Part shown: piece after piece, positions 1-64,000 of the stretch | Position numbering within the stretch: the first letter of the stretch is position 1 | Layout: every line of letters begins with the position of its first letter | NCBI RefSeq assembly: GCF_002896875.1 | Contig: NZ_CP023278.1 | Location: 3,472,001-3,536,000 of the forward strand | DNA: 64,000 nucleotides | Direction: 5' to 3' | Source: Nostoc sp. CENA543 | Lineage (GTDB): Bacteria; Cyanobacteriota; Cyanobacteriia; Cyanobacteriales; Nostocaceae | Program-made: the position numbers and the translations under genes | Notes under the pieces: model-generated | The model's input: the letters and a program-made list of their open reading frames with translations, nothing else | What the model was told of the DNA's origin: nothing | The model's database searches: none

Positions 1-66
1 CCATATCACTTTTTCCGGTACGTTCTCCGGCTGAATATCATGCTCTAACTTAAAAAATTTTTTCAT
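1..66 (-). CDS. N-terminal fragment of an exopolysaccharide-locus protein (cut by window edge)
   Basis: An ATG on the minus strand at 64-66 opens a frame with no stop up to the left edge; it starts MKKFFKLEHDIQPENVPEKV. It begins 12 bp after the stop of the Wzz-like gene and has the same direction, so it is probably the third gene of the export operon. Only 22 codons are visible, too few to name a family. By position it could be a polymerase, ligase or glycosyltransferase of the same pathway, but that is a guess from context. Confidence 0.6.
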   Translation of the reverse strand, partial: MKKFFKLEHDIQPENVPEKVIW

Positions 67-78
67 CACTCAGCACTC

Positions 79-1473
79 TCAAGACAACCACTTAGCCAGC
101 TTATCTATCCAAGGTTTGCGAATCCACAGGATTAAAAGACCAAGGGTAGAAAAGACTGAACCAGCCGCCGCCCCAGCGAAAATCAAGCCCTTTTTAGGGG
201 CTGTGGGTTCTTTTGGTAAACTAGGCTCCATTGCCAACTGCACCAGAGGATAAGCGGCAAACACATCTCCTTGGCCTAAATCTAATTTGGTGAGAGTGGA
301 AGCAAAGACAGCTTCAGCAATCTGTTGATCTCGCTTCAAATTTTCTAAGGTAGATTGCCGTTGAGATAAAGTATTTAAACGCATTTCTAGACGAGCAATT
401 TCTGAGTCCAAAGCTTTAATCTGACCGATAAGTCCCTTTTGATCAGATTGGTAAACTATTAAACTTTGAAATAATGTATCCCGACCAGAGCCATTCACAG
501 CTAAAGTTAAACGTGTAAGTATATTGGCAGTCAGTTGTTTACCTGTAAGAAATTTACTACGCTCTAACAGGGCAATCCAAGCAGCCTCACGACGTTTGGT
601 TTCCTTAATAACTTGGGGATGGTTATCACCATACTTAGTCATTAAAACTTCTAAGGTTGTCGTAGCTTCACTATAGTCCTTGAGGTTTTTTTGAAAGATT
701 TGGTCTGCATGGAGTAAAAACGCATCGGCTGCTTCTTGGGGAGTCAGTCCTAAATCTTGAATCAGCTGCTGCATGCGTTTGCTGGTGAGTTGTTCTTGGG
801 CTGTAGCCTCTGCACGCTGTCGCCGCAACTGCTCAATATTAGAAGAGAGATTACCTATTTGATCAGGAAAACTCAAGCCAGAACGGACTTTATATTCCGA
901 AAGCCGTTTCTGAGATTCTTCAAGTTTCTGTTGGGCGGAAAGTAAGATTTTTTGCGTAGGTTGACCACGCTGACTAATTTCCCCAGCCCGTAAGGTGTTA
1001 ATACGATTCACCATTGCTTGATACAAAGCCAAAGATTTCAAGCGGGCATCTTCTGGACTTTTGCCTGTCACCTCAAATAACATCATTGTGGTGTTGTCTA
1101 ACAGTTTAATTCGGGGCTTGAATGACTCATCTGGCATTTTAGCGATCGCAGCTGCTGCCTTTAATACTGGCTCACTGGTAAAAATATACTCATAATTAGC
1201 TCTAGCATCGAAAGTAGAACTACTTAACCCAGAAGCACTAGAGGAAGAAGCCTGACCAATTTCTGGGAGGTTAACATTCACACCAAAACTTGCCCCAGTT
1301 AAAATCAGTGCAAATTCACTGGTATAGGTTGGTTTGGTCACTTTTAAATACTGGATTGTTGACCCCCAGATCAGCACATTACCCAACACACCCAGAACTC
1401 CATAACGCAACCATCGGGCTTTTATCAGACCGATGATGATTGCTAAGGGAAAAATCAACCGTCTTTCTGTCAT
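79..1473 (-). CDS. Wzz/Wzc-type polysaccharide co-polymerase (chain-length determinant) without a kinase domain
   Basis: Inner-membrane co-polymerase expected to set polysaccharide chain length and link synthesis to the outer-membrane exporter. The 464 residues have an N-terminal membrane segment (about 20-43), a large periplasmic part with long coiled coils (about 175-250 and 345-395), a proline-rich stretch ending PKEPTAPKKG (about 415-430) and a second membrane segment (about 432-452). This is the classic PCP layout. No Walker motifs or tyrosine-rich tail follow, so the autokinase (BY-kinase) part is absent. The start overlaps the stop of the upstream export gene by 4 bp (ATGA), which suggests translational coupling. 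Confidence 0.85.
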   Translation of the reverse strand: MTERRLIFPLAIIIGLIKARWLRYGVLGVLGNVLIWGSTIQYLKVTKPTYTSEFALILTGASFGVNVNLPEIGQASSSSASGLSSSTFDARANYEYIFTSEPVLKAAAAIAKMPDESFKPRIKLLDNTTMMLFEVTGKSPEDARLKSLALYQAMVNRINTLRAGEISQRGQPTQKILLSAQQKLEESQKRLSEYKVRSGLSFPDQIGNLSSNIEQLRRQRAEATAQEQLTSKRMQQLIQDLGLTPQEAADAFLLHADQIFQKNLKDYSEATTTLEVLMTKYGDNHPQVIKETKRREAAWIALLERSKFLTGKQLTANILTRLTLAVNGSGRDTLFQSLIVYQSDQKGLIGQIKALDSEIARLEMRLNTLSQRQSTLENLKRDQQIAEAVFASTLTKLDLGQGDVFAAYPLVQLAMEPSLPKEPTAPKKGLIFAGAAAGSVFSTLGLLILWIRKPWIDKLAKWLS

Positions 1474-2504
1474 CGGAATATACTTCGCAGAGTTGAGAGA
1501 GGATTAAGAATGGTTTGGAGGACATCCCGAACTCCCACTACTTTGGAGTCATAACAAGCTACAACATCATTAGCTTTTAAAAAGGGATTATTGGTGTCAT
1601 CATTCACACCTGTGAGCAGTTTATTGACACTGCGTTCTATGTAGGTTGTTTTGCCTGTTAATTGTTCAGTGGTCACTAAAACGGCTTTGCGTTCAGCATT
1701 AGTTCCTCTTGTGCCTCCTGCACAGTTAGCCGCAGCCACCGCATGAGAAAAACGCGCACCGTAGGGAAAAGATGAGCCATCATTACCCACAGCCGAAGGC
1801 GCATTACCTGTGGCTGGTACAGTCAAATTCGAGAGGAAAACTTTGATCCCGGTTGGAGTAATAGGTGAAGGACGCACTAACTCATTGTGCATCTTGCCAG
1901 CATCAGGAACGATAATGCGATCGCCTGCAATTAGAGGGATATCTGCAAAGGGTTCACCAGTTATCACTCCAGATAAGTCAATTACTCGCGTTTCTCGTTC
2001 GCGGATCAGTTGAACCTGTTTAATATCAGCTGTGGGTTTGACTCCGCCAGCGTCACGAATAGCAACTGTTAGATAACGGTTAGGGGGATATTGTCCAGCC
2101 ACAGGTACGGGCTGCTGTGTTCTATCACCAGGACTCAGTTCATTAATAAATACTCTTCCTGGTAAAAATGTCTCTCCACTCACAAAAACTTCTACTGAAG
2201 CCCACTGCACCACCCTCACGTTGACTTGCAAAAAAGAACGCTGGAAAAAAGCTCCGTCAATCAAAGCTGTTGTGAGATTTTCCTCGACTTGCTTTGGTTC
2301 TAATCCCGCCACAGGTAAAGGTGATAGATAGGGAATTTCTAAGTCGCCTTCTAAATTGACTTCAAAAATTCCGCTAAATTCCTCCCCTTCGGGAATAATC
2401 ACCTTGACGCGATCGCCTGGAGATAACGGTAAAGCCACACTGGGTGCTATCCAGGTCAAACTTAAGAGGATGGCATTGAAAATTACGTAACTTATCTTTG
2501 GCAT
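1470..2504 (-). CDS. Outer-membrane polysaccharide export protein (Wza/OPX family, SLBB domain)
   Basis: Predicted periplasmic/outer-membrane exporter of the nascent polysaccharide. Residues 1-24 are a signal peptide ending PSVA. Residues about 26-100 match the Poly_export domain (LSPGDRVKVIIP near the mature N-terminus). Residues about 105-200 match an SLBB domain, with the family phrases VAIRDAGGV and LIAGDRIIVPDAG. The C-terminal 140 residues are not assigned. It is the first gene of a leftward operon with the Wzz-like co-polymerase (4-bp overlap) and the edge gene. It diverges from the rightward glycan-assembly genes, so the two halves of the machine share one intergenic control region. 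Confidence 0.88.
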   Translation of the reverse strand: MPKISYVIFNAILLSLTWIAPSVALPLSPGDRVKVIIPEGEEFSGIFEVNLEGDLEIPYLSPLPVAGLEPKQVEENLTTALIDGAFFQRSFLQVNVRVVQWASVEVFVSGETFLPGRVFINELSPGDRTQQPVPVAGQYPPNRYLTVAIRDAGGVKPTADIKQVQLIRERETRVIDLSGVITGEPFADIPLIAGDRIIVPDAGKMHNELVRPSPITPTGIKVFLSNLTVPATGNAPSAVGNDGSSFPYGARFSHAVAAANCAGGTRGTNAERKAVLVTTEQLTGKTTYIERSVNKLLTGVNDDTNNPFLKANDVVACYDSKVVGVRDVLQTILNPLSTLRSIFR

Positions 2505-2881
2505 AATGTCATATAAATTACTTATTATTTAGTTGTAATTACTCTATGTTGACAGTTCTATACCTTTATACACTGGGTAAAAAATATAAACAGTGTAAAA
2601 TCAAAAATCAAAATACTTTTTTATTCACTCAACTAGGTACAAAACGGTAATATTACGATAAATCAATGATTAGAATTACTATTAAATATCAATGATTTTG
2701 CGGAGACAAACCAGTCTATTTTCAGTATGAATTAAGAATTTTTTTATACTTTATTTTCTGATAAACCCGAAAAGTATGGTATAAGGTATTATACCTGTTA
2801 TCAAAAATAAACACTGATCTATTGATAGTGTTGAGCATCTACCAGTCAATTACATGAGACTCTCTATTTTGTTAATGAATC
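2505..2881. promoter_or_regulatory. Divergent promoter region of the exopolysaccharide locus
   Basis: This 377-bp AT-rich gap separates the export operon (minus) from the assembly run (plus), so promoters for both should lie here. It contains a hairpin or dyad GGTATAA-GGTA-TTATACC at 2778-2795 and a direct repeat ATCAATGATT, copies about 26 bp apart near 2664-2700. Either could bind a regulator; no known cyanobacterial operator was recognised. No coding frame of note was seen. Confidence 0.45.
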
Positions 2882-3946
2882 ATGGGACTCACTATTGGTC
2901 TGGTAAATACATATTCGACGTTAAATATTGGTGATGCTGCCATTTATAGCGCGCTGACAGCCTTAGCATCAGAAGCTCAAGTTATAGCTAAATTCCAAGA
3001 TTTAGAACCAGAGTTGATTCCAGGGTTGCAGATTGTGCCACAAATGGGACGCTGTGACGGCTATATCAGCGTCGGTGGTGATATCTTCAATAATGCCCGT
3101 GAAGGTTTAATCACCAAAGCCTTCATTCGCAATTTACTACAATTACAGCGATCGCCCCGAAAGACATTTTTATTTGGGCAATCAATCCCACGCTCTTGTC
3201 ATGGCTTAAGTTTTCAAGCCTTAACGTTTTGCCTACGGCGGTTAGCGGCTGTGTGTGTCCGCGATGCCCAAAGCCATCAACGTTTAACTCAAGCCGGAGT
3301 GACCGCAATTCTATCTTTTGATGCAGCCTTCACCCTGATAGTGAGTGCAGCAGCCAAAGAAACAGCCAAACAAATCTTTCAAGCACAGGAGATTCCACCA
3401 GAAACGGCCGCTTTAATTTCCCTGCGCGCCTTTGACTCTATGTACAGCCATGATAATCAACAGTTTCAACATCAATTAATTGCCCTCAGTCGCAACTGTC
3501 AACAACAAGGATATCAACCAGTATTGCTCATTCAGTCTCAAGCTTACGGAGCAGATAACGACCTAGCAGTAGCAGCACAAATCGCCCAACAAGTTCCAGG
3601 ACTGAAAATTTTTAATCCCTTTGGCATGACTAATCAAATACCCACATGGGAACTAGTCATGGGTGCATTAGCCATTTCCCGTGTGATAGTCGCCATTCGT
3701 TATCACACAGCCGTATTAGCCCTAGCAAGTGGCAAAATCCCTTTTAACTTGTACTATTCCAACAAAGGTAAAGACCTCACCCAACGCTTAAATATTCCTG
3801 GGTGCAACTTGAAAGACTTTAACCCAGATCAATGTATGGATGCGATCGCCTCAACCGCCAACGCCACTTTTGACCATGAAACGATTCGCCAACAAGTCCA
3901 GCAAGATTTTCAAAAATGTTATCAGTCAATAGTCAATAGTCAGTAG
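2882..3946 (+). CDS. Polysaccharide pyruvyl transferase family protein (CsaB/WcaK-like)
   Basis: Family members add ketal-linked pyruvate from phosphoenolpyruvate to sugars, or act as glycosyltransferase-like enzymes. Diagnostic features in the 354 residues are the N-terminal NIGDAAIYSAL (about 14-24), the glycine-rich SVGGDIFNN (about 63-71) and RYHTAVLALASGK near residue 280, the conserved RxH block. It leads the rightward assembly run, which fits decoration of an exported polysaccharide. The last residues, SIVNSQ, are encoded by a heptameric AGTCAAT repeat that leads into a mobile-looking 100-bp element. The native C-terminus has therefore probably been replaced by repeat sequence. Confidence 0.82.
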   Translation: MGLTIGLVNTYSTLNIGDAAIYSALTALASEAQVIAKFQDLEPELIPGLQIVPQMGRCDGYISVGGDIFNNAREGLITKAFIRNLLQLQRSPRKTFLFGQSIPRSCHGLSFQALTFCLRRLAAVCVRDAQSHQRLTQAGVTAILSFDAAFTLIVSAAAKETAKQIFQAQEIPPETAALISLRAFDSMYSHDNQQFQHQLIALSRNCQQQGYQPVLLIQSQAYGADNDLAVAAQIAQQVPGLKIFNPFGMTNQIPTWELVMGALAISRVIVAIRYHTAVLALASGKIPFNLYYSNKGKDLTQRLNIPGCNLKDFNPDQCMDAIASTANATFDHETIRQQVQQDFQKCYQSIVNSQ

Positions 3947-4022
3947 GGGCGGGTTCAGTGAGAGATTCACGTTGTCAAACAGATATTTTGGTTAAACCCG
4001 CCCGTACATTAGTCAACAGTCA
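3923..4022 (+). repeat. 100-bp MITE-like repeat, copy A
   Basis: The core carries short terminal inverted repeats (GGGCGGGTT near 3948-3955 against AACCCGCCC near 3995-4003) and is flanked by AGTCAAT-type heptamers. By eye it is identical over 100 bp to the reverse complement of 13022-13121. A diverged third copy lies at 50270-50346. There is no coding capacity, so any movement would need an enzyme supplied elsewhere. Confidence 0.85.
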
Positions 4023-4090
4023 TTAGCTTTTCTGCGGTGTGGCTTTGCCAAAAGACAATCATCAATTAATTTCACAATATTAATATCAAG

Positions 4091-5089
4091 ATGAAAGCAA
4101 AAATTTGTCACTTTATCGGTGGTCAAGGTATGGGCTGGACTGGTGGCATTAAAGCTACCTTAAAAAGCCTAGAAAACTCCTACCTATCACAACAATTTGA
4201 ATTTACTATTGCCCCCATATCGGAAGCATCATCTGTACTATCAAAGCAGCGTCCAGAAGCGATCATAGTTCACGCGGCTTCTTCATGGCGCAGTCTATTA
4301 ACTCTGTGGAATCTGAAATTTGCTGCCAAATTAATTATTAACGAACATCACTATTCAGCAGGCTTTGAAACTTTTAATGTCTCCTCATCTGGTAGATTTC
4401 ATCGGATGCTCAAAACTGCTTACGGAATCTGCGATCGCGTCATCGCTGTTTCCCAAGGACAACAAAATTGGATGCTTAAAAATCAATTATTACCTGCTGA
4501 AAAAATTGCGCTGATTCAATCTTCCAGAATTGTCGATAATTTCTTGGCTGTTCCTCCCAAATCTAGGCTATCTGATCAACCCTTTATCATCGGCGCATAC
4601 GGCAGGTTGTGTTTCCACAAAGGTTTTGATGTCTTAATCAATGCTGTCAAACAGCTATCCCATCCTGGAATTATTGTCCGTATAGGTGGCGGTGGGCAAG
4701 ATGAAGCCCAACTTAAACAACTAGCGGCTAGCTGTCCTCAAATTCAATTTGTGGGACGCATCGATGATGTCCCAGCTTTTTTAAATCAATGCGATGCGGT
4801 GGTGATTCCCTCCCGTTGGGAAGCTTGGGGGAATGTCTGCTTAGAAGCGAGGGCAGCAGGTAAACCCGTAATTGCTTCGGCGGTAGATGGTTTGAGTGAA
4901 CAGGTGCAAAACTGCGGCATTTTGATTCCTCCAGACAATCCCGTCGCATTAGCTAAAGCGATTCAGGGATTGGTTGATTTACCTCCGGCTGAATTAGCCC
5001 AGATGGGAGAACAGGGACAAGCTTCTGCCCTCAATGCTTGGGATAACTATTTATCTAATTGGCAAAAGCTACTAGAGGCGATTGTATGA
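4091..5089 (+). CDS. Family 4 glycosyltransferase (GT-B fold)
   Basis: It probably transfers a sugar from a nucleotide donor to the lipid-linked repeat unit at the cytoplasmic face. The 332-residue length is typical of GT4. The donor-site half is clear: GRLCFHKGFDVLINAV (about 170-186), then VIPSRWEAWGNVCLEARAAG (about 236-255), which holds the E-x7-E signature of the family. The gene lies 68 bp after the repeat element and its stop overlaps the next start as ATGA (5086-5089), so it is coupled to the flippase gene. The sugar specificity cannot be read from the sequence. Confidence 0.88.
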   Translation: MKAKICHFIGGQGMGWTGGIKATLKSLENSYLSQQFEFTIAPISEASSVLSKQRPEAIIVHAASSWRSLLTLWNLKFAAKLIINEHHYSAGFETFNVSSSGRFHRMLKTAYGICDRVIAVSQGQQNWMLKNQLLPAEKIALIQSSRIVDNFLAVPPKSRLSDQPFIIGAYGRLCFHKGFDVLINAVKQLSHPGIIVRIGGGGQDEAQLKQLAASCPQIQFVGRIDDVPAFLNQCDAVVIPSRWEAWGNVCLEARAAGKPVIASAVDGLSEQVQNCGILIPPDNPVALAKAIQGLVDLPPAELAQMGEQGQASALNAWDNYLSNWQKLLEAIV

Positions 5090-6354
5090 AAGAAACTTTA
5101 GCAGCTTTTAAAAAAGACCGCTTCATCCGTAATATTGGCTGGATGGGGGCTTCTGAATTAGTCATTCGGGTGTTTCGCCTCTTTACTACAGTCATTCTGG
5201 CGCGGTTTCTCAGTGCCGAAGACTATGGACTGGCGGCAATTGTTCTGACGACTTACGAATTTATTCGCGTGTTCACCCGTAATGGCATCGCTGACAAAAT
5301 TGTGCAAGCCGATGCCAGCGAGGTAGAAGAGTTATGTCGTACTGCTTACGGGTTGAATTGGGTGATTGCTGGGGTGTTATTTACCGCCCAATGTTTGGCA
5401 TCATTAGCGATCGCCGGATTCTACGGTAACTCAAACTTAATTTTACCGATTTGTCTGATTGCGATTACATATCTGATTTATCCCTTAGCGATGGTGCAAA
5501 CAGCCCTGATTAGAAGGGAAAACCGCCTGAATATTTTGGCTTTGATTAGTTCAGTGCAAGTATCTACAGATAACGTGTTAACGGCGATTTTTGCTCTGGC
5601 TGGTTGGGGAATGTGGGCAATCATTTTCCCGAAGTTCTTAGTCGCCCCCATCTGGATTATTCTCACGTTTAAACATCATTCTTGGCGCATGACTCAATCT
5701 GTCACCTTTGCCAAATGGCGACAAATTACATCTTTTGCTACTCGCATTCTTGGTGTCGAATTACTCACAATTTTTCGGGAAAACATAGACTACTTGCTAA
5801 TTGGTCGGTTTGTTGGTTTACAAGCATTAGGCGTTTATTATTTTGCATTTAATGCCGGATTGGGGATGAGTTTAAGTGTAATAAATGCTATACGTGTCTC
5901 ATTATTTTCCGATTTGTGTAACCTCAACTCTCAGCCTGTGTTGTTTGCCCAACGCTATCTGCAAAGTCTGCGAAAAATCGCCTTTATGATTGTGCCTTTA
6001 GTAGTGTTGCAATCGAGTTTAGCTCCCTTCTACATTCCCCTAGTATTTGGGCAAAAATGGGTAGAAAGGGGAGCAGTACCGATTCTAATGCTGATTTGTT
6101 GTTCGGCTTTATCCCGTCCCTTTGCTGATGCGGCTTCCTTAATGTTCCGCGCCTTTGGACAACCGCAAATTGAATTGCGCTGGAATGTAATTTTTACCGT
6201 GTGTTTGGCGACGGGAATTTGGGTAGGAACACAATGGGGGATTTTAGGAGCCGCGATCGCAGTTATGGCTACCCATCTAGTGTTGCAACCAATTTACACA
6301 GTTTGGGCAACTTGGAAGACGTTACCCAAAGTTTTACAGGAGGCGAAAGGATGA
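5086..6354 (+). CDS. Oligosaccharide flippase (Wzx/PST family, MOP superfamily)
   Basis: Predicted to flip lipid-linked repeat units across the plasma membrane. The protein is about 422 residues and almost wholly hydrophobic, with about 12 membrane segments. Typical features are the N-terminal FIRNIGWMGASELVIRVFRL and the early LARFLSAEDYGL, where the RxLxPxDYG-like phrase marks the family. I chose the ATG at 5086 because it overlaps the previous stop by 4 bp and starts MKETLAAFKKDR; an upstream TTG at 5059 lies inside the previous gene. The 3' end overlaps the next gene in the same ATGA fashion. Two GT2 genes follow, a usual Wzx/Wzy-pathway order. Confidence 0.85.
   Translation: MKETLAAFKKDRFIRNIGWMGASELVIRVFRLFTTVILARFLSAEDYGLAAIVLTTYEFIRVFTRNGIADKIVQADASEVEELCRTAYGLNWVIAGVLFTAQCLASLAIAGFYGNSNLILPICLIAITYLIYPLAMVQTALIRRENRLNILALISSVQVSTDNVLTAIFALAGWGMWAIIFPKFLVAPIWIILTFKHHSWRMTQSVTFAKWRQITSFATRILGVELLTIFRENIDYLLIGRFVGLQALGVYYFAFNAGLGMSLSVINAIRVSLFSDLCNLNSQPVLFAQRYLQSLRKIAFMIVPLVVLQSSLAPFYIPLVFGQKWVERGAVPILMLICCSALSRPFADAASLMFRAFGQPQIELRWNVIFTVCLATGIWVGTQWGILGAAIAVMATHLVLQPIYTVWATWKTLPKVLQEAKG
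6338..6343 (+). promoter_or_regulatory. Ribosome binding site fixing the GT2 start
   Basis: A perfect AGGAGG sits 7 bp upstream of the ATG at 6351. It supports that ATG over in-frame starts about 150 bp upstream, which lie inside the flippase gene. Confidence 0.7.
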
Positions 6355-7310
6355 CAATTACTAATCCAATGGTATCGGTGATTATCCCTGCTTATAATGC
6401 GGCTGAGTTTCTACCAGCTGCGATCGCCTCTGTAAAACAACAGACTTTTGCCGATTGGGAATTATTGATCATCAATGATGGATCTACGGATGACACTGTG
6501 GCAATTATCGGAGAATATCAAACAGTAGATGAACGTATTCATCTTATCAATCAACTGAATCAGGGTGTTTCTACTGCCCGCAATTTGGGTGTAGAAAAAA
6601 GTCGAGGTCAAATCCTGGCTTTCCTCGATGCTGACGATCAATGGCTACCACATAAGCTCTACCAACATCTCAAACATTTTCAGTCCCATCTCCGATTGGG
6701 GGTAAGTTTCTCCCAAGTGGAGATATTAAATCAAGCGGGTGAAGCTAGCGGACAAGTTTCTAGTTCCCGTTTAACTAATTTAAAACCAGAATATTTCCTC
6801 TTTGAAAACCCCACAACCACAACCTCTAATTGGGTAGTTCGTCGGGAAGTGTTTCAGCAGGTAGGAGGCTTTTGTCACGACATGAGCTATTCCGAGGATT
6901 TGGAGTGGTTGTTGAGAGTCAGTTGTACTGGTAATTGGGAAATTGCAGGTATAGACCAAGTTTTAACTCGGTATCGTACTAGTTCTGGCGGACTTTCGGC
7001 AAATTTATATCGGATGGAAGCAGGTTGGAATCAACTGGTAGAGAAAGCAAAAGTTTATGCACCTGAATTAGTAGAGCGTCATTTTAATTTGGCTCAAGCT
7101 TTACATCTGCGTTATTTGGCTCGGCGTGCTTTTCGTTTGCGAATATCTGCGGATGTAGGAATGGATTTTATGACTCGTGCTTTGCGTTCTGATTGGCGGT
7201 TGTTGGTGTATGAGCCACGGCGGAGCTGTTTAACTTTGGTGGCGGTGTTGGGAATGTGGTTAATAGAAAAGGTTTGGTTTACTCAGAGAGTAAGAGTTGA
7301 GAAGAGTTAA
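6351..7310 (+). CDS. Family 2 glycosyltransferase, first of a tandem paralogous pair
   Basis: GT-A fold inverting transferase of about 319 residues. The N-terminus reads VSVIIPAYNAAEFLPAAIAS, followed by NDGSTDDT and the acidic metal-binding stretch FLDADDQWLP. These are the standard GT2 nucleotide-sugar motifs. The C-terminal third (RTSSGGLSANLYRMEAGWNQ, then LRYLARRAFRL) closely resembles the next gene, so the two arose by duplication. The ATG at 6351 has a strong ribosome site and overlaps the flippase stop by 4 bp. No membrane anchor other than a weak hydrophobic stretch near the end was seen, so it is probably cytoplasmic or peripheral. Confidence 0.88.
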   Translation: MTITNPMVSVIIPAYNAAEFLPAAIASVKQQTFADWELLIINDGSTDDTVAIIGEYQTVDERIHLINQLNQGVSTARNLGVEKSRGQILAFLDADDQWLPHKLYQHLKHFQSHLRLGVSFSQVEILNQAGEASGQVSSSRLTNLKPEYFLFENPTTTTSNWVVRREVFQQVGGFCHDMSYSEDLEWLLRVSCTGNWEIAGIDQVLTRYRTSSGGLSANLYRMEAGWNQLVEKAKVYAPELVERHFNLAQALHLRYLARRAFRLRISADVGMDFMTRALRSDWRLLVYEPRRSCLTLVAVLGMWLIEKVWFTQRVRVEKS

Positions 7311-7325
7311 TTACAAATTAATTTT

Positions 7326-8381
7326 ATGAAAGTATCTGTGATTATTCCCGTTTATAATTCTGAAGGTTCTGTGGCTGAGACTTTGCGCTCAGTGTTGGCG
7401 CAGACCTATAAGGATTTTGAAATCATTATCGTTGATGATGGTTGCACAGATAAGAGTATTGAGATTTGCCAAGATTTGGATGATGCGCGGATAAAAATTG
7501 TTCATCAACGGAATCGGGGGTTAGCTGGGGCGAGAAATACCGGAATTCGTCATGCACAAGGGGAATATTTAGCCTTTATTGATAGTGATGATCTGTGGCT
7601 ACCAGAGAAGTTAGCAAAGCACGTTGAACATTTGGAGCGATCGCCTGCTGTGGGTGTGAGTTTTTCTCGCTCGATTTTGATTGATGAACAGAGTCAACCT
7701 CTAGGAATTTATCAAATGCCGAAGTTAACTGATATTACACCAGAATACTTGTTCTGTCGTAATCCCATCAGTAATGGCTCATCAGTAGTTATTCGCAGAG
7801 ATGTTCTGAAAGAGATTCAGTCTGAGGAAAATTTATATGGTGAAGTAGAAGACTTTTACTTTGACGATCGCTTCCGTCAATCTGAAGATATCGAATGCTG
7901 GCTGAGGATTGCTTTGCAAACTAATTGGAAAATCGAAGGTATAGCCGAAGCCTTGACTCTTTATCGCGTCAATATGGGCGGTTTATCGGCTAATATTCTC
8001 AAACAATACGAATCTTGGGAGCAAATTTTGGTCAAAACCCAAGTTTATAATCCTGAGTTTATTAAAAATTGGGGCAATAGGGCTAGAGCTTATCAACTAC
8101 GGTATTTAGCCAGGAGAGCAGTAAGACAGCGATCGCCTGAACTAGCTGTGAGCTTACTACACAAAGCATTAAAAACCCATTGGCGAATTCTATTAGAGGA
8201 GCCTCGACGCACATTAATCTCTTGTGGTGCTGCATATTTGCTCTGGATTTTACCCCCATCTGTTTACAAATGGTTAGAAACATTAATGATGCAAATCACC
8301 GGTATCACTCAAAAACGACGCATTCACAATGAACAAGTTAAAAGTGCAGATTTGTTGACTGTTGAACGTCAGTTGCTTTAA
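7326..8381 (+). CDS. Family 2 glycosyltransferase, second of the tandem pair
   Basis: A 351-residue GT2 enzyme with VSVIIPVYNSEGSVAETL at the N-terminus, DDGCTD, and FIDSDDLWLP as the acidic metal site. It shares with the preceding protein the phrases GGLSANILKQYESW and LRYLARRAVRQRS, and starts 15 bp after it. The pair probably adds successive sugars to one repeat unit. The last codons (LTVERQLL and the stop) lie inside a repeat that recurs, inverted, within the CPBP protease gene near 47.5 kb, so the C-terminus seems to have been rewritten by repeat insertion. Confidence 0.88.
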   Translation: MKVSVIIPVYNSEGSVAETLRSVLAQTYKDFEIIIVDDGCTDKSIEICQDLDDARIKIVHQRNRGLAGARNTGIRHAQGEYLAFIDSDDLWLPEKLAKHVEHLERSPAVGVSFSRSILIDEQSQPLGIYQMPKLTDITPEYLFCRNPISNGSSVVIRRDVLKEIQSEENLYGEVEDFYFDDRFRQSEDIECWLRIALQTNWKIEGIAEALTLYRVNMGGLSANILKQYESWEQILVKTQVYNPEFIKNWGNRARAYQLRYLARRAVRQRSPELAVSLLHKALKTHWRILLEEPRRTLISCGAAYLLWILPPSVYKWLETLMMQITGITQKRRIHNEQVKSADLLTVERQLL

Positions 8382-8420
8382 GTCGGCAGAGCCGCCCAAC
8401 ACACTGGCTCCTGTTGACTA
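8354..8420 (+). repeat. About 65-bp repeat overlapping the GT2 3' end (partner at 47531-47593)
   Basis: From GTTGAACG through GGCAGAGCCGCCCAAC to CTCCTGTTGACTA this segment matches the reverse complement of 47531-47593 with only a few differences by eye. Here it supplies the stop codon of the glycosyltransferase and part of the spacer. At the other site it is read through in frame. Confidence 0.75.
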
Positions 8421-8474
8421 TAGCTTTCCTTTACTCTCCTAATATCAAATTCCTTTACTCCAATCACATCAAGC

Positions 8475-8927
8475 ATGAAAGTATTATTGGTTTGCTCCTC
8501 CGGTGGACATTTTAAAGGTCTGCAACAATTACGTTCTTTTTGGGAAAATTATGATCGCACTTGGGTGAGTTTTAATACAGCTACAACAAAAGCTACTCTA
8601 GAGGGAGAAACTGTTTATTGGGCTTATAGTCCTACTAACCGTAATATTCCGAATTTTTTCAAGAATCTCCACTTAGCTTTGAAAGTCATTCGAGAAACTA
8701 AACCTGACATCATCATCTCTACAGGTGCTGGTGTGGCTGTTCCCTTTTTGATTCTGGGAAAACTCTTTGGTAGTCAAACAGTATTTATCGAATCTGTCAC
8801 CCGAATTCAGACTTTGAGTTTATCCGCCAAGCTAGTTTTACCCTTTCTCAGTGTTCTATATGTGCAGTGGCCGCAACTACAAGCCCGTTACCCTCAAGCT
8901 GAACTCATCAGCCCACAAGAGGGCTAG
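8475..8927 (+). CDS. Alg14-like glycosyltransferase membrane subunit (PssD/EpsE type)
   Basis: The 150 residues match the Alg14 family, the membrane-anchoring and acceptor-side half of a two-protein GT-B enzyme. The N-terminal loop CSSGGHFKGLQQL, the central STGAGVAVPFLIL and the closing VLYVQWPQLQARYP are family hallmarks. The catalytic partner, an Alg13-like protein, follows after 56 bp. Bacterial pairs of this kind add the second sugar to a lipid-linked monosaccharide in exopolysaccharide synthesis, the likely role here. The spacer to the next gene contains an imperfect CCTCACACCCCT repeat. Confidence 0.85.
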   Translation: MKVLLVCSSGGHFKGLQQLRSFWENYDRTWVSFNTATTKATLEGETVYWAYSPTNRNIPNFFKNLHLALKVIRETKPDIIISTGAGVAVPFLILGKLFGSQTVFIESVTRIQTLSLSAKLVLPFLSVLYVQWPQLQARYPQAELISPQEG

Positions 8928-8983
8928 TTATTAGTTTTTACCCTGCACCCTCACACCCCTAAACCCTCACACCCCTCCAAAAT

Positions 8984-9487
8984 ATGATTTTAGTCACCGT
9001 TGGTACAGAACAATATCCTTTTAATCGCCTCATGCACTGGGTTGAGGTGTTATTACAAAGTGAATTAATTCAAGAAGAAATTGTGGTGCAGTACGGTAAT
9101 TCGACGATTTTACCTGCTGGTGCGAAGGTTTATCGTTTTCTCAAAGAAGAGAGTTTTCAAGATTTGATTCGTCAAGCACGAATTGTGATTGCTCACTGTG
9201 GTGAAGGAACTTTACTACTGTTGGATTCGTTGGATAAGCCTTATGTTTTGGTGGCGCGCAGTCAGGAGTTTCAAGAACACGTTGATGATCATCAAGTGGA
9301 ACTAGCTTTAGCACTATCGCAGATTAATGTTCCTATTGCTTGGTGTCCTGGTGATTTGGTGCGATTTTTACAGCAGCCTAGACAAGTATCGGTTGCTGAT
9401 GTCTCTAACGCTGTGGCGATCGCGCTTTGCAATAGTCTACAAAATCGTTTTGGTCAAACAAATACTCAATTACAGGTAGGTGTATAA
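8984..9487 (+). CDS. Alg13-like glycosyltransferase catalytic subunit (PssE type, GT28 C-terminal domain)
   Basis: A 167-residue protein equal to the nucleotide-sugar-binding half of a GT-B enzyme. VTVGTEQYPFNRLMHWVE opens the fold. IAHCGEGTLLLLDSLDKP (about 69-86) corresponds to the SHAGAGS-type donor loop of the GT28 family, with the variation AHCGEGT. It follows the Alg14-like gene and is predicted to dimerise with it at the membrane. Its stop is 2 bp before the STAS-transferase gene, so it is co-transcribed with the priming enzyme. Confidence 0.86.
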   Translation: MILVTVGTEQYPFNRLMHWVEVLLQSELIQEEIVVQYGNSTILPAGAKVYRFLKEESFQDLIRQARIVIAHCGEGTLLLLDSLDKPYVLVARSQEFQEHVDDHQVELALALSQINVPIAWCPGDLVRFLQQPRQVSVADVSNAVAIALCNSLQNRFGQTNTQLQVGV

Positions 9488-9489
9488 CA

Positions 9490-10491
9490 ATGGTAGCTTC
9501 TAACTCTTCAGCAAAATTAAGTCTTGTGACTACTCGCGTCAAAAATGTTTTATTAGTGCAGATGCCCCTCAGATTAACTGTGATTGAGGCGGTGGAATTT
9601 CGCGAGTTGTTTAAAACATTGGTAGCCGATTCTACTATTACCAAAATCATTTTAGATTGGGGGCAGACCACAATTATTGATAGTAGTGGTGTTGGGGCAA
9701 TGATTAGTAGCCTCAAATTAGCACAAACTAAAAAAATCGAATTGGTTTTATGGAGTGTTAACCAGCAGGTTCAATTAGCTTTTAGTTTAGTAGGGTTGGA
9801 TATACTCTTAAATATCGAAAACCATACAGAACCTACTACTCCTACTCTCAACCGCAAGTCGGAGAAGCGTCCACCCCTAACCCATCCTTCTGTGCGATCG
9901 CCTATTAAACGTGGCATTGATATTGTCGGTGCTATCTTGGGTTTGGGTGTGACAGGATTGTTATTTGTACCGATTGCGATCGCCATTAAGCTAGATAGTC
10001 CTGGGCCTATATTATTTAGTCAAATGCGCTGTGGTTGGATGGGACGCAAGTTTCGGATTTGGAAGTTCCGTTCAATGGTAACAAATGCAGAAGCCCTAAA
10101 AGCCACAATTCCTAACCAAGCTGCTGGTGCTTTTTTCAAGAATGATCATGATCCTAGAATCACCCGTGTTGGACGCTTTCTCCGTAAAACTAGTCTGGAT
10201 GAATTTCCCCAATTTTGGAATATTCTCATCGGCGATATGAGTTTAATTGGTACTCGTCCCCCAACTCCCGATGAATTAGAACAATACGAAATTAATAATT
10301 GGCAACGGCTAGATGTTAAACCCGGACTAAGCGGTGAATGGCAAGTAAATGGCCGCTCAAAAATTCGTAATTTTGAGGATGTAATTAAACTGGATTTACG
10401 TTATCAAGATAATTGGAGTTTGCTTTATGATTTAAAGCTAATTTTGAAAACGATTGTTGTTGTGTTCAACAAAGATTCAGGAGCAGTATAA
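9490..10491 (+). CDS. STAS domain fused to a bacterial sugar transferase (initiating phosphoglycosyl transferase)
   Basis: Two modules in 333 residues. Residues about 5-108 form a STAS (anti-sigma antagonist) domain with IIDSSGVGAM at 62-71; Ser65 or Ser66 fits the site phosphorylated by RsbW-type kinases. After a linker (about 109-136, rich in Pro, Thr and basic residues) comes a monotopic phosphoglycosyl transferase of the WcaJ/WbaP type. It has a hydrophobic segment (about 143-167), KFRSM (192-196), DEFPQFWNIL (237-246), GTRPP (254-258) and KPGLSGEWQVNGRS (277-290). The enzyme should start each repeat unit by moving a sugar phosphate to undecaprenyl phosphate. Next genes encode an RsbW-like kinase (7 bp later) and a free STAS protein, so direct control of synthesis by partner switching is inferred. 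Confidence 0.88.
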   Translation: MVASNSSAKLSLVTTRVKNVLLVQMPLRLTVIEAVEFRELFKTLVADSTITKIILDWGQTTIIDSSGVGAMISSLKLAQTKKIELVLWSVNQQVQLAFSLVGLDILLNIENHTEPTTPTLNRKSEKRPPLTHPSVRSPIKRGIDIVGAILGLGVTGLLFVPIAIAIKLDSPGPILFSQMRCGWMGRKFRIWKFRSMVTNAEALKATIPNQAAGAFFKNDHDPRITRVGRFLRKTSLDEFPQFWNILIGDMSLIGTRPPTPDELEQYEINNWQRLDVKPGLSGEWQVNGRSKIRNFEDVIKLDLRYQDNWSLLYDLKLILKTIVVVFNKDSGAV

Positions 10492-10498
10492 ATATTAA

Positions 10499-10972
10499 AT
10501 GAAATTAACCAAACCTGATGTGTTAATCCATGACTCTATCCTACAACTTGCCAGCGATCTAGATGCCATATCCACAATTGTAGAATGGTTTGAGCAATTC
10601 AACCACACCCCTGTAACTCATCAATTATGGCTAGAAGCCCAAACAGCTGTAATTGAGGGTTTTACAAATGCAGTACGCCATGCTCACTGCTACTTAAATC
10701 CTGAGACTCCTGTGGATATAAATGTACAAATCTCTGAGGAATTATTCCATGTCTGTATTTGGGATCAAGGAGATATTTTTGATTTTGAACTAGCTTTAGA
10801 AAATTTTCATCGAGAAGTTAGCGATCGCGCATTTAATCCCTTAGTCCACGAATCTCACTGGGGGTGCATTTTTTTACTAAAACTTAGAAAAGAATATGGT
10901 TGGACAATTAGCTACACTCGCGAATCAGGAGATAGAAATTGCCTATCTTTGAAAAAGCCTTTAATTAATTAA
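10499..10972 (+). CDS. RsbW/SpoIIAB-like anti-sigma serine kinase (HATPase_c)
   Basis: A 157-residue stand-alone GHKL ATPase. The N-box is AVIEGFTNAVRHAH (50-63; Glu53 and Asn57 would coordinate Mg-ATP), the G1 box is WDQGD (88-92), and the glycine lid is reduced to HWGCIFLLKL (120-129). In partner switching such a kinase phosphorylates the serine of a STAS protein and alternatively binds a sigma factor or other target. It sits between two genes encoding STAS domains with DSSG motifs, 7 bp after the fusion gene. The degenerate lid makes activity slightly uncertain, but the fold assignment is good. Nostoc punctiforme has a described partner-switching system for hormogonia; orthology was not tested. 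Confidence 0.83.
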   Translation: MKLTKPDVLIHDSILQLASDLDAISTIVEWFEQFNHTPVTHQLWLEAQTAVIEGFTNAVRHAHCYLNPETPVDINVQISEELFHVCIWDQGDIFDFELALENFHREVSDRAFNPLVHESHWGCIFLLKLRKEYGWTISYTRESGDRNCLSLKKPLIN

Positions 10973-11069
10973 TATCTGGAATTAAATCATGTGTAAAATA
11001 ATTCCAACTTAATACTATATTGACTAGTATTAATCAGTATTTAGCAAAAATTGTTTTTCAGGGATAAAT

Positions 11070-11399
11070 ATGAATCACAAAGAGAAAGTAAAAGTTATTC
11101 AGCCTCGTGGAATTTTTGATGGTAGAAGAGGTAGAAAAGTTTATCAAGAAGTTATGGACTCGATTGATAAACATATCGAAACAGTTTTAGTTGACTGTCA
11201 AGATATTCAATTTATGGATAGTTCTGGGTTTGGAACTTTGCTTTTGACACTAAAAACCGTAAGGCAAAAGAAGGGAAGACTAGTTCTTTGTTCACTCAAT
11301 GAGCAAATTAGAATGATTCTCGAACTTAGTGATACAGCAAATATTTTTGAGGTGTTTCCTGACCACTCATCTTTTATTGCCACCGTACCTCAACAATAA
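11070..11399 (+). CDS. STAS-domain anti-sigma factor antagonist (SpoIIAA/RsbV-like)
   Basis: The 109 residues make a complete single STAS domain. FMDSSGFGTLLLTLKTVRQK (48-67) carries the expected phosphoserine (Ser51 or Ser52), and LNEQIRMILELSDTANIFEV is the usual C-terminal helix-strand pair. It should be phosphorylated by the RsbW-like kinase encoded upstream and dephosphorylated by the PP2C protein encoded convergently at 11784-12953. It lies 97 bp downstream of the kinase gene and is followed by a strong hairpin at 11475-11519, which probably ends the assembly run. Confidence 0.88.
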   Translation: MNHKEKVKVIQPRGIFDGRRGRKVYQEVMDSIDKHIETVLVDCQDIQFMDSSGFGTLLLTLKTVRQKKGRLVLCSLNEQIRMILELSDTANIFEVFPDHSSFIATVPQQ

Positions 11400-11474
11400 G
11401 CAGCTAGATAATATAGTTCAAATTACACGTAATAATCTCTGTTTTTTATATGAACAGGGGTTATTTATAATTTC

Positions 11475-11519
11475 TAATGATTGTAGAGAGATAGAATCAC
11501 TACCTCTCTACAATCATTA
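11475..11519 (+). terminator. Strong hairpin after the STAS gene
   Basis: A perfect 16-bp stem (TAATGATTGTAGAGAG at 11475-11490 against its complement at 11504-11519) encloses a 13-nt loop. It starts 76 bp after the STAS stop, between converging genes. No T-run follows directly, so it may be factor-assisted or mainly an RNA-protecting structure. Confidence 0.6.
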
Positions 11520-11551
11520 TTTGTAGAGTATATTTCATGCTTAATATATCT

Positions 11552-11670
11552 ATTATAGCGGTTCCCAGTTAAGTGAGGTACAGATAATATTTTGCAACGC
11601 AGAGGGGCGCGGAGTAAATCGCAGAGTTACACAGAGATTTGTACCTCAGCAGACTAGGAAACGCTATAAT
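11552..11670. repeat. MITE-like element with about 30-bp terminal inverted repeats
   Basis: The left end ATTATAGCGGTTCCCAG...TGAGGTAC and the right end GTACCTCA...CTAGGAAACGCTATAAT are imperfect inverted repeats. The interior includes the CGCAGAG-type sequence often seen scattered in cyanobacterial genomes. It has no coding capacity. It fills much of the 384-bp gap between the converging STAS and phosphatase genes. Confidence 0.7.
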
Positions 11671-11783
11671 ATGGAAATTCCACACAAAAAAATTATCTTT
11701 GTACTGAGTAAAGTCGGATTTTAAAACCGCTATCAAAATTTAATAATCATCTGGAATAACCAGATGATTAATTATCAGATTAA

Positions 11784-12953
11784 TTAGCTCAAATTAATTT
11801 CTATTAAAGAGCAGTCATCAGTAAAATTTGGACTATTACTTTGCATCTTGATCTTTGTTAAAATCAAGTCTAAATCAGATTCGGATGAATCATTACATAA
11901 ATGTAATAAATTCACTAATCCCCTCAAACCCCACATACTACCATCAGATATTTCAACTTCATAAATTCCATCGCTAAAAACATAGAGTTTACTAGATGCT
12001 GGAATATCGCATACAGCATGATGATATTCTGTTTGTGTAAAAGCACCAATGGGTAAACTAGGCGTGCATAATTGTTTGACTTCTAAACCAGATTGTTCTG
12101 AGGGGGAAAACAGTAAAGCTGGAGGATGTCCTGCACTAGCGTAAGTTAGCTGATGAGAACTGCGGTTAAAAACACCATACCAAATTGTAAAGTATTGAGC
12201 ATTGTGCTTATCCATTTGAAAGACTTCATTCAAATATTGCAATACTTCAGATGGGTGGTGGAGTTTAGCTTGAGGTAGAGAACGCGATCGCAATAAATTA
12301 TGTATAGAAATTGACGGTAGTGCTGCTGCTAGTCCATGTCCAGAAACATCAAGTAAATAAATAACTAAATTTTCATCGTCTAACCAATAGTAATCAAAAC
12401 AATCACCACCTAATTGTCGAGATGGTAAGAACCGATAGTCGATAGTAACGGCTCCTGACATCGGTGCAGGCAAAATCGATGTGACATAATCAGCAGCCTC
12501 TTTCAGTTCTATTTCTAAAAGCTGTTTTTGGACTTTTAAATCTTTCGCTAATCTTTGTAGTTCTCGATTGGCTTGATATAATCTTAATCCAGCTCGGACG
12601 CGTGCTTTTAATTCACTCATCTCGATAGGTTTACTCAAAAAATCATCTGCACCTGTATCTAAACCTTCAACTCTGTCTTCTACAGATGTTCTAGAAGTCA
12701 ATAAAATAAAAAAGGTAGTTGCTAGCAATGGTTGAGATTTAATTTCTCTGCACACTTCTAAGCCGTCCATTTCATCCATTTGCCAATCACAAATAATAAT
12801 CGCCGGATGATATTTATGTGCTTTTTCCAATCCTTGGATACCACTAGCAGCAAGAATTACTTCATATCCTTGTTCTTCTAATGTTCCTTTGATAATGAGT
12901 TGGATAACACGATCATCATCAATTACTAAAATTTTGACTTTGGAATCAGACAT
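11784..12953 (-). CDS. Response regulator with PP2C-type phosphatase output (RsbU/SpoIIE-like)
   Basis: Residues about 6-125 are a receiver domain with acidic residues at IDDD (11-14), phospho-acceptor Asp56 in ICDWQMDEMDG and Lys108 in LSKPIE. A helical linker (about 125-155) leads to a PP2C/SpoIIE phosphatase domain with metal ligands in LGGDCFD (Asp184) and LLDVSGHGLA (Asp202) and a late SDGIYE motif. Such proteins dephosphorylate STAS antagonists and reactivate them. The STAS proteins at 9490-10491 and 11070-11399 are the obvious substrates. The hybrid kinase gene upstream on the same strand is the likely phosphodonor. This gene lies between the inverted 100-bp repeat copies. Confidence 0.88.
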   Translation of the reverse strand: MSDSKVKILVIDDDRVIQLIIKGTLEEQGYEVILAASGIQGLEKAHKYHPAIIICDWQMDEMDGLEVCREIKSQPLLATTFFILLTSRTSVEDRVEGLDTGADDFLSKPIEMSELKARVRAGLRLYQANRELQRLAKDLKVQKQLLEIELKEAADYVTSILPAPMSGAVTIDYRFLPSRQLGGDCFDYYWLDDENLVIYLLDVSGHGLAAALPSISIHNLLRSRSLPQAKLHHPSEVLQYLNEVFQMDKHNAQYFTIWYGVFNRSSHQLTYASAGHPPALLFSPSEQSGLEVKQLCTPSLPIGAFTQTEYHHAVCDIPASSKLYVFSDGIYEVEISDGSMWGLRGLVNLLHLCNDSSESDLDLILTKIKMQSNSPNFTDDCSLIEINLS

Positions 12954-13021
12954 TGTAGGATTGGGGAAAAAATTTAGAATTCAAATTTCAAGAATTTGGT
13001 TAACGGTTAACCGTTGGCTAT

Positions 13022-13121
13022 TGACTGTTGACTAATGTACGGGCGGGTTTAACCAAAATATCTGTTTGACAACGTGAATCTCTCACTGAACCCGCCCCTA
13101 CTGACTATTGACTATTGACTG
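13022..13121 (-). repeat. 100-bp MITE-like repeat, copy B (inverted relative to copy A)
   Basis: This is the reverse complement of 3923-4022 with no difference found by eye over 100 bp. It lies in the spacer between the phosphatase and hybrid kinase genes and is followed by further AGTCAAT-type heptamers to about 13156. Those heptamers provide the stop codon of the kinase gene. Confidence 0.85.
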
Positions 13122-13146
13122 TTGACTATTGACTATTGACTAATGA

Positions 13147-16100
13147 CTAATGACCCTTGACTAAAAGAAATTGGAGAGCATTAACAACATTGTTATACTC
13201 CCTTTCTAGTTGATCAACCAGACTAGATAATTGCTCTAATGTTTGTTTATCTGCTACATCTTCTATGTTGGCGCAGAGTTTTCCGAGATTGAGTGCGCCA
13301 ATACTAACACTAGGCGATCGCAAAGCATGAGAAGCTTTTTTCAACTTGTCACGCTCTCCCGCAGCTAAAGCGTCTTTAATCTGTTGCACAGTTGCTGGGG
13401 TATCTTCTAGGTAGATCTGGATGACTTCCGCAATCATGTTATCGGCTTCGTTACCGCCTATTTGACGTAAATACGCTATGGTTTTCAGGTCAATCACCGA
13501 TTCTAAAGGAGGAAAACTACAGTCAACCTCACTTGTACAAGAATGTGGAGTTTCTGGTGTAGGGGATAGGTTATCTTTCACCATTGGCTGTGCAACTTGC
13601 TCTATGAAGTTTGATGTAATTTTTGAGACTTGATAATGCTCATAACCGAATTTTTTTAGGACGGCTTCTATCGCTTCTACACTAATGGGTTTACTGATGT
13701 AATCGTTCATCCCCGCTTGCAAGCATTGCTGACAATCTTCCGGGCGGGCATGGGCTGTCATGGCAATAATCCAAGGTTGGACTGTAGGAGAAAAATCTGT
13801 GCGAATCCGATGAGTTGTTTCCCAGCCATCCATTTCTGGCATTTGGATGTCCATAAACACCACATCATAGATTTGTCTTTGTAAAGCTTCTAAGGCCTCA
13901 CAACCATTATTAGCCACATCTACGCGATAACCTAGCCGATGTAGCATTTTAATGGCAATCTTTTGATTGACTAACACATCCTCAACTAGCAAAATCTTGA
14001 ATGGTAAAATTTCGGCTAACTGATGATCAATGTTGGGTAGGATCGATTTTGGCAACCGGGAGTATGAGGGAAGAACAACTGAAGAATTTGACTGTTTTAC
14101 CCAACTACCACGCACGATTTGTAAGAGTGTGTTATGTAGCTGATACTGTCTGACAGGTTTTTGCAAAAAGGCAGTAAACTCTGCTGCGATTTGTTTGACT
14201 TCTAAGGTTTGTTTCCCTTTAGAACTCAACATCACTAAAGGTAAATTTTGATATTTGGGTAAGGCACGAATCTTGGCTATCAGGTTGAGGCTGTTGATGC
14301 TGGGGCTATCAATATCCAAGATAGCCAAATTTAAGGGTGTCTGTTCCCACAAGCAATGCAGGGCAGCAGTTTGAGAATCTACGACTTGGACGGATAATCC
14401 TAAAGTTTGAAGTTGTAAGCTTAAGCATTGACGCAAGTTAGCATTGCCTACCGCTAGTAATATGCGTCTGCCCACTAGTTCCGGATCAGCATCGAGGTAA
14501 TTATCAATATCGTGAGATTGGACAGGGAAAATGGCTGTGAAATGGAATTTAGAACCAAGGTTGATTTCACTGTCTACCCACATTCTGCCGCCCATGATTT
14601 CGCACAAACGCTTGCTGATGGCTAATCCTAAACCAGTACCGCCATAACGTCTGGTCATGGAAGCATCTACTTGACTAAAGGGCTTAAACAGTCGATGCAG
14701 ACGATCGCTAGGTATACCGATACCTGTATCTTGGATAGTGAATTGGCATTCATATCTGTTGTTCAGCAATGGCCGGGCGGCGATCGCCACCAGAATTTCT
14801 CCTTCATTGGTAAATTTGACGGCGTTGCTGACTAAGTTCCAGAGAATTTGACGCAGGCGGGTAATATCACCAATAATTTGTGTGGGTGTGTCTGATGACA
14901 GTTGATACATCAGTTCAATCCCTTTGGAAGCAGCTTGCGGTGCTAACAAATCTAAAGCTTCTTCAACGCAGGTACGTAACTCGAAGGGCTGTGCTTCTAA
15001 CTCTAGGTTGCCAGATTCAATCTTAGAAAAGTCGAGAATATCATTGATGATTGTCAATAAAGCACTACCACTATTACGGATAGTTTCTACATAATCTAGT
15101 TGCTCAGGGTTCAAAGTCGTATCTAACAGTAGCCCAGTCATACCAATAATCGCATTCATGGGAGTGCGAATTTCATGACTCATGGTGGCGAGGAAGTTAC
15201 TTTTAGCCATGTTGGCAGTTTCTGCTGCTTGCTTGGCTTGGTTGAGTTCTTCATTTTGCCGTGCGAGGAGTTCGGTTTGTTGGCTGGCTTGAGATAGTAA
15301 CTGGGCTTGATGCAGGGCTATACCCATTTGATCTGCTAAGTGTTTGAGCAGATCCAGTTCTAGTTCAGTCCATTGTCTGGGGCGATCGCATTGATGGGCA
15401 ATCAATAAACCCCACAAATTATCCCGTACCAAAATCGGCACGACTAGATTGGCCTTGACTTGAAATCGCTGTAAAAATTCTATATGGCAAGCTTGAAATC
15501 CTGCTTGCTCTATATCAGTAATAGTAGTGATATTGCCAGCACGATACCAGTCAAGATATCCTTTCCTGAGACAAGGATCATTAATATCTTGATCCAGAGT
15601 TACTGACCATCCAGGAACAACAGCTTCCTCCACCACTTTACCAGACCCATCAGGGTTGATGCGGAAAATGAGGACGCGATCGGCCTGCAAAATCTTCTGT
15701 ACTTCTGTGACTGTTGTTTGCAGAATTTTTTCTAGTTTTAAGGACTGACGAATTTCTTCAGTCATTTGCTTTAATAACAAAGCTCTTTGGTATTGCTGCT
15801 TCAGTTCTGTTTCAGCTTGTTTGCGTTCGGTAATATCTAAATGTGTTCCCACCATTCTCAAAGCTTTTCCTTGGGAATCAGTGCTGACTAATTTACCTCG
15901 GTCTAAAATCCACTTCCATTCTCCAGATTTAGATAGTAAACGCATTTCCGCTTCATATACGGGGGTTTCTCCGCAAATGTGGGCTTTTAGTTGTCGTTGC
16001 ATTCGGGGGAAATCCTCTGGATGAATCAACCGATTTCTCAGTTGAACCCCTATCCTTTCCATCTCTTCTGGGGCGTAACCTAGCATAGTGAAGCAACGTG

Positions 16101-17133
16101 AACTGCGGTAAATTTCTCCAGTTACTAAGTTCCAATCCCAAATGCCTTCAGCCACAGCATCTAGAGCGAGTTTTAACCGTTCTTCACTCAATTTCACCGC
16201 ATTTTCTGCTTTTTTTCTTTCGGTAACATCACGATATTTCCACAGATGACCGTATAAATGGCCATCCAGTATGATAGGAATATAATCTTGTTCCAAGATT
16301 CGTCCATCTCGTAACTGCCATTCTTGATGGAGAACGATTTTGTCTTGCTTGATGACTTCCTGCAAATGACAAATAAATTGCTCTGGTTGGGTAAACAGGT
16401 ATTGGCTATTCTCAGCTATCTGTTGACAGTCCTGACCCTGCAAGGCTTCAGGGGTGTGGAGAATACCAAACTGCCGACAGAATTCCTGATTAGTCAGTAA
16501 AATTCCTCTGTTTTCATCTTCTAGCAAGATGCCGATTTGTAAACTTTCAATCAGTTGGCTCAATAATAAGACTGTGGCGCGTAATTCTACCTGTTGAGAT
16601 TTAAGTTGTGTGGTGAGTTTTTGGGCATCTGCCAAAGCAGTGTTTTGGGCTTGCAATAGAAACAGATTATCTAGAACAGAGTCATACAGAGGGAAATCGT
16701 TGATACTCAGATCTAAGTTTTTGAGATCAGCAATATCGGTGATGTGAGGAGAAGCCAGAAACAAGAGGGAATCAGAGGCTTCTAGATACAGCATTTGTCC
16801 TTTGAACTGGATTTCTTTGTGCTGAGGTCGCAATAAAAACACTGAGCGCGATCGCTGTTTCATCGATTCAAAGTTTACTAAGCGGTTGGGGCGATGAATC
16901 TGGAAATGTTCGATCAGTGAACTTCCAAGTAATGTAATGGGTGCAAAAATACGCTGAATCCTTTCACTCACCTGTACAATCTTCATCTCACGATTGATGA
17001 TCAAATGGAAGGGAAATAGAGTCACAAATTGTTCATATGTCAGACTAAATTGTTTGATATCATCATTTATTTCACTAGTCATAGAAGGGTAATTAATTTG
17101 GATTAAATTTTCAAAATCAGTATTCATACGCAA
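13147..17133 (-). CDS. HNOBA-PAS-PAS-GAF hybrid histidine kinase with two receivers and an Hpt domain
   Basis: A 1328-residue sensor kinase. Residues about 36-175 match the HNOBA (heme-NO-binding-associated) domain: FPFHLIINREMKIVQVSERI, KGQMLYLEASDSLLFLASP and the connector FLLQAQNTALADAQKL. Then come two PAS/PAC domains (about 190-440), a GAF domain (about 455-615), HisKA with HEIRTPMN (about 650) and a HATPase. The first receiver (about 885-1005) lacks the acidic pair. The second is intact (LLVEDVLVNQK, then MDIQMPEMDG), and a C-terminal Hpt carries the histidine in ASHALRSPS. No H-NOX gene is adjacent. The chain His-Asp-His suggests transfer to a separate receiver, most simply the neighbouring receiver-PP2C protein. 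The last residue and stop come from heptameric repeats. Confidence 0.88.
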   Translation of the reverse strand: MRMNTDFENLIQINYPSMTSEINDDIKQFSLTYEQFVTLFPFHLIINREMKIVQVSERIQRIFAPITLLGSSLIEHFQIHRPNRLVNFESMKQRSRSVFLLRPQHKEIQFKGQMLYLEASDSLLFLASPHITDIADLKNLDLSINDFPLYDSVLDNLFLLQAQNTALADAQKLTTQLKSQQVELRATVLLLSQLIESLQIGILLEDENRGILLTNQEFCRQFGILHTPEALQGQDCQQIAENSQYLFTQPEQFICHLQEVIKQDKIVLHQEWQLRDGRILEQDYIPIILDGHLYGHLWKYRDVTERKKAENAVKLSEERLKLALDAVAEGIWDWNLVTGEIYRSSRCFTMLGYAPEEMERIGVQLRNRLIHPEDFPRMQRQLKAHICGETPVYEAEMRLLSKSGEWKWILDRGKLVSTDSQGKALRMVGTHLDITERKQAETELKQQYQRALLLKQMTEEIRQSLKLEKILQTTVTEVQKILQADRVLIFRINPDGSGKVVEEAVVPGWSVTLDQDINDPCLRKGYLDWYRAGNITTITDIEQAGFQACHIEFLQRFQVKANLVVPILVRDNLWGLLIAHQCDRPRQWTELELDLLKHLADQMGIALHQAQLLSQASQQTELLARQNEELNQAKQAAETANMAKSNFLATMSHEIRTPMNAIIGMTGLLLDTTLNPEQLDYVETIRNSGSALLTIINDILDFSKIESGNLELEAQPFELRTCVEEALDLLAPQAASKGIELMYQLSSDTPTQIIGDITRLRQILWNLVSNAVKFTNEGEILVAIAARPLLNNRYECQFTIQDTGIGIPSDRLHRLFKPFSQVDASMTRRYGGTGLGLAISKRLCEIMGGRMWVDSEINLGSKFHFTAIFPVQSHDIDNYLDADPELVGRRILLAVGNANLRQCLSLQLQTLGLSVQVVDSQTAALHCLWEQTPLNLAILDIDSPSINSLNLIAKIRALPKYQNLPLVMLSSKGKQTLEVKQIAAEFTAFLQKPVRQYQLHNTLLQIVRGSWVKQSNSSVVLPSYSRLPKSILPNIDHQLAEILPFKILLVEDVLVNQKIAIKMLHRLGYRVDVANNGCEALEALQRQIYDVVFMDIQMPEMDGWETTHRIRTDFSPTVQPWIIAMTAHARPEDCQQCLQAGMNDYISKPISVEAIEAVLKKFGYEHYQVSKITSNFIEQVAQPMVKDNLSPTPETPHSCTSEVDCSFPPLESVIDLKTIAYLRQIGGNEADNMIAEVIQIYLEDTPATVQQIKDALAAGERDKLKKASHALRSPSVSIGALNLGKLCANIEDVADKQTLEQLSSLVDQLEREYNNVVNALQFLLVKGH

Positions 17134-17482
17134 GCAAAATAGGTTTTATAAAACTCGTTTTTTGAATGATAAATAATTCAGTATTTATCAGTAATCATTG
17201 AAAATAATTGTTTTATTTAAATCAGTAAAAACTGAGAATATGTTCCCAGGAATTGATGTTTGTCGCCCATGCTGTTGATGTGTTTCTCAATACTTCTATC
17301 TTGTACGATAAATTTTAAATGTCAATTGTAATCATACAGTCTAGCCATAGTATCTATCTGTATCTGTGTCTGAAAGTATTAACTAATAAATATAAAATGA
17401 TGATGTCATCATAGCTATTATTTTGGGAATAATACCGTTATCCACATCATGAGTTATCAAGATACGACGAGGACTATCATTT
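17134..17482. promoter_or_regulatory. Divergent promoter region between two giant kinase genes
   Basis: This 349-bp AT-rich gap separates the HNOBA kinase (minus) and the HstK-type kinase (plus). I see no coding frame or repeat element and no operator I can name. Both genes must be initiated here. Confidence 0.4.
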
Positions 17483-20400
17483 ATGATTAAACTGGCTGGC
17501 TATCAAGTAGTAGAGAAAATTTATGATAGTGACAATTCCGAAGTGTATCGGAGTATGAGAAAGCAAGATCGGCAAACTGTGATTCTCAAAGTTCTCAAGC
17601 AAGATTATCCAACATCAGCAGAACTGACTAGATATAAGCAAGAGTATGAGATTACCCGCAAATTAAATTTAGATGGGGTAGTGAAAGCATATGCTTTAGA
17701 AGCTTATCAAAAAACTTTAGTAATTATCTTAGAGGATTTTGGCGGTGATGCTTTACAACCCACTCAGCATTTTAAATCCTTGGGAGAATTTTTAGCGATC
17801 GCAATCAACATCGCTGATACCTTAGCGCAAATCCATGCAGCTAATATCATTCATAAAGATATTAATCCCAGCAATATAGTTTTTAACTCCAAAACAGGTA
17901 TCGTTAAAATTATTGATTTCGGTATTTCTACAATGTTTACGCGAGAAAATACTACCCTAAAACATCCAAATGTTTTAGAAGGAACTCTCGCTTATATGTC
18001 ACCAGAACAAACCGGAAGAATGAACCGCACCCTCGACTATCGAACGGACTTTTATTCCCTTGGTGTCACATTCTATCAACTATTAACTCAAAAACTACCT
18101 TTCGAGACTGATGACTCCTTAGAATTAGTCCATTGTCACCTAGCTAAACAAGCAATTTCACCCCACGAAATTAATCCTGATATCCCCACAACCCTCTCCG
18201 ATATTGTCATGAAATTAATGGCAAAAACGGCCGAGGAACGATATCAAAGTGCTTTAGGAATCAAAGCAGACTTAGAATTTTGCCTGATGCAAGAACGTCA
18301 AGGGCAGATTTTTCCGTTTACTTTGGCTAGTCAAGACATTTCCGATCAATTTAAAATTCCTCAGAAACTCTATGGTAGAGAACCGGAAATTGCTACTTTA
18401 CTCACAGCTTTCACGAGAGTAAGTGCAGGTAACAAAGAAATGATGTTAGTGGCTGGCTATTCTGGTATTGGTAAATCAACTTTAGTACAAGAAATTTATA
18501 AACCAATTACAGCCAGCAGAGGATATTTCATTGCTGGTAAATTTGACCAATTCCAGAGAAATATTCCTTACAGTGCCGTAGTTAAAGCCTTTCAATTTTT
18601 GATTCGACAATTATTAACAGAAAGTGAAAGTCAACTGCAAATATGGAAAGATAAGATATTAACTGCTTTAGGTATTAACGGCCAAGTAATTATTGATGTG
18701 ATTCCAGAATTAGAGCTAATTATTGGCCAGCAACCACCAATCCAAGAGTTAGGCCCTACAGAATCTCAAAACCGCTTTAACCTGGTTTTTCAAAACTTCC
18801 TTCGCCTATTCTGCCAAAAAGAACATCCATTAGTTCTGTTTTTAGATGATTTACAATGGGCTGATTCTGCTACCCTCAAATTAATTGATTTAATTATGAG
18901 GGATGAAGAATTAGGATATTTATTTTTACTTGGATCATATCGAGATAATGAAGTAGATATTAATCATCCAACTATCATTACTGTTGAAAGCTTAAAAAAA
19001 TCCGATTTTATTGTTAATCAAGTTACCTTATCGCCACTCAATTTAGAACATATTAAGCAATTAATTGCCGAAAGTTTATATAGTGACATAAATTCCGTAG
19101 AAATATTGGCGAAATTAGTAACAACTAAAACCGGTGGTAATCCATTTTTTGTTAATCAATTCCTCAAGACATTATATCAAGAAAATTTATTATTGTTTGA
19201 TTTACAAAATCTTAGTTGGCAATGGAATATTGAGCAAATCGAAGAACTGGGAATTACAGATAATGTTGTGGATTTAATGATTGGTAAATTAAAAAAATTA
19301 CCTGAAAGTACACAGCATATTCTCCAACTTTCTGCCTGTGTTGGGAATAGCTTTGATTTAAATACCCTAACAATTATTTCCGAACAATCGAAAACAGCAA
19401 CCTTTCATAATATTATTCCTGCGGCTCAAGAAGGTCTAATTTTAGCTACATCTGATTTAGAAATCACAGAAGTAGATTTAATTAAATCCCCTTTACTAAT
19501 TATTAACTATCGCTTTTTGCATGACCGAGTACAGCAAGCAGCCTATGCTTTAATTAACGAAGACAGAAAAAAAAGTCTACATCTGCAAATCGGTCAGTTA
19601 TTACTACATAATATCTCTCATACAGAACTCATAAATCGTATATTTGAAGTTGTAGATCATTTGAATCTAAGCCGAGAGTTATTATGTCAGGATGATGAAA
19701 AAACTGAATTAGCCAAATTAAATTTATTAGCAGGTAAAAAAGCGAAGGAAGCTACTGCTTATAGTGCAGCTTTACAATATCTAATTGCAGGTATAGATAT
19801 TTTACCTGGAGATATATGGCAAGACCATTATGATTTAGCATTGAGTTTACATTTAGAAAGGTCAGAAGTAGAATATTTGCTTGGTAATTTTGAGCAATCC
19901 CAAGCTTTAATCGCAATTTTGCTAGAGCAAACCAAGACTGATCTAGAAAAAGCTAGAATCTATAATTTGCTAATTGTACAATACACTCTGCTGGGAAAAT
20001 TAGATGATGCGATCGCATCAGCTCGCAAGGGGTTGGCTCTTTTAGGAATTTATTTACCTGAAACTGATTTTGAAGCAGCGTTAGCAGTTTTAATTGCCGA
20101 GGCTAATCAACTTTTAAAAAACCAGGATATTGCCAGTTTAATTAATCAGCCAGAAATGGTAATTCCTGAAAAAATAGTGGCGTTGAACTTGTTGATGAAT
20201 GTTGATCCAGCCACATATCTTGCTGATCAAAGACTTTATAAGATAGTAGTTTTAGAGTTATTAAATCTCTCGCTTAAATATGGCAATTTAGGTGAGTCAG
20301 TCAAAGGCTACACTAATTATGGGATGTTACTCGGTGCAATTTGGGGAGACTATCAGACTGGTTATGAGTTTGGCAAGTTAGCTTTAGCTGTCAGTGAGAA

Positions 20401-22816
20401 GTTTAATAATTTAGCACAAAAATGTAAAGCCTGTTTTGTGTTGGCTAATTTTCAAACCAATTGGGTTAAACATATCAAATTCACGCGAGCAATTAATCAA
20501 GAAGGATATCACGCAGGTTTAGAGTCTGGTGATTTACAATTTGCTGGATATATTCTAGCATTTCAAATATTTAATACTTTATTTGAGGGGGTTTTATTAG
20601 CAGATGTTTTATCTGAGTTAGATAACGGTTTGCAATTTGTCCAAAAAAATCAGAATCAATGGGCAAAAGATACCATGATAGCAGCACGTTTAGGACTGTT
20701 CAATTTGACGGGTCAAACATCAGGAAACCTAGATTTTAATAGTAATGAAATTAGCGAATTAGAGTATGTGTCAGGTTGTCGCGATCGCAATAGTTCTGCA
20801 CCCTTATTTTGTTACTTAACACTCAAATCACAAATTCTGTATTTTTATGATGAATATTTAATAGCCCTCTCATATTCTTTAGAAGCAGAACAGCATCGGG
20901 AATACATGAAAGGTTTAATTCCTATTGCTGATCATAACTTTGCCCAATCACTCATCCTCACATCTCTTTATCCTGAATTTAGCGACCAAGAAAAAACAAA
21001 ATATTGGGAAAAATTAGTTGCTAACCAAAAACTAATGCGACTTTGGGCTAATAATAGTGAAGAGAATTTCTTGCATAAGTATCTTTTGATTGCCGCAGAA
21101 ATGGCGCGGATTTCTGGACAATATTTAGCAGCGATGAACTTATATGATCAAGCCATTCAATCAGCACAAACACATGAATTTATTCAGAATGTTGCCTTAG
21201 CTAATGAATTAGCAGCTAAATTTTGGCTTAGTCAAGGTAAAGAAAATATTGCCCAACTGTATATGATTGAAGCTTACTATAGTTATCAGTTATGGGGTGC
21301 GACGCGCAAAGTAGAAGATTTAGTTGCCAAATATCCCCAATTACTTGCTAAAAAAACAATAGTTAATCACCGCAAAAAATCTTTGACTACTCGTAATAGT
21401 GTGATTACAACTCACACTAGTCAAAGTGAAGATTTAGACTTAGCCACAGTAATTAAAGCTTCACAAGTCATTTCTGGGGAAATTCTTTTACCAGAATTGC
21501 TCCAGAAATTAATGTCAATTGTCATGGAAAATGCTGGTGCTTCTTGTGGTTGTCTAATTCTCAGCCGTAATGAGAAATTAGGTAAAGAAATTTGCGTAGA
21601 TAAAACAGGGATAATTAGTTTCGATCCTACTAGAGATTTACATGAATATACTTTACCTTTATCCGTGATTAACTATGTAGCTAGAACCCATGAAAATGTT
21701 GTATTAGGCGATGCTATCCATGAATCTAATTTTGGGAATGACCCCTATATTCAATCTCAGCAACCAAAATCAGTGCTAGCCACAGCCATTATGAATCAAG
21801 GGAAATTTCTGGGAATTTTGTATTTAGAAAATAATTTGACAGTTGGTGCATTTACTAGCGATCGCCTAGCCATTTTACAAGTTCTCTGTTCTCAAGCTGC
21901 CATTTCTCTAGAAAATGCCTTACTATATGAACAACTAGGGGAATATTCCCGGAATTTAGAAATTAAAGTAGAAGAAAGAACAAGAGAACTAAAAGCAGCT
22001 CAAAATAAAATTATCGCTCAAGAAAAACTGGCTTCTTTAGGTTTACTCACAGCCGGAGTAGCCCACGAAATTAGAAATCCCCTCAACTTTGTGAATAACT
22101 TCGCTGCTATTTCAGTTGACTTAGTCAAAGATTTGTTAATAGCGATTGAAGCTGAATCTGAACAATTAAAACCCAAAACACTCCAATATATTCGAGAGCT
22201 AGTTACTGACATTGTAGATAATGTTAGCGACATCAAACAGCAAGGATTACGAGCTGACAATATCATTCAGAGTATGTTAAAGTTGGCTCGCTCTGATAAT
22301 AACTATCAGCACCAAATTACGGATATTAATGCTTTATTAGACCTATCAGTAAAATTGTCATATCGCAGTCTTGCGAATAAATGGCATGGCTTTAACATTA
22401 CCATAGAAACTGATTATGATTCTACTCTACCAGAAATGGCTGTAGTATCTCAAGATTTGAATAGGGCTTTAATAAATATTGTGGATAATGCCTGTTATGC
22501 AGCCTATAAGAAAAAACAAAATAGTGACAATAATTTTATTCCTAAAATTATTGTAAAAACTAAAAATTTAGGTGAATCTTTCATGATCATCATTCGTGAT
22601 AATGGTCAAGGAATAGCACCGGATATTATTGACAAAATATTCAATCCTTTCTTTACTACTAAACCACCAGGTGAAGGAACGGGTTTAGGATTGTCTCTTA
22701 TCCAAGATATCATTATCGCTCAACATCAAGGAGATATAAAAATTAACACTGAATTGGGAGAGTATACAGAATTTATTATCATCTTGCCTGCTAATTTCAC
22801 AACTCATAAAAAATGA
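17483..22816 (+). CDS. HstK-type dual kinase: Ser/Thr kinase, AAA-like ATPase, TPR-like region, GAF, histidine kinase
   Basis: A 1777-residue protein. Residues 1-265 form a Ser/Thr kinase with the catalytic loop IIHKDINPSNIVFN (HKD in place of HRD) and the DFG motif in IIDFGIST. A predicted ATPase follows with P-loop GYSGIGKSTLVQ (about 325) and Walker B-like LVLFLDDLQWAD (about 450). Then come a long helical repeat region (about 700-1290) and a GAF domain (about 1330-1480). HisKA carries HEIRNPLNF (about 1527), and the HATPase ends with GEGTGLGLSLIQ. The architecture is known from Anabaena HstK and its paralogues. It is not hybrid; the receiver gene begins 25 bp downstream and is the likely partner. 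A hybrid paralogue lies at the right edge of the window. Confidence 0.92.
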   Translation: MIKLAGYQVVEKIYDSDNSEVYRSMRKQDRQTVILKVLKQDYPTSAELTRYKQEYEITRKLNLDGVVKAYALEAYQKTLVIILEDFGGDALQPTQHFKSLGEFLAIAINIADTLAQIHAANIIHKDINPSNIVFNSKTGIVKIIDFGISTMFTRENTTLKHPNVLEGTLAYMSPEQTGRMNRTLDYRTDFYSLGVTFYQLLTQKLPFETDDSLELVHCHLAKQAISPHEINPDIPTTLSDIVMKLMAKTAEERYQSALGIKADLEFCLMQERQGQIFPFTLASQDISDQFKIPQKLYGREPEIATLLTAFTRVSAGNKEMMLVAGYSGIGKSTLVQEIYKPITASRGYFIAGKFDQFQRNIPYSAVVKAFQFLIRQLLTESESQLQIWKDKILTALGINGQVIIDVIPELELIIGQQPPIQELGPTESQNRFNLVFQNFLRLFCQKEHPLVLFLDDLQWADSATLKLIDLIMRDEELGYLFLLGSYRDNEVDINHPTIITVESLKKSDFIVNQVTLSPLNLEHIKQLIAESLYSDINSVEILAKLVTTKTGGNPFFVNQFLKTLYQENLLLFDLQNLSWQWNIEQIEELGITDNVVDLMIGKLKKLPESTQHILQLSACVGNSFDLNTLTIISEQSKTATFHNIIPAAQEGLILATSDLEITEVDLIKSPLLIINYRFLHDRVQQAAYALINEDRKKSLHLQIGQLLLHNISHTELINRIFEVVDHLNLSRELLCQDDEKTELAKLNLLAGKKAKEATAYSAALQYLIAGIDILPGDIWQDHYDLALSLHLERSEVEYLLGNFEQSQALIAILLEQTKTDLEKARIYNLLIVQYTLLGKLDDAIASARKGLALLGIYLPETDFEAALAVLIAEANQLLKNQDIASLINQPEMVIPEKIVALNLLMNVDPATYLADQRLYKIVVLELLNLSLKYGNLGESVKGYTNYGMLLGAIWGDYQTGYEFGKLALAVSEKFNNLAQKCKACFVLANFQTNWVKHIKFTRAINQEGYHAGLESGDLQFAGYILAFQIFNTLFEGVLLADVLSELDNGLQFVQKNQNQWAKDTMIAARLGLFNLTGQTSGNLDFNSNEISELEYVSGCRDRNSSAPLFCYLTLKSQILYFYDEYLIALSYSLEAEQHREYMKGLIPIADHNFAQSLILTSLYPEFSDQEKTKYWEKLVANQKLMRLWANNSEENFLHKYLLIAAEMARISGQYLAAMNLYDQAIQSAQTHEFIQNVALANELAAKFWLSQGKENIAQLYMIEAYYSYQLWGATRKVEDLVAKYPQLLAKKTIVNHRKKSLTTRNSVITTHTSQSEDLDLATVIKASQVISGEILLPELLQKLMSIVMENAGASCGCLILSRNEKLGKEICVDKTGIISFDPTRDLHEYTLPLSVINYVARTHENVVLGDAIHESNFGNDPYIQSQQPKSVLATAIMNQGKFLGILYLENNLTVGAFTSDRLAILQVLCSQAAISLENALLYEQLGEYSRNLEIKVEERTRELKAAQNKIIAQEKLASLGLLTAGVAHEIRNPLNFVNNFAAISVDLVKDLLIAIEAESEQLKPKTLQYIRELVTDIVDNVSDIKQQGLRADNIIQSMLKLARSDNNYQHQITDINALLDLSVKLSYRSLANKWHGFNITIETDYDSTLPEMAVVSQDLNRALINIVDNACYAAYKKKQNSDNNFIPKIIVKTKNLGESFMIIIRDNGQGIAPDIIDKIFNPFFTTKPPGEGTGLGLSLIQDIIIAQHQGDIKINTELGEYTEFIIILPANFTTHKK

Positions 22817-22840
22817 AACTTTAATGGAGAATTTAAATTT

Positions 22841-23515
22841 ATGCCTGAATATATTCTATTTGTAGATGATGAAAAACTAGTTAAACGTCTAGTATCTCAC
22901 TATTTCAGAAACCAGATATCACAAGAAAAATATGAGTTTATTTTTGCCTATAACGGCATAGAAGCTCTGGAAAAGTTACAAGAATATCCCCTTGCTAATT
23001 TGGTGATTACTGATATTAATATGCCAGAGATGGATGGTTTAACATTAATTGGCAAAATCCGCGAATTTCGCCCATATATCAAAACTATTGTGATATCAGC
23101 TTACGAAGATTTGAAACTCATCAGACAAGCTATGAATTTAGGTGCTTGTGACTTCATTAATAAACCTATAGACTTTCAAGATTTAGAAACTAGTATTCAG
23201 CGTACTTTAGATGAACTGCACCAGTTAAAACCAGCCCCATTATCATCAATGCTTCATGTGCCAACAGCCAATATACATAACTCCAGTAGTGGCATAAATG
23301 AGTATTTGCAAGAAAGTCAAATAGTGATGAGAGAAGTAATTAATAACCTGTCATCTCACCGACAAAAATTTGCAGAAATCTCTCTGAATTATGTACAAAA
23401 TTCTCCAGAAATAAATAGCGAAGCTTTGTTATTAGAAGTTTCTCAAATGTTGGAATCAATAAAAAACAGCACTGAGCGTCTTGAGCAGATCAGTAATGCA
23501 GTCATTGGCTATTAA
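22841..23515 (+). CDS. Response regulator, partner of the HstK-type kinase
   Basis: Residues 1-125 are a full receiver: FVDDE (7-11), phospho-acceptor Asp58 in VITDINMPEMDG, and Lys108 in FINKPID. The remaining 100 residues are helical, without a recognisable DNA-binding or enzymatic domain, so output is probably through protein contact. The gene begins 25 bp after the dual kinase gene, in the same direction, and the two almost certainly form an operon and a cognate pair. Confidence 0.88.
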   Translation: MPEYILFVDDEKLVKRLVSHYFRNQISQEKYEFIFAYNGIEALEKLQEYPLANLVITDINMPEMDGLTLIGKIREFRPYIKTIVISAYEDLKLIRQAMNLGACDFINKPIDFQDLETSIQRTLDELHQLKPAPLSSMLHVPTANIHNSSSGINEYLQESQIVMREVINNLSSHRQKFAEISLNYVQNSPEINSEALLLEVSQMLESIKNSTERLEQISNAVIGY

Positions 23516-23639
23516 TTTTTCGGCTCTGCTTCTCTGACACCCTTTTGACTGAAGAATTTCACTGTCACGAAACTCTCCCAGCGTTCTACACTAAATATTG
23601 TCCCTGCTGCCAGGCAGCACTAGCTCAGAGAAACTGTCC

Positions 23640-24944
23640 ATGCAACTTCTGAAAACAACCGACAAAGACTTTACCGCCAAATTCCAAGCCCTTGTAAATG
23701 ACCGCCGGGAAGCAACAGTTGATGTTAGTGGTACAGTGCATAACATTCTCACTGATGTCAAAGTGCGCGGTGATGCCGCAGTTAAAGAATACACCAGTCG
23801 GTTTGACCATTTCAACCCTGAATCGTTGCGTTTAAGTGCAACCTTCATTGCGGAACAAGCAGCTAAATGCCCACCGGAAGTTATAGCCGCTTTAGAATTA
23901 GCGGCTGAACGCATCAGTGCTTTCCACAGTAAGCAACTACCCCAGGATATTGGTTACACAGACACCGTAGGCGTAAAACTCGGTTTAAATTGGGTAGCTT
24001 TATCCCAAGTTGGGATTTACGTCCCCGGAGGACGCGCCAGTTACCCTAGTTCTGTACTGATGAATGCCCTACCAGCTAAAATCGCAGGTGTAGAACGCAT
24101 TGTGATGACAGTACCCATGCCTCGTGGGGAAATCAATCCCGCAGTATTGGCGGCGGCTCAAGTAGCTGGTGTCACGGAAATATATAGTATTGGTGGGGCG
24201 CAAGCGATAGCAGCCCTCGCCTATGGTACAGAAACCATCACCCCTGTAGATAAGATTGTCGGCCCTGGTAATGCTTATGTAGCTGAAGCTAAACGTCAAG
24301 TATTCGGTACTGTAGGTATAGATAGCATCGCCGGGCCTTCTGAGATTTTAGTGGTCGCAGATGCTCAAAACCAGCCCGAATGGATAGCTTGGGATTTACT
24401 CTCACAAGCAGAACATGACCCCAGCGCACAGTCCATTTTAATTACTGACTCGGAAAGCTTTGCTCAACAAGTCATCGCCGCCGTTGAACAAGTAATTCCC
24501 CAACTATCCACCAAAGAAGCAGCTAGCACAAGTTGGCAAAAACATGGTGCTGTGATTATTGTCGAAGATTTAGCAGATAGCATCCCCTTACTTAATCAAC
24601 TAGCTCCCGAACACGTAGAATTGTGCGTAGATCATCCCCAACTACTCGCCAGTCGAATTAAATGTGCTGGTAGTATGTTTTTGGGACGTTACACCCCAGA
24701 AGCCATCGGTGATTATTTAGGTGGCCCTAATCATGTTCTACCTACATCCCGTTCTGCCCGTTTTGCCTCTGGTTTGAGTGTTTATGATTTTCTCAAACGC
24801 ATCACCTATTTAGAATGCAATCAAGCTGCACTACAGGAAGTTGGTAACGCTGCTGTCACCTTAGCCACAGCCGAAGGTTTACCTGCTCATGCGGGGAGTG
24901 TGGCTATACGCCTAAAATCAAATTCTGCGGTTGAGATCAAGTGA
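23640..24944 (+). CDS. hisD: Histidinol dehydrogenase
   Basis: It catalyses the last two steps of histidine synthesis, oxidising L-histidinol to L-histidine with two NAD+. The 434 residues match HisD along the full length: YVPGGRASYPSSVLMNALPA, IYSIGGAQAIAALAYGT, KIVGPGNAYVAEAKRQV, IAGPSEILVVAD, LSQAEHDP (zinc site Glu/His) and APEHVELC. I chose the ATG at 23640 (MQLLKTTDKDFT), which gives the usual length; a TTG 42 bp upstream adds an atypical leader. As is common in cyanobacteria, no other his genes are near, so it is a dispersed biosynthetic gene. Confidence 0.97.
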   Translation: MQLLKTTDKDFTAKFQALVNDRREATVDVSGTVHNILTDVKVRGDAAVKEYTSRFDHFNPESLRLSATFIAEQAAKCPPEVIAALELAAERISAFHSKQLPQDIGYTDTVGVKLGLNWVALSQVGIYVPGGRASYPSSVLMNALPAKIAGVERIVMTVPMPRGEINPAVLAAAQVAGVTEIYSIGGAQAIAALAYGTETITPVDKIVGPGNAYVAEAKRQVFGTVGIDSIAGPSEILVVADAQNQPEWIAWDLLSQAEHDPSAQSILITDSESFAQQVIAAVEQVIPQLSTKEAASTSWQKHGAVIIVEDLADSIPLLNQLAPEHVELCVDHPQLLASRIKCAGSMFLGRYTPEAIGDYLGGPNHVLPTSRSARFASGLSVYDFLKRITYLECNQAALQEVGNAAVTLATAEGLPAHAGSVAIRLKSNSAVEIK

Positions 24945-24948
24945 CTAA

Positions 24949-25161
24949 TCAATAAAAACTTGTCTCGGTTTAAGGCATGATGAAAAATCAAAAAGTAATT
25001 TGCAGGCTGGTGATAGTTGGTCAAATACACTTAGGCTGAATATTAAGTGTGTGACTGATGCTGAGTTTGAAATTAAATGGTCTGATCATCACGGAGACCA
25101 CTTTAGCAATTTTACAAGTGTAAATATTAGTGATCAAAAAGCTACATTTACACTGAAGTAA
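24949..25161 (+). pseudogene. Possible decayed gene fragment (about 70 codons, no start codon)
   Basis: A stop-free frame of 70 codons between hisD and the HD-GYP gene has no ATG. The only internal alternative start I note is TTG at 25000. Yet its content looks protein-like, with alternating strands such as FEIKWSDHHGDHF and a terminal SDQKATFTLK before TAA. It could be the C-terminal remnant of a beta-sandwich protein or an undescribed short gene starting at TTG. The family is not recognised. Confidence 0.35.
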
Positions 25162-25246
25162 CGCCTAACATTGTACAAAGAATCATAAATTCATCGACGG
25201 TTAGCTATTTACAGCTAACCGCAAACAGTCAACAGTTAACATTAAC

Positions 25247-26476
25247 TTAATGAGATTCACACGAGAGAATAAATTCAGCAAACTGCTGCATGAGTTCAGG
25301 GTTGCGCCATCCAGAATCAGTTTCATCTAACATGATACATAATGCTTCTTCGGGAGTGAACGCTTTTTTATAGGGACGTTCGCTAGTTAAAGCATCGTAA
25401 ATATCAATAATCTGGAATACTTGAGCAATGTAGGGAATTTCATTTCCCTTTAAACCATCGGGATAACCTGAACCATCCCAGCGTTCATGATGATGGCGAA
25501 TAATGGGAATTACACCTTGCATACTGCGTAATGGTTGGCAAATTTTTTCTCCAATCATTACGTGTTGTTTCATAATTTCCCAATCTTCAGGAGTGAGTTC
25601 GCCTTGTTTAAGCAGAACTGCGTCAGGTATTCCTACTTTACCGATATCGTGAAGATAACCACCCCATCCTAAATCTCGAATTTGGCAACGGGGGAGATTG
25701 AGATATTCCCCAAAAATTTGGCCGATCTTGGCTAGTCGCTCACAATGGTCGCCTGTGTTGGGGTCACGACTTTCCACGGCTCTGGCGATGGAAAATAGTG
25801 CTTGTTCTGCGTGGTCTAAATCTTCATTTAAACGTTTCTGGCGCACGAGGGATTTGACGCGTGCTACTAGTTCTACTCGGTCAAAGGGTTTGCTTAAAAA
25901 GTCATCGGCTCCAACTTCAATGCCTTGAATGCGCGATCGCCTGTCGTTTAATGCTGTAATGAAAATTACAGGGATTAATCTTGTGTTTTCTTCCTGCTTG
26001 ATTAATTGACAGACTTCAAATCCATCCATTCCAGGCATCATTACGTCTAGTAAAACTAGATCAGGTTGCTGTTGTTTGACCATTTCCACAGCTATGTAAC
26101 CACTTTCTGCCTCAATGACTGTATAGCCTTCTAGCGATAGTAAGGCGACAGCAGTCATTCTGCTAGCTGTGTGATCATCAACCACTAATACTTTTGGAGG
26201 ATCGGAATCAAAACTCCTAACTGGGAAAGTAGCAGTATTGATAGTTTTGGGAATTAGTCCGTCATAATCTGAATTGAGATTAGTGTTGAGCAAAGAATTT
26301 GATTTTTGGCTTTTTGTGACCATAAAATCTTCTTTGGATATATCCAGAGAATAATTATCTATTTTCTGCACTTTTAGGTGGTGGTTTGAGCTATTATCAT
26401 TTACTTGAATAGGGGCTGGAGACCCACTCAAATTTTGTTCAGTAGAGCCTGTGTGTTTTCTACTCCTTTCAATCAC
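25247..26476 (-). CDS. Receiver-HD-GYP response regulator (probable cyclic-di-GMP phosphodiesterase, RpfG type)
   Basis: After a poorly conserved N-terminal 90 residues comes a receiver (about 95-210) with VVDDH (98-102), phospho-acceptor Asp144 in LLDVMMPGMDG and Lys196 in LSKPFD. Residues about 220-405 form an HD-GYP domain: LHDIGKVGIPD (HD at 276-277), HHERWDGSGYPDG (328-341, with the GYP signature) and the distal DIYDALTSERPYK. All the metal and signature residues expected for an active phosphodiesterase are present. An ATG at codon 52 is an alternative start that would remove the unconserved leader. A long upstream gap contains a promoter motif of the NtcA type. Confidence 0.9.
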   Translation of the reverse strand: MIERSRKHTGSTEQNLSGSPAPIQVNDNSSNHHLKVQKIDNYSLDISKEDFMVTKSQKSNSLLNTNLNSDYDGLIPKTINTATFPVRSFDSDPPKVLVVDDHTASRMTAVALLSLEGYTVIEAESGYIAVEMVKQQQPDLVLLDVMMPGMDGFEVCQLIKQEENTRLIPVIFITALNDRRSRIQGIEVGADDFLSKPFDRVELVARVKSLVRQKRLNEDLDHAEQALFSIARAVESRDPNTGDHCERLAKIGQIFGEYLNLPRCQIRDLGWGGYLHDIGKVGIPDAVLLKQGELTPEDWEIMKQHVMIGEKICQPLRSMQGVIPIIRHHHERWDGSGYPDGLKGNEIPYIAQVFQIIDIYDALTSERPYKKAFTPEEALCIMLDETDSGWRNPELMQQFAEFILSCESH

Positions 26477-27029
26477 AGAAGCACCCCAATCCTTTAAAAA
26501 ATTAATAGCTTTTTCAGTTCCACATTGAATGTGATTGGTTAGTTATATCTAACGTGATCTTCCTCACACATTTTCAGTAACACGAAAAATTGCTCACCTA
26601 ATATGCACAAATACTTACGCTTTATGAGGAGTTAGAATTAACTTAATATAATCTCTCTGCTTCCTATTCAAGTATGATGAATTTGAAGCAATGTTAAATC
26701 AGGTTTTTTACTGAGATTTTTACTCATAATCAACTCATGAAAGTGAATCTTTGTTCAACTCTTACTGAATATCTAGTCATAAATCAGCAAATGGAGGTTG
26801 TTTTTTACTGTTAGCTAATAAATTACAGTATTTTTATCCATAAATTTTAATCAGTTGATCGCTTAACCTTAATATAGATTAATATACAAAATCTTTGTAT
26901 ATCAAAATACAGACAATAAACTTGCTTACCCAAGCTATCACTACAATAGCAATAAACAAGCAAAATTTGTTAAAAATTTTACATTTCACCTCAAATACAG
27001 CACTCAGTTATTGCGGGTAAGTTTGGTGA
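26477..27029. other. 553-bp AT-rich gap upstream of the HD-GYP gene
   Basis: No convincing gene was found on either strand. The gap holds the NtcA-like promoter described separately and otherwise simple AT-rich sequence. If the promoter is real, the HD-GYP transcript has a leader of about 390 nt. Confidence 0.5.
26871..26910 (-). promoter_or_regulatory. NtcA-type promoter candidate for the HD-GYP gene
   Basis: On the minus strand, GTATTTTGATATAC (26897-26910) fits GTA-N8-TAC. TATATT (26871-26876) follows 20 bp later, matching the TAnnnT -10 box at the 20-24 bp spacing of NtcA-activated promoters. The region is very AT-rich, so a chance match is quite possible. Confidence 0.4.
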
Positions 27030-27932
27030 TTAAGAGTTCTTACTGAGTGACCAGCGTTTTCGCCAACGAGAAGTAGGTTCTAGAGAGCTATTTTGTTGTT
27101 CTTGCTGTCGTCTTTGCCAGATCACAGCAGCTGAATCATGCAATTGTGGATCACGGTAGGGAATAGCCGCACGAGTGAGTAGATGTTCTTTCTCAGACGA
27201 AGATAGGGGAGGAAGTGCAGGGTGAGGTGCAGATTGCTCACCTTGAGTATAGGCGGCTACTGTCCCAGGCGATCGCCTACCCACGGGTGCAGTTGAGCCA
27301 ATTTGTAATCCTGCTAAAATTAAAGCCGTACGTACGGACGCAGCACAAGAATAAGTCGCTAGAACACCATCAGCGTGTAAACACAGAGCCACTTGTTGGA
27401 TAAATTCAACCGTCCATAGTTGAGGACACTGAGGCGGTGAAAAAGGGTCTAAAAAAATTGCATCGGCTGTAAAACCAGATTGATTCACAATCTGAATTGA
27501 TTTTCTAGCATCACCAATCAATAATTTTGCCTGGAGACGGTTGGTATTTACCTGTTGTTCAAAAGCTAGCTGAGTCAAAATCTCAGTATGTTCATAATCC
27601 CAGTTGTCTAAAACATGATGAGCGATCGCTGCTTGTGGTACAGCTGGATTCAGTTCTAAACCAATCAATTCCACATAACAATCGGGATTGACTGCCCAAA
27701 TCGTCTGTAAAGCTGCGGCTGTGTTGTATCCTAGACCGTAACAAACATCCAATAAACGCACGACAGGTTTTTGAGCAGCCACAGCTAATTGAGTCGGACT
27801 GACAAATTTCAAAAAACTTTCTTGCTTGGCTCCAAAATGGCTATGAAAAGCTTCCCCAAAGGCTTGGGAGAAGAATGTCCAAGAACCATCGGCTGTCCTC
27901 TGGGGAGTAAAATTATTTTCTAATTCTGACAT
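27030..27932 (-). CDS. MnmC-like SAM-dependent methyltransferase (tRNA-modification family, methyltransferase part only)
   Basis: The 300 residues match the methyltransferase half of MnmC (DUF752), which converts 5-aminomethyl- to 5-methylaminomethyl-2-thiouridine in tRNA wobble positions. The opening TPQRTADGSWTFFSQAFGEA and EAFHSHFGAKQES are typical. RLLDVCYGLGYNTAAAL is the SAM-binding motif I and DAIFLDPFSPPQCPQLW the motif IV region. The FAD-dependent oxidase domain found in enterobacterial MnmC is absent, as in many cyanobacterial members, so the true substrate may differ. It ends with a basic tail. The lipoprotein hydrolase gene lies 23 bp downstream in the same direction. Confidence 0.8.
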   Translation of the reverse strand: MSELENNFTPQRTADGSWTFFSQAFGEAFHSHFGAKQESFLKFVSPTQLAVAAQKPVVRLLDVCYGLGYNTAAALQTIWAVNPDCYVELIGLELNPAVPQAAIAHHVLDNWDYEHTEILTQLAFEQQVNTNRLQAKLLIGDARKSIQIVNQSGFTADAIFLDPFSPPQCPQLWTVEFIQQVALCLHADGVLATYSCAASVRTALILAGLQIGSTAPVGRRSPGTVAAYTQGEQSAPHPALPPLSSSEKEHLLTRAAIPYRDPQLHDSAAVIWQRRQQEQQNSSLEPTSRWRKRWSLSKNS

Positions 27933-27955
27933 TCAAATTACGCTAGCTACTCAAT

Positions 27956-28978
27956 TCACTTTGTCAACAGCTGGTTTAATTCCGTTTCTGTAATCGTGAT
28001 CTTAGTGCTACTTTTGTCATCCTGAAGAATCTTTTTTGCTAACAACTGCGTTGTGGGGGAGAGGACACTAAAATGATTTGCACCTTTCACTAGATGAAAT
28101 TGAACTAAAGGGTTGCGTGAGTTGCGAGCAAGCGATCGCAGTGAGTCGCTGTTTCCCGGTTGTTCGTCGCCTTCAAAAACAAAAACAGGACGTTGGATTG
28201 ATTGTAGCCAACGTTGTGGTGCGCGGAGTTCAAATTCTTGTTCATTGGACTGATCAAAAGGAAGATATTCGTCATCGTAGTTTCTGACATCTTCCACAGG
28301 CCCAAAAGAAAATATAGCTCGAAATCTCTGAGTTGATTCAGCCACCAACAATGCTAGAGTACCGCCAGTGCTATGTCCCCCCAGATATATCCTTTGAGGA
28401 TCAACAAAGTCTTGTTTAGCGAGATAATCTGCTGCTGCTAGCACATCATCCACTTCCCCAAAAAACCCTTCCCTGACACCAGGATTATTGTTACCACCGC
28501 GCAGTGAAGGATACATGATGACAATTCCAGCTTGAGGAAATGCGCTAGCCGTTTGATCATTCTCTGGTGGTGCGTCGCGGAAAAAACCATCATCAATTGT
28601 GTTGTAGTCTCCACCCGAAATCCAGATGATGGCAGGAAAACGTTGACCCTGTTGCGGTGGCTTACTTATATAAGCTGCTAGTTTGCCTACCTTCGCATCA
28701 TAGTAGACAATGCGGGCTAGTTGGGTTGGTGGTTCGGGAACGATTTTACTTGCAGACTCCCTGCGGATGAGTTTGGTTTGAAAACCGCGTCTAGCTCCTG
28801 TTAAAGTCACCCCTTTGTCTGCCTTGGGGCGAAAAGCATCCACAGTGTTACCTGTACGGATGGTATTCTGTTGTGGGGTAGTTGTCTGTGATTTTTGTTG
28901 TGGCGGCGCATCACAACTAATAACTAAAAATCCTATTAATATTGCGAATAGTATCTTATTCACCGCATTTTTCCACAA
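27956..28978 (-). CDS. Lipoprotein alpha/beta hydrolase (prolyl oligopeptidase / dienelactone hydrolase-like)
   Basis: Residues 1-22 form a lipoprotein signal ending LVISC, with Cys22 as the lipidation site, so the enzyme is probably membrane-anchored outside the cytoplasm. A Pro/Gln/Thr-rich linker (about 24-65) precedes the hydrolase fold. GGHSTGG is the nucleophile elbow (serine), FEGDEQPG probably gives the acid and KGANHFSVL the histidine. FPAIIWISGGDYN near the first strand would form the oxyanion hole. The substrate is unknown; esters or short peptides are possible. The gene lies 23 bp downstream of the MnmC-like gene, so the two may be co-transcribed. Confidence 0.78.
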   Translation of the reverse strand: MWKNAVNKILFAILIGFLVISCDAPPQQKSQTTTPQQNTIRTGNTVDAFRPKADKGVTLTGARRGFQTKLIRRESASKIVPEPPTQLARIVYYDAKVGKLAAYISKPPQQGQRFPAIIWISGGDYNTIDDGFFRDAPPENDQTASAFPQAGIVIMYPSLRGGNNNPGVREGFFGEVDDVLAAADYLAKQDFVDPQRIYLGGHSTGGTLALLVAESTQRFRAIFSFGPVEDVRNYDDEYLPFDQSNEQEFELRAPQRWLQSIQRPVFVFEGDEQPGNSDSLRSLARNSRNPLVQFHLVKGANHFSVLSPTTQLLAKKILQDDKSSTKITITETELNQLLTK

Positions 28979-29110
28979 CTCTCCAATTTGGCATTAGTAT
29001 AACTTGTGCTAACCACAAAAGTATAAACCGCATCTTAAAATTTAGACGGGGTTGAAAACGCTATAAAAAAAGCTGAGACTACTATTTAGTAAAGGACTAA
29101 TTAATCAATA

Positions 29111-29929
29111 ATGACTAATGTTCAGTTTGTTGTTTCGTCGGCTTGGCTAATACAACACTTGCATGATCCACAGGTTGTAATTGTAGATTGTCGCTTTTCT
29201 TTAGCTGACCCACAACTAGGACGTAATCAGTACCAAGCTAGTCATATAGAGGGTGCTTATTACTTGGATTTAAATTTGGATCTTTCCAGTCCTGTAGGTG
29301 AACATGGGGGAAGACATCCTTTACCAGAACCTCAAGAATTAGCTGAGAAATTAGCAGCTATTGGGGTAGAATTTCAAAAAACTTTAGTTGTCGCTTACGA
29401 TGACTCGCGCTTGGCTTTTGCAGCTCGTCTTTGGTGGTTGTTACGTTATTTAGGTCATGAACAAGTAGCTGTTTTAGATGGTGGTTTTAGCCAATGGGAA
29501 AAGGCTGGCTATCCAGTGACAGACGTGATTCCTTCACCTCAAAAAGCTAGCTTTGTCCCTGAAGTGCGACCAGAGTTAGTAGTAGATCGGGAAGTTGTTA
29601 AAAATCGGAAAGATTTACCGAATGTAGTTTTGATAGATTCGAGAGAAGGCGATCGCTATCGTGGTGAACGAGAACCAACTGATAAAATTGCTGGTCATAT
29701 TCCCGGCGCAGTTAATTATTATTGGATGGAAGTGACCGATGCGTCAGGCTCCCTAATTCCCATCACTGAACATCAAAAACGCTGGCAACCAGTAGAATCA
29801 TCGGAGGAAATTCTAGTTTATTGTGGGTCTGGTGTCACTGCTTGTGCAAACTTGCTGTCTCTAGAATTAGCTGGTATTCACACTGGTAAGCTTTACGCCG
29901 GTAGTTGGAGTGATTGGATTAGTTATTAG
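29111..29929 (+). CDS. Two-domain rhodanese sulfurtransferase (thiosulfate / 3-mercaptopyruvate type)
   Basis: The 272 residues contain two rhodanese modules. The N-terminal inactive one has VIVDCRFSLADPQLGRNQY, HIEGAYYLDLN and HGGRHPLPEP; the C-terminal catalytic one has VLIDSREGDRYRGE, GHIPGAVNYYW and the active-site loop VYCGSGVTACAN. The CGSGVT loop fits the mercaptopyruvate sulfurtransferase subgroup better than classical CRKGVT thiosulfate rhodaneses. It would pass sulfur from 3-mercaptopyruvate or thiosulfate to cyanide or thiols in the cytoplasm. It diverges from the lipoprotein gene and is followed by a dense tract of short tandem repeats. Confidence 0.92.
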   Translation: MTNVQFVVSSAWLIQHLHDPQVVIVDCRFSLADPQLGRNQYQASHIEGAYYLDLNLDLSSPVGEHGGRHPLPEPQELAEKLAAIGVEFQKTLVVAYDDSRLAFAARLWWLLRYLGHEQVAVLDGGFSQWEKAGYPVTDVIPSPQKASFVPEVRPELVVDREVVKNRKDLPNVVLIDSREGDRYRGEREPTDKIAGHIPGAVNYYWMEVTDASGSLIPITEHQKRWQPVESSEEILVYCGSGVTACANLLSLELAGIHTGKLYAGSWSDWISY

Positions 29930-29935
29930 GTGGGG

Positions 29936-30190
29936 AATGGGGATTAGGGACTGGGGAATGAGTAATGAGTAATGAGTAATGAGTAATGAGTAGTGAGTAG
30001 TGAGTAGTGAGTAGTGAGTAATGAGTAATGAGTAATGAGTAATGAGTAATGAGTAATGAGTAATGAGTAATGAGTAATGAGTAATGAGTGCTAAAAGAAA
30101 ATTAAACACTCCCTTGTCTCCCTTGTCTCCCTTGTCTCCCTTGTCTCGATCCCCAATCCCCAATCCCCAATCCCCAGTCCCCAATCCCCG
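29936..30190. repeat. Short tandem repeat tract (three kinds of unit)
   Basis: About 19 copies of a heptamer TGAGTAA/TGAGTAG run from about 29958 to 30089. About four copies of a 9-mer CCTTGTCTC follow at 30112-30148, then CCAATCC heptamers to 30189. The opening part has GGGGATT/GGGGAAT units that complement the last ones, so the whole tract could fold as a large hairpin. It sits between the converging rhodanese and barrel-protein genes. Confidence 0.9.
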
Positions 30191-30197
30191 CTAACAC

Positions 30198-31412
30198 CTA
30201 AAATTCACCTAATAACAAATTGTAATTTACGCTAAAAAACCAGCTATCAAAGTCAATGTTTCTGGCTGTAGAATCACCAAGGCTAAAACCAGATTGCATA
30301 TTTATCCGACTAGATTTAGAGAAACGATAGCTCAAATGTGTAAATATTCGATAGGCTTGGTCATGGCGATCGCGTTCTGTAAAATCTGAAATACTCATCT
30401 GGTAATTTAAACCAACCTCCAGGGGTTTTTGTATTTGGTAATTCAACGATAACCATAAATAATTGACTAAACGACTACGGCTATCAGGGTCGGCTAAATT
30501 CCAGCTAAATTCATACACACTATCTAGTGCGAGTCTTTTTGTGAGGGGATCTCTTCTTCCCAAAGATAGGCGCAGGGAGTGTTCATTTAAGAAGCGATCG
30601 CCCGATGCAAATATGTCACTATTATTGGCATAAAATAGTTGTTGATTACTCCAACTAATTTCACCAAACATTCGTCGTGATAATTGCTGGTAAATACCAA
30701 GATTTAACCTCAATTGATTGTAATTAAATTTAGATTGATCTACATAACGGATTAAATTTCCCTCAATTGAGCCGTTAATAAAAGTTTGTTTTCCCAACGG
30801 AAAATATGCAGAAGATAACCTTATTCCATAGAATAACAAACCATCATCTATAGGAGAATTTTCCGAGGAAAATATATTATTGGTCTGAAAATAACCAATA
30901 CGTGCTTGTAGAGAACCTATAGGTTTAAACTTAGGAATAGGGCGTTCTAACTCTGGAGGTTGTGGTTGTTCTATTGGTGCGGCTGTTAAAGGTCTAGGTC
31001 GTACTCTCAACCCTAACTCTCGCACATTATCAGATTCAGAATTGGACTGACTATTCTCTCTTAGCCTTTGCCTTAGTCTTTCTAGTCTCTCTAATCTTTC
31101 ATTATTATTTTGTTGTGGTGATTCCAACAATTGTTCTAATGGTTTTGGTGAAGTCTGAGGAAATTCATTAGGCTGAGTTTCCAGTTGTGGCGGTTCATTA
31201 ATCTGTGAGATAGGATTAGAATCTGGCGTTGATGTCGATTCCGATTTACCGCCTTGATTTTGTGTTTGTTCAAGAGTAGCTTGAGCCAACTGACTGGTCA
31301 TAATTTGAGATTGTTCACCAGAATCTGCATCTACTCTAGTGCTATCACTACATAAACCAATAACTGCTAACAACATCGTGATTGCAAAACTTTGCCAGCC
31401 ATAAGTTTGCAT
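30198..31412 (-). CDS. Predicted outer-membrane beta-barrel protein
   Basis: About 404 residues, family not recognised. The ATG at 31412 gives a good Sec signal (MQTYGWQSFAITMLLAVIGL); a TTG start 48 bp upstream would spoil it. Residues about 25-160 are rich in Gln, Pro, Ser and Glu and probably disordered, with a charged ERLERLERLRQRLREN helix. From about 175 the sequence becomes alternating beta strands rich in Tyr, Ser and Asn (LQARIGYFQTNNIF, YRIFTHLSYRFS). It ends LLLGEF, with the terminal phenylalanine typical of outer-membrane barrels. It diverges from the secreted FecR-domain gene, suggesting a shared cell-envelope job. Confidence 0.75.
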   Translation of the reverse strand: MQTYGWQSFAITMLLAVIGLCSDSTRVDADSGEQSQIMTSQLAQATLEQTQNQGGKSESTSTPDSNPISQINEPPQLETQPNEFPQTSPKPLEQLLESPQQNNNERLERLERLRQRLRENSQSNSESDNVRELGLRVRPRPLTAAPIEQPQPPELERPIPKFKPIGSLQARIGYFQTNNIFSSENSPIDDGLLFYGIRLSSAYFPLGKQTFINGSIEGNLIRYVDQSKFNYNQLRLNLGIYQQLSRRMFGEISWSNQQLFYANNSDIFASGDRFLNEHSLRLSLGRRDPLTKRLALDSVYEFSWNLADPDSRSRLVNYLWLSLNYQIQKPLEVGLNYQMSISDFTERDRHDQAYRIFTHLSYRFSKSSRINMQSGFSLGDSTARNIDFDSWFFSVNYNLLLGEF

Positions 31413-31730
31413 CTTATTGTGGGTGAGTTCAGTTAATTTCACTGTATACTGACAATTCAACTGTATCGGAAATCGTTATCCAGAATATCAGCTTACGAGT
31501 CACCATGCGTAAAACCGATATTTTCTCAACAGGGAAACGTTTCTTTTTCTTTTTAGTTAGATAGTTTGATATTTGTAAAGAAATATTTAGATAATGTGTA
31601 GCATAAATTATGTGGATTTTACGCACACTACTGATAAAAGTTATAAAATTAACGAGTTGGTGTACTTCACATCTCCAGTTCTGTTTGGGAATCAGTGGAA
31701 TATTGGTATATTTTTTACTAATTGGATAAT
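31413..31730. promoter_or_regulatory. Divergent promoter region between barrel and FecR-domain genes
   Basis: An AT-rich 318-bp gap between divergent start codons, with an A/T-run near 31540-31560. I see no real gene in it and no operator I can name. Two envelope protein genes may be co-regulated from here. Confidence 0.4.
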
Positions 31731-32966
31731 ATGCGATTTAAATTCTCTTTGTGGTTGGCAATTAGTTTATGGGGAGTAGTCATACCCATAATGACGACAC
31801 AGCAGGCTAGTGCTAGCACCCCTTTGACTCGTGCGGAAATTCAAAGCCTACGTAATTTCGTGCAGCTACTACAAAGAAGCACCAGAAGTAAACGTAAAGC
31901 CAAGCGCGCCGATACTATCATTCCAGGTGATGGGATATCTACAGGTAGAGCGTCTTTAGCCGACTTACGTTTTAATGATGGTTCTTTAGCCAGAATTGGC
32001 GAACAAGCTATTTTTCAATTCTTACCTAGAACACGTAACTTTAGATTGTCCAACGGTACTGCATTACTGTTGATTCCACCAGGAAGAGGTCAAACACAGA
32101 TTCAAACCCCTAGCGCGACAGCAGCTATTCGGGGTTCGGCGTTGTTTGTCCGTTATGATGAACAAACAGATACTACCGTGGTTGGTGCATTAACTAACAG
32201 TGGGATTGTTGTTTCTAACAAAGATGGTTCACAAGCTCAAGAACTTCAAGCTGGACAGCTGATAGTTGTAGTCAAAGGTAGGTTTCAAGGGTTATATGAT
32301 TTTGACCTACAAAATTTTTATCAAACCAGCGATTTAGTGCAAGGATTAGATTTAACTAGACAAAATCTTACATCTTCCACAGACCCAGCGATCGCCAGTG
32401 TCCAAGCAGAAGTAGTCGCAGCTTTAGCTGGACAAACACCTCTGAGTGGTCAAGATGTCATTGAAAATCCTGCTTTTTTGGAGTTAACTGCTAATTCCGG
32501 TAGTGATAACCAATCTAATGATTTAACCGCCAACTCTAATAACTCTTCAATGGATTCTTTCTTCGACACGGGAGAAATCCTATTTAATAATGCTCAAGAT
32601 TTAGCTAATAGAAACGATAACAGGGCTGTTGTAGAAAATAACGTTGTTTCTATTCCTGTTAGTACACCTACTATCCCTGTCACCACGATAAATATTAATC
32701 TTGAGCCAATCATCACTGAAGTTACTCAACCAACAACCACACAACAACCTACTACGCCAGAAGTTATTCAGGTGACTAATACACCTGTAGTTACTCAAGA
32801 TACTTATCAACAGGAAACTATTCAAAACACCAATACACAGGAAACTATTCAAAACACCGATACACAGGAAACTATTCAAAACACCAATACACAGGAAACT
32901 ATTCAAATCACTAATACACAGGGAGCAGGCACAACAGGTGTAAATTTACAGGATACCCAGAGATAA
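31731..32966 (+). CDS. Secreted FecR-domain protein with C-terminal tandem repeats
   Basis: About 411 residues from the ATG at 31731; a TTG 9 bp upstream is less likely. Residues 1-29 form a Sec signal ending QASAS. Residues about 60-200 match the FecR domain: GDGISTGRASLADLRFNDGS, LLLIPPGRGQTQIQTPSATA, AIRGSALFVRYDE and GQLIVVVKGR. No membrane anchor or sigma-interaction N-terminus is present, so this is the exported cyanobacterial type, not a classical FecR anti-sigma protein. The tail is low-complexity Asn/Thr/Gln with four 9-residue units of the form QETIQNTNT (DNA 32811-32918). It probably resides in the periplasm or surface layer near the divergently encoded barrel protein. Confidence 0.8.
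   Translation: MRFKFSLWLAISLWGVVIPIMTTQQASASTPLTRAEIQSLRNFVQLLQRSTRSKRKAKRADTIIPGDGISTGRASLADLRFNDGSLARIGEQAIFQFLPRTRNFRLSNGTALLLIPPGRGQTQIQTPSATAAIRGSALFVRYDEQTDTTVVGALTNSGIVVSNKDGSQAQELQAGQLIVVVKGRFQGLYDFDLQNFYQTSDLVQGLDLTRQNLTSSTDPAIASVQAEVVAALAGQTPLSGQDVIENPAFLELTANSGSDNQSNDLTANSNNSSMDSFFDTGEILFNNAQDLANRNDNRAVVENNVVSIPVSTPTIPVTTININLEPIITEVTQPTTTQQPTTPEVIQVTNTPVVTQDTYQQETIQNTNTQETIQNTDTQETIQNTNTQETIQITNTQGAGTTGVNLQDTQR
32811..32918 (+). repeat. Four 27-bp coding repeats in the FecR-domain gene
   Basis: Four consecutive 27-bp units encode QETIQNTNT, QETIQNTDT, QETIQNTNT and QETIQITNT. Near-identity at DNA level points to recent expansion by slippage; copy number may vary among strains. 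Confidence 0.9.
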
Positions 32967-32971
32967 AATCA

Positions 32972-33005
32972 TGGGTTGAGTATTGCGATCGCAACACCCA
33001 ACCCA
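32972..33005. terminator. Hairpin between converging FecR-domain and leuS genes
   Basis: TGGGTTG (32972-32978) pairs with CAACCCA (32999-33005). The interior TTGCGATCGCAA-like palindrome, containing a HIP1 site, extends the stem. It lies 6 bp past one stop and 22 bp before the other, so it is placed to stop transcription from both sides. Confidence 0.55.
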
Positions 33006-33026
33006 CGAATAAAATATATGAGGTAA

Positions 33027-35690
33027 TTAACCCACTACAAAGTTAACTAACTTTCCAGGTACAACAATCACCTTTTTAATTTCCTTTCCTTCTAAATGAC
33101 GCTGAACAGCTTCTGATTCACGGGCGTATTTCTCCAACTCGGCTTTATCCGCCTGGGCTGGAACTTGTAAATCAGCGCGTTTTTTACCATTCACCTGAAT
33201 TACCAGTGTAATTTCATCGGCTACCAATGCAGCAGGGTCAAAAGTAGGCCAAGTTTGAGTATGCACCGATGCGCTATTGCCCAACAGGTGCCACAATTCA
33301 TCAGCAATGTGGGGCGCAAAGGGAGCTAACATCACTACCAAAGTTTGCACACCTTCGGCATAAATGGGGGAATTGCGACAGTCTGCGTCAGTGAGCGCAT
33401 TACTCAATTTCATCAACTCGGAAACGGCCGTGTTGAATTGATACTCATCTTCTAAGTCTTCCGTTACCGCTTGGATGGCTGTGTGAATTGCGCGCCGTAA
33501 TTCCTTTTCGGACTTACTCAAGTTATCGAGTTGCGCCCGTTGACGACAAACCCCCGCCGCAGCATAGTCTGTCACCAACCGCCAAACCCGATTTAAAAAC
33601 CGGAATTGTCCTTCTACATCCGCCTCATCCCATTCCAGGTCTTTTTCTGGTGGTGCTTTAAATAAAATGAACATCCGGGCTGTATCTACACCATACTTAC
33701 CAATTACATCTTCTGGTGCAACACCATTACCCTTGGATTTGGACATAGTAGCGTAAAGACGCTGTAAAGGTTCACCAGTTTGAGGATCACGGGGATCATC
33801 AGGGTTAACTAAACTCGAAGGAATCCATTTATCTTTACCACCCTTGTTAGGATTCATGTAAGTTAAACCCTGTACCATCCCTTGGGTTAACAGTCTGGCA
33901 AATGGTTCATCGAAGTTCAACAAACCGCGATCGCGCAAAACTTTGGTAAAGAACCGAGAATACAATAAATGTAAAATCGCGTGTTCAATTCCACCTACAT
34001 ACTGTTCTACCGACATCCAGTCGTTAGTAATGGCAGAATCAAATACCTGATTTTCATTTTTCGCATCAGGAAACCGCAAGAAATACCACGAGGAATCAAT
34101 AAAGGTATCCATCGTGTCAGTTTCCCGTTTCGCAGGAGTACCACAGCTAGGACAAGGTACATTTACCCAACTTTCCAACTGTGCCAAAGGTGAACCACCA
34201 CGTCCAGTAAATTCCACATCTTCGGGTAACTGTACAGGCAAATCCTGATCTGGTACTGGGACTATGCCACAGTTGGGGCAGTGAATTACAGGAATAGGTG
34301 CGCCCCAATAGCGTTGACGCGAAATCAACCAATCCCGCAAGCGATATTGAATCCGTTCTTTCCCAAAGCCTTGTTCTTGGGCATATTTAGTAATTGCTGA
34401 CTTGGCTTCTGTAGAAGTCATACCAGTAAACAACCCAGAATTAATTAAAATTCCTGGTTCTGTGTATGCTTCGTTATATTCAATCTGTACCAGTTGGGTA
34501 ACTTCTTCTGTGTCTGATGTTGGCTTTAAATCAAAATCTGCCACATCTTCTGGTGCAGCAATTACAAATTCAATGGGTAAATCATACCTTTGGGCAAATT
34601 TAAAATCCCGTGCATCATGAGCCGGTACACCCATCACTGCCCCAGTACCATACTCATACAGTACATAGTCGGCAATCCAAATGGGTACTTCTTCCCCAGT
34701 AAATGGGTTAGTGACTTTACCCCCAGTCGGAACACCACGCTTGGGTTTGTCTTCGGCGGTACGTTCTAACTCGCTTTGATTTGTCACCTCTTGAATAAAG
34801 GCTTCTACTGCTGCTTGTTGGGCTTTTGTGGTGACTTGTTTCGTTAACGGATGTTCTGGGGCTAAAACTACATAGCTCACACCGAACACTGTATCAGGAC
34901 GAGTGGTATACACGGCGATTTTCTCATCACTGCCCACAATGGGAAATTCTAAATACGCGCCTGTGGATTTACCTATCCAGTTCGCCTGCATCAACTTGAC
35001 CCGTTCTGGCCAGCCTGTCAATTTATCCAGGTCGTTTAATAATTCTTCCGCGTAGTCAGTAATCTTCAAAAACCACTGGCGCAACAATTTACGCTCGACT
35101 TTTGCCCCACTGCGCCAAGAGCGTCCTTCGCTGTCAACTTGTTCGTTTGCCAATACCGTCTGGTCAATAGGGTCCCAGTTAACGGCTGCTTCTCTTTGGT
35201 AGGCTAAACCTGCTTGCAAAAACTGCAAGAAAATCCATTGTGTCCACTTGTAATAGTCTGGGGAACAGGTAGCAATTTCCTTATCCCAATCAATAGATAA
35301 GCCAAGACGCTGTAATTGTTGCCGCATTTGGGCAATATTTTGATAAGTCCACTTCGCCGGGGGGACACCACGGTCAATGGCAGCGTTTTCTGCGGGTAAA
35401 CCAAAAGCATCCCATCCCATCGGATGTAGTACCCGATACCCTTGCATCCGTTTGAGGCGGGCAATCACATCGGTAATTGTATAGTTACGGACGTGACCCA
35501 TGTGCAGGCTGCCTGATGGGTAGGGGAACATGGATAGAGCGTAGAATTTGGGCTTATCACTATCTGTGGGGGTCTTGTCTAAGCCAAGTTCTAACCATGT
35601 TTGTTGCCATTTTTCCTCAATTGCTGCTGGGTTGTATCGGGAATCCACCGAAAACTCTCCTACTGGACTGTAAATCTGGTCTGCCTCCAT
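33027..35690 (-). CDS. leuS: Leucyl-tRNA synthetase
   Basis: Charges tRNA-Leu with leucine in the cytoplasm. The 887 residues hold the class I signatures: [19 protein letters not shown] (HIGH variant HMGH) near the N-terminus and [10 protein letters not shown] (KMSKS loop) late. The editing domain is also clear, with [20 protein letters not shown], as are the zinc-binding cysteine pairs HCPNCG and PCPSCG. I prefer the ATG at 35690 ([13 protein letters not shown]); the frame stays open to a TTG at 35729 without gain. A small gamma-glutamylcyclotransferase-like gene starts 46 bp away in the other direction. Confidence 0.97.
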
Positions 35691-35736
35691 ATTGTAGATG
35701 ATGGTAGGCAAATGAATAAGTAATGTCAAACAACCT

Positions 35737-36162
35737 ATGGCTGAATTACATACAAAAAATTCTGGTGGAGTGCGAATTTTTGTCTACGGGACACTCAAAC
35801 CAGGCGAAATCAATTATCAAAGATATTGTACTAATTGTGTAGTGGATGCCCAAAAAGCCATGACAAGGGGTGAATTGTTTGCTTTGCCGATGGGCTACCC
35901 AGCCATGACGATGGGAAAAGAACTAGTCCACGGATATTTACTGACTTTTGCTGAACCTGAGATTTTGGATGTTCTGGATTATTTAGAAGATTATGAGCCT
36001 ACTAGAGAAATGTCAGCAAATCTATATAATCGCTACGAGATAGAAGTGTACAGCATCAACTATGTGTCTCTGGGTTGGGCTTGGGTGTATGTTATGAACC
36101 CAGAAAAAGTCAAGCAGTTAGGAGGTAGACACCTAGTTGATGGGTGCTGGAGTGGTAATTGA
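35737..36162 (+). CDS. Gamma-glutamylcyclotransferase-like (AIG2/GGCT) family protein
   Basis: The 141 residues show the family start [19 protein letters not shown], whose YGTLK-x-G loop binds the gamma-glutamyl group, and [14 protein letters not shown], where the family catalytic glutamate is expected (E of LEDYEP). Members release 5-oxoproline from gamma-glutamyl amino acids or trim gamma-glutamylamines; which is not clear here. It is divergent from leuS with a 46-bp gap and converges on the anti-sigma gene. Confidence 0.8.
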
Positions 36163-36202
36163 GAAACACAACACCCTATTTGCCACTCCCTACTTCCTCT
36201 GT

Positions 36203-36790
36203 CTAGTTGATATCTGGGGAAACTTCTCCTAGTTTTGATTCTGGAGACGAAATTGCGGCCTTGGGAATCTCAATGACTGGATTATTCAAGGCAATCATCG
36301 GCAGTGGCTCTGATTTGGTAGCAGTCTGGGTAGGCTGTACTTGTGGTTGTTGTGCTACTTGCGGGATGCTAGATTCTTGATTTAGCAGCCAGCTTGATAA
36401 TGCACCGATCACACAAGCAGCCAGAGCCGCGCCACCAAATGCCCATTTTCTTCTAGAACGGCGGTTAATGCGGGCAAATACTTGATTGGCTGTTGTTTCT
36501 GGACAGGTTTGGGTTGTTGGCACTGGCATAGTCTGGAAGGCTTGCCTGAGCTTGATTAGTCTAGTGTACAGACGTTGAACCGAGGCATCATTGGCTAGCC
36601 AATCTTCTACTTGCCTGCGTTCGGCGGCTGTCACCTCGCCATCTAAGTAAGCACTCAATAATTCAAAGCGATCGCGCTTTACCATATCTGTAGCACCCGT
36701 TGCTTCATTGGTATGCTTTGCCATCTCATCTGGTAACTCTCTTGGAAGTTGCCTCCGACAACGGTCATGAAATTGAGAATCAGTAGTCAT
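36203..36790 (-). CDS. Membrane-bound anti-sigma factor (partner of the adjacent ECF sigma factor)
   Basis: The 195 residues are arranged as an anti-sigma factor. A cytoplasmic N-terminal domain (about 38-90) has LLSAYLDGEVTAAERRQVED and LANDASVQRLYTRLIKLRQA. One membrane segment (FGGAALAACVIGALSSWLL, about 118-136) follows, with a periplasmic Gln/Pro-rich tail. The HxxxCxxC zinc motif is absent, so it is a zinc-free RseA-like member. It lies 160 bp downstream of the sigma gene on the same strand. Synechocystis has a comparable SigG/anti-SigG gene pair. Met23 or Met36 could be the real start. Confidence 0.8.
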   Translation of the reverse strand: MTTDSQFHDRCRRQLPRELPDEMAKHTNEATGATDMVKRDRFELLSAYLDGEVTAAERRQVEDWLANDASVQRLYTRLIKLRQAFQTMPVPTTQTCPETTANQVFARINRRSRRKWAFGGAALAACVIGALSSWLLNQESSIPQVAQQPQVQPTQTATKSEPLPMIALNNPVIEIPKAAISSPESKLGEVSPDIN

Positions 36791-36949
36791 ACTAACATTA
36801 TTACCAATTCATCCACGGGTAAAAGAAGTGGGCAATCCTAAGAGCATGATAAAAGTTTTTCTCCTGACGGCAGAGGCACGATCGACATTTCTTACAATTC
36901 TTAATCAATGCTTAAATTCTGCCATAGGGCAGGGTGAAGGTACTGTAAA

Positions 36950-37606
36950 TTAGGCATCAAGATAGTTTTGCAATTGGGTTTGCAAGCGGGATCTGGCTCT
37001 AGCTATTCTCGACTTCACAGTTCCTAGAGAAACTCCGGTGATTTCGGCTATTTCTTCGTATGCCATACCTTCGATTTCTCTTAAAACAATGGTAGTCCGG
37101 AATACTTCAGGCAGATCCGCGATCGCTTCTCGCAATTGCTCGTAAAATTCTCTTGTTGTCAGTTCTTCTTCTGGCCCTGGAGTGTCTCCCGCGATTTCCC
37201 AATCCATTTCACCATCATCTACTGAACGGGGAGCATCTAAAGATAAAGGACTGACAACCCGCTTACGCTTACGTAATTCGTCATAAAACAAATTAGTGGC
37301 AATGCGGCTTAACCAACCTCTAAACTTAGACGGTTCTTGTAATCGGTTGATGTGCCGATATACTCGAATCCATACTTCTTGAGCCAAGTCGGCTCTATCT
37401 GGCCAATCAGGAGCTAGGTGGTACAAGACTCTATCAACTTGGGTTTGATAGCGGCGCAACAATTCTGCAAAAGCAGCACGATCTGGACGCAGTCCGGCTT
37501 GACAGCGCAAAATTAAATCATGGTTTGAGAGTTTGTCAACTTGCACCGATGCTTCTGAGTACCCCGCATCAACCGTTGACCAGGATACAGTAATCGATTG
37601 ACTCAT
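36950..37606 (-). CDS. sigG: ECF (group 3) sigma factor, SigG type
   Basis: About 218 residues from the ATG at 37606 (MSQSITVSWSTVDAG); the frame is open further upstream to 37759 but that part is not sigma-like. Region 2 is FAELLRRYQTQVDRVLYHL, DRADLAQEVWIRVYRHINRL and FRGWLSRIATNLFYDELRKR. Region 4 is LPEVFRTTIVLREIEGMAYE, then EIAEITGVSLGTVKSRIARA as the helix-turn-helix. The N-terminal extension and paired anti-sigma gene resemble cyanobacterial SigG, an essential envelope- or redox-responsive sigma in related organisms. The symbol is by resemblance, not by tree. Confidence 0.85.
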   Translation of the reverse strand: MSQSITVSWSTVDAGYSEASVQVDKLSNHDLILRCQAGLRPDRAAFAELLRRYQTQVDRVLYHLAPDWPDRADLAQEVWIRVYRHINRLQEPSKFRGWLSRIATNLFYDELRKRKRVVSPLSLDAPRSVDDGEMDWEIAGDTPGPEEELTTREFYEQLREAIADLPEVFRTTIVLREIEGMAYEEIAEITGVSLGTVKSRIARARSRLQTQLQNYLDA

Positions 37607-37759
37607 AGATCGTACTGGTTGTAAATCATCCCTATCTATTAGACCTGCTAATTGGCTTGTTGTTCCTGAATAACGGACGGATTTGAGAGTGGAACACGCA
37701 GTGATAGAATTTTGGCGCGATTTCTGGTAACGCCAAATCTCACTTTTACCAGTTAACAA

Positions 37760-38152
37760 TTGTCTGGAACATTATGGGGCATTTTGTTTGTTAAGACAAT
37801 GTTACAAATTCCTGTGCAGTTCGTCCTATCTGACTACCAAATATTGACAAAATATGAATTATGTGCATTAAATTTCGCAGAAAGTTAGGTATCTTGAAGA
37901 GCTAATGACCAAAGGCTGCCAATCCCAAATCCCAAATCCAAAATCTAAAATTGTTACAGTCACCTGGCAGACAGAAATTTTACTTTTAAGCCTGTAGTTT
38001 TGATCATAAATGTACTGCGATCGCCACAGCCAGACTAACGCAAATTCTCATTTTCGCCATTGCGTTAGACTATGATTCATGTTAAATACTTGTTCTTTGG
38101 AAAATTTCAGGATTGATTGTGACTATTTTATGAACATTTGACTGTAAAAACC
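37760..38152. other. Non-coding gap upstream of the sigma gene
   Basis: AT-rich DNA with a degenerate AATCCCA heptamer tract near 37920-37952 and one HIP1-like site. The promoter of the sigma gene should lie in its left part. No gene or hairpin of note was seen. Confidence 0.4.
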
Positions 38153-38305
38153 TTATCTTTCCGGTCTTGTTACCAAAACGGTTGCTGATGTTTCTGTACG
38201 TTGTTTGTAATTAGCACCAGAATTCGCTTGATGAGGCACACGGACTTGAAAAAAGAAATTGAGAGCAAATGTAATTGTGACTGCTAATGATAGTCTTTCC
38301 AACAT
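38153..38305 (-). CDS. Small single-pass membrane or secreted protein (50 residues)
   Basis: An ATG on the minus strand at 38303-38305 opens a 50-codon frame ending in TAA at 38153-38155. A GGGAG ribosome-site-like sequence lies 6 bp upstream of the ATG. The protein starts MLERLSLAVTITFALNFFFQ, a plausible membrane anchor or uncleaved signal, followed by a polar Gln/Thr/Arg-rich tail ending VTRPER. It diverges from the L,D-transpeptidase gene. The family is not recognised; plausibility rests on the ribosome site and the hydrophobic-then-polar layout. Confidence 0.5.
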   Translation of the reverse strand: MLERLSLAVTITFALNFFFQVRVPHQANSGANYKQRTETSATVLVTRPER

Positions 38306-38556
38306 AGTCTTACTCCCACCCACACCTTTAATGATTTATTCCAACTATTGGCAAGCAATCAAGACAATTTCTTTTTTTGATCTATCAACTCCAGAGAAAT
38401 CAGTGAACCCAGTAGCTTGTTCAAAATTGTTTAGTTGGAACTTTTCAGATAACCTGAGTTTGCCCCAGGTTATCAAGATAGTTATCAATTCTTTGTGCTT
38501 AAATAATCAAGGACTTCAACTATTCAGCTGAGTATGTCAGGGATAAACAAGAAGCG

Positions 38557-39351
38557 ATGGCAATGGTAAAAAATGAATCTCTAGCGCGTACTGTAATGTT
38601 TATCTGTTTTGGCACAGCTATCTTATCGGTAGCTATCCATTGGCGCATTACTACAACGCAAGGGCAGTTTAAAAAACCAACTTCCACCGTAGTCAGCCGT
38701 CCTGGAGATGTTTATACAGGAAGCTTAGGGGAAACAGCGTTTGGTGCTTCTACACCTCCGGCTAAAACTAGCCATAGGGCTTCCCAAACCAAGTCCTCAG
38801 TTATCGAGTCTCATAATAATGCGGACACTGTTAATCAAAATGTAGCTTTAACGACTAACACACCCCAAAAATCACAAAAAAATACTAGTTCTGGTGAGGA
38901 AAAGAAGTCTATATTTTCCCAGATTTTTCAGCAAAACAAATCATCTAATCAATCGGGCAGTAATCAAAAACAGGTAGTAGTTGACTTAAGCGATCGCCGC
39001 ACCTATGTTTATCAAGGAGACTTAGTTGTCGCGAGTTACCCCATTGCTGTAGGTAAGAAAGGCTGGGAAACACCTCAAGGTACGTTTGTTGTCGATGATA
39101 TGCAGCATGATCCGATTTGGCGACATCCCATTACTGGTAAGGTATTTCCAGCTGGTTCTGATAGTCCCTTGGGGGAAAGATGGATTGGTTTTTGGTCAGA
39201 TGGCCGCAATCAAATCGGGTTTCATGGTACGCCAGATGTTCACCTTTTGGGAACTGCTATTTCTCACGGTTGTCTGAGAATGCGTAATTCTGATGTTCGC
39301 TTACTTTACGATCAAGTAGGTATAGGCACTACTGTTGTAGTACGGGAGTAA
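38557..39351 (+). CDS. L,D-transpeptidase (YkuD family), membrane-anchored
   Basis: The 264 residues start with a cytoplasmic tip and one membrane segment (VMFICFGTAILSVAIHW, about 12-28), then a Ser/Thr/Gln-rich linker to about 140. The catalytic domain follows: VVVDLSDRRTYVYQGDLVVA, PIAVGKKGWETPQGTF, IGFHGTPDVHLLG and the catalytic loop AISHGCLRMRNSDVRLL, whose Cys is the nucleophile and first His a helper. Such enzymes make 3-3 crosslinks in peptidoglycan or attach proteins to it in the periplasm. A start at the internal Met3 is equally possible. Confidence 0.9.
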   Translation: MAMVKNESLARTVMFICFGTAILSVAIHWRITTTQGQFKKPTSTVVSRPGDVYTGSLGETAFGASTPPAKTSHRASQTKSSVIESHNNADTVNQNVALTTNTPQKSQKNTSSGEEKKSIFSQIFQQNKSSNQSGSNQKQVVVDLSDRRTYVYQGDLVVASYPIAVGKKGWETPQGTFVVDDMQHDPIWRHPITGKVFPAGSDSPLGERWIGFWSDGRNQIGFHGTPDVHLLGTAISHGCLRMRNSDVRLLYDQVGIGTTVVVRE

Positions 39352-39792
39352 GTTTTTTAATAGTCAATAGTCATCATACTTGAGGGCTTGTTTCTCGCGA
39401 TCGCTTCAACTTCGCTAAAAGAGATCCAAGCTCGAATGTATAAATATCTTCACATTTCCATGAAAGAAGCAAGGCTCAAAACCTCACCCCCTTAGTCAAT
39501 AGTCATTAGGGAACAGGGAACAGAATCTTGAATTTTGAATTGATTTATCCCCTGCCCCCAAGTGGACATTTAGCTAAAATTTAAGCTAAAGTTGTAATGA
39601 GTTTGTTTTAGCCATAAATTTAGTCAGGCAAATCTTAAACCCTATCCCCACAGTCAACTCAAGCTATAATTTCCCCACATTATTCAGCAAAATAGTATAG
39701 AAGGTAGTCACAGCAAAATATTGTAGTTCCTCATACACAACAATCATCAAATCCCTCTGGGACAACCCCACGATAGTGAAGTAGATTTAAAT
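39352..39792. other. 441-bp gap between the L,D-transpeptidase and Fur-family genes
   Basis: No gene was found. The left half contains AGTCAATAGTCAT heptamers, a GGGAACA repeat and TTGAATTTTGAATTGA-type simple sequence. The right half is plain AT-rich DNA that must hold the promoter of the Fur-family gene. No Fur box was recognised. Confidence 0.4.
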
Positions 39793-40236
39793 ATGCAGAA
39801 ACAGGCAGAATCCACAAAACCCATTCGTTCTTTAGAAGATGCACTAGAACGGTGTCAAATACTAGGTATGCGGGTGAGCCGTCAACGTCGCTTTATTCTA
39901 GAACTATTATGGCAAGCCAATGAACACCTTTCTGCGAGGGAAATTTATGACCGTCTCAACCAAGAAGGAAAGGAAATTGGTCATACATCTGTGTATCAAA
40001 ATTTAGAAGCACTATCAAGCCAAGGGATTATTGAGTGTATCGAACGTTGTGATGGTCGTTTATACGGGAATATTAGCGACGCTCATAGTCATGTTAACTG
40101 TCTCGATACGAATCAAATTCTTGACGTTCATATAGAATTACCGGAAGAATTTATCCGTGAAGTTGAGGAAAAAACAGGCGTAAAAATCACAGAATATACA
40201 ATCAATTTTTATGGTTATCGTCAAGTTCCTTCATAG
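39793..40236 (+). CDS. Fur-family transcriptional regulator lacking the CxxC structural zinc motifs (PerR/FurC-like)
   Basis: The 147 residues have the Fur winged helix: LGMRVSRQRRFILELLWQAN, LSAREIYDRLNQEG, and the recognition part IGHTSVYQNLEALSSQGIIE. In the metal and dimer domain, DAHSHVNCLDTNQILDVHIE keeps regulatory His residues. The CxxC pair that holds structural zinc in most Fur proteins is changed to CLDT, and the second CxxC near the C-terminus is missing. It is therefore a divergent member; cyanobacteria have a PerR-like paralogue (FurC) and this may be that one, which I cannot decide. The gene stands alone, followed by repeats. Confidence 0.85.
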   Translation: MQKQAESTKPIRSLEDALERCQILGMRVSRQRRFILELLWQANEHLSAREIYDRLNQEGKEIGHTSVYQNLEALSSQGIIECIERCDGRLYGNISDAHSHVNCLDTNQILDVHIELPEEFIREVEEKTGVKITEYTINFYGYRQVPS

Positions 40237-40307
40237 GGATTGGGGATTGGGGACTGGGGCGGAGGAGTGTGGGGAGTGTGGGGAGCAGAGGAGAACAACT
40301 ATTGACT

Positions 40308-40406
40308 CAGCACGGGCTAAACGCCCCGCTTCCGCTAACAGCACGGGCTAAACGCCCCGCTTCCGCTAACAGCACCGGCTAAACGCCGCGCTACCGCTAA
40401 CAGCAC
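40308..40406. repeat. Three tandem 31-bp repeats
   Basis: The unit begins CAGCACGGGCTAAACGCCCC and ends GCTTCCGCTAA. It occurs at 40308, 40339 and 40370, with a partial fourth at 40401. The first two units are identical and the third has four changes. Each contains a short inverted piece (GGGC...GCCC), so the array could fold into serial hairpins. It lies between the converging Fur-family and ExoD-family genes. Confidence 0.9.
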
Positions 40407-40414
40407 TTATTACT

Positions 40415-41068
40415 TTAACGACCTAACCAAATTTTAATGTAATCGAGTAAACTAGAGCCGCCCCAAATCACTGCAATTAGAATCGAAGTAGTTAGAATAG
40501 CTCCCATTAAACAAAGAACTAAACCACCCAGACTAATTGCACCATCATCTTCCAGTAAACCAAAACTAGTAACGAAAATTCCCATTGCTGGTAAAGTGTT
40601 AGTTCCAGGAATGGGAATCATCATCGAAATTGCCATTAAGGCGATCGCACTACCGATGATGATTCTACCTGGTAAAGTAGTACAAATATAGACCAAACGC
40701 GGACGAGCGATCGCTTCGATTCTTTGCAACCACGGAATCCCTTTTTTTAAAATTCCTTGGACTGTTTCTAGTTTAATGGGATGATTTACCATCCTTTGTG
40801 GTAGCCACGGGGTTTTGAAACCTGCTATCAGTTGTATCGCCAGTAAAAAAATTAAGATCCCGAAAGGAACAGAATAACCGGGTGCTGGTATTGGCAAAGC
40901 TGAAGGTAAAGAGAGAATTACGAGTAAAAACCCAAAAGTTCGTTCCTTTACCAGCAGCAAAATATCTGTCAGCTTAACTTGAGCAGGTTGTTCTGTCTCA
41001 AAAAAAAATCGTTGTAACTCGCTGGAAAGTTTAGCCATATAATCTCGAAAATTACTAGAGTTCGTCAA
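40415..41068 (-). CDS. ExoD-family membrane protein (exopolysaccharide synthesis)
   Basis: The 217 residues match the ExoD family: LLLVKERTFGFLLVILSLPS followed by PIPAPGYSVPFGILIFLLAI, then PGRIIIGSAIALMAISMMIP and MGIFVTSFGLLEDDGAISLG. At least four membrane segments are visible. ExoD was first linked to exopolysaccharide production and alkali tolerance in rhizobia; the biochemical role is unknown. It stands 30 kb away from the polysaccharide locus in this window. The start may be the second Met at codon 11 (MAKLSSELQRF). Confidence 0.85.
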   Translation of the reverse strand: MTNSSNFRDYMAKLSSELQRFFFETEQPAQVKLTDILLLVKERTFGFLLVILSLPSALPIPAPGYSVPFGILIFLLAIQLIAGFKTPWLPQRMVNHPIKLETVQGILKKGIPWLQRIEAIARPRLVYICTTLPGRIIIGSAIALMAISMMIPIPGTNTLPAMGIFVTSFGLLEDDGAISLGGLVLCLMGAILTTSILIAVIWGGSSLLDYIKIWLGR

Positions 41069-41070
41069 AG

Positions 41071-41237
41071 TACAGCAGTTTCTAGGTAAATGAGGTACAA
41101 AATGCAGAAATCACGTATCAGACAGAGAGTTCTACCTCCAGCCTCTTTGAACTTCACAGAGGAGTAAACCTCCGCCCCAACTTTGTGCTGCCGCAAAACC
41201 TATAGCTTTCCACTTCATGCAAAAGAAAACTGCTGTA
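41071..41237. repeat. MITE-like element ending TACAGCAGTTT
   Basis: TACAGCAGTTTCT at 41071-41083 is matched by its near complement AGAAAACTGCTGTA at 41224-41237. The interior has the words GAGGTAC and CAGAG also seen in the element at 11552-11670, so the two may belong to one broad family. It has no coding capacity and is directly upstream of the ExoD-family gene. Confidence 0.6.
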
Positions 41238-41407
41238 AGTAAGTCGGTGAGAAAAATTTCAAGAGGAAATATAAATTATTCGTAGCACTGGAAATTGTAT
41301 AGCAGCATTAGCTTCATTATCAATTGATTTATTTTGATAATTAGCCCAAAATATGGTGAATTTCAGACTATTTTTAGCATATATTTCTTAACATTCAAGA
41401 CTTCTGC

Positions 41408-41635
41408 TCGTTACTCATCACTCATTACTCATTACTCATTACTCATTACTCACAACTGTTTCAGGAAACATCCTCTATCTATTCCGCATTCCCTACACCG
41501 TGTCAAAACAATTCGCAATTGCGTTAGCGTAGCGGGACGGGAGCATCGTTGCGTTAGCGTACCACTCCGTGGAAGCAAGCTACGCGGTAGCGTCTCGTAG
41601 AGAAGCGGGACTTTAGTCCATTGCGAATTGTTTGG
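41408..41635. repeat. Heptamer tract and palindromic repeat cluster at the NACHT gene 3' end
   Basis: ATTACTC heptamers (41408-41450) are followed by a cluster of GCGTTAGCGTAGCGGGA-, GAAGCGGGACTTTAGTCCAT- and AATTCGCAATT-type units (about 41508-41635). The same kinds of unit occur in inverse orientation at 46565-46735, just beyond the DUF3685 gene, so a 5-kb two-gene block is bracketed by inverted arrays. Confidence 0.85.
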
Positions 41636-44600
41636 TCAATAATTGCCAAACTGCTCATTAAAAATTGTTTCATCATCACCATTGTCATTGAAATTGGTAG
41701 ATAAAATTAGTTCACCTTCTAAACTTTCAATCGTCCCAATATTGTAATTATCATCCCAGAATTGTGTCTGGTCTTTATTAGTTGTAAGGTAGGATTTTGA
41801 TTGCTGGGATAACAAAAATTTCAAAGCATGAAACTGCTCTAAAGAAAATAAAGCCCCGCTAAATTTAGCGGTTTCTTTATCTTCTGCACTGAGGATAGCA
41901 TCAGACAAACAAGCATTAGTAAAGTTAGTATTTTCAAGACTGACATTTGTGAGATTTGCATTTATCAAATTAGTATTTGTGAGATTAACGTATCTGAGAT
42001 TTGCGGCTGTTAAATTAGCATTTGTGAGATTGGCATCACTGAGATTTGCCCCTTTCAGATTCACACCAGTGAGATTTGTGTCTATCAAGGCTGCATTGGT
42101 TAAATTCGTACCTTGAAGATTAGCTCCTGCTAATGTGATGTGAGATAAAGATGCGCCGGAAAGGTCAATTCCTGCTAAAGATTTAGTGCAGATACGTTGC
42201 CTCACATGAATATCTAGTAACATTGCTTTTGCTAACAGCATCAGTAATGCTTCTGGATAAAAATCTGTGGTATGGGAAGGATGTCCGCACGGGGCAAAGG
42301 GAACTTGAATTTGTCGATGAATTTCAGCTAGTAAGAAAAAGACATTAATACCTACATAAGTATTTAAATGTTCTACATTGAGAGGATTTTGCAGTGTATG
42401 AAAATAAGATAAAGCTGTGTGGGCAATACCAGCATCTAACCAACGTCCTTGACAGTAACCATACCAAAAAGACTGCAAACGTTGGATGAGAACTTCCCAA
42501 GAAAAAAGATGTTGGAATTGTGGACGTAAACTAGCGATCGCTAATTCTGTAACTTCCTGGGTGAGAACACCATAACCCAGTAAATTATAAACGTGTTGGG
42601 CAACGTCACTAGGAGAATCAATCACAAAACTCTCCGTACCGTAAATATCGCGTTGGCGGTGCGTCAACATTGCCAATTGATGAGCCACAGCCTTAGCACA
42701 GAGATATCTGCCGACTCTGGGGTGGGAAAATTCGATACATTGGGAATGGGGCATTGGGAATGGGGCATTGGGAATGGGGCATTGGGCTAAAATCTCCCCT
42801 GCCCCCTGCCCCCTGCCCCCTGCCTGCCTGATGCGAAAATAAAACGTGGGTAAGTTAACACTTGGGGCTGATTCCAGGGTGATTTGATGACGATCGCTGT
42901 GTAAAATTTTCAGGGATAGGGTTTGTATTTGTTCAATTACAGCTTGGGGTGGATGATTGCCTAGTAAATTGGCGATCGCTTCCGGTGTACGATGAATGTG
43001 GGCTAGTCCTGAGCGTTGTAGTGTGGTGTTGATATTACTAGTCAAGGGATAGCCTAATAGCCATTGTTGGAGACGATGATGAATTTCCCATAATAAGGAA
43101 TGATGGTTATTGGCTAATTGTAATATCCCATCATCTAATAACCCATCGCGGTGTAAAACGCCTAAGAGATACAGCATCAATGGCTGATGCACTAAAATTG
43201 AGAGTTGGGGGAATTTAGACTTACTTGCAAATAACCCCGCCTGTTTTAAAAATGTAAAAAAGTTTTGGGCAACAGGTAATGATTGAATTAACGCCCACTG
43301 TTGAAACCATTGTTTGAGTTCATTGGTTGATAGTGGCTCAATTTTAATGCGTCGCCATTGTAGTAAGATTTCTGGTGCAATTTCTCGTAAGGTGCGCGAG
43401 CGACTAGTCAAGATAATTTTATGTTGAGACTGGGCTTGAAATTCCGTTAACTGTTGGATAAAACTTGCCTTAATTCTCTTACTGTGAATGGCTGGTGGTA
43501 ATTCATCTAATCCATCTAGGAGTAACACACAACGAGGATGATTTTCGTCTAACCAAGTGGCAAGATGATTATGTGTTTGGAATGGCAAACCGGAATTAAG
43601 AGTTTCAATTAAATTGTGGTTATATTTTATATCTCTTAAACGAATTAAAATTGGCATCCAAGAGGGATAAAGTTCCCGTGCTACTTCCGCCGCCCACATT
43701 TGACAGAAACTTGTCTTACCATAGCCTGCTTCTGACTCAATCACAGTCACAGTCTCTAAATCATTTAACTGTTTCTGTACCCATGTTTTTAAATCAACTG
43801 GTGATTCATCATTACCTGTTTGTGGTGTTCCCGCTAAAGGAATATAAATATCTTTCAAAACGAAAGATTCCATAAACAATGGTGTATTGAGGCTTTGCTG
43901 CAAGCTAGCGCGGTAATTTTCTCGCTGTAAATCAATTTTGTCCGCTACCGTCGTCCCTAATTCGGTAACATTTATATTACCTGGTGTCCCCAAGCGGAAA
44001 AATTTTTGTAATTGCGCCAAAGGTAGGGCATTTTGAGCAATGACAGCGAGTAAATATCCTGGTAGAGAATGCGTCAACCGTTGAATTAGTAACTTGGCTT
44101 CTACTTCCTCTGCACCATTGGCGACAAACCAAGCCACGCTAGCATAATTCATTTGCTGTACTAATAATGAGTCTGCCACTAAAGACAAAGCCTGTTCAGC
44201 TTGGGTGTCTGTCAGTTTTCCTGGCGAGAGGGTTTTGAGTAAGCCTTGGAGTTGTATGTCTTGCAAAACTGGTGTGCGCGAAGGAATCTTAGCGCGATTT
44301 AGCCAAGGTTTGTAGAGAATGGCTTCTTGGTGTAAAACTTGTTGTAGAGCTTGTAAATAGGCGATTTGAAAAGCTAACCATGTACCCTCGTTGCGTTTTA
44401 GGGCTTTTTTTTGGCTGAGACTACGTAACAAACTCTCGGTTAATAAAGTCAGAACTGTAATTTCTTGTTCAACAGTATACAGGGGAAGTTCCAAAACCTC
44501 AGATAGAGTGCAAATATCTAACGGTATTAGGCTTTTAACTTCCATATCCTGGACAATGCGATAGGCTACACCTGCTAATTGCTCAACTGTTAAATCAGGA

Positions 44601-44656
44601 GTGGAACTGATAGTAAGCTGATGTTCTGCTAACCAATGCCTAATACTGAGGGTCAT
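41636..44656 (-). CDS. NACHT-type NTPase with C-terminal pentapeptide repeats
   Basis: The 1006 residues consist of an unrecognised helical N-terminal part (1-280) and a NACHT-like NTPase, with P-loop ESEAGYGKTSFCQMW (about 309) and Walker B RCVLLLDGLDELPP (about 378). A helical middle region follows, then pentapeptide repeats (about 835-920; A(N/D)LxN units such as LTNANLTAANLRYVNLTNTN) and a short tail. STAND/NACHT proteins are signal-responsive switches and some bacterial NACHT proteins block phage; a defence role here is only possible. A low-complexity stretch (about residues 607-640, DNA 42735-42835) is an in-frame insertion of repeat DNA. It diverges from the DUF3685 gene. Confidence 0.82.
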   Translation of the reverse strand: MTLSIRHWLAEHQLTISSTPDLTVEQLAGVAYRIVQDMEVKSLIPLDICTLSEVLELPLYTVEQEITVLTLLTESLLRSLSQKKALKRNEGTWLAFQIAYLQALQQVLHQEAILYKPWLNRAKIPSRTPVLQDIQLQGLLKTLSPGKLTDTQAEQALSLVADSLLVQQMNYASVAWFVANGAEEVEAKLLIQRLTHSLPGYLLAVIAQNALPLAQLQKFFRLGTPGNINVTELGTTVADKIDLQRENYRASLQQSLNTPLFMESFVLKDIYIPLAGTPQTGNDESPVDLKTWVQKQLNDLETVTVIESEAGYGKTSFCQMWAAEVARELYPSWMPILIRLRDIKYNHNLIETLNSGLPFQTHNHLATWLDENHPRCVLLLDGLDELPPAIHSKRIKASFIQQLTEFQAQSQHKIILTSRSRTLREIAPEILLQWRRIKIEPLSTNELKQWFQQWALIQSLPVAQNFFTFLKQAGLFASKSKFPQLSILVHQPLMLYLLGVLHRDGLLDDGILQLANNHHSLLWEIHHRLQQWLLGYPLTSNINTTLQRSGLAHIHRTPEAIANLLGNHPPQAVIEQIQTLSLKILHSDRHQITLESAPSVNLPTFYFRIRQAGGRGQGAGEILAQCPIPNAPFPMPHSQCIEFSHPRVGRYLCAKAVAHQLAMLTHRQRDIYGTESFVIDSPSDVAQHVYNLLGYGVLTQEVTELAIASLRPQFQHLFSWEVLIQRLQSFWYGYCQGRWLDAGIAHTALSYFHTLQNPLNVEHLNTYVGINVFFLLAEIHRQIQVPFAPCGHPSHTTDFYPEALLMLLAKAMLLDIHVRQRICTKSLAGIDLSGASLSHITLAGANLQGTNLTNAALIDTNLTGVNLKGANLSDANLTNANLTAANLRYVNLTNTNLINANLTNVSLENTNFTNACLSDAILSAEDKETAKFSGALFSLEQFHALKFLLSQQSKSYLTTNKDQTQFWDDNYNIGTIESLEGELILSTNFNDNGDDETIFNEQFGNY
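42735..42835 (-). repeat. In-frame low-complexity repeat insertion within the NACHT gene
   Basis: GGGGCATTGGGAAT units followed by CCCCTGCCCCCTG units, the same simple sequence found between genes elsewhere here, interrupt the NACHT frame but keep it open. They encode a Gly/Gln-rich then Pro-rich segment (GGRGQGAGEI, then NAPFPMPHSQ). Confidence 0.8.
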
Positions 44657-44790
44657 TTAATTACATACTGAACTGCTGCCTATGTTAATTATGATTCATT
44701 TATTCAGGGACGAAAACAGGAGACAATGAGAAGAACTCTAAGCTTCTGGGCAGAGGTAGATCAAACAGTGCTGATGTATGTGGATAAATT

Positions 44791-46563
44791 ATGAGCGATC
44801 GCCCTTTAAAATTAGTCTTAATTGATCATGACCCTATTTTTCGTTTAGGATTACGGGTAGCATTAGAGGCTATACCTAATATCCAAGTAGTTACAGAAGC
44901 TGCCACAGATACAGAAGCCTTGCAAGCTTTAGCCGCAATTGCCCAACAAGACCCGAATTTAGTCAACCTAGTAGTTTTAGAATTGGGTGATAGTCGCTCA
45001 ATAGATACTCAACAGCAAGGTTTACAACTAATTCAGCAACTCAAGGCTTCATATCCCACACTGCCGATTTTACTCCTCAGTTCTGTACAAACAACCGGAA
45101 TCATCACCGCCGCTAAGGCTTTTGGTGCAGATGGTTACTGTCCTAAAGGAGCGGCTGTAGCGGAATTAGTCACAGCGATGACAGAGTTAGTTAGTGGAAA
45201 TTCCTATTGGCGAGAAACAGCAGTCAGCACCGAATTAAGCCCCCCGCTTTCAACTACAGTATCGCGTTTACCTTTAGCGCAATTCCGGCAAAATTTACAT
45301 ACATCGGGAATTGGCTATATTGAGACGACTTTAAAAGCCATCACAGAACAATTACAAACTCCTGGTTTACCAATTCTAGAAAGAGCCATTCTAGCAGGAA
45401 GGAGACGAGAGCTTTTAACGGCTCGTTGGTTACTCAATCAATTATTATTAACACCCCAAGAACAACCGCAACCACAACCTGAAATTATTCCTTCAGTTCC
45501 CCCACCTGCTGTTTTCCCTACGCCTAGCGGCGAAATTGTCATTGCAGATGAAACCACAAGATTAACTCCTCCCCCTTTATTAAGTCCTAGACTATTGCAA
45601 TCTACTCTGTTTGCAGCTTGCATTAATAAATTGCAGTTCTCTTTAAAAAATGTCTCTGATGTTCCTTTAGAAATAGATATTTTTCGAGAAGATAAAAAAC
45701 GGGAATTACTGTATTTAATTCTCCAGAAACTTTCTCAACAGTTAGATGACTTACGGGAAGCCCAAATCACAGACAGGCAATTATTAGAATTAAAGCCCAT
45801 CATTTTAAATGATTTATGGCAAGCTACAGTCACAGATTTCTTCGGTAAATTTTCGAGAATTGAAATTGGCGATCGCTCTGTGGAAGTTGTCAATATATTA
45901 TTACAAAATCCAGCCGCGATTCAAACAGCAATTCTCAACAAAATCCCCCTAGTCGGTGAATTATTATCTTATTTGTTATTGCAAACAGATTTGCAAATAG
46001 ATAATACATCTTATCCTGCTGGTACTTCTGATGCTAATTGCCAAGCTGAGATTATGTTAGAGAATTTGTTAATTCAAGTAGCTAATGCAGTGGTGCAACC
46101 TTTACTGAACTATTTAGCAGATGTTGAACAAATCAAACAAAATTTCTATGACCGTAAGTTAATATCCACAAGAGAAATCGAAAGATTTAGAAATGATTTA
46201 TCGTGGAAATATCGCTTAAATGCTTACGTCAACGAAGCAAGAGAAATCTTTGAAAGCCGCTATGAACTATTTGTATTTGCTCCCCGTGGAATCGCCACAA
46301 TTTCCGTTTATGCTCCCCGCAATGCCGAATTAGCACAGCTAACAGGCATTCCTTTAGTGGTGACACTAATTTTGGAATTTCGAGATGCGATCGCACCGCG
46401 TTTACAATCAGTATTAGCCTTTTTTGGTAGTGGTATTGTCTTTGTTCTCACTCAAATAGTCGGTCGCGGTTTAGGTTTAATTGGTCGTGGTATCATTCAG
46501 GGCATTGGGAGCGTATCATTCTCAGAGAAAAACTTTAAGCGGGATAATCCAAGAAGCAAGTAA
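44791..46563 (+). CDS. DUF3685-type protein with an N-terminal pseudo-receiver domain
   Basis: The 590 residues begin with a receiver-like fold (about 6-125): LKLVLIDHDPIFRLGLRVAL, LLSSVQTTGIITAAKAFGAD and CPKGAAVAEL. The phospho-acceptor position in LVVLELGDSRS is occupied by Glu instead of Asp, so ordinary phosphorylation is unlikely. The large remainder (ending in hydrophobic LVVTLILEFRDAI and IVFVLTQIVGRGLGL helices) looks like the cyanobacterial/plastid DUF3685 family, function unknown. It probably associates with membranes. The gene starts 135 bp from the divergent NACHT gene and ends at an inverted repeat cluster. Confidence 0.75.
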   Translation: MSDRPLKLVLIDHDPIFRLGLRVALEAIPNIQVVTEAATDTEALQALAAIAQQDPNLVNLVVLELGDSRSIDTQQQGLQLIQQLKASYPTLPILLLSSVQTTGIITAAKAFGADGYCPKGAAVAELVTAMTELVSGNSYWRETAVSTELSPPLSTTVSRLPLAQFRQNLHTSGIGYIETTLKAITEQLQTPGLPILERAILAGRRRELLTARWLLNQLLLTPQEQPQPQPEIIPSVPPPAVFPTPSGEIVIADETTRLTPPPLLSPRLLQSTLFAACINKLQFSLKNVSDVPLEIDIFREDKKRELLYLILQKLSQQLDDLREAQITDRQLLELKPIILNDLWQATVTDFFGKFSRIEIGDRSVEVVNILLQNPAAIQTAILNKIPLVGELLSYLLLQTDLQIDNTSYPAGTSDANCQAEIMLENLLIQVANAVVQPLLNYLADVEQIKQNFYDRKLISTREIERFRNDLSWKYRLNAYVNEAREIFESRYELFVFAPRGIATISVYAPRNAELAQLTGIPLVVTLILEFRDAIAPRLQSVLAFFGSGIVFVLTQIVGRGLGLIGRGIIQGIGSVSFSEKNFKRDNPRSK

Positions 46564-46564
46564 T

Positions 46565-46735
46565 AACAATTCGCAATGGACTAACGTCCCGCTACGCTAA
46601 CGCAGTTCGCAATTCGCAGTTCGCAACGATGCTCCCGCCCCGCTTCGCTAACGCAATTCGCAATTCACAATGGACTAACGTCCCGCTTCTCTACGAGACG
46701 CTACCGCGAACGCATACGCAATGGACTTCTCTCCG
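46565..46735. repeat. Palindromic repeat cluster after the DUF3685 gene
   Basis: Units such as CAATTCGCAATGGACTAACG, CGCTTCTCTACGAGACGCTA and CGATGCTCCCG recur several times here. They correspond to the reverse complement of the cluster at 41508-41635. The cluster begins 2 bp past the DUF3685 stop and ends against the remnant of an Uma2-type gene. Confidence 0.85.
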
Positions 46736-46753
46736 AGACAAACACCTCAACCC

Positions 46754-46878
46754 CCAAGCTAGGATAGCTCTGAGTAAGCTGGGAATGAGATGCTGTAGTT
46801 GATTATCCACGGGTTCGTCATCGGAATCTGGTAGATCCTCAGCAGCAGGTAAGCAGGTAATGGGTTGTAATTTAGCAT
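46754..46878 (-). pseudogene. Remnant of an Uma2 (DUF820)-type endonuclease-family gene
   Basis: On the minus strand one frame encodes LPAAEDLPDSDDEPVDNQLQ followed by HLIPSLLRAILAW. This resembles the conserved N-terminal stretch of one cyanobacterial Uma2 subgroup (LPxSDDTPVDNxLQxxIPxLL). The natural ATG (46876-46878) is in another frame, so there is a frameshift near the start. The rest of the gene is gone, replaced by the repeat cluster immediately to the left. The identification is from memory of the family and from about 35 residues only. Confidence 0.55.
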
Positions 46879-46990
46879 GACAAGAGCGATCGCCAACTCA
46901 TAATATTCATAATATCGATCCACCATTCGCGTTTTCTTGCGATAATTCCCAAGGGAGACGCGCTCCCAGTGGTTTGTCAAAGGGGGACTG

Positions 46991-48625
46991 ATGACATTTA
47001 AACGGTTATTTTTATTCTTTATACTGACACCCATCGCAGCGATAATTGCGGCTTCATCTTTACTGGGTACTTTACAAGAACCGCAATTCCAGAGCCGCTT
47101 GGAACTCTATCAGACTAATATTGTTCTCCAAGCTCAAGCTTGGCAACCAGGCGATAGTCAAGATGATAGCTCTGAGGCAATTCGAGACGCAATCCTTGGG
47201 GAACAACCCCTAGAAAGTGCGACAGAGAAATATCAACAAACACGTCAGTCTGTGCAGACTAACCTAGCCAAAGTGCAGCAGCAACTTGCACAACTGCAAT
47301 CTTCCAATCAAGTTTCCACACCACCCAAACCACTACCAGAAACCCCACCCACCGCAAATATTTCTATTTCACAGAAGCAACAGCAGTTGGAACAGTCCCA
47401 ACAAAAAATGCAAAAATTCCTTGATGAATTAGACTTGCAGTTGGGAATTTTACAAGCTAAACAAGGAAAGACTGACACAGCAATCAAAATCTGGAGTGAA
47501 TTAAAACAGTCAACAGTCAACAGTCAACAGTCAACAGGAGCCAGTGCGTTGGGCGGCTCTGCCGACTTAAAGCAACTGGCGTTCAATAGTCAAGAAACTG
47601 CGGCTGTCTTAAGTGGACTATGGAGTGATCCCCCGCGTCTGTTACCCGATGCTCAACAAGTAATTCAAAGTAATTTATCGGGTTGGTTTCGTTCTACTGC
47701 TTTGATTCAGTTATACCAACTCCAACAACGAGAAACTGCGTTATCTGAAGTGCAAACTGCACAACAAGCAACTGCGGCTCAAGCGGTATTTAAGTTAGCA
47801 GTGATTGGTACTGTCCCTGCACTTGCAGCTTTGTTGGGAGTGATTCTGCTGATTTTCTTAATTGCTCAACGCTTACTTAAGGGAAAAGAGTCAATACTAG
47901 CGCAAAACGAAGATTTAGCTTGGGCGACACCTTGGGATGGGGAGATTATTTTACAGGTGTTTGTCGTCGGTTTTTTCTTCATGGGACAGTTGTTTGTTCC
48001 CTTTTTACTGATGCTACTCCCAATTCCCCGTCCTATCGTAGATATCCGTCTGCAAGCTGCTTCCGTGTTAGTTAGTTACCTTTTGGTAGCGGGGGGTGCG
48101 TTATTAGTAATGTACTTCTCCCTGAAACAGTTTTTTCCATTGCCAAGACTGTGGTTTAAATTGCAACTACGGGATAACTGGTTTTTGTGGGGATTTGGCG
48201 GATATTGTGCGGCTTTACCAATAGTGATTGTCGTTTCCTTGATTAATCAACAACTATGGCAAGGACAAGGTGGTAGTAACCCACTGTTACAACTAGCACT
48301 AGAAAGCCAAGACTTTGTCGCACTGGGGATATTTTACGTTACAGCCGCGATCGCAGCTCCCCTATTTGAAGAAGTGCTATTTCGTGGTTTTCTCTTACCC
48401 TCTTTAACAAAATACTTACCAGTCTGGGGATCAATTCTCGCCAGTGGTTTATTATTTGCGATCGCTCACCTAAGTTTATCAGAAGTGCTACCATTGACAG
48501 CTTTAGGCATCGTCTTAGGAGTAGTGTACACGCGATCGCGCAACCTGCTTGCACCCATGCTGCTACACAGCCTGTGGAATAGCGGTACACTTATTAGTTT
48601 GTTTCTCTTAGGTAGCGGGAATTAA
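46991..48625 (+). CDS. CPBP (CAAX/Abi) family intramembrane glutamic protease
   Basis: The 544 residues start with a membrane segment (LFLFFILTPIAAIIAASSLL) and an extramembrane coiled-coil domain (about 70-270). About seven further segments then include the catalytic motifs FEEVLFRGFLLP (EExxxR, about 458) and FAIAHLSLSEV (His, about 490), followed by LWNSGTLISL. Long N-terminal extensions like this are usual in cyanobacteria. Substrates are unknown. A segment near residues 176-201 (TVNSQQSTGASALGGSADLK) is read from a repeat element that also occurs at 8354-8420. A ribosome site is not obvious; the ATG at 46991 is the first that gives the membrane segment. Confidence 0.87.
   Translation: MTFKRLFLFFILTPIAAIIAASSLLGTLQEPQFQSRLELYQTNIVLQAQAWQPGDSQDDSSEAIRDAILGEQPLESATEKYQQTRQSVQTNLAKVQQQLAQLQSSNQVSTPPKPLPETPPTANISISQKQQQLEQSQQKMQKFLDELDLQLGILQAKQGKTDTAIKIWSELKQSTVNSQQSTGASALGGSADLKQLAFNSQETAAVLSGLWSDPPRLLPDAQQVIQSNLSGWFRSTALIQLYQLQQRETALSEVQTAQQATAAQAVFKLAVIGTVPALAALLGVILLIFLIAQRLLKGKESILAQNEDLAWATPWDGEIILQVFVVGFFFMGQLFVPFLLMLLPIPRPIVDIRLQAASVLVSYLLVAGGALLVMYFSLKQFFPLPRLWFKLQLRDNWFLWGFGGYCAALPIVIVVSLINQQLWQGQGGSNPLLQLALESQDFVALGIFYVTAAIAAPLFEEVLFRGFLLPSLTKYLPVWGSILASGLLFAIAHLSLSEVLPLTALGIVLGVVYTRSRNLLAPMLLHSLWNSGTLISLFLLGSGN
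47531..47593 (-). repeat. Repeat element read in frame within the CPBP protease gene
   Basis: The element runs from TCAACAGGAGCCAGTGCGTT to GCGTTCAATAGTCAA and is preceded by AGTCAAC heptamers (from about 47508). Its reverse complement matches 8354-8420 almost throughout. It adds about 25 residues between two helices without shifting the frame. Confidence 0.75.
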
Positions 48626-49440
48626 TGGTGGAGGGCAGGGGGGCAGGGTGCAGGGAGACAAGGAAGACAAGGGAGATTATCTAAATTCCCAGTCCCCAGC
48701 CCCCTGTCCCCTGTCCCCAATCTATTGCCAATTCTATAACTGGCATAGCATTTATAAATATATAACTATTAATATTGTTAAATAGATGACAAAACTTCTA
48801 AGCAAAATTTTATTATCATCTGAGTAAGCAAATTCTTTGCTACTGTGTTGATTGCCATCCTCTAGCACTCCAAGCCGGAATAATTAATTAATGAGTTCCG
48901 GTGTGATGATTGGTCACAAACACAAGTAAATTCACATAAATTCAACTGCCAATATTCTTTTCTACTTTAGGTGGCTTAAGAGTATTTGAGTAGAAGAACT
49001 ACTAACCTGTTTAATTGACACAGGTAATTTCTATTAAAGATATCTTGAAGATTGTGACCATCTCCCATAAAAATCCGGAGATAACACTGATGTAAGAGTA
49101 AAAAGTGGTATGTTAGAGCCACTTGAGCAGATAATTTGGAATTAATTCTTGTGAAAGAGGAAAATTCTTAAAAAATCTGTAATAATACACACCTAGTACA
49201 AAAATCTCAAGTAAAAAGCACTCATGCAAAAGGCAAAAGAAAGCTGATTTTTTTGAATTCTTGCTATTTTGAATTGTTGCTGCATTTACGTCCTGTTGTA
49301 CTAGTTGATTGTGTAAACGTGGTTAGTATCATGCTCCTGAATTATTTGTGAGCGCGGCAAACTCTAAAAAGTTTTGCAACTGTTGCCAATCAGATATGAC
49401 TAATTAGCCATAAAGAAACAAAATAATTCTAGGCACAATC

Positions 49441-49458
49441 AGATGAAATATTTCATCT
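49441..49458. promoter_or_regulatory. Perfect 18-bp palindrome upstream of the TM2 gene
   Basis: AGATGAAATATTTCATCT equals its own reverse complement. It lies 148 bp before the TM2 start. A dimeric repressor or activator site is a reasonable guess; no known consensus was matched. Confidence 0.45.
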
Positions 49459-49504
49459 AAATTTTAGTAGCTTATCTTGCCATGCTTATTAGCCAATAGC
49501 ACCA

Positions 49505-49526
49505 CCCACATGAATACTCATGTGGG
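49505..49526 (+). promoter_or_regulatory. Leader hairpin of the TM2 gene
   Basis: CCCACATGA pairs with TCATGTGGG around the loop ATAC. It lies 80 bp before the ATG and lacks a T-run, so a role in leader-RNA stability or as a protein site is more likely than termination. Confidence 0.4.
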
Positions 49527-49605
49527 AAAGCTGATCATAATCAATTCAGCAAAAATATATTTATTCAAACTTCAGCCAATAATAATTTCAAGGAGCATAA
49601 ACCCT

Positions 49606-49884
49606 ATGGCAAATCTTCATCCTACTGAACAAACTAACAAACAATTATTAGCTAGCTATTGCGGTATTATTTTTGGCGGTTTCGGAGTGCATAAATTCAT
49701 TTTAGGTTATGCTCCCGAAGGTTTTATTATGTTAGTTATTTCCTTGGTGGGTGGTACTTTTTCTTACGGCATGACTTTATTGATTATGCAAATAATTGGG
49801 TTAATTGAAGGGATGATTTACTTAAACAAAACCCCTGAACAGTTTGTGAAAACTTACATAATTAATAAGCAGGGTTGGTTTTAG
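49606..49884 (+). CDS. TM2-domain membrane protein
   Basis: A 92-residue protein from the ATG at 49606, preceded by AAGGAG at spacing 10. The TM2 domain is clear: two membrane segments joined by a short turn, the first with a Gly-rich face (YCGIIFGGFGVHKFILGYAP) and the second MLVISLVGGTFSYGMTLLIM. It ends with IEGMIYLNKTPEQFVKTYI. Family members are small inner-membrane proteins of unknown function. The upstream frame is open to 49477 but has no TM2 features and contains the hairpin. Confidence 0.8.
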   Translation: MANLHPTEQTNKQLLASYCGIIFGGFGVHKFILGYAPEGFIMLVISLVGGTFSYGMTLLIMQIIGLIEGMIYLNKTPEQFVKTYIINKQGWF

Positions 49885-49892
49885 GAAAACTG

Positions 49893-50035
49893 GGGATTGG
49901 GGATTGGGAACAAGGAGAGAAGTCTGAACGGAGGAAACCTCCGCTCAGAACTTCGGAGAGACAAGGTAGAATTTATTTCTCAACTCATTACTCACTACTC
50001 AGCACTCATAACTACTTCAGGAAACAAGTTATCTT
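49893..50035. repeat. Mixed simple repeats between TM2 and small membrane protein genes
   Basis: GGGGATT units (49893-49908), a CGGAGG...CCTCCG inverted pair and ACTCATTACTC-type heptamers (49982-50010) fill the spacer. TCAGGAAACA near 50017 also follows the heptamer tract at 41460, so the two tracts share a composite unit. Confidence 0.7.
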
Positions 50036-50061
50036 GATGTTTGCGATTATGGATGGGCAGT

Positions 50062-50277
50062 ATGTTGAATTACAAAAGTAAGTATTTAACTTGGATACTA
50101 TGTTTAATAGTGGGCATGAGCTACGTTAGTGCTATGTCTAATGTTGATATCCACTATTTCTGGAAGGGTTTGATTATTTTCCTCCCAATTCAGCTTGTAG
50201 CTTTAATTTACGCAACTGCTAAGATTTGGAGGGTTGGTGGGAGGAATAGAGGGGAAAACTCGGTCACTACCGACTAA
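50062..50277 (+). CDS. Small two-pass membrane protein, unknown function
   Basis: A 71-residue frame beginning MLNYKSKYLTWILCLIVGMS has two good membrane segments (about 9-24 and 34-54, the second LIIFLPIQLVALIYATAKIW) and a basic tail. An ATG at 50053 is an alternative start. No family is recognised. The last residues and stop run into the diverged copy C of the 100-bp repeat, so the C-terminus may be altered. It follows the TM2 gene in the same direction and could belong to the same membrane-protein cluster. Confidence 0.45.
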   Translation: MLNYKSKYLTWILCLIVGMSYVSAMSNVDIHYFWKGLIIFLPIQLVALIYATAKIWRVGGRNRGENSVTTD

Positions 50278-50346
50278 TGTATGGGCGGATTTAACCACAA
50301 TATTTGTCTGAGAGCGTGAATATCTTACAGAAACCGCCTCTACTGA
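50270..50346 (-). repeat. Diverged third copy (C) of the 100-bp MITE-like repeat
   Basis: CTAATGTATGGGCGGATTTAACC...TTTGTCTGAGAGCGTGAATAT...CCGCCTCTACTGACT follows copy B (13022-13121) in the same written orientation, with many substitutions. This shows the element is an older family with a recent duplication giving copies A and B. Confidence 0.7.
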
Positions 50347-50458
50347 CTAAAATTTAATGTCTTGGCTATTGAGTCAAAGTTACAGATTTCGCTACCCTCA
50401 AATTAGAGATGCTTTTATATAAACCTCAGAATTCCCATAGCGAATCTCAACACTTGCC

Positions 50459-52948
50459 ATGCAACTTGTCCCGAAAACTCAGCTTAACCCAGAAAAACCC
50501 CCAACCAGAGAAAAAATTCTGTTAGATGTTGGGGGTATGAAGTGTGCTGGTTGTGTGAGTGCAGTAGAAAGACAACTCACTCAATATCCAGGAGTCATGA
50601 GTGCTTGTGTGAATCTGGCTACAGAGGTAGCTGTTGTAGAGTCGGAAACTGGTGCTGTAGATCCAGAAAAACTGGCCGAGAAACTGACTGCAAGCGGATT
50701 CCCTACTCAACCCCGCAACACTAGCGACAAAGTAGCAGGCAAATCCACATTCCAAGATTCCACAGAACGACACCACAAACAAATGCGTTCGGCTTGGCGG
50801 CAGTTAGCGATCGCGGCGGTGTTATTGTTGTTTTCAGGTATCGGACATTTGGGTAACTTCGGTAGCCCCATATTAATCGCACTAAATAACATTTGGTGGC
50901 ATTTTGGTTTAGCTACCCTAGCATTATTAATTCCTGGTCGCCCGATTTTAATCGATGGTTGGTTGGGTTGGCGACGCAATGCACCCAACATGAATACTTT
51001 AGTAGGATTGGGAACTCTCACAGCCTATACAGCGAGCGTAGTGGCTTTGTTTTTTCCCCAATTAGGTTGGGAGTGCTTTTTTGATGAACCAGTGATGATG
51101 CTGGGCTTTATCCTCTTGGGAAGAACCTTAGAACAGCAAGCTAGAGGTAAAGCCGCCGCCGCCTTTAGACAACTACTAGCACTCCAACCCCAAACAGCCA
51201 GATTGATTCCCAACCCAGATCCAGAAAATCTCAGTCTGGGAACAAACACCGTCGAAATTCCCGCCGAACAAGTCAAAGTTGGGGAATGGATACAAGTTTT
51301 ACCAGGAGATAAAATCCCCGTCGATGGGGAAATCCGTTTTGGACAGACAACCATAGATGAGGCGATGCTGACTGGGGAATCTGTGCCGGTGATTAAACAA
51401 GCAGGAGATACAGTCACCGCAGGCACAATTAACCAATCAGGCGCGATCGCTATCCAAGCCACCCGTACTGGTGCTGACACTACTTTAGCCCACATCGTCG
51501 CCCTAGTAGAAGCAGCCCAAACCCGCAAAGCCCCAGTCCAGAAATTAGCCGACACCGTAGCAGGCTACTTTACCTACGGCGTATTAACCGCCTCAGCCTT
51601 GACTTTTGTGTTTTGGTATTGCTTCGGCACTCATATTTGGCCTGATGTCACCATCAACAGTGGCATAGAAATTATGAGTCACGCCACCCACACCACCCAC
51701 CATTCTCCACTCCCCACCCCCTATTCTCCACTGCTGATTAGTTTAAAACTGGCGATCGCCGTTATGGTTGTCGCCTGTCCCTGTGCTTTAGGACTCGCCA
51801 CACCCACAGCCATCTTAGTTGGTACAGGCATAGGTGCAGAAAAAGGTTTATTAATCAAAGGTGGCGACGTTTTAGAAAAAGTCCACAAACTCAACACCGT
51901 AGTCTTTGATAAAACCGGTACACTCACCACAGGTAATCCCCAAGTTACCGATTGTATTGTCTTGGGGAATTGGGAAATAAGGCAGGGGGGCAGGGAGCAG
52001 GGAGCAAGGGAGAGAAATATGTCCCTATCTCTCCCTGCTCCCTGCCCCAACTCCTCTTCTATGCCCCATGCCCTCATACAATTAGCAGCCGCCGTAGAAA
52101 GTGGCACTTACCATCCCTTAGCTAAAGCTATTCAGCAGGAAGCACAGCGTTTAAATTTAGAGATTCCAGAGGCTAAAGATTTCCACACTGAGCCAGGCTT
52201 GGGTGTATCGGCACTGGTAAATAATGAAACTGTCCTGTTGGGGAACTGGGAATGGTTGAGTTGGCATGGAGTTGTCATTGATGAGGCCGCACAACAGACA
52301 GCTAATCAGTTAGCAACAGAGGGTAAAACCGTTGTGGGTGTGGCTGTGGCGGGGAGTTTGGCAGGCGTGATTGGTGTGCAAGATACCCTCAGAGATGATG
52401 CTCATAGCACCGTTAAACAATTGCGTCAAATGGGTTTGCGGGTGATGCTTTTGAGTGGCGATCGCCCAGAAGCCGCCAGTGCGATCGCCCAAAAATTAGG
52501 TATAGAACAAAATGATGCGATCGCTGGTGTTCCCCCTAGTAAGAAAGCTGCCGTTATTCAAGAACTCCAAAACCAATCTCAACATCCCATTGCCATGATT
52601 GGTGATGGTATTAATGATGCACCTGCATTATCCCAAGCCGATGTCGGCATTGCTTTACATTCCGGTACAGATGTCGCAATGGAAACTGCTCAAATTGTCC
52701 TGATGAGCGATCGCTTAAGTGATGTGGTACAAGCAATTTCCCTCAGCCGTGCCACTTTCAACAAGATTCGCCAGAATTTATTTTGGGCATTTGCTTACAA
52801 TACCATCGGTATTCCTTTGGCAGCCGGCGTATTATTACCACACTGGGGTTTTGTTCTTAGTCCTTCTGGTGCTGCGGCTCTTATGGCTTTTAGTTCCGTC
52901 AGCGTAGTCACTAATTCCGTATTATTACGACGTTTTACCCATTATTAG
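50459..52948 (+). CDS. Copper-type P1B ATPase (CopA/CtaA/PacS family)
   Basis: The 829 residues begin with a heavy-metal domain (GGMKCAGCVSAVERQL; CxxC at 30-33). The membrane and catalytic parts hold TGES (actuator, about 305), the ion-binding CPC in VVACPCALGLATP (about 438), DKTGTLT (phosphorylated Asp, about 484), an HP motif in GTYHPLAKAI and GDGINDAPALSQADVGIAL. CPC with a CxxC domain points to monovalent copper. In cyanobacteria such pumps feed copper to plastocyanin and cytochrome oxidase; which subtype this is cannot be told. Two low-complexity stretches, one beside TM6 and one after the DKTGT motif, look like in-frame repeat insertions. A CopY- or CueR-like gene is not adjacent. Confidence 0.93.
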   Translation: MQLVPKTQLNPEKPPTREKILLDVGGMKCAGCVSAVERQLTQYPGVMSACVNLATEVAVVESETGAVDPEKLAEKLTASGFPTQPRNTSDKVAGKSTFQDSTERHHKQMRSAWRQLAIAAVLLLFSGIGHLGNFGSPILIALNNIWWHFGLATLALLIPGRPILIDGWLGWRRNAPNMNTLVGLGTLTAYTASVVALFFPQLGWECFFDEPVMMLGFILLGRTLEQQARGKAAAAFRQLLALQPQTARLIPNPDPENLSLGTNTVEIPAEQVKVGEWIQVLPGDKIPVDGEIRFGQTTIDEAMLTGESVPVIKQAGDTVTAGTINQSGAIAIQATRTGADTTLAHIVALVEAAQTRKAPVQKLADTVAGYFTYGVLTASALTFVFWYCFGTHIWPDVTINSGIEIMSHATHTTHHSPLPTPYSPLLISLKLAIAVMVVACPCALGLATPTAILVGTGIGAEKGLLIKGGDVLEKVHKLNTVVFDKTGTLTTGNPQVTDCIVLGNWEIRQGGREQGARERNMSLSLPAPCPNSSSMPHALIQLAAAVESGTYHPLAKAIQQEAQRLNLEIPEAKDFHTEPGLGVSALVNNETVLLGNWEWLSWHGVVIDEAAQQTANQLATEGKTVVGVAVAGSLAGVIGVQDTLRDDAHSTVKQLRQMGLRVMLLSGDRPEAASAIAQKLGIEQNDAIAGVPPSKKAAVIQELQNQSQHPIAMIGDGINDAPALSQADVGIALHSGTDVAMETAQIVLMSDRLSDVVQAISLSRATFNKIRQNLFWAFAYNTIGIPLAAGVLLPHWGFVLSPSGAAALMAFSSVSVVTNSVLLRRFTHY
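51975..52075 (+). repeat. In-frame repeat insertion in the P-type ATPase gene
   Basis: GGCAGGGGGGCAGGGAGCAG followed by its rough complement (CTCCCTGCTCCCTGCCCC) is inserted about 20 codons after the DKTGTLT motif. It encodes RQGGREQGARERN and SLSLPAPCPNSSSM, out of keeping with the conserved domain, yet the frame continues. The DNA could form a long hairpin. Confidence 0.8.
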
Positions 52949-53130
52949 GTAACATTACGACATCAATGTAGTTTTGACTATCTCAGGTTAAACTAAATCG
53001 ATAAGTAGATGTTAAGCGTCTCATTTTAACTGTAAACACAGAGTAAAATCTATGTATTCTACTTTGTGTTAGCCAGCACAGCTATGTTGTCATGCTAAAC
53101 ATCCAACATCACAGTCTGTAGTGGGCGAGA

Positions 53131-53634
53131 ATGATAGGTAACGATACTCACAAAATTAGAACTCATCAAAATTTCCACGATTTTGGTAACAGTTTATCAA
53201 TGGCAGCAGAAACCCAGGAAAGTCACCTACTAATTTTGGAAGATGATCAAGGTCGTAAAGAATTTACCCTAGAAAATACTATCTACTCTATTGGTAGAGA
53301 CCGTGATTCAAATATCCGTTTAGTGTCTCAATTTGTCTCTCGTCGCCATGCTACATTGGTGAGACTGCCCAGGCAACATAACTCTCAAAGCTACTATTAC
53401 CGGATTGTAGATGGTGATGGCAAAGGTAAACCTAGTGCTAATGGCTTCATGATTAACGGGCGGAAAATGCCAGCCCATGATTTGCAAAATGAAGATGAAA
53501 TTGTTTTTGGGCCTAAAGTCCGTGCCATCTATTATTTGTTAAAAAACACTCAGCGTTCTGGACAAACGGATGCTAGTGAGTATGATATTACACTGATTAA
53601 CCCCAGTATGGCTGAGGATATGGAGGAAATTTAA
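53131..53634 (+). CDS. FHA-domain protein
   Basis: A 167-residue protein whose centre is a forkhead-associated domain (about 45-135) that binds phosphothreonine peptides. IYSIGRDRDSNIRLVSQFVS has the Gly-Arg pair and SRRHATLVRL the Ser-x-x-His signature; NGFMINGRKMP is the loop that contacts the peptide. No other domain is fused. The start may be the Met at codon 24 (MAAETQESHL), since the first 23 residues are unconserved in style. Partner Ser/Thr kinases could include the HstK-type proteins in this window, but nothing proves it. Confidence 0.85.
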   Translation: MIGNDTHKIRTHQNFHDFGNSLSMAAETQESHLLILEDDQGRKEFTLENTIYSIGRDRDSNIRLVSQFVSRRHATLVRLPRQHNSQSYYYRIVDGDGKGKPSANGFMINGRKMPAHDLQNEDEIVFGPKVRAIYYLLKNTQRSGQTDASEYDITLINPSMAEDMEEI

Positions 53635-53833
53635 ACCATTCCTCATACAAAAATTTTCAGATGTCTTTCCCCTACACCTCTATATCCACCAGAGTGCTTT
53701 CCTTCTCTATGAGAGGCTACGCTAACGAGATGCTTGTCTGCGACACGCTCCGCGAACGAGTTGGGGAAGCTTTCGGCAGTTCTTCCTGGGTTGGGTGCAG
53801 GAAGCATCTTTGCCGTTCCACTGTGGGCAGTAG
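53635..53833. repeat. Palindromic repeat unit between FHA and hypothetical genes
   Basis: GAGAGGCTACGCTAACGAGAT and GCGACACGCTCCGCGAACGAG belong to the same kind of unit as the clusters at 41.5 and 46.6 kb. A CAGGAAGCATC / GATGCTTCCTG-like inverted word also occurs. No gene is apparent. Confidence 0.6.
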
Positions 53834-54181
53834 TCAACCTGCTAGACTTTCAATTAAGTGCCAATAGCGACTAATCTCGATTTCTTTCTTAATAAAATCA
53901 AAAACTTTTCGACAGTGGTTCTCTAGGCGCAGAGGTAGTTCTTCATTTTTGACAACAATTGTCATACGAGTTTCCGTCTCTGTCGCCGTTGACTTATCAA
54001 TTAGCACTTCTGCTTTCACTAACTGGGAAACCGAAACATTCCCAGGAATCTCACGCGCCAAGATGTAATCGGACGAGTAATACTGAATCTCCAAATCACA
54101 GTTTTGTAATAGATCGAGCATCAAGGGCTGAAGATTTTCTAAGTTAATAGCAAGAATAAATGAACACGTATAGCGAGCCAT
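53834..54181 (-). CDS. Conserved-looking small cytoplasmic protein, unknown function
   Basis: A 115-residue frame with good codon usage and a compact alpha/beta look: MARYTCSFILAINLENLQPL, then a DYILAREIP strand, a TETETRMTIVVK strand and a basic, Phe-rich end helix (CRKVFDFIKKEIEI). No signal or membrane segment is present. I do not recognise the family. It converges on the FHA gene across a repeat and may be a single-gene unit. Confidence 0.65.
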   Translation of the reverse strand: MARYTCSFILAINLENLQPLMLDLLQNCDLEIQYYSSDYILAREIPGNVSVSQLVKAEVLIDKSTATETETRMTIVVKNEELPLRLENHCRKVFDFIKKEIEISRYWHLIESLAG

Positions 54182-54729
54182 AATAGCCCCACACCTTGCA
54201 ACACTCCGTCCATCCTATAATACTGAGGTGACGAAACGGCAACTACTTATAGATTACTTAAAGAAAAATACTGTTTATTGATCAAGCAGATGATGTTGAA
54301 AGTTGAATATTAACTTTTGACAGGAGTCGCTTGCTTCTCTCAGGGACTTACAAAAATTAAATTATCCCAAATTTACTGTTCATAGGGTGCGTCAGTACAA
54401 AGAATATCTAGGTATAGCAAAGGTTTCTCACACTGACGCACCCTACAGATAGAATATTTTTTTAACTGGAAGTCTTTAAAAGAGTCATACCAAATTAGAT
54501 GTTTCATGCCTCTGGAATAGGCTGTGAATCAGGACTGACAATGCAAAACCCATCTGGAAAAGTTCTGATTGAAGATAACTCCCGCACTATGCGGGAAGTA
54601 AACTACAGACTTTCCACAAAATCTAAAATCCAAAATTGGTATATGTGAGGAGAAGCAAGCTATGTAGTATCATCCCTCAAAGCAAAGGGAAATGTGGAGA
54701 TGGAACTTGGCAGTTTGTCCAACTAATGA
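54182..54729. other. 548-bp non-coding gap with repeat and hairpins
   Basis: The gap contains a MITE-like repeat (54383-54445, listed separately) and a small hairpin TCCCGCA-CTA-TGCGGGA at 54583-54599. An AAATCTAAAATCCAAAATTGG simple stretch lies near 54620. No gene was found. The left end must hold the promoter for the 115-residue protein. Confidence 0.45.
54383..54445. repeat. 63-bp MITE-like element with 14-bp terminal inverted repeats
   Basis: TAGGGTGCGTCAGT (54383-54396) is exactly complementary to ACTGACGCACCCTA (54432-54445), with 35 bp between. The TA ends could be target duplications. Confidence 0.75.
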
Positions 54730-55281
54730 CTACAGTGAAGATTTCTGCTCAAAGTTAGGTGCATAGACTTGCAGTAAACTACTAACTTGGCGTAAAATCT
54801 CATTACCAGTAGTTTTACTGGGAATGGGGGTTCTGTTGTCGTTAGGCTGAACAAGGTTACGGTTAATAGCTTCATGGACTTGCTGAGAGATTAACTCTTG
54901 CAGTTCAGCCCTAGCGCGTTGACGTTGATAATTAGCACCTTCTTCAGTTGTGGCGTATAGGGGTGGGAGACGGTTGAGGGCATAGGCGGCGATATCACCC
55001 ACATCGATGGAACTTTCGCTAGTAGCTTCAATTTCCGCCACGCGAGCGATCGCTTCCGTTAACACCAATTCTTCCATGACGTTGATAAATTGTTTGCGAG
55101 GTACGGCCACTACCTCACCAGTTAATAATGCTCCCATCAATTTATCTAACGCCATATACTCTTCAATTGAGAGTTCTGAAGCGTTATCACAGATACGTCC
55201 AACTTCCGCTTCCATTGCTGGTGTGAGATAACCATCCTGGAGAGCTTGTTCTACAATTTTTTCAATACTCATAAGGCTCAT
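54730..55281 (-). CDS. ComFB-family (late competence) protein, probable cyclic-dinucleotide receptor
   Basis: The 183 residues contain the ComFB domain (about 60-130): FINVMEELVLTEAIARVAEI, then SSIDVGDIAAYALNRLPPLY, where the ALNRLPPLY phrase is the most conserved part. The zinc cysteines present in Bacillus ComFB are not visible here. Work on cyanobacterial ComFB proteins has reported cyclic-di-GMP or cyclic-di-AMP binding with effects on cell size or competence; whether this one does so is inferred. A helical N-terminal part (1-55) and a flexible C-terminus flank the domain. The gene stands alone. Confidence 0.8.
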   Translation of the reverse strand: MSLMSIEKIVEQALQDGYLTPAMEAEVGRICDNASELSIEEYMALDKLMGALLTGEVVAVPRKQFINVMEELVLTEAIARVAEIEATSESSIDVGDIAAYALNRLPPLYATTEEGANYQRQRARAELQELISQQVHEAINRNLVQPNDNRTPIPSKTTGNEILRQVSSLLQVYAPNFEQKSSL

Positions 55282-55395
55282 CTTAATTTAATCCACCCAA
55301 GCAAGGTAAGGACGATACTAAACAAACTTATTCTGCCTATATTATCGACAAAAAATATACTAAATTAACAGCAACAGTGATGAGTTACGCTGCTA

Positions 55396-56334
55396 CTATT
55401 CCTTAGTTTGAGTCCGCCAAGATGTCGGATCAACAGACTGTCCATTGACATACAAACCCCAATGTAAATGAGGCCCGGTAGACGCACCTGTTGAGCCAAC
55501 CGCACCAATTAACTGTCCAGCCTTGACTATATCACCCTCTTTGACATTGATACGACTAAGGTGCATAAAAATACTGACAACTCCTTGGCCGTGATCAACC
55601 CCAACTACATTTCCATGCACCCGAAATCCCTGAGATACTGTACCAACTAACGCCACTTTACCTGCGGCGGGGGCGATGACAGGAGAACCTGCGGCACCAG
55701 CGTAGTCTAAACCTCGATGGTAGTAATCATTGGCGAATTTACCATTATAGTAACGACGTACACCATAAGGAGTGCTGAGTCGTCCTTTGTTTGGGGCAAT
55801 AAATTTACCATTCCAAAACTTTTGCGGTGTTTGTAGGGCTTTAAAAGCAGCTACGCGATTGAGTTCGTATTCAGTAGCCCCGCTAGCAGATTTTCCAGGA
55901 GGTAAGGTAATACGCTGTACATTAAACTTCCGATTACTTACCCAAATAGCCAGGTTTTTGACTTGTCCATCACCAACAACTTTGACTGTTCTAGTACCGG
56001 GTTTTTCTAAGGGAGTTGTGGGGATAAAAGTACGGTATTGGTTGGCTGCAATTGGGTAAACTGGATAAGTTTTTTGTCCCACAACTACTTCTGGGGTAGT
56101 TGAACTTTCTGCATTATCTACATTGATTAATACAGATATAGTATCTCCCAAGCGAGGTTTAGCGGGACTGATCTGTACTTCTAAAGCGGCGACAGGTGAG
56201 GAAACAATCACAGGGAAAACCGCACACAAGCCAATAAATAGATTGATCAGATGATGATTGTTTGATGTATCTCCTTTGATGTTGCTAGAGAGTAAATTTT
56301 TTTGAGAAGTTAGGGGAGAATCTGCAATAGCCAT
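55396..56334 (-). CDS. M23-family peptidase (LytM/peptidoglycan endopeptidase type)
   Basis: The 312 residues have a hydrophobic export segment (LINLFIGLCAVFPVIVSSPV, about 28-47), two beta-rich regions and a C-terminal M23 domain (about 190-305). The zinc ligands are in NDYYHRGLDYAG (HxxxD) and TGPHLHWGLYVNG (HxH), with VGVDHGQGVVSIFMHLSRIN between. All ligands are present, so it should cut peptidoglycan crosslinks in the periplasm. The S66 carboxypeptidase gene lies upstream on the same strand 290 bp away, which suggests a wall-remodelling neighbourhood. Confidence 0.9.
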   Translation of the reverse strand: MAIADSPLTSQKNLLSSNIKGDTSNNHHLINLFIGLCAVFPVIVSSPVAALEVQISPAKPRLGDTISVLINVDNAESSTTPEVVVGQKTYPVYPIAANQYRTFIPTTPLEKPGTRTVKVVGDGQVKNLAIWVSNRKFNVQRITLPPGKSASGATEYELNRVAAFKALQTPQKFWNGKFIAPNKGRLSTPYGVRRYYNGKFANDYYHRGLDYAGAAGSPVIAPAAGKVALVGTVSQGFRVHGNVVGVDHGQGVVSIFMHLSRINVKEGDIVKAGQLIGAVGSTGASTGPHLHWGLYVNGQSVDPTSWRTQTKE

Positions 56335-56627
56335 AGCAATTAATAACCATACTTCACTTCTGTGAAAGAACAGACTAGCTGATGATAGTTAGTGTTTCTT
56401 AAACAAAAGCCAATCTTTTTTGCTCAAAAAATATATTTTTTCAGTAATTGCTTAGTGTCTCAACTATACTAACCGCTATATTAGAAATTGCAAACGATGC
56501 TTATATTAACTTGACATATCCTGATTTAACCATAGCAATCCGCTTTGATTTCTGAAATTATTTGTGTAGCAAGGGAACTCTTAACAGGGAATGGGGAATG
56601 GAACACAGAAGAAATAGTTTTTGTAAT

Positions 56628-57650
56628 TTATAAGACTGCGGCTTCTAATAGCTCGATTGTTCCCAATGTGGCATCAATTTCTACTGGTGTTCCCACTGGT
56701 AAAATAAATTTGTCCTGAATATGACCGATCATCGACCCGTACCAAGCTGGAATTCCCAAAGGGAGGATGTGGTCTTGCAACACCTGCATTAATGTCAGTG
56801 ATGGTTCATCACCCAGGCTACAATCACTACATTGACCAAAAATAAAGCCGGCGATTTGGTTGAGTATACCAGCGTTTTTTAGTTGTGTTAACATCCGGTC
56901 TACTCGGTAGATATCTTCGTTGGTATCTTCTACAAACAAAATACTGTTGTACCAAGAGGGTAGGTAGGGTGAACCTACCATTGCACACAGGACTGATAAG
57001 TTACCACCGACAAGCTTACCTTTGGCTTTTCCCGATGTGATGGTTTGTACTTGTCCTTCTGGAGAGTTAGTATTTTTGAGTGTAACAGCTTGAGCATCAA
57101 AGAAAATGCGCTGGAGATAGTCCAACATAAAGGGAGTCCAGGTTGATGTAGCGACTGGGCCGTGAAAAGTCATAATTCGGCTACGGGCATTAATAGCTAA
57201 CAATAAAGCAGTGATATCGCTATAGCCCATGAAAATTTTTGCGTGGGAGCGAATTAAGGGATAGTTGAGTAAGGGTAAAATTCGATTACAACCCCAACCG
57301 CCACGGATAGCGAGAATAGCTGCGACTGAATTATCTGCAAACATATCATTTAAATCTTGGGCGCGATCGCGGTCTTTCCCTGCTAAATAGCCGTAGCGAT
57401 CAAAAATATGTTTACCTAGCTTGGTTTTTAATCCTAATTTGGTTAAGTGTTGCTGTACTTTTTCAATATATTGATGGTCAAAAATCCCCGCCGGTGCGAC
57501 TAATCCCACAGTATCACCCACCTTCAGGCGTGGCGGTTTAATAATATTGTTAGGTGACAATTGACCATAAACAGTAAGTTGAGGAATTTGGGTAGCCAAG
57601 GTAGCTAAACTAAGAGTTTGCAAAAATTGACGGCGTTTGGTTTTAGTCAT
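56628..57650 (-). CDS. LD-carboxypeptidase, S66 family (muramoyl-tetrapeptide carboxypeptidase)
   Basis: The 340 residues start with a Tat-like signal (TKTKRRQFLQTLSLATLATQ), so the enzyme is exported. The S66 fold shows RLKVGDTVGLVAPAG, AILAIRGGWGCNRILPLLNY and the nucleophile in FMGYSDITALLLAIN. FHGPVATS and LFVEDTNEDIYRVDRM (catalytic Glu region) follow, then the late PVGTPVEIDA. It would cut the L,D bond of the tetrapeptide in peptidoglycan recycling, here apparently on the periplasmic side. It begins just beside AGTCAAT-type repeats at 57649-57680. Confidence 0.9.
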   Translation of the reverse strand: MTKTKRRQFLQTLSLATLATQIPQLTVYGQLSPNNIIKPPRLKVGDTVGLVAPAGIFDHQYIEKVQQHLTKLGLKTKLGKHIFDRYGYLAGKDRDRAQDLNDMFADNSVAAILAIRGGWGCNRILPLLNYPLIRSHAKIFMGYSDITALLLAINARSRIMTFHGPVATSTWTPFMLDYLQRIFFDAQAVTLKNTNSPEGQVQTITSGKAKGKLVGGNLSVLCAMVGSPYLPSWYNSILFVEDTNEDIYRVDRMLTQLKNAGILNQIAGFIFGQCSDCSLGDEPSLTLMQVLQDHILPLGIPAWYGSMIGHIQDKFILPVGTPVEIDATLGTIELLEAAVL

Positions 57651-57750
57651 TAGTCAATAGTCAATAGTCATTAGTCATTAGGTAAGAAATTTTACTTTGT
57701 CTACCTTGTCTACCTTGTCTACCTTGTCTCCTTTTCCCCAGTCCCTAGTC
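57648..57750. repeat. Heptamer and 9-mer repeat tract
   Basis: AGTCATT/AGTCAAT heptamers (57649-57680) are followed by four to five copies of TACCTTGTC (57697-57731) and CCAGTCCCTAGTCC units. The same 9-mer family occurs at 30112-30148. Confidence 0.85.
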
Positions 57751-57751
57751 C

Positions 57752-58048
57752 CTATTCCCACGTTGAAACATCACGCAAGACACCAGGAATTTCTCCTTGG
57801 GAGATGGGAAACTCTAGGATGGTTTCTCGATAACCTAAGTATCCAGATTCGGCAAATGATGATAGCATTCTCGCTAGTGCTAGCCAGACTTCTGGTTCAT
57901 ATTCCCAATCACGGTAACGGGTAGAACGACCGGCAATTGAACGCAATGCCCAAAAATAGGAATTTCTAACTACGGAACCACCCTTTTTGAACTCTGGTAA
58001 GTCTTCATGGTATAAAAACAGCACTTGATTGTCAATTTTGGCTCTCAT
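57752..58048 (-). CDS. Small hypothetical protein
   Basis: A 98-residue frame starting at an ATG with acidic and aromatic content (MRAKIDNQVLFLYHEDLPEF, then YEPEVWLALARMLSSFAESG). It has no signal or membrane segment. The family is not recognised, but the composition and the absence of repeats from the coding part suggest a real gene. The C-terminus (VLRDVSTWE) abuts CCCACG/GTCCCTA repeat sequence. It lies 103 bp downstream of the hybrid-kinase operon and in the same direction. Confidence 0.6.
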   Translation of the reverse strand: MRAKIDNQVLFLYHEDLPEFKKGGSVVRNSYFWALRSIAGRSTRYRDWEYEPEVWLALARMLSSFAESGYLGYRETILEFPISQGEIPGVLRDVSTWE

Positions 58049-58151
58049 TAGGGACTTCTAACTAAAAAATAATCAATCGCTTTGTAGGCAGAGGTAGGGG
58101 AGGCAGGGGGGCAGGGAGACAAGGAGGCTAACAGTCCCCAGTCCCCAATCT

Positions 58152-60152
58152 CTAACCTCTCTTGTTTAACAAATTCCTGGCAGTGTTTTTTGATTCCTGG
58201 GCAAGTATACCGTGTAACGTAGTTAACAATTCTTTTTGTGTATATGGTTTGGCAAGTAGTTTTTTAACTTGTAAATTTTTTGCTAGTTGATGACTGTTTA
58301 CTAAACCACTGACAGCTACAATTTTGACGAAGGGATTGATTTTTTGTAAGGCTTGAATGGTGGCATGACCATCCATAGCAGGCATCATCATGTCTATGAG
58401 GACTAAGTTGATTTTATCTTGGTGTTGGGCATAGAGTGCGATCGCCTCTACTCCATCACTAGCAGTCAATACTTGGTAGTTGTAAGCTTCTAGTGAGATG
58501 GCGGTTGTTTCGAGAATTTGCACTTCGTCATCAACGACTAAAATTAATTCACCGTTACCTTTGAATAGTTCTAAGTTATCTGCGCGTGCAGTGACTGCTG
58601 CTTCTACTGCTGGTAAAAATATTTGAAATTGTGTACCTTTCCCTAGTTCGCTGTTAACTTTAATAAAACCGTGATGACTTTTGATAATACCTTGTACAGT
58701 TGATAAACCTAGCCCTGTACCTTTACCCACATCTTTAGTTGTAAAAAATGGCTCAAATATTCTATCGAGAATTTCCGATTCTATGCCCGTACCTGTATCT
58801 GTAATAGAAATAACAATGTAAGAGCCGATATTAGCATCAAGATTCATGCGGGCATAGTGTTCATCAATAAATAAATTTTCTGCACACAGGCTTAAATTAC
58901 CACCTTTTGGCATGGCATCACGGGCATTAACTACTAGGTTCATGAGTACCTGATGTAAATTAGTGGCATCACCGATGACTGTCCAAAGTTCTGGTTGAAT
59001 TTTTGTGGAAAATTTAATAGATTTAGGAAATGTTTCTTGGACAATTTGTTTAATTTCGGAAAACAAGTAGTTAATTTGAACAATTGTGCGCTTACCTTCA
59101 ACGCCACGGGTAAACTGCAATACTTGCTTAACTAAGGCTGCACCACGTTTTGCGTTAGATTCGATAGTTTGAAACATGCGTTGAGAGCGATCGTCAACAT
59201 CGGGAAGTTTAATTTGTAATAGTTGGGCAGCTGTTAAAATCGGGGTCAGGATATTATTTAAGTCATGAGCAATCCCACCTGCTAATGTGCCAATACTCTC
59301 TAATCTTTGAGCGCGGAGAAACTGACTTTCCAGTTGCTTTTTCTCTGTAATATCAGTGTTAACTGTCAGGATTGATTGCGGTTTTCCATTTTGATCACGC
59401 ATCACATTCCAACGACTAGCAACAATAATTTTTCCACCTTGCCGAGTTACTTGATGCAGTTCACCTTGCCAAGAATCATCGGTATCTAAACTATCAATGA
59501 TATGTTGCAATTGAGGAAAATTTGCTTGTGTACATATTAATTGACTAACACTTTTACCAATTACTTCTTGAGCTTGCCAGCCATATAAATTTTCTGCTCC
59601 CTGATTCCAGAAACATATATGCTGATTTAAGTCTATTACCAGCACAGCATCAGTAATGATATCTAATAAAGCTGCTTGTTCTCTTAATTTATTTTCTGCT
59701 TGGATTCGCTCTTTGATTTCTTCTGCTAAACGTTGATTTTGTGCTTGTAGTTGTTTTGTTAGATTGCGTAGTTTGAGGTGAATGTTGACACGGGCTAATA
59801 CTTCTTCATGTTGTAATGGTTTGGTAATGTAGTCTACTGCTCCTAGACTTAAGCCTTTAACTTTTTCTCCTGTTTCTGAAAGGGCAGTCATAAAAATGAC
59901 CGGAATATCTTTAGTTAATTCATTACTTTTTAAGCGGTGACAAGTTTCAAAACCGTCTATTCCGGGCATAAGAATATCTAGAAGAATCAAATCAGGTGGA
60001 GCATATTCAGCCCTTGCTAAAGCACTTTCACCATCTTCTGCAACTAATACTGTGTATCCAGCATTAGCTAGAACATCAAACAGCATTTCTAAATTGATGG
60101 GAGTGTCATCAACGATGAGGATGACACCTTGCTCAAGTGAATCAATAGGCAT
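58152..60152 (-). CDS. Hybrid histidine kinase: receiver, PAS, HisKA, HATPase, receiver
   Basis: The 666 residues contain a receiver (about 10-130; VDDT, LILLDILMPGIDG, ITKPLQ), a helical linker and a PAS domain (about 160-275). HisKA follows with LAGGIAHDLNNILTPI (His at about 297), then a HATPase (NLVVNARDAM, GTGIESEILDRIFEPFFTTK, GKGTGLGLSTVQG) and a second receiver (about 530-650; VVDDE, LVLIDMMMPAMDG, LAKPYT). All phosphorelay residues are present. The N-terminal receiver implies input from another kinase, most simply the product of the gene 33 bp upstream on the same strand. Confidence 0.9.
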   Translation of the reverse strand: MPIDSLEQGVILIVDDTPINLEMLFDVLANAGYTVLVAEDGESALARAEYAPPDLILLDILMPGIDGFETCHRLKSNELTKDIPVIFMTALSETGEKVKGLSLGAVDYITKPLQHEEVLARVNIHLKLRNLTKQLQAQNQRLAEEIKERIQAENKLREQAALLDIITDAVLVIDLNQHICFWNQGAENLYGWQAQEVIGKSVSQLICTQANFPQLQHIIDSLDTDDSWQGELHQVTRQGGKIIVASRWNVMRDQNGKPQSILTVNTDITEKKQLESQFLRAQRLESIGTLAGGIAHDLNNILTPILTAAQLLQIKLPDVDDRSQRMFQTIESNAKRGAALVKQVLQFTRGVEGKRTIVQINYLFSEIKQIVQETFPKSIKFSTKIQPELWTVIGDATNLHQVLMNLVVNARDAMPKGGNLSLCAENLFIDEHYARMNLDANIGSYIVISITDTGTGIESEILDRIFEPFFTTKDVGKGTGLGLSTVQGIIKSHHGFIKVNSELGKGTQFQIFLPAVEAAVTARADNLELFKGNGELILVVDDEVQILETTAISLEAYNYQVLTASDGVEAIALYAQHQDKINLVLIDMMMPAMDGHATIQALQKINPFVKIVAVSGLVNSHQLAKNLQVKKLLAKPYTQKELLTTLHGILAQESKNTARNLLNKRG

Positions 60153-60185
60153 ATATTTGGTTATGTTTAATTTTTTAAAAAAAGT

Positions 60186-63100
60186 TTAAAATTGTTTAAG
60201 AAAATCTACAATCTGCTTGCCTTTAAAACCTTTGACAAGTTGACGTAAATAATTAGCGAATGGAATTAATTTTTCGTCTAATTCCTCTAGTTTTTCAACT
60301 CTTTGAGCAATAGCTCTGAGATTACCGCGCATTGCTAAATCCAGCAAAACCGTTAATTCGTCAGATGATGGAGTTAGTAGCCGCCAATCTTCGATTTGAG
60401 AGTTGGGATGATCATGTGTTGGTGTTGTTTGTAGCCTTCTTTCATATTGATAAATCCATTGTAAATTTAAATGAAATTGTAATTTTTCTAAAAGATCATC
60501 TATCTGGATGGGCTTGGGTAGAAAGTCATTACAACCAACTTCTTGACTCTGCTGTTGTTCAACGTCAAAAACACTAGCTGAAATTGCAATTACTACCGTT
60601 TTCTCTAATTCTGGTAACATCCTGAGACGGCGTGTCGCTTCAAAGCCATCCATTCTATTCATTACTAAGTCCATGAAAATCACATCTGGCTGAAATTCAC
60701 GGGCTTTATTCACAGCATCTATGCCATCTATGGCTTCTAAGGTGATAAAACCCAAAGGTTGGAGTAAATTAACTAAAATAGAGCGATTTTCTGGTTTATC
60801 ATCTACTACCAATATTTTGCGTTTTTCACCAGTAAAAGCGACAATATCACCTTTTTCCGTACTGTTGGTATGGGTAGGATGGATAATTTCTGGTAAATCT
60901 ATATCTAGCCAAAATGCACTACCTTTCCCTAAATTACTTTTCACATTTAGTTCACTATCCATCAGTTGAACTAACTGACGGCTAATAGCTAATCCTAAAC
61001 CTGTTCCTTCAATTTTGAGGCTATCTTGACCCACCTGCTTAAAAGGAAGGAAAATTTCTTCTAATTGTTCTGTTGCGATACCAATACCTGTATCTTCTAC
61101 ATAAAATCTGATTTTAGACTTAGAATACTCAGTAGTAATAATTCCTGTTTCTAGTTGCCAATTTTCATATAGGGGTACATATCCTACGTGAAAATTAACG
61201 TAACCTGCTTGTGTAAATTTAACAGCATTACTCAGTAGATTAATTAAAACTTGTCGCAATCTCCGCTCGTCAGCATAGACTATCTTAGGCAAGGAAGAAG
61301 TTGGTTGATATAATAGCCGTAGACCTTTTTGTTCTGCACGGATACGACACATCTGGACAATACTATCTAGAAATTGCGAAAAATGGAATTGTTCTGGATA
61401 AAGTTCCATTTTTCGAGCTTCGATTTTAGAAATATCTAAAATATCATTAATTAATGTTAATAAATGTTTACTGCATTGATAAATAATATCAATACCATTT
61501 TTTTGTTGAGAGTTTAAATTTTTATCTTTCTGTAAAATTTGTGTATAACCCAAAATGCCATTGAGTGGAGTGCGAAGTTCATGACTCATGTTAGCTAAAA
61601 ATTCACTTTTGGCACGGTTAGCAGATGCAGCAACTTCTTCTGCTTTTTGCCGTTCTTGGATTTCCTTTTGCAACAGGAGATTTTTTTCTTGTAATTCTAA
61701 AGTTCGGTGGGCTACTTTAATTTCTAAAGTGCGATTGTATTCTTCTAAAGAATTATAAAGACGAGCATTTTCTAAGGAAATTGCTGCTTGTGAAGATAAA
61801 AGTTGTAAGACTTCTACTCGCTCAGATGTAAACGCTCCGGCAATGAGATTATTTTCGAGATATAGTATGCCAATGAGCTTACCTTGATTAACAATTGGTG
61901 TGCATAAAATAGACTTTGGTTGATGTTTGATGATGTATTCGTCTTTGGCAAAGATGTCATGGTTAGTAGCATCGTGGAGAACTATATTTTCCTGGGTGTG
62001 ATAGACATAATTAATTACAGATATGGGTAAATGTATAGTCGATGATAGTGGTAATGAATGTTGAATATTTATGTCATTTTCCGGAAAATTTCCTGAAGCT
62101 TCTATATATAAATTACTATTTTTTTGTAAAATTAAAAATCCCTTTTCTGCTCCTGCATTTTCAATAGCGATTTGCATTAATTTAGTTAGTAGCTTTTCTA
62201 AATAAATTTCGCCAGATAAAGCTTGTGATGCTTTAATGACAGTCGATACGTCAATAACTTTATCAATACCAATAGATAGAGGTGTGATAGTTTGATGAAT
62301 TCCTAAATCAGTAACTTTTTGTGTCGATAGGTGAGATAAAAATTGTGAATATTGGGATTCTAAATCTTGGACTTTTGCAATAGCACCCCAAAGGAGATAT
62401 CCATAATAAGCATCTGTTAAGTAGGGTTGGGCTATTTTGTTTTTCCCACAGTCAAAGTAAAATTTTGCTGCTAATTCATTGGCAAGTGCGGCTTCTTGGA
62501 TGTATCCTTGGGCTTGAGCTGTAGCGATCGCACAATCATAATTTTCCACTGCTTGCCAATTCTCACCTAAAACTCTTGCTATCTCGGCGGCTACAAGTTC
62601 ATACTTATGCTGAAAATTCATGGGTGCATGATCTGCCCATTTTCGCATTTTGGCCTGATTCTGCTGGACTTGCGCGAGGAGATATGCTTGTTCTAGAGGC
62701 TCGGCTGTAGTGTAGATTGCTAACTTCAATAAAGAATCATAAAAATAGAATTGGGGTACATTAAACCAACCTGTTACTCCATCTAAATATTCGCCTGCTT
62801 TGATGGCATATTCTTTAGCTTGTTCTAATTCGCCAAATAAATAACACAAAATTAATTTATTGAGAAATACGTAACATACTACTGTCCGTTCATTGGCTTG
62901 AATATGCAATGGCAATAATTGCTCTTCATTGTAAGCTGTACCGATTAATTTACAAGGATTTGCAGCTAAACCAATTAAATTCAAAACTACCTGATGAAAT
63001 ACTTGATGCCATGTGAGGGCAGTCTCTTGATGAATTTGAGCGATCGCTTGGCTAGATTTAGCCATTTCCTGTTCTAAATTCTTTAATTCTACACCGAGCC

Positions 63101-64000
63101 AAAATAAATATTGGCACCTATTACTAGCTGCATATCCAGTATGTACTAAATCTCCAAGTTCTAGCCCACTAGAATAAGCATTTTCTAAGAGTGGTAACGT
63201 TTCTCGGAGATGATTTTTCCAATGAATGATGAAGGTAGCAACTTTAAATAAGACTTGACTTTTGACTTCGCTAGTGTCTAAATTCTCTAAAAGAGCTAAA
63301 GCCACTTTGCCAAATTTATCGGCTGCGTCAATATCTTGCAATAAGCCACTAAAGACAACTCCATAATCAGCAAAACCACTGGCAGAAAAAGGACTTTTAC
63401 CATGTTGGATAGATAAATTTACTTCCTGACAAGCCATCAGGATAAATAATGCAGGTGCTGATTGATAAGCCGCAGGTACTAAGCTAGCTATTAATCGTAA
63501 AGCTGCTAGTTGATTTACATCTGTCATTGACTGTAAATTAACTAAATCTTCTATATCTTTAGTTGCTAAATTAGCAGTTGTTTGGTTAATAGCTTGTTGA
63601 ATATCTAAAAAAGTTGGCGATGCCGGTAGTTTAATTCCCAGGATTTCTAAAACTTGCAAACCCAACTGCACAGCCGCAATTAATTTGCGTTGGACTTCAC
63701 AACTTTTAATACGTAATTCGTATATCTTGACCTTTTCTAATTGTGTGTTAGCTTGTTGTATAATCACCATAGCTAACTGTTCCATCTGTTCAAATTCGCC
63801 AATCAAAAATGCTACTTCTGCGGCTTCTTGATATATGGTTAATGTCAGTTGATAGTGTTCATCCCAACTAGCATTTGTTAATAAGCTTAAACCTTGCTGA
63901 AAATAACGAATCGCAGATTCGTAGGCGGTGGCTGCTTTTGCCTTTTGTCCAGCCAGAAGATTAAGTTCGATTAACTCAATTTTTTCCGATTCTAGGGTGA
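60186..64000 (-). CDS. HstK-type hybrid kinase, C-terminal part (cut by right edge)
   Basis: The frame stays open to the right edge, so this is the C-terminal 1271 or so codons of a larger protein. Visible parts are a long helical repeat region and a GAF domain (VSTVIKASQALSGEIYLEKL at its start). HisKA with ANMSHELRTPLNGILGYTQI, a HATPase (LINLLSNAVKF, GTGLGLAISRQL) and a receiver (LVVDDKPENRS, IFMDLVMNRMDG, FLPKPIQ) follow. The section before GAF matches the dual kinase at 17483-22816 (NLLAGQKAKAATAYESA against NLLAGKKAKEATAYSAA), so Ser/Thr kinase and ATPase domains probably lie beyond the edge. Unlike that paralogue it carries its own receiver. Confidence 0.88.
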   Translation of the reverse strand, partial: TLESEKIELIELNLLAGQKAKAATAYESAIRYFQQGLSLLTNASWDEHYQLTLTIYQEAAEVAFLIGEFEQMEQLAMVIIQQANTQLEKVKIYELRIKSCEVQRKLIAAVQLGLQVLEILGIKLPASPTFLDIQQAINQTTANLATKDIEDLVNLQSMTDVNQLAALRLIASLVPAAYQSAPALFILMACQEVNLSIQHGKSPFSASGFADYGVVFSGLLQDIDAADKFGKVALALLENLDTSEVKSQVLFKVATFIIHWKNHLRETLPLLENAYSSGLELGDLVHTGYAASNRCQYLFWLGVELKNLEQEMAKSSQAIAQIHQETALTWHQVFHQVVLNLIGLAANPCKLIGTAYNEEQLLPLHIQANERTVVCYVFLNKLILCYLFGELEQAKEYAIKAGEYLDGVTGWFNVPQFYFYDSLLKLAIYTTAEPLEQAYLLAQVQQNQAKMRKWADHAPMNFQHKYELVAAEIARVLGENWQAVENYDCAIATAQAQGYIQEAALANELAAKFYFDCGKNKIAQPYLTDAYYGYLLWGAIAKVQDLESQYSQFLSHLSTQKVTDLGIHQTITPLSIGIDKVIDVSTVIKASQALSGEIYLEKLLTKLMQIAIENAGAEKGFLILQKNSNLYIEASGNFPENDINIQHSLPLSSTIHLPISVINYVYHTQENIVLHDATNHDIFAKDEYIIKHQPKSILCTPIVNQGKLIGILYLENNLIAGAFTSERVEVLQLLSSQAAISLENARLYNSLEEYNRTLEIKVAHRTLELQEKNLLLQKEIQERQKAEEVAASANRAKSEFLANMSHELRTPLNGILGYTQILQKDKNLNSQQKNGIDIIYQCSKHLLTLINDILDISKIEARKMELYPEQFHFSQFLDSIVQMCRIRAEQKGLRLLYQPTSSLPKIVYADERRLRQVLINLLSNAVKFTQAGYVNFHVGYVPLYENWQLETGIITTEYSKSKIRFYVEDTGIGIATEQLEEIFLPFKQVGQDSLKIEGTGLGLAISRQLVQLMDSELNVKSNLGKGSAFWLDIDLPEIIHPTHTNSTEKGDIVAFTGEKRKILVVDDKPENRSILVNLLQPLGFITLEAIDGIDAVNKAREFQPDVIFMDLVMNRMDGFEATRRLRMLPELEKTVVIAISASVFDVEQQQSQEVGCNDFLPKPIQIDDLLEKLQFHLNLQWIYQYERRLQTTPTHDHPNSQIEDWRLLTPSSDELTVLLDLAMRGNLRAIAQRVEKLEELDEKLIPFANYLRQLVKGFKGKQIVDFLKQF

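Follow-up and report, generated by a model that had tools for sequence, protein, structure and literature searches.

The locus analyzed here raises the question of whether an enzyme that starts polysaccharide synthesis may be controlled directly by partner switching. It lies in a stretch of 64,000 nucleotides from Nostoc sp. CENA543 (the window), in which a gene for a fusion of a STAS domain with a phosphoglycosyl transferase is followed by genes for an RsbW-like kinase and a free STAS protein. A sequence-only reading of the window had proposed that initiation is gated by binding or phosphorylation of the fused STAS domain, or that the membrane-bound enzyme ties up the kinase as a sink.

A STAS domain fused to a predicted initiating transferase

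The sequence-only reading had described one frame encoding a complete STAS domain with the motif DSSG (residues 64-67) and a complete transferase, and this description was correct: Pfam identified both domains in a single ORF of 333 amino acids (Table 1), and positions 1-178 of the 179 positions of the Bac_transf profile (PF02397) were aligned. The two domains are separated by a linker of approximately residues 114-131, and S65 is the candidate phospho-acceptor. The protein has the complete Bac_transf domain and the Asp-Glu dyad of monotopic phosphoglycosyl transferases; the dyad, which we take to be catalytic, is D237-E238, and it is present in 82 of 83 collected fusions, the remaining row being an interrupted gene. 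The fused domain combines the STAS fold with DSSG, as is typical for the RsbV/SpoIIAA type, and at 40.8 bits it stays below the TIGR00377 cut-off of 53.45 for stand-alone, single-domain proteins. An AlphaFold2 model (45 aligned rows) had a mean pLDDT of 83.6 and a pTM of 0.59, with values below 50 for residues 117-128; this profile suggests two well-folded domains joined by a flexible linker. In Foldseek searches, PglC and WbaP were matched by the C-terminal part of the model, whereas its N-terminal part matched SpoIIAA and RsbV, including 1tid and 6m36. Because TIGR03025 aligns with residues 61-329, it was also considered that the protein might be related to the large monoPGTs and carry the N-terminal domain common in these, yet this was rejected because Pfam and Foldseek both identified a STAS domain. 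Judged from sequence, the best explanation is that the fusion would be the initiating phosphoglycosyl transferase of the polysaccharide locus and would carry its own means of regulation in the form of the RsbV-like STAS domain. For the predicted transfer of a sugar-1-phosphate to polyprenyl phosphate, the only evidence is genetic and comes from the relative XssP (PMC8205485, accessible part).

Table 1. Features of the locus, in window coordinates
Feature	Position	Strand	Remarks
PssD-like glycosyltransferase subunit	8475..8927	+	NF041549 over cut-off
PssE-like glycosyltransferase subunit	8984..9487	+	Glyco_tran_28_C 3.3e-12; ends 2 bp before fusion
STAS-phosphoglycosyl transferase fusion, 333 aa	9490..10491	+	ATG start, single frame
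STAS domain, residues 14-113	9529..9828	+	Pfam E=2.5e-12, over cut-off; DSSG = residues 64-67
Bac_transf / monotopic phosphoglycosyl transferase domain, residues 140-326	9907..10467	+	Pfam E=1.6e-64
RsbW/SpoIIAB-like serine kinase, 157 aa	10499..10972	+	HATPase_c_2 4.3e-12; 7 bp after fusion
Free single-domain STAS protein with DSSG (RsbV-like), 109 aa	11070..11399	+	Pfam 2e-16
Terminator-like stem-loop after free STAS gene	11431..11465	+	Consensus scan only
Receiver-SpoIIE (PP2C) phosphatase, 389 aa, convergent	11784..12953	-	Response_reg 9.2e-28, SpoIIE 1.9e-38
Hybrid histidine kinase (PAS, GAF, HisKA, HATPase, receivers, Hpt)	13147..17133	-	Pfam

Neighboring genes in the window

The two genes downstream of the fusion had been read as an RsbW-like kinase followed by a free STAS protein. 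HATPase_c_2, the STAS model of Pfam, and TIGR00377, for which the free STAS protein scored 70.2 bits against the cut-off of 53.45, agree with that reading. In NCBIfam, the kinase matched models of RsbW and SpoIIAB alone, and none of these matches reached the equivalog cut-off (25.8, 25.1, and 21.1 bits versus 145, 155, and 135). The best Foldseek matches of its AlphaFold model (pLDDT 88.8) were SpoIIAB and RsbW, and the protein has the same fold as well as the Glu and Asn of the N-box, residues with a role in RsbW/SpoIIAB kinases. These residues, E53 and N57, did not vary among the 34 kinases that were aligned. In one stretch of the alignment, which we take to be the G2 box, the window-type kinases depart from the RGL consensus. 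By its sequence, the kinase has the looks of an RsbW without being filed as one.

A terminator scan of positions 8300-13200 yielded six stem-loops, compared with 3.3 +/- 1.8 expected, and the one behind the free STAS gene is a plausible operon end. Three elements were absent from the sequence-only reading, namely the receiver-SpoIIE phosphatase, the hybrid histidine kinase, which is the likely input to the module, and a second STAS-transferase of the same genome. Kinase, STAS, and SpoIIE phosphatase are encoded in one locus; with the convergent phosphatase and the hybrid kinase, it contains the parts of an Rsb-type module together with a plausible two-component input. The neighborhood of kinase, free STAS, phosphatase, and hybrid kinase recurs in three further loci (L043, L044, L045), and a kinase and a phosphatase are also found near the fusion in L046 and L041 (among these five loci, phosphatase domains were checked in L046 only). 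Upstream of the PssD- and PssE-like genes, the latter with an NF041548 score below the cut-off, are genes for a pyruvyl transferase, a group 1 glycosyltransferase, two family 2 glycosyltransferases, and a flippase-type polysaccharide protein. Elsewhere in the window, a Sigma70_r2 match (37259-37462, minus strand, 1.0e-18, open frame of 273 aa) is located about 26 kb from the kinase.

Distribution of the fusions

A survey of other STAS-transferase fusions and their neighbors, which had been suggested as a check, was carried out. The fusion protein was matched at 1e-30 in 149 of 292 cyanobacterial genomes, and at least 67 of the 292, counted among the matches listed, contained a full-length fusion with both domains covered, defined as a match beginning no later than residue 23 and extending at least to residue 329. 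Because the same domain order and motif thereby recur across the phylum, the possibility of a chance fusion or frame artefact was rejected. The closest named relative (86% identity) was found in Trichormus sp. M33_DOE_039. In a tree of the transferase domains that contained 21 unfused relatives, the fusions formed one side of a branch with a support of 85, and, on this tree, they may have a single origin.

Altogether 83 fusions were collected, including the contigs L040 and L041, three PssD-PssE-STAS-transferase fusions, the interrupted L120, and XssP. The searches beyond the cyanobacterial genomes covered plasmids and a pattern scan of contigs. Nine of 1036 plasmid records covered at least 80% of the query, and, among the eight of these that were listed, five were XssP of Synechocystis; the plasmid matches H12, H16, and H39 had 31-35% identity to the fusion. 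The pattern scan returned four loci: L040 and L041 were counted, L039 agrees with L043 in the length and range of its contig, and L042 is a fragment only. In all neighborhood scans, the first possible start codon was used as the start of an ORF.

Several unusual arrangements were observed. In L117 (6995-9133), L118 (6998-9154), and L119 (1184-3376), PssD, PssE, STAS, and transferase are joined in a single polypeptide of 712-730 aa (each of the four parts was matched by phmmer; Pfam was checked for L117 only and did not report the PssE part there), and two of the three read DSAG in place of DSSG. L048 (6998-8419) encodes a PssE-STAS-transferase fusion of 473 aa, with a kinase gene 50 bp away on the opposite strand. 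The STAS-transferase genes of L120 (6947-7944) and L121 (6618-7651) are interrupted or split between frames, which is either a sequencing error or a real split. In L160 (6992-8240), an unfused transferase gene directly follows a separate STAS gene that reads DGFG and lacks the DSSG serine; this pair may be the unfused counterpart of the fusion.

Linkage of kinase and fusion genes

A kinase gene was found within 1 kb of 33 of the 83 fusions, in 32 of the 33 cases downstream on the same strand; 13 of the linked kinase genes overlap the fusion gene and 12 are at a distance of 0-60 bp from it. As a control, 20 loci with unfused transferases were used (the best unfused rows of the 292-genome survey, from 18 genomes), and a profile search over about 7 kb gave no kinase match at any of them. 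The difference between 33 of 83 and 0 of 20 corresponds to a Fisher p of 2.7e-4, not corrected for relatedness. Neighbors in the 83-row count were detected by single-sequence phmmer at 1e-3, and those at the control loci with a profile at 1e-4; with the control's profile, the fetched fusion loci gave matches in 34 of 83, a set that omits the window and includes L121 and L055. In L055, the kinase, phosphatase, and free STAS genes are upstream, with the kinase 2.5 kb away.

The unlinked fusions are distributed unevenly: 35 form one clade (support 96), eight belong to the clade of XssP and the multi-fusions, and seven are scattered. Outside these two clades, 33 of 40 fusions are linked. The clade of 35 solitary fusions, from the window's family, taken to be Nostocaceae on account of the closest named relative, is nested in a mostly kinase-linked part of the tree. 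The scattered fusions are L055, the interrupted L120, those of G187 and G070, and L050, L107, and L109. In the last three, DSSG is intact and no kinase match was found in the fetched stretch; their genomes (G008, G286, and G170, respectively) encode family kinases elsewhere. An unlinked kinase of G187 groups with a linked kinase (support 99), and one of G070 falls among linked kinases with weaker support.

Conservation of the DSSG motif and co-divergence with the kinase

D64 and S65 are present in all 83 fusions. DSSG is intact in 78 of them, including 33 of 33 kinase-linked fusions and all 35 members of the solitary clade. The other five, which read DSAG (two), DSSA (two), and DSAA (XssP), all fall into one clade without linked kinases. 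Of the other members of this clade, L113 and L114 have kept DSSG and lost the glycine two residues further on, whereas L118, counter to the decay pattern, has kept DSSG. The genomes of L113, L115, and L116 (G014, G076, G093) gave kinase matches of 1.5e-7, none, and 7.3e-4, respectively. Both G193 and G282, which contain the DSAG fusions, encode family kinases elsewhere in the genome, and in G080, which holds L114, a family kinase lies beside the other fusion of that genome.

Distances were compared for 30 linked pairs, i.e. the 33 linked loci minus three near-copies. Kinase distances correlated with STAS distances at r=0.84 and with transferase distances at 0.75. The partial correlation of STAS and kinase given the transferase was 0.62, a value reached by 0 of 2000 permutations, and that of transferase and kinase given STAS was 0.25 (p=0.004). 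Similar values were obtained when the transferase was represented by its 104 most variable columns (0.66 for STAS-kinase, 0.22 for transferase-kinase), with the 22 pairs of the main clade alone (0.50 versus 0.25), and with the 25 pairs left without long-branched loci (0.59 versus 0.29). The divergence of the kinase therefore follows that of the STAS domain more closely than that of the transferase domain. This may be due to shared ancestry, which the permutations leave in, or to differences in rate.

The solitary second copy and the orphan kinase

The second STAS-transferase gene of the window's genome (L036 8522-9571; G000:C1:6901566-6902564) belongs to the solitary clade of 35. That it shares a linked kinase was rejected, as no kinase match was found in the fetched 18 kb. 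All 35 solitary fusions, including L036, have kept DSSG although the fetched stretch contained no kinase match; conservation of the motif thus extends to loci at which no partner is visible. Besides the window kinase, the protein of this genome that best matches the linked-kinase profile is an orphan kinase (L139 7709-8170), whose gene is preceded by petB/petD and followed by a group 1 glycosyltransferase gene; a single clade (support 100) comprises the 12 orphan kinases that were sampled from the window's family. The orphan kinase may serve the solitary fusion, a sigma factor, or neither. Pairing it with L036 is a guess, and an anti-sigma role would suit equally well because a sigma-factor gene (L139 ~11131-11952) is about 3 kb away. 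The same genome also contains a gene for a SpoIIE-domain phosphatase, the N-terminal part of which is presumably GAF-like, about 1.7 kb from that of an initiating transferase free of STAS (L037 1367-2758 and 4412-5197).

The XssP lineage

WP_011153594, encoded on a plasmid of Synechocystis PCC 6803, contains a STAS domain (1.7e-9) and a Bac_transf domain (5.2e-67; both Pfam), has 54% identity to the window fusion over 86% of the query, and falls inside the fused clade. Its gene adjoins two-component and NACHT genes as well as glycosyltransferase genes of the synechan (xss) cluster; we identified it as XssP from this position and the description in the papers. XssP shares the STAS-Bac_transf architecture with the window fusion, but it reads DSAA instead of DSSG, and no kinase match was found in the fetched 41 kb around the gene. 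According to the accessible part of PMC8205485, XssP is the priming glycosyltransferase, and strains from which it was deleted no longer formed blooms and had suppressed EPS. It belongs to a gene set with which S. elongatus made a sulfated polysaccharide of similar kind (PMC13125312, accessible part), and transcriptional control by XssQ/R/S is described in these papers as far as accessible (PMC8205485, PMC13125312). The word STAS does not occur in the main texts of PMC8205485 and PMC13125312, nor does anti-sigma in the main text of the former. XssP may meet a family kinase encoded elsewhere in Synechocystis PCC 6803 or S. elongatus.

Discussion

Taken together, these observations give indirect support to the proposal of direct gating: conserved kinase-fusion pairs, the invariant S65 and N-box, the co-divergence of STAS and kinase, and the decay of DSSG only in a clade without linked kinases all point to it. 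Other observations speak against it: DSSG is intact in the solitary fusions, in L050, L107, and L109, and in L118, none of which has a linked kinase; G193, G282, and G080 combine fusions of the XssP clade with family kinases; sigma-factor genes lie about 3 kb from the orphan kinase and about 26 kb from the window kinase; and the window-type kinases depart from the RGL consensus in the presumed G2 box. In the mechanism that we favor, the RsbW-like kinase (10499-10972) would bind the fused STAS domain and phosphorylate S65, and this switch would gate the first transfer of a sugar-phosphate to the lipid carrier. Kinase binding or phosphorylation would lower the transferase activity. A signal received by the hybrid histidine kinase would activate the receiver-SpoIIE phosphatase, which would dephosphorylate both the fused and the free STAS, and the dephosphorylated free STAS would compete for the kinase. 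The parts of this scheme differ in strength. That the kinase pairs with the fused STAS domain is very probable, and that it gates the enzyme is probable, to a lesser degree. Provided that gating occurs, a brake is rather more probable than an accelerator, and we lean towards the phosphatase and the free STAS as the release arm at the window locus. As a whole, the best explanation is that the kinase acts directly on the fused STAS and gates initiation, probably as a brake, and we hold it to be reasonably likely. We see about an even chance for the extension to the whole cyanobacterial class, namely that these initiating enzymes are tethered partner-switching outputs gated by an RsbW-like kinase, that the XssP lineage has decayed toward transcriptional control, and that the solitary fusions are perhaps served by a kinase encoded elsewhere.

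The STAS domain could instead be mainly a structural module that dimerizes or localizes the enzyme and replaces the cytoplasmic domain of large monoPGTs, with phosphorylation minor or absent. XssP and four relatives have kept the STAS fold while DSSG-x-G has decayed and no kinase is near, and the domain thus seems to have some value without a switch; furthermore, the domain that precedes the catalytic domain in WbaP and EpsZ is linked to dimerization or regulator binding in the accessible part of PMC12802240. However, the universal presence of S65, the intact DSSG in every linked fusion, and a kinase that is linked to and co-diverges with the STAS domain make a mainly structural role unlikely.

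Alternatively, direct gating might be real and its sign reversed, with kinase binding or phosphorylation activating the transferase. The present data do not fix the sign, and two precedents, described in the accessible parts of the papers, are activating: EpsW~P is proposed to activate EpsZ, and SiaC activates SiaD via an active dimer (PMC12802240, PMC8457831). Against this stands XssP, which is required and apparently active despite its decayed motif and the lack of a kinase match in the fetched region (PMC8205485, accessible part). This mildly favors the kinase as a brake, and we regard activation as improbable.

The other proposal of the sequence-only reading, that the membrane-bound fusion keeps the kinase sequestered while the free STAS, a sigma factor, or another regulator is the true output, was weakened. 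It is in line with the free STAS gene behind the kinase in the window and L043-L045, with the nine STAS and ten Sigma70_r2 matches in the genome, one sigma gene being present in the window itself, and with HmpV, the output of a related system and of undefined target (PMC6495340, PMC8256260, accessible parts). Yet in 25 of the 33 linked loci, neither a free STAS nor a phosphatase was found in the fetched stretch (phmmer 1e-3; some stretches are short), and by these counts the free STAS is the less conserved partner. The predominance of loci with only fusion and kinase argues against sequestration, which we consider quite improbable.

Several known systems resemble the window locus in part. The Rsb and SpoIIA systems (RsbV-RsbW-RsbU, SpoIIAA-SpoIIAB-SpoIIE) share with it the DSSG STAS protein, the RsbW-like kinase, and the SpoIIE phosphatase, and the folds match 1til, 1th8, and 6m36; in contrast to them, the window locus has one STAS domain fused to an enzyme, and the only Sigma70_r2 match of the window is remote. 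SiaABCD is a partner-switching system, and SiaC is not known to be a STAS protein. Unlike the fused STAS domain, SiaC is a separate protein, and its enzyme is a diguanylate cyclase; as in our reading of the window, the partner protein acts directly on the enzyme (PMC8457831, accessible part). Binding of SiaC directly activates SiaD in Pseudomonas aeruginosa by promoting the active dimer (PMC8457831, accessible part), so the idea that control of an enzyme by partner switching without a sigma factor would in itself be new did not stand. In the model proposed for Myxococcus xanthus, EpsW~P binds EpsZ, an initiating monoPGT, and activates it. The accessible part of PMC12802240 thus describes a signaling protein that appears to bind an initiating monoPGT and exert post-translational control, as is proposed for the window; however, EpsW is a separate receiver protein, EpsZ is a large monoPGT, and neither STAS nor a serine kinase is described there. 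The two precedents, a regulator that binds an initiating enzyme and a partner that activates its enzyme, make the gating logic plausible.

In Nostoc punctiforme, HmpU, HmpV, and HmpW form a partner-switching system, named for motility and polysaccharide, with a STAS protein as output (PMC6495340, PMC8256260, accessible parts). HmpV and the window fusion, compared by description, differ in that the window STAS is fused to its likely target. SypA and SypE of Vibrio fischeri also represent a STAS protein and a serine kinase that control a polysaccharide locus, but SypA is a separate protein of undefined target (PMC8256260, accessible part). A fusion of STAS with an initiating transferase was not described among the literature matches listed (titles and abstract openings); a sequence-based survey of small monoPGTs, cited for regulatory-domain fusions in the accessible part of PMC12802240 and outside this coverage, may mention STAS. 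Within the literature searchable here, a STAS domain covalently attached to an initiating enzyme together with a conserved partner kinase appears to be new.

If the proposed mechanism is true, a phospho-controlled partner would switch a costly pathway at the very step that opens it and consumes lipid carrier, without awaiting transcription, and a second design for the control of initiating enzymes would exist beside the myxobacterial EpsW-EpsZ. One cyanobacterial partner-switching system would then have an identified enzyme output, whereas the target of HmpV is stated to be unknown in the accessible part of PMC8256260. The analysis also points out a STAS domain in XssP, an enzyme that is already used in engineered polysaccharide production and in which the domain is unnamed in the main texts of PMC8205485 and PMC13125312. 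Cyanobacteria may control the start of slime production by swapping protein partners rather than by turning genes on or off.
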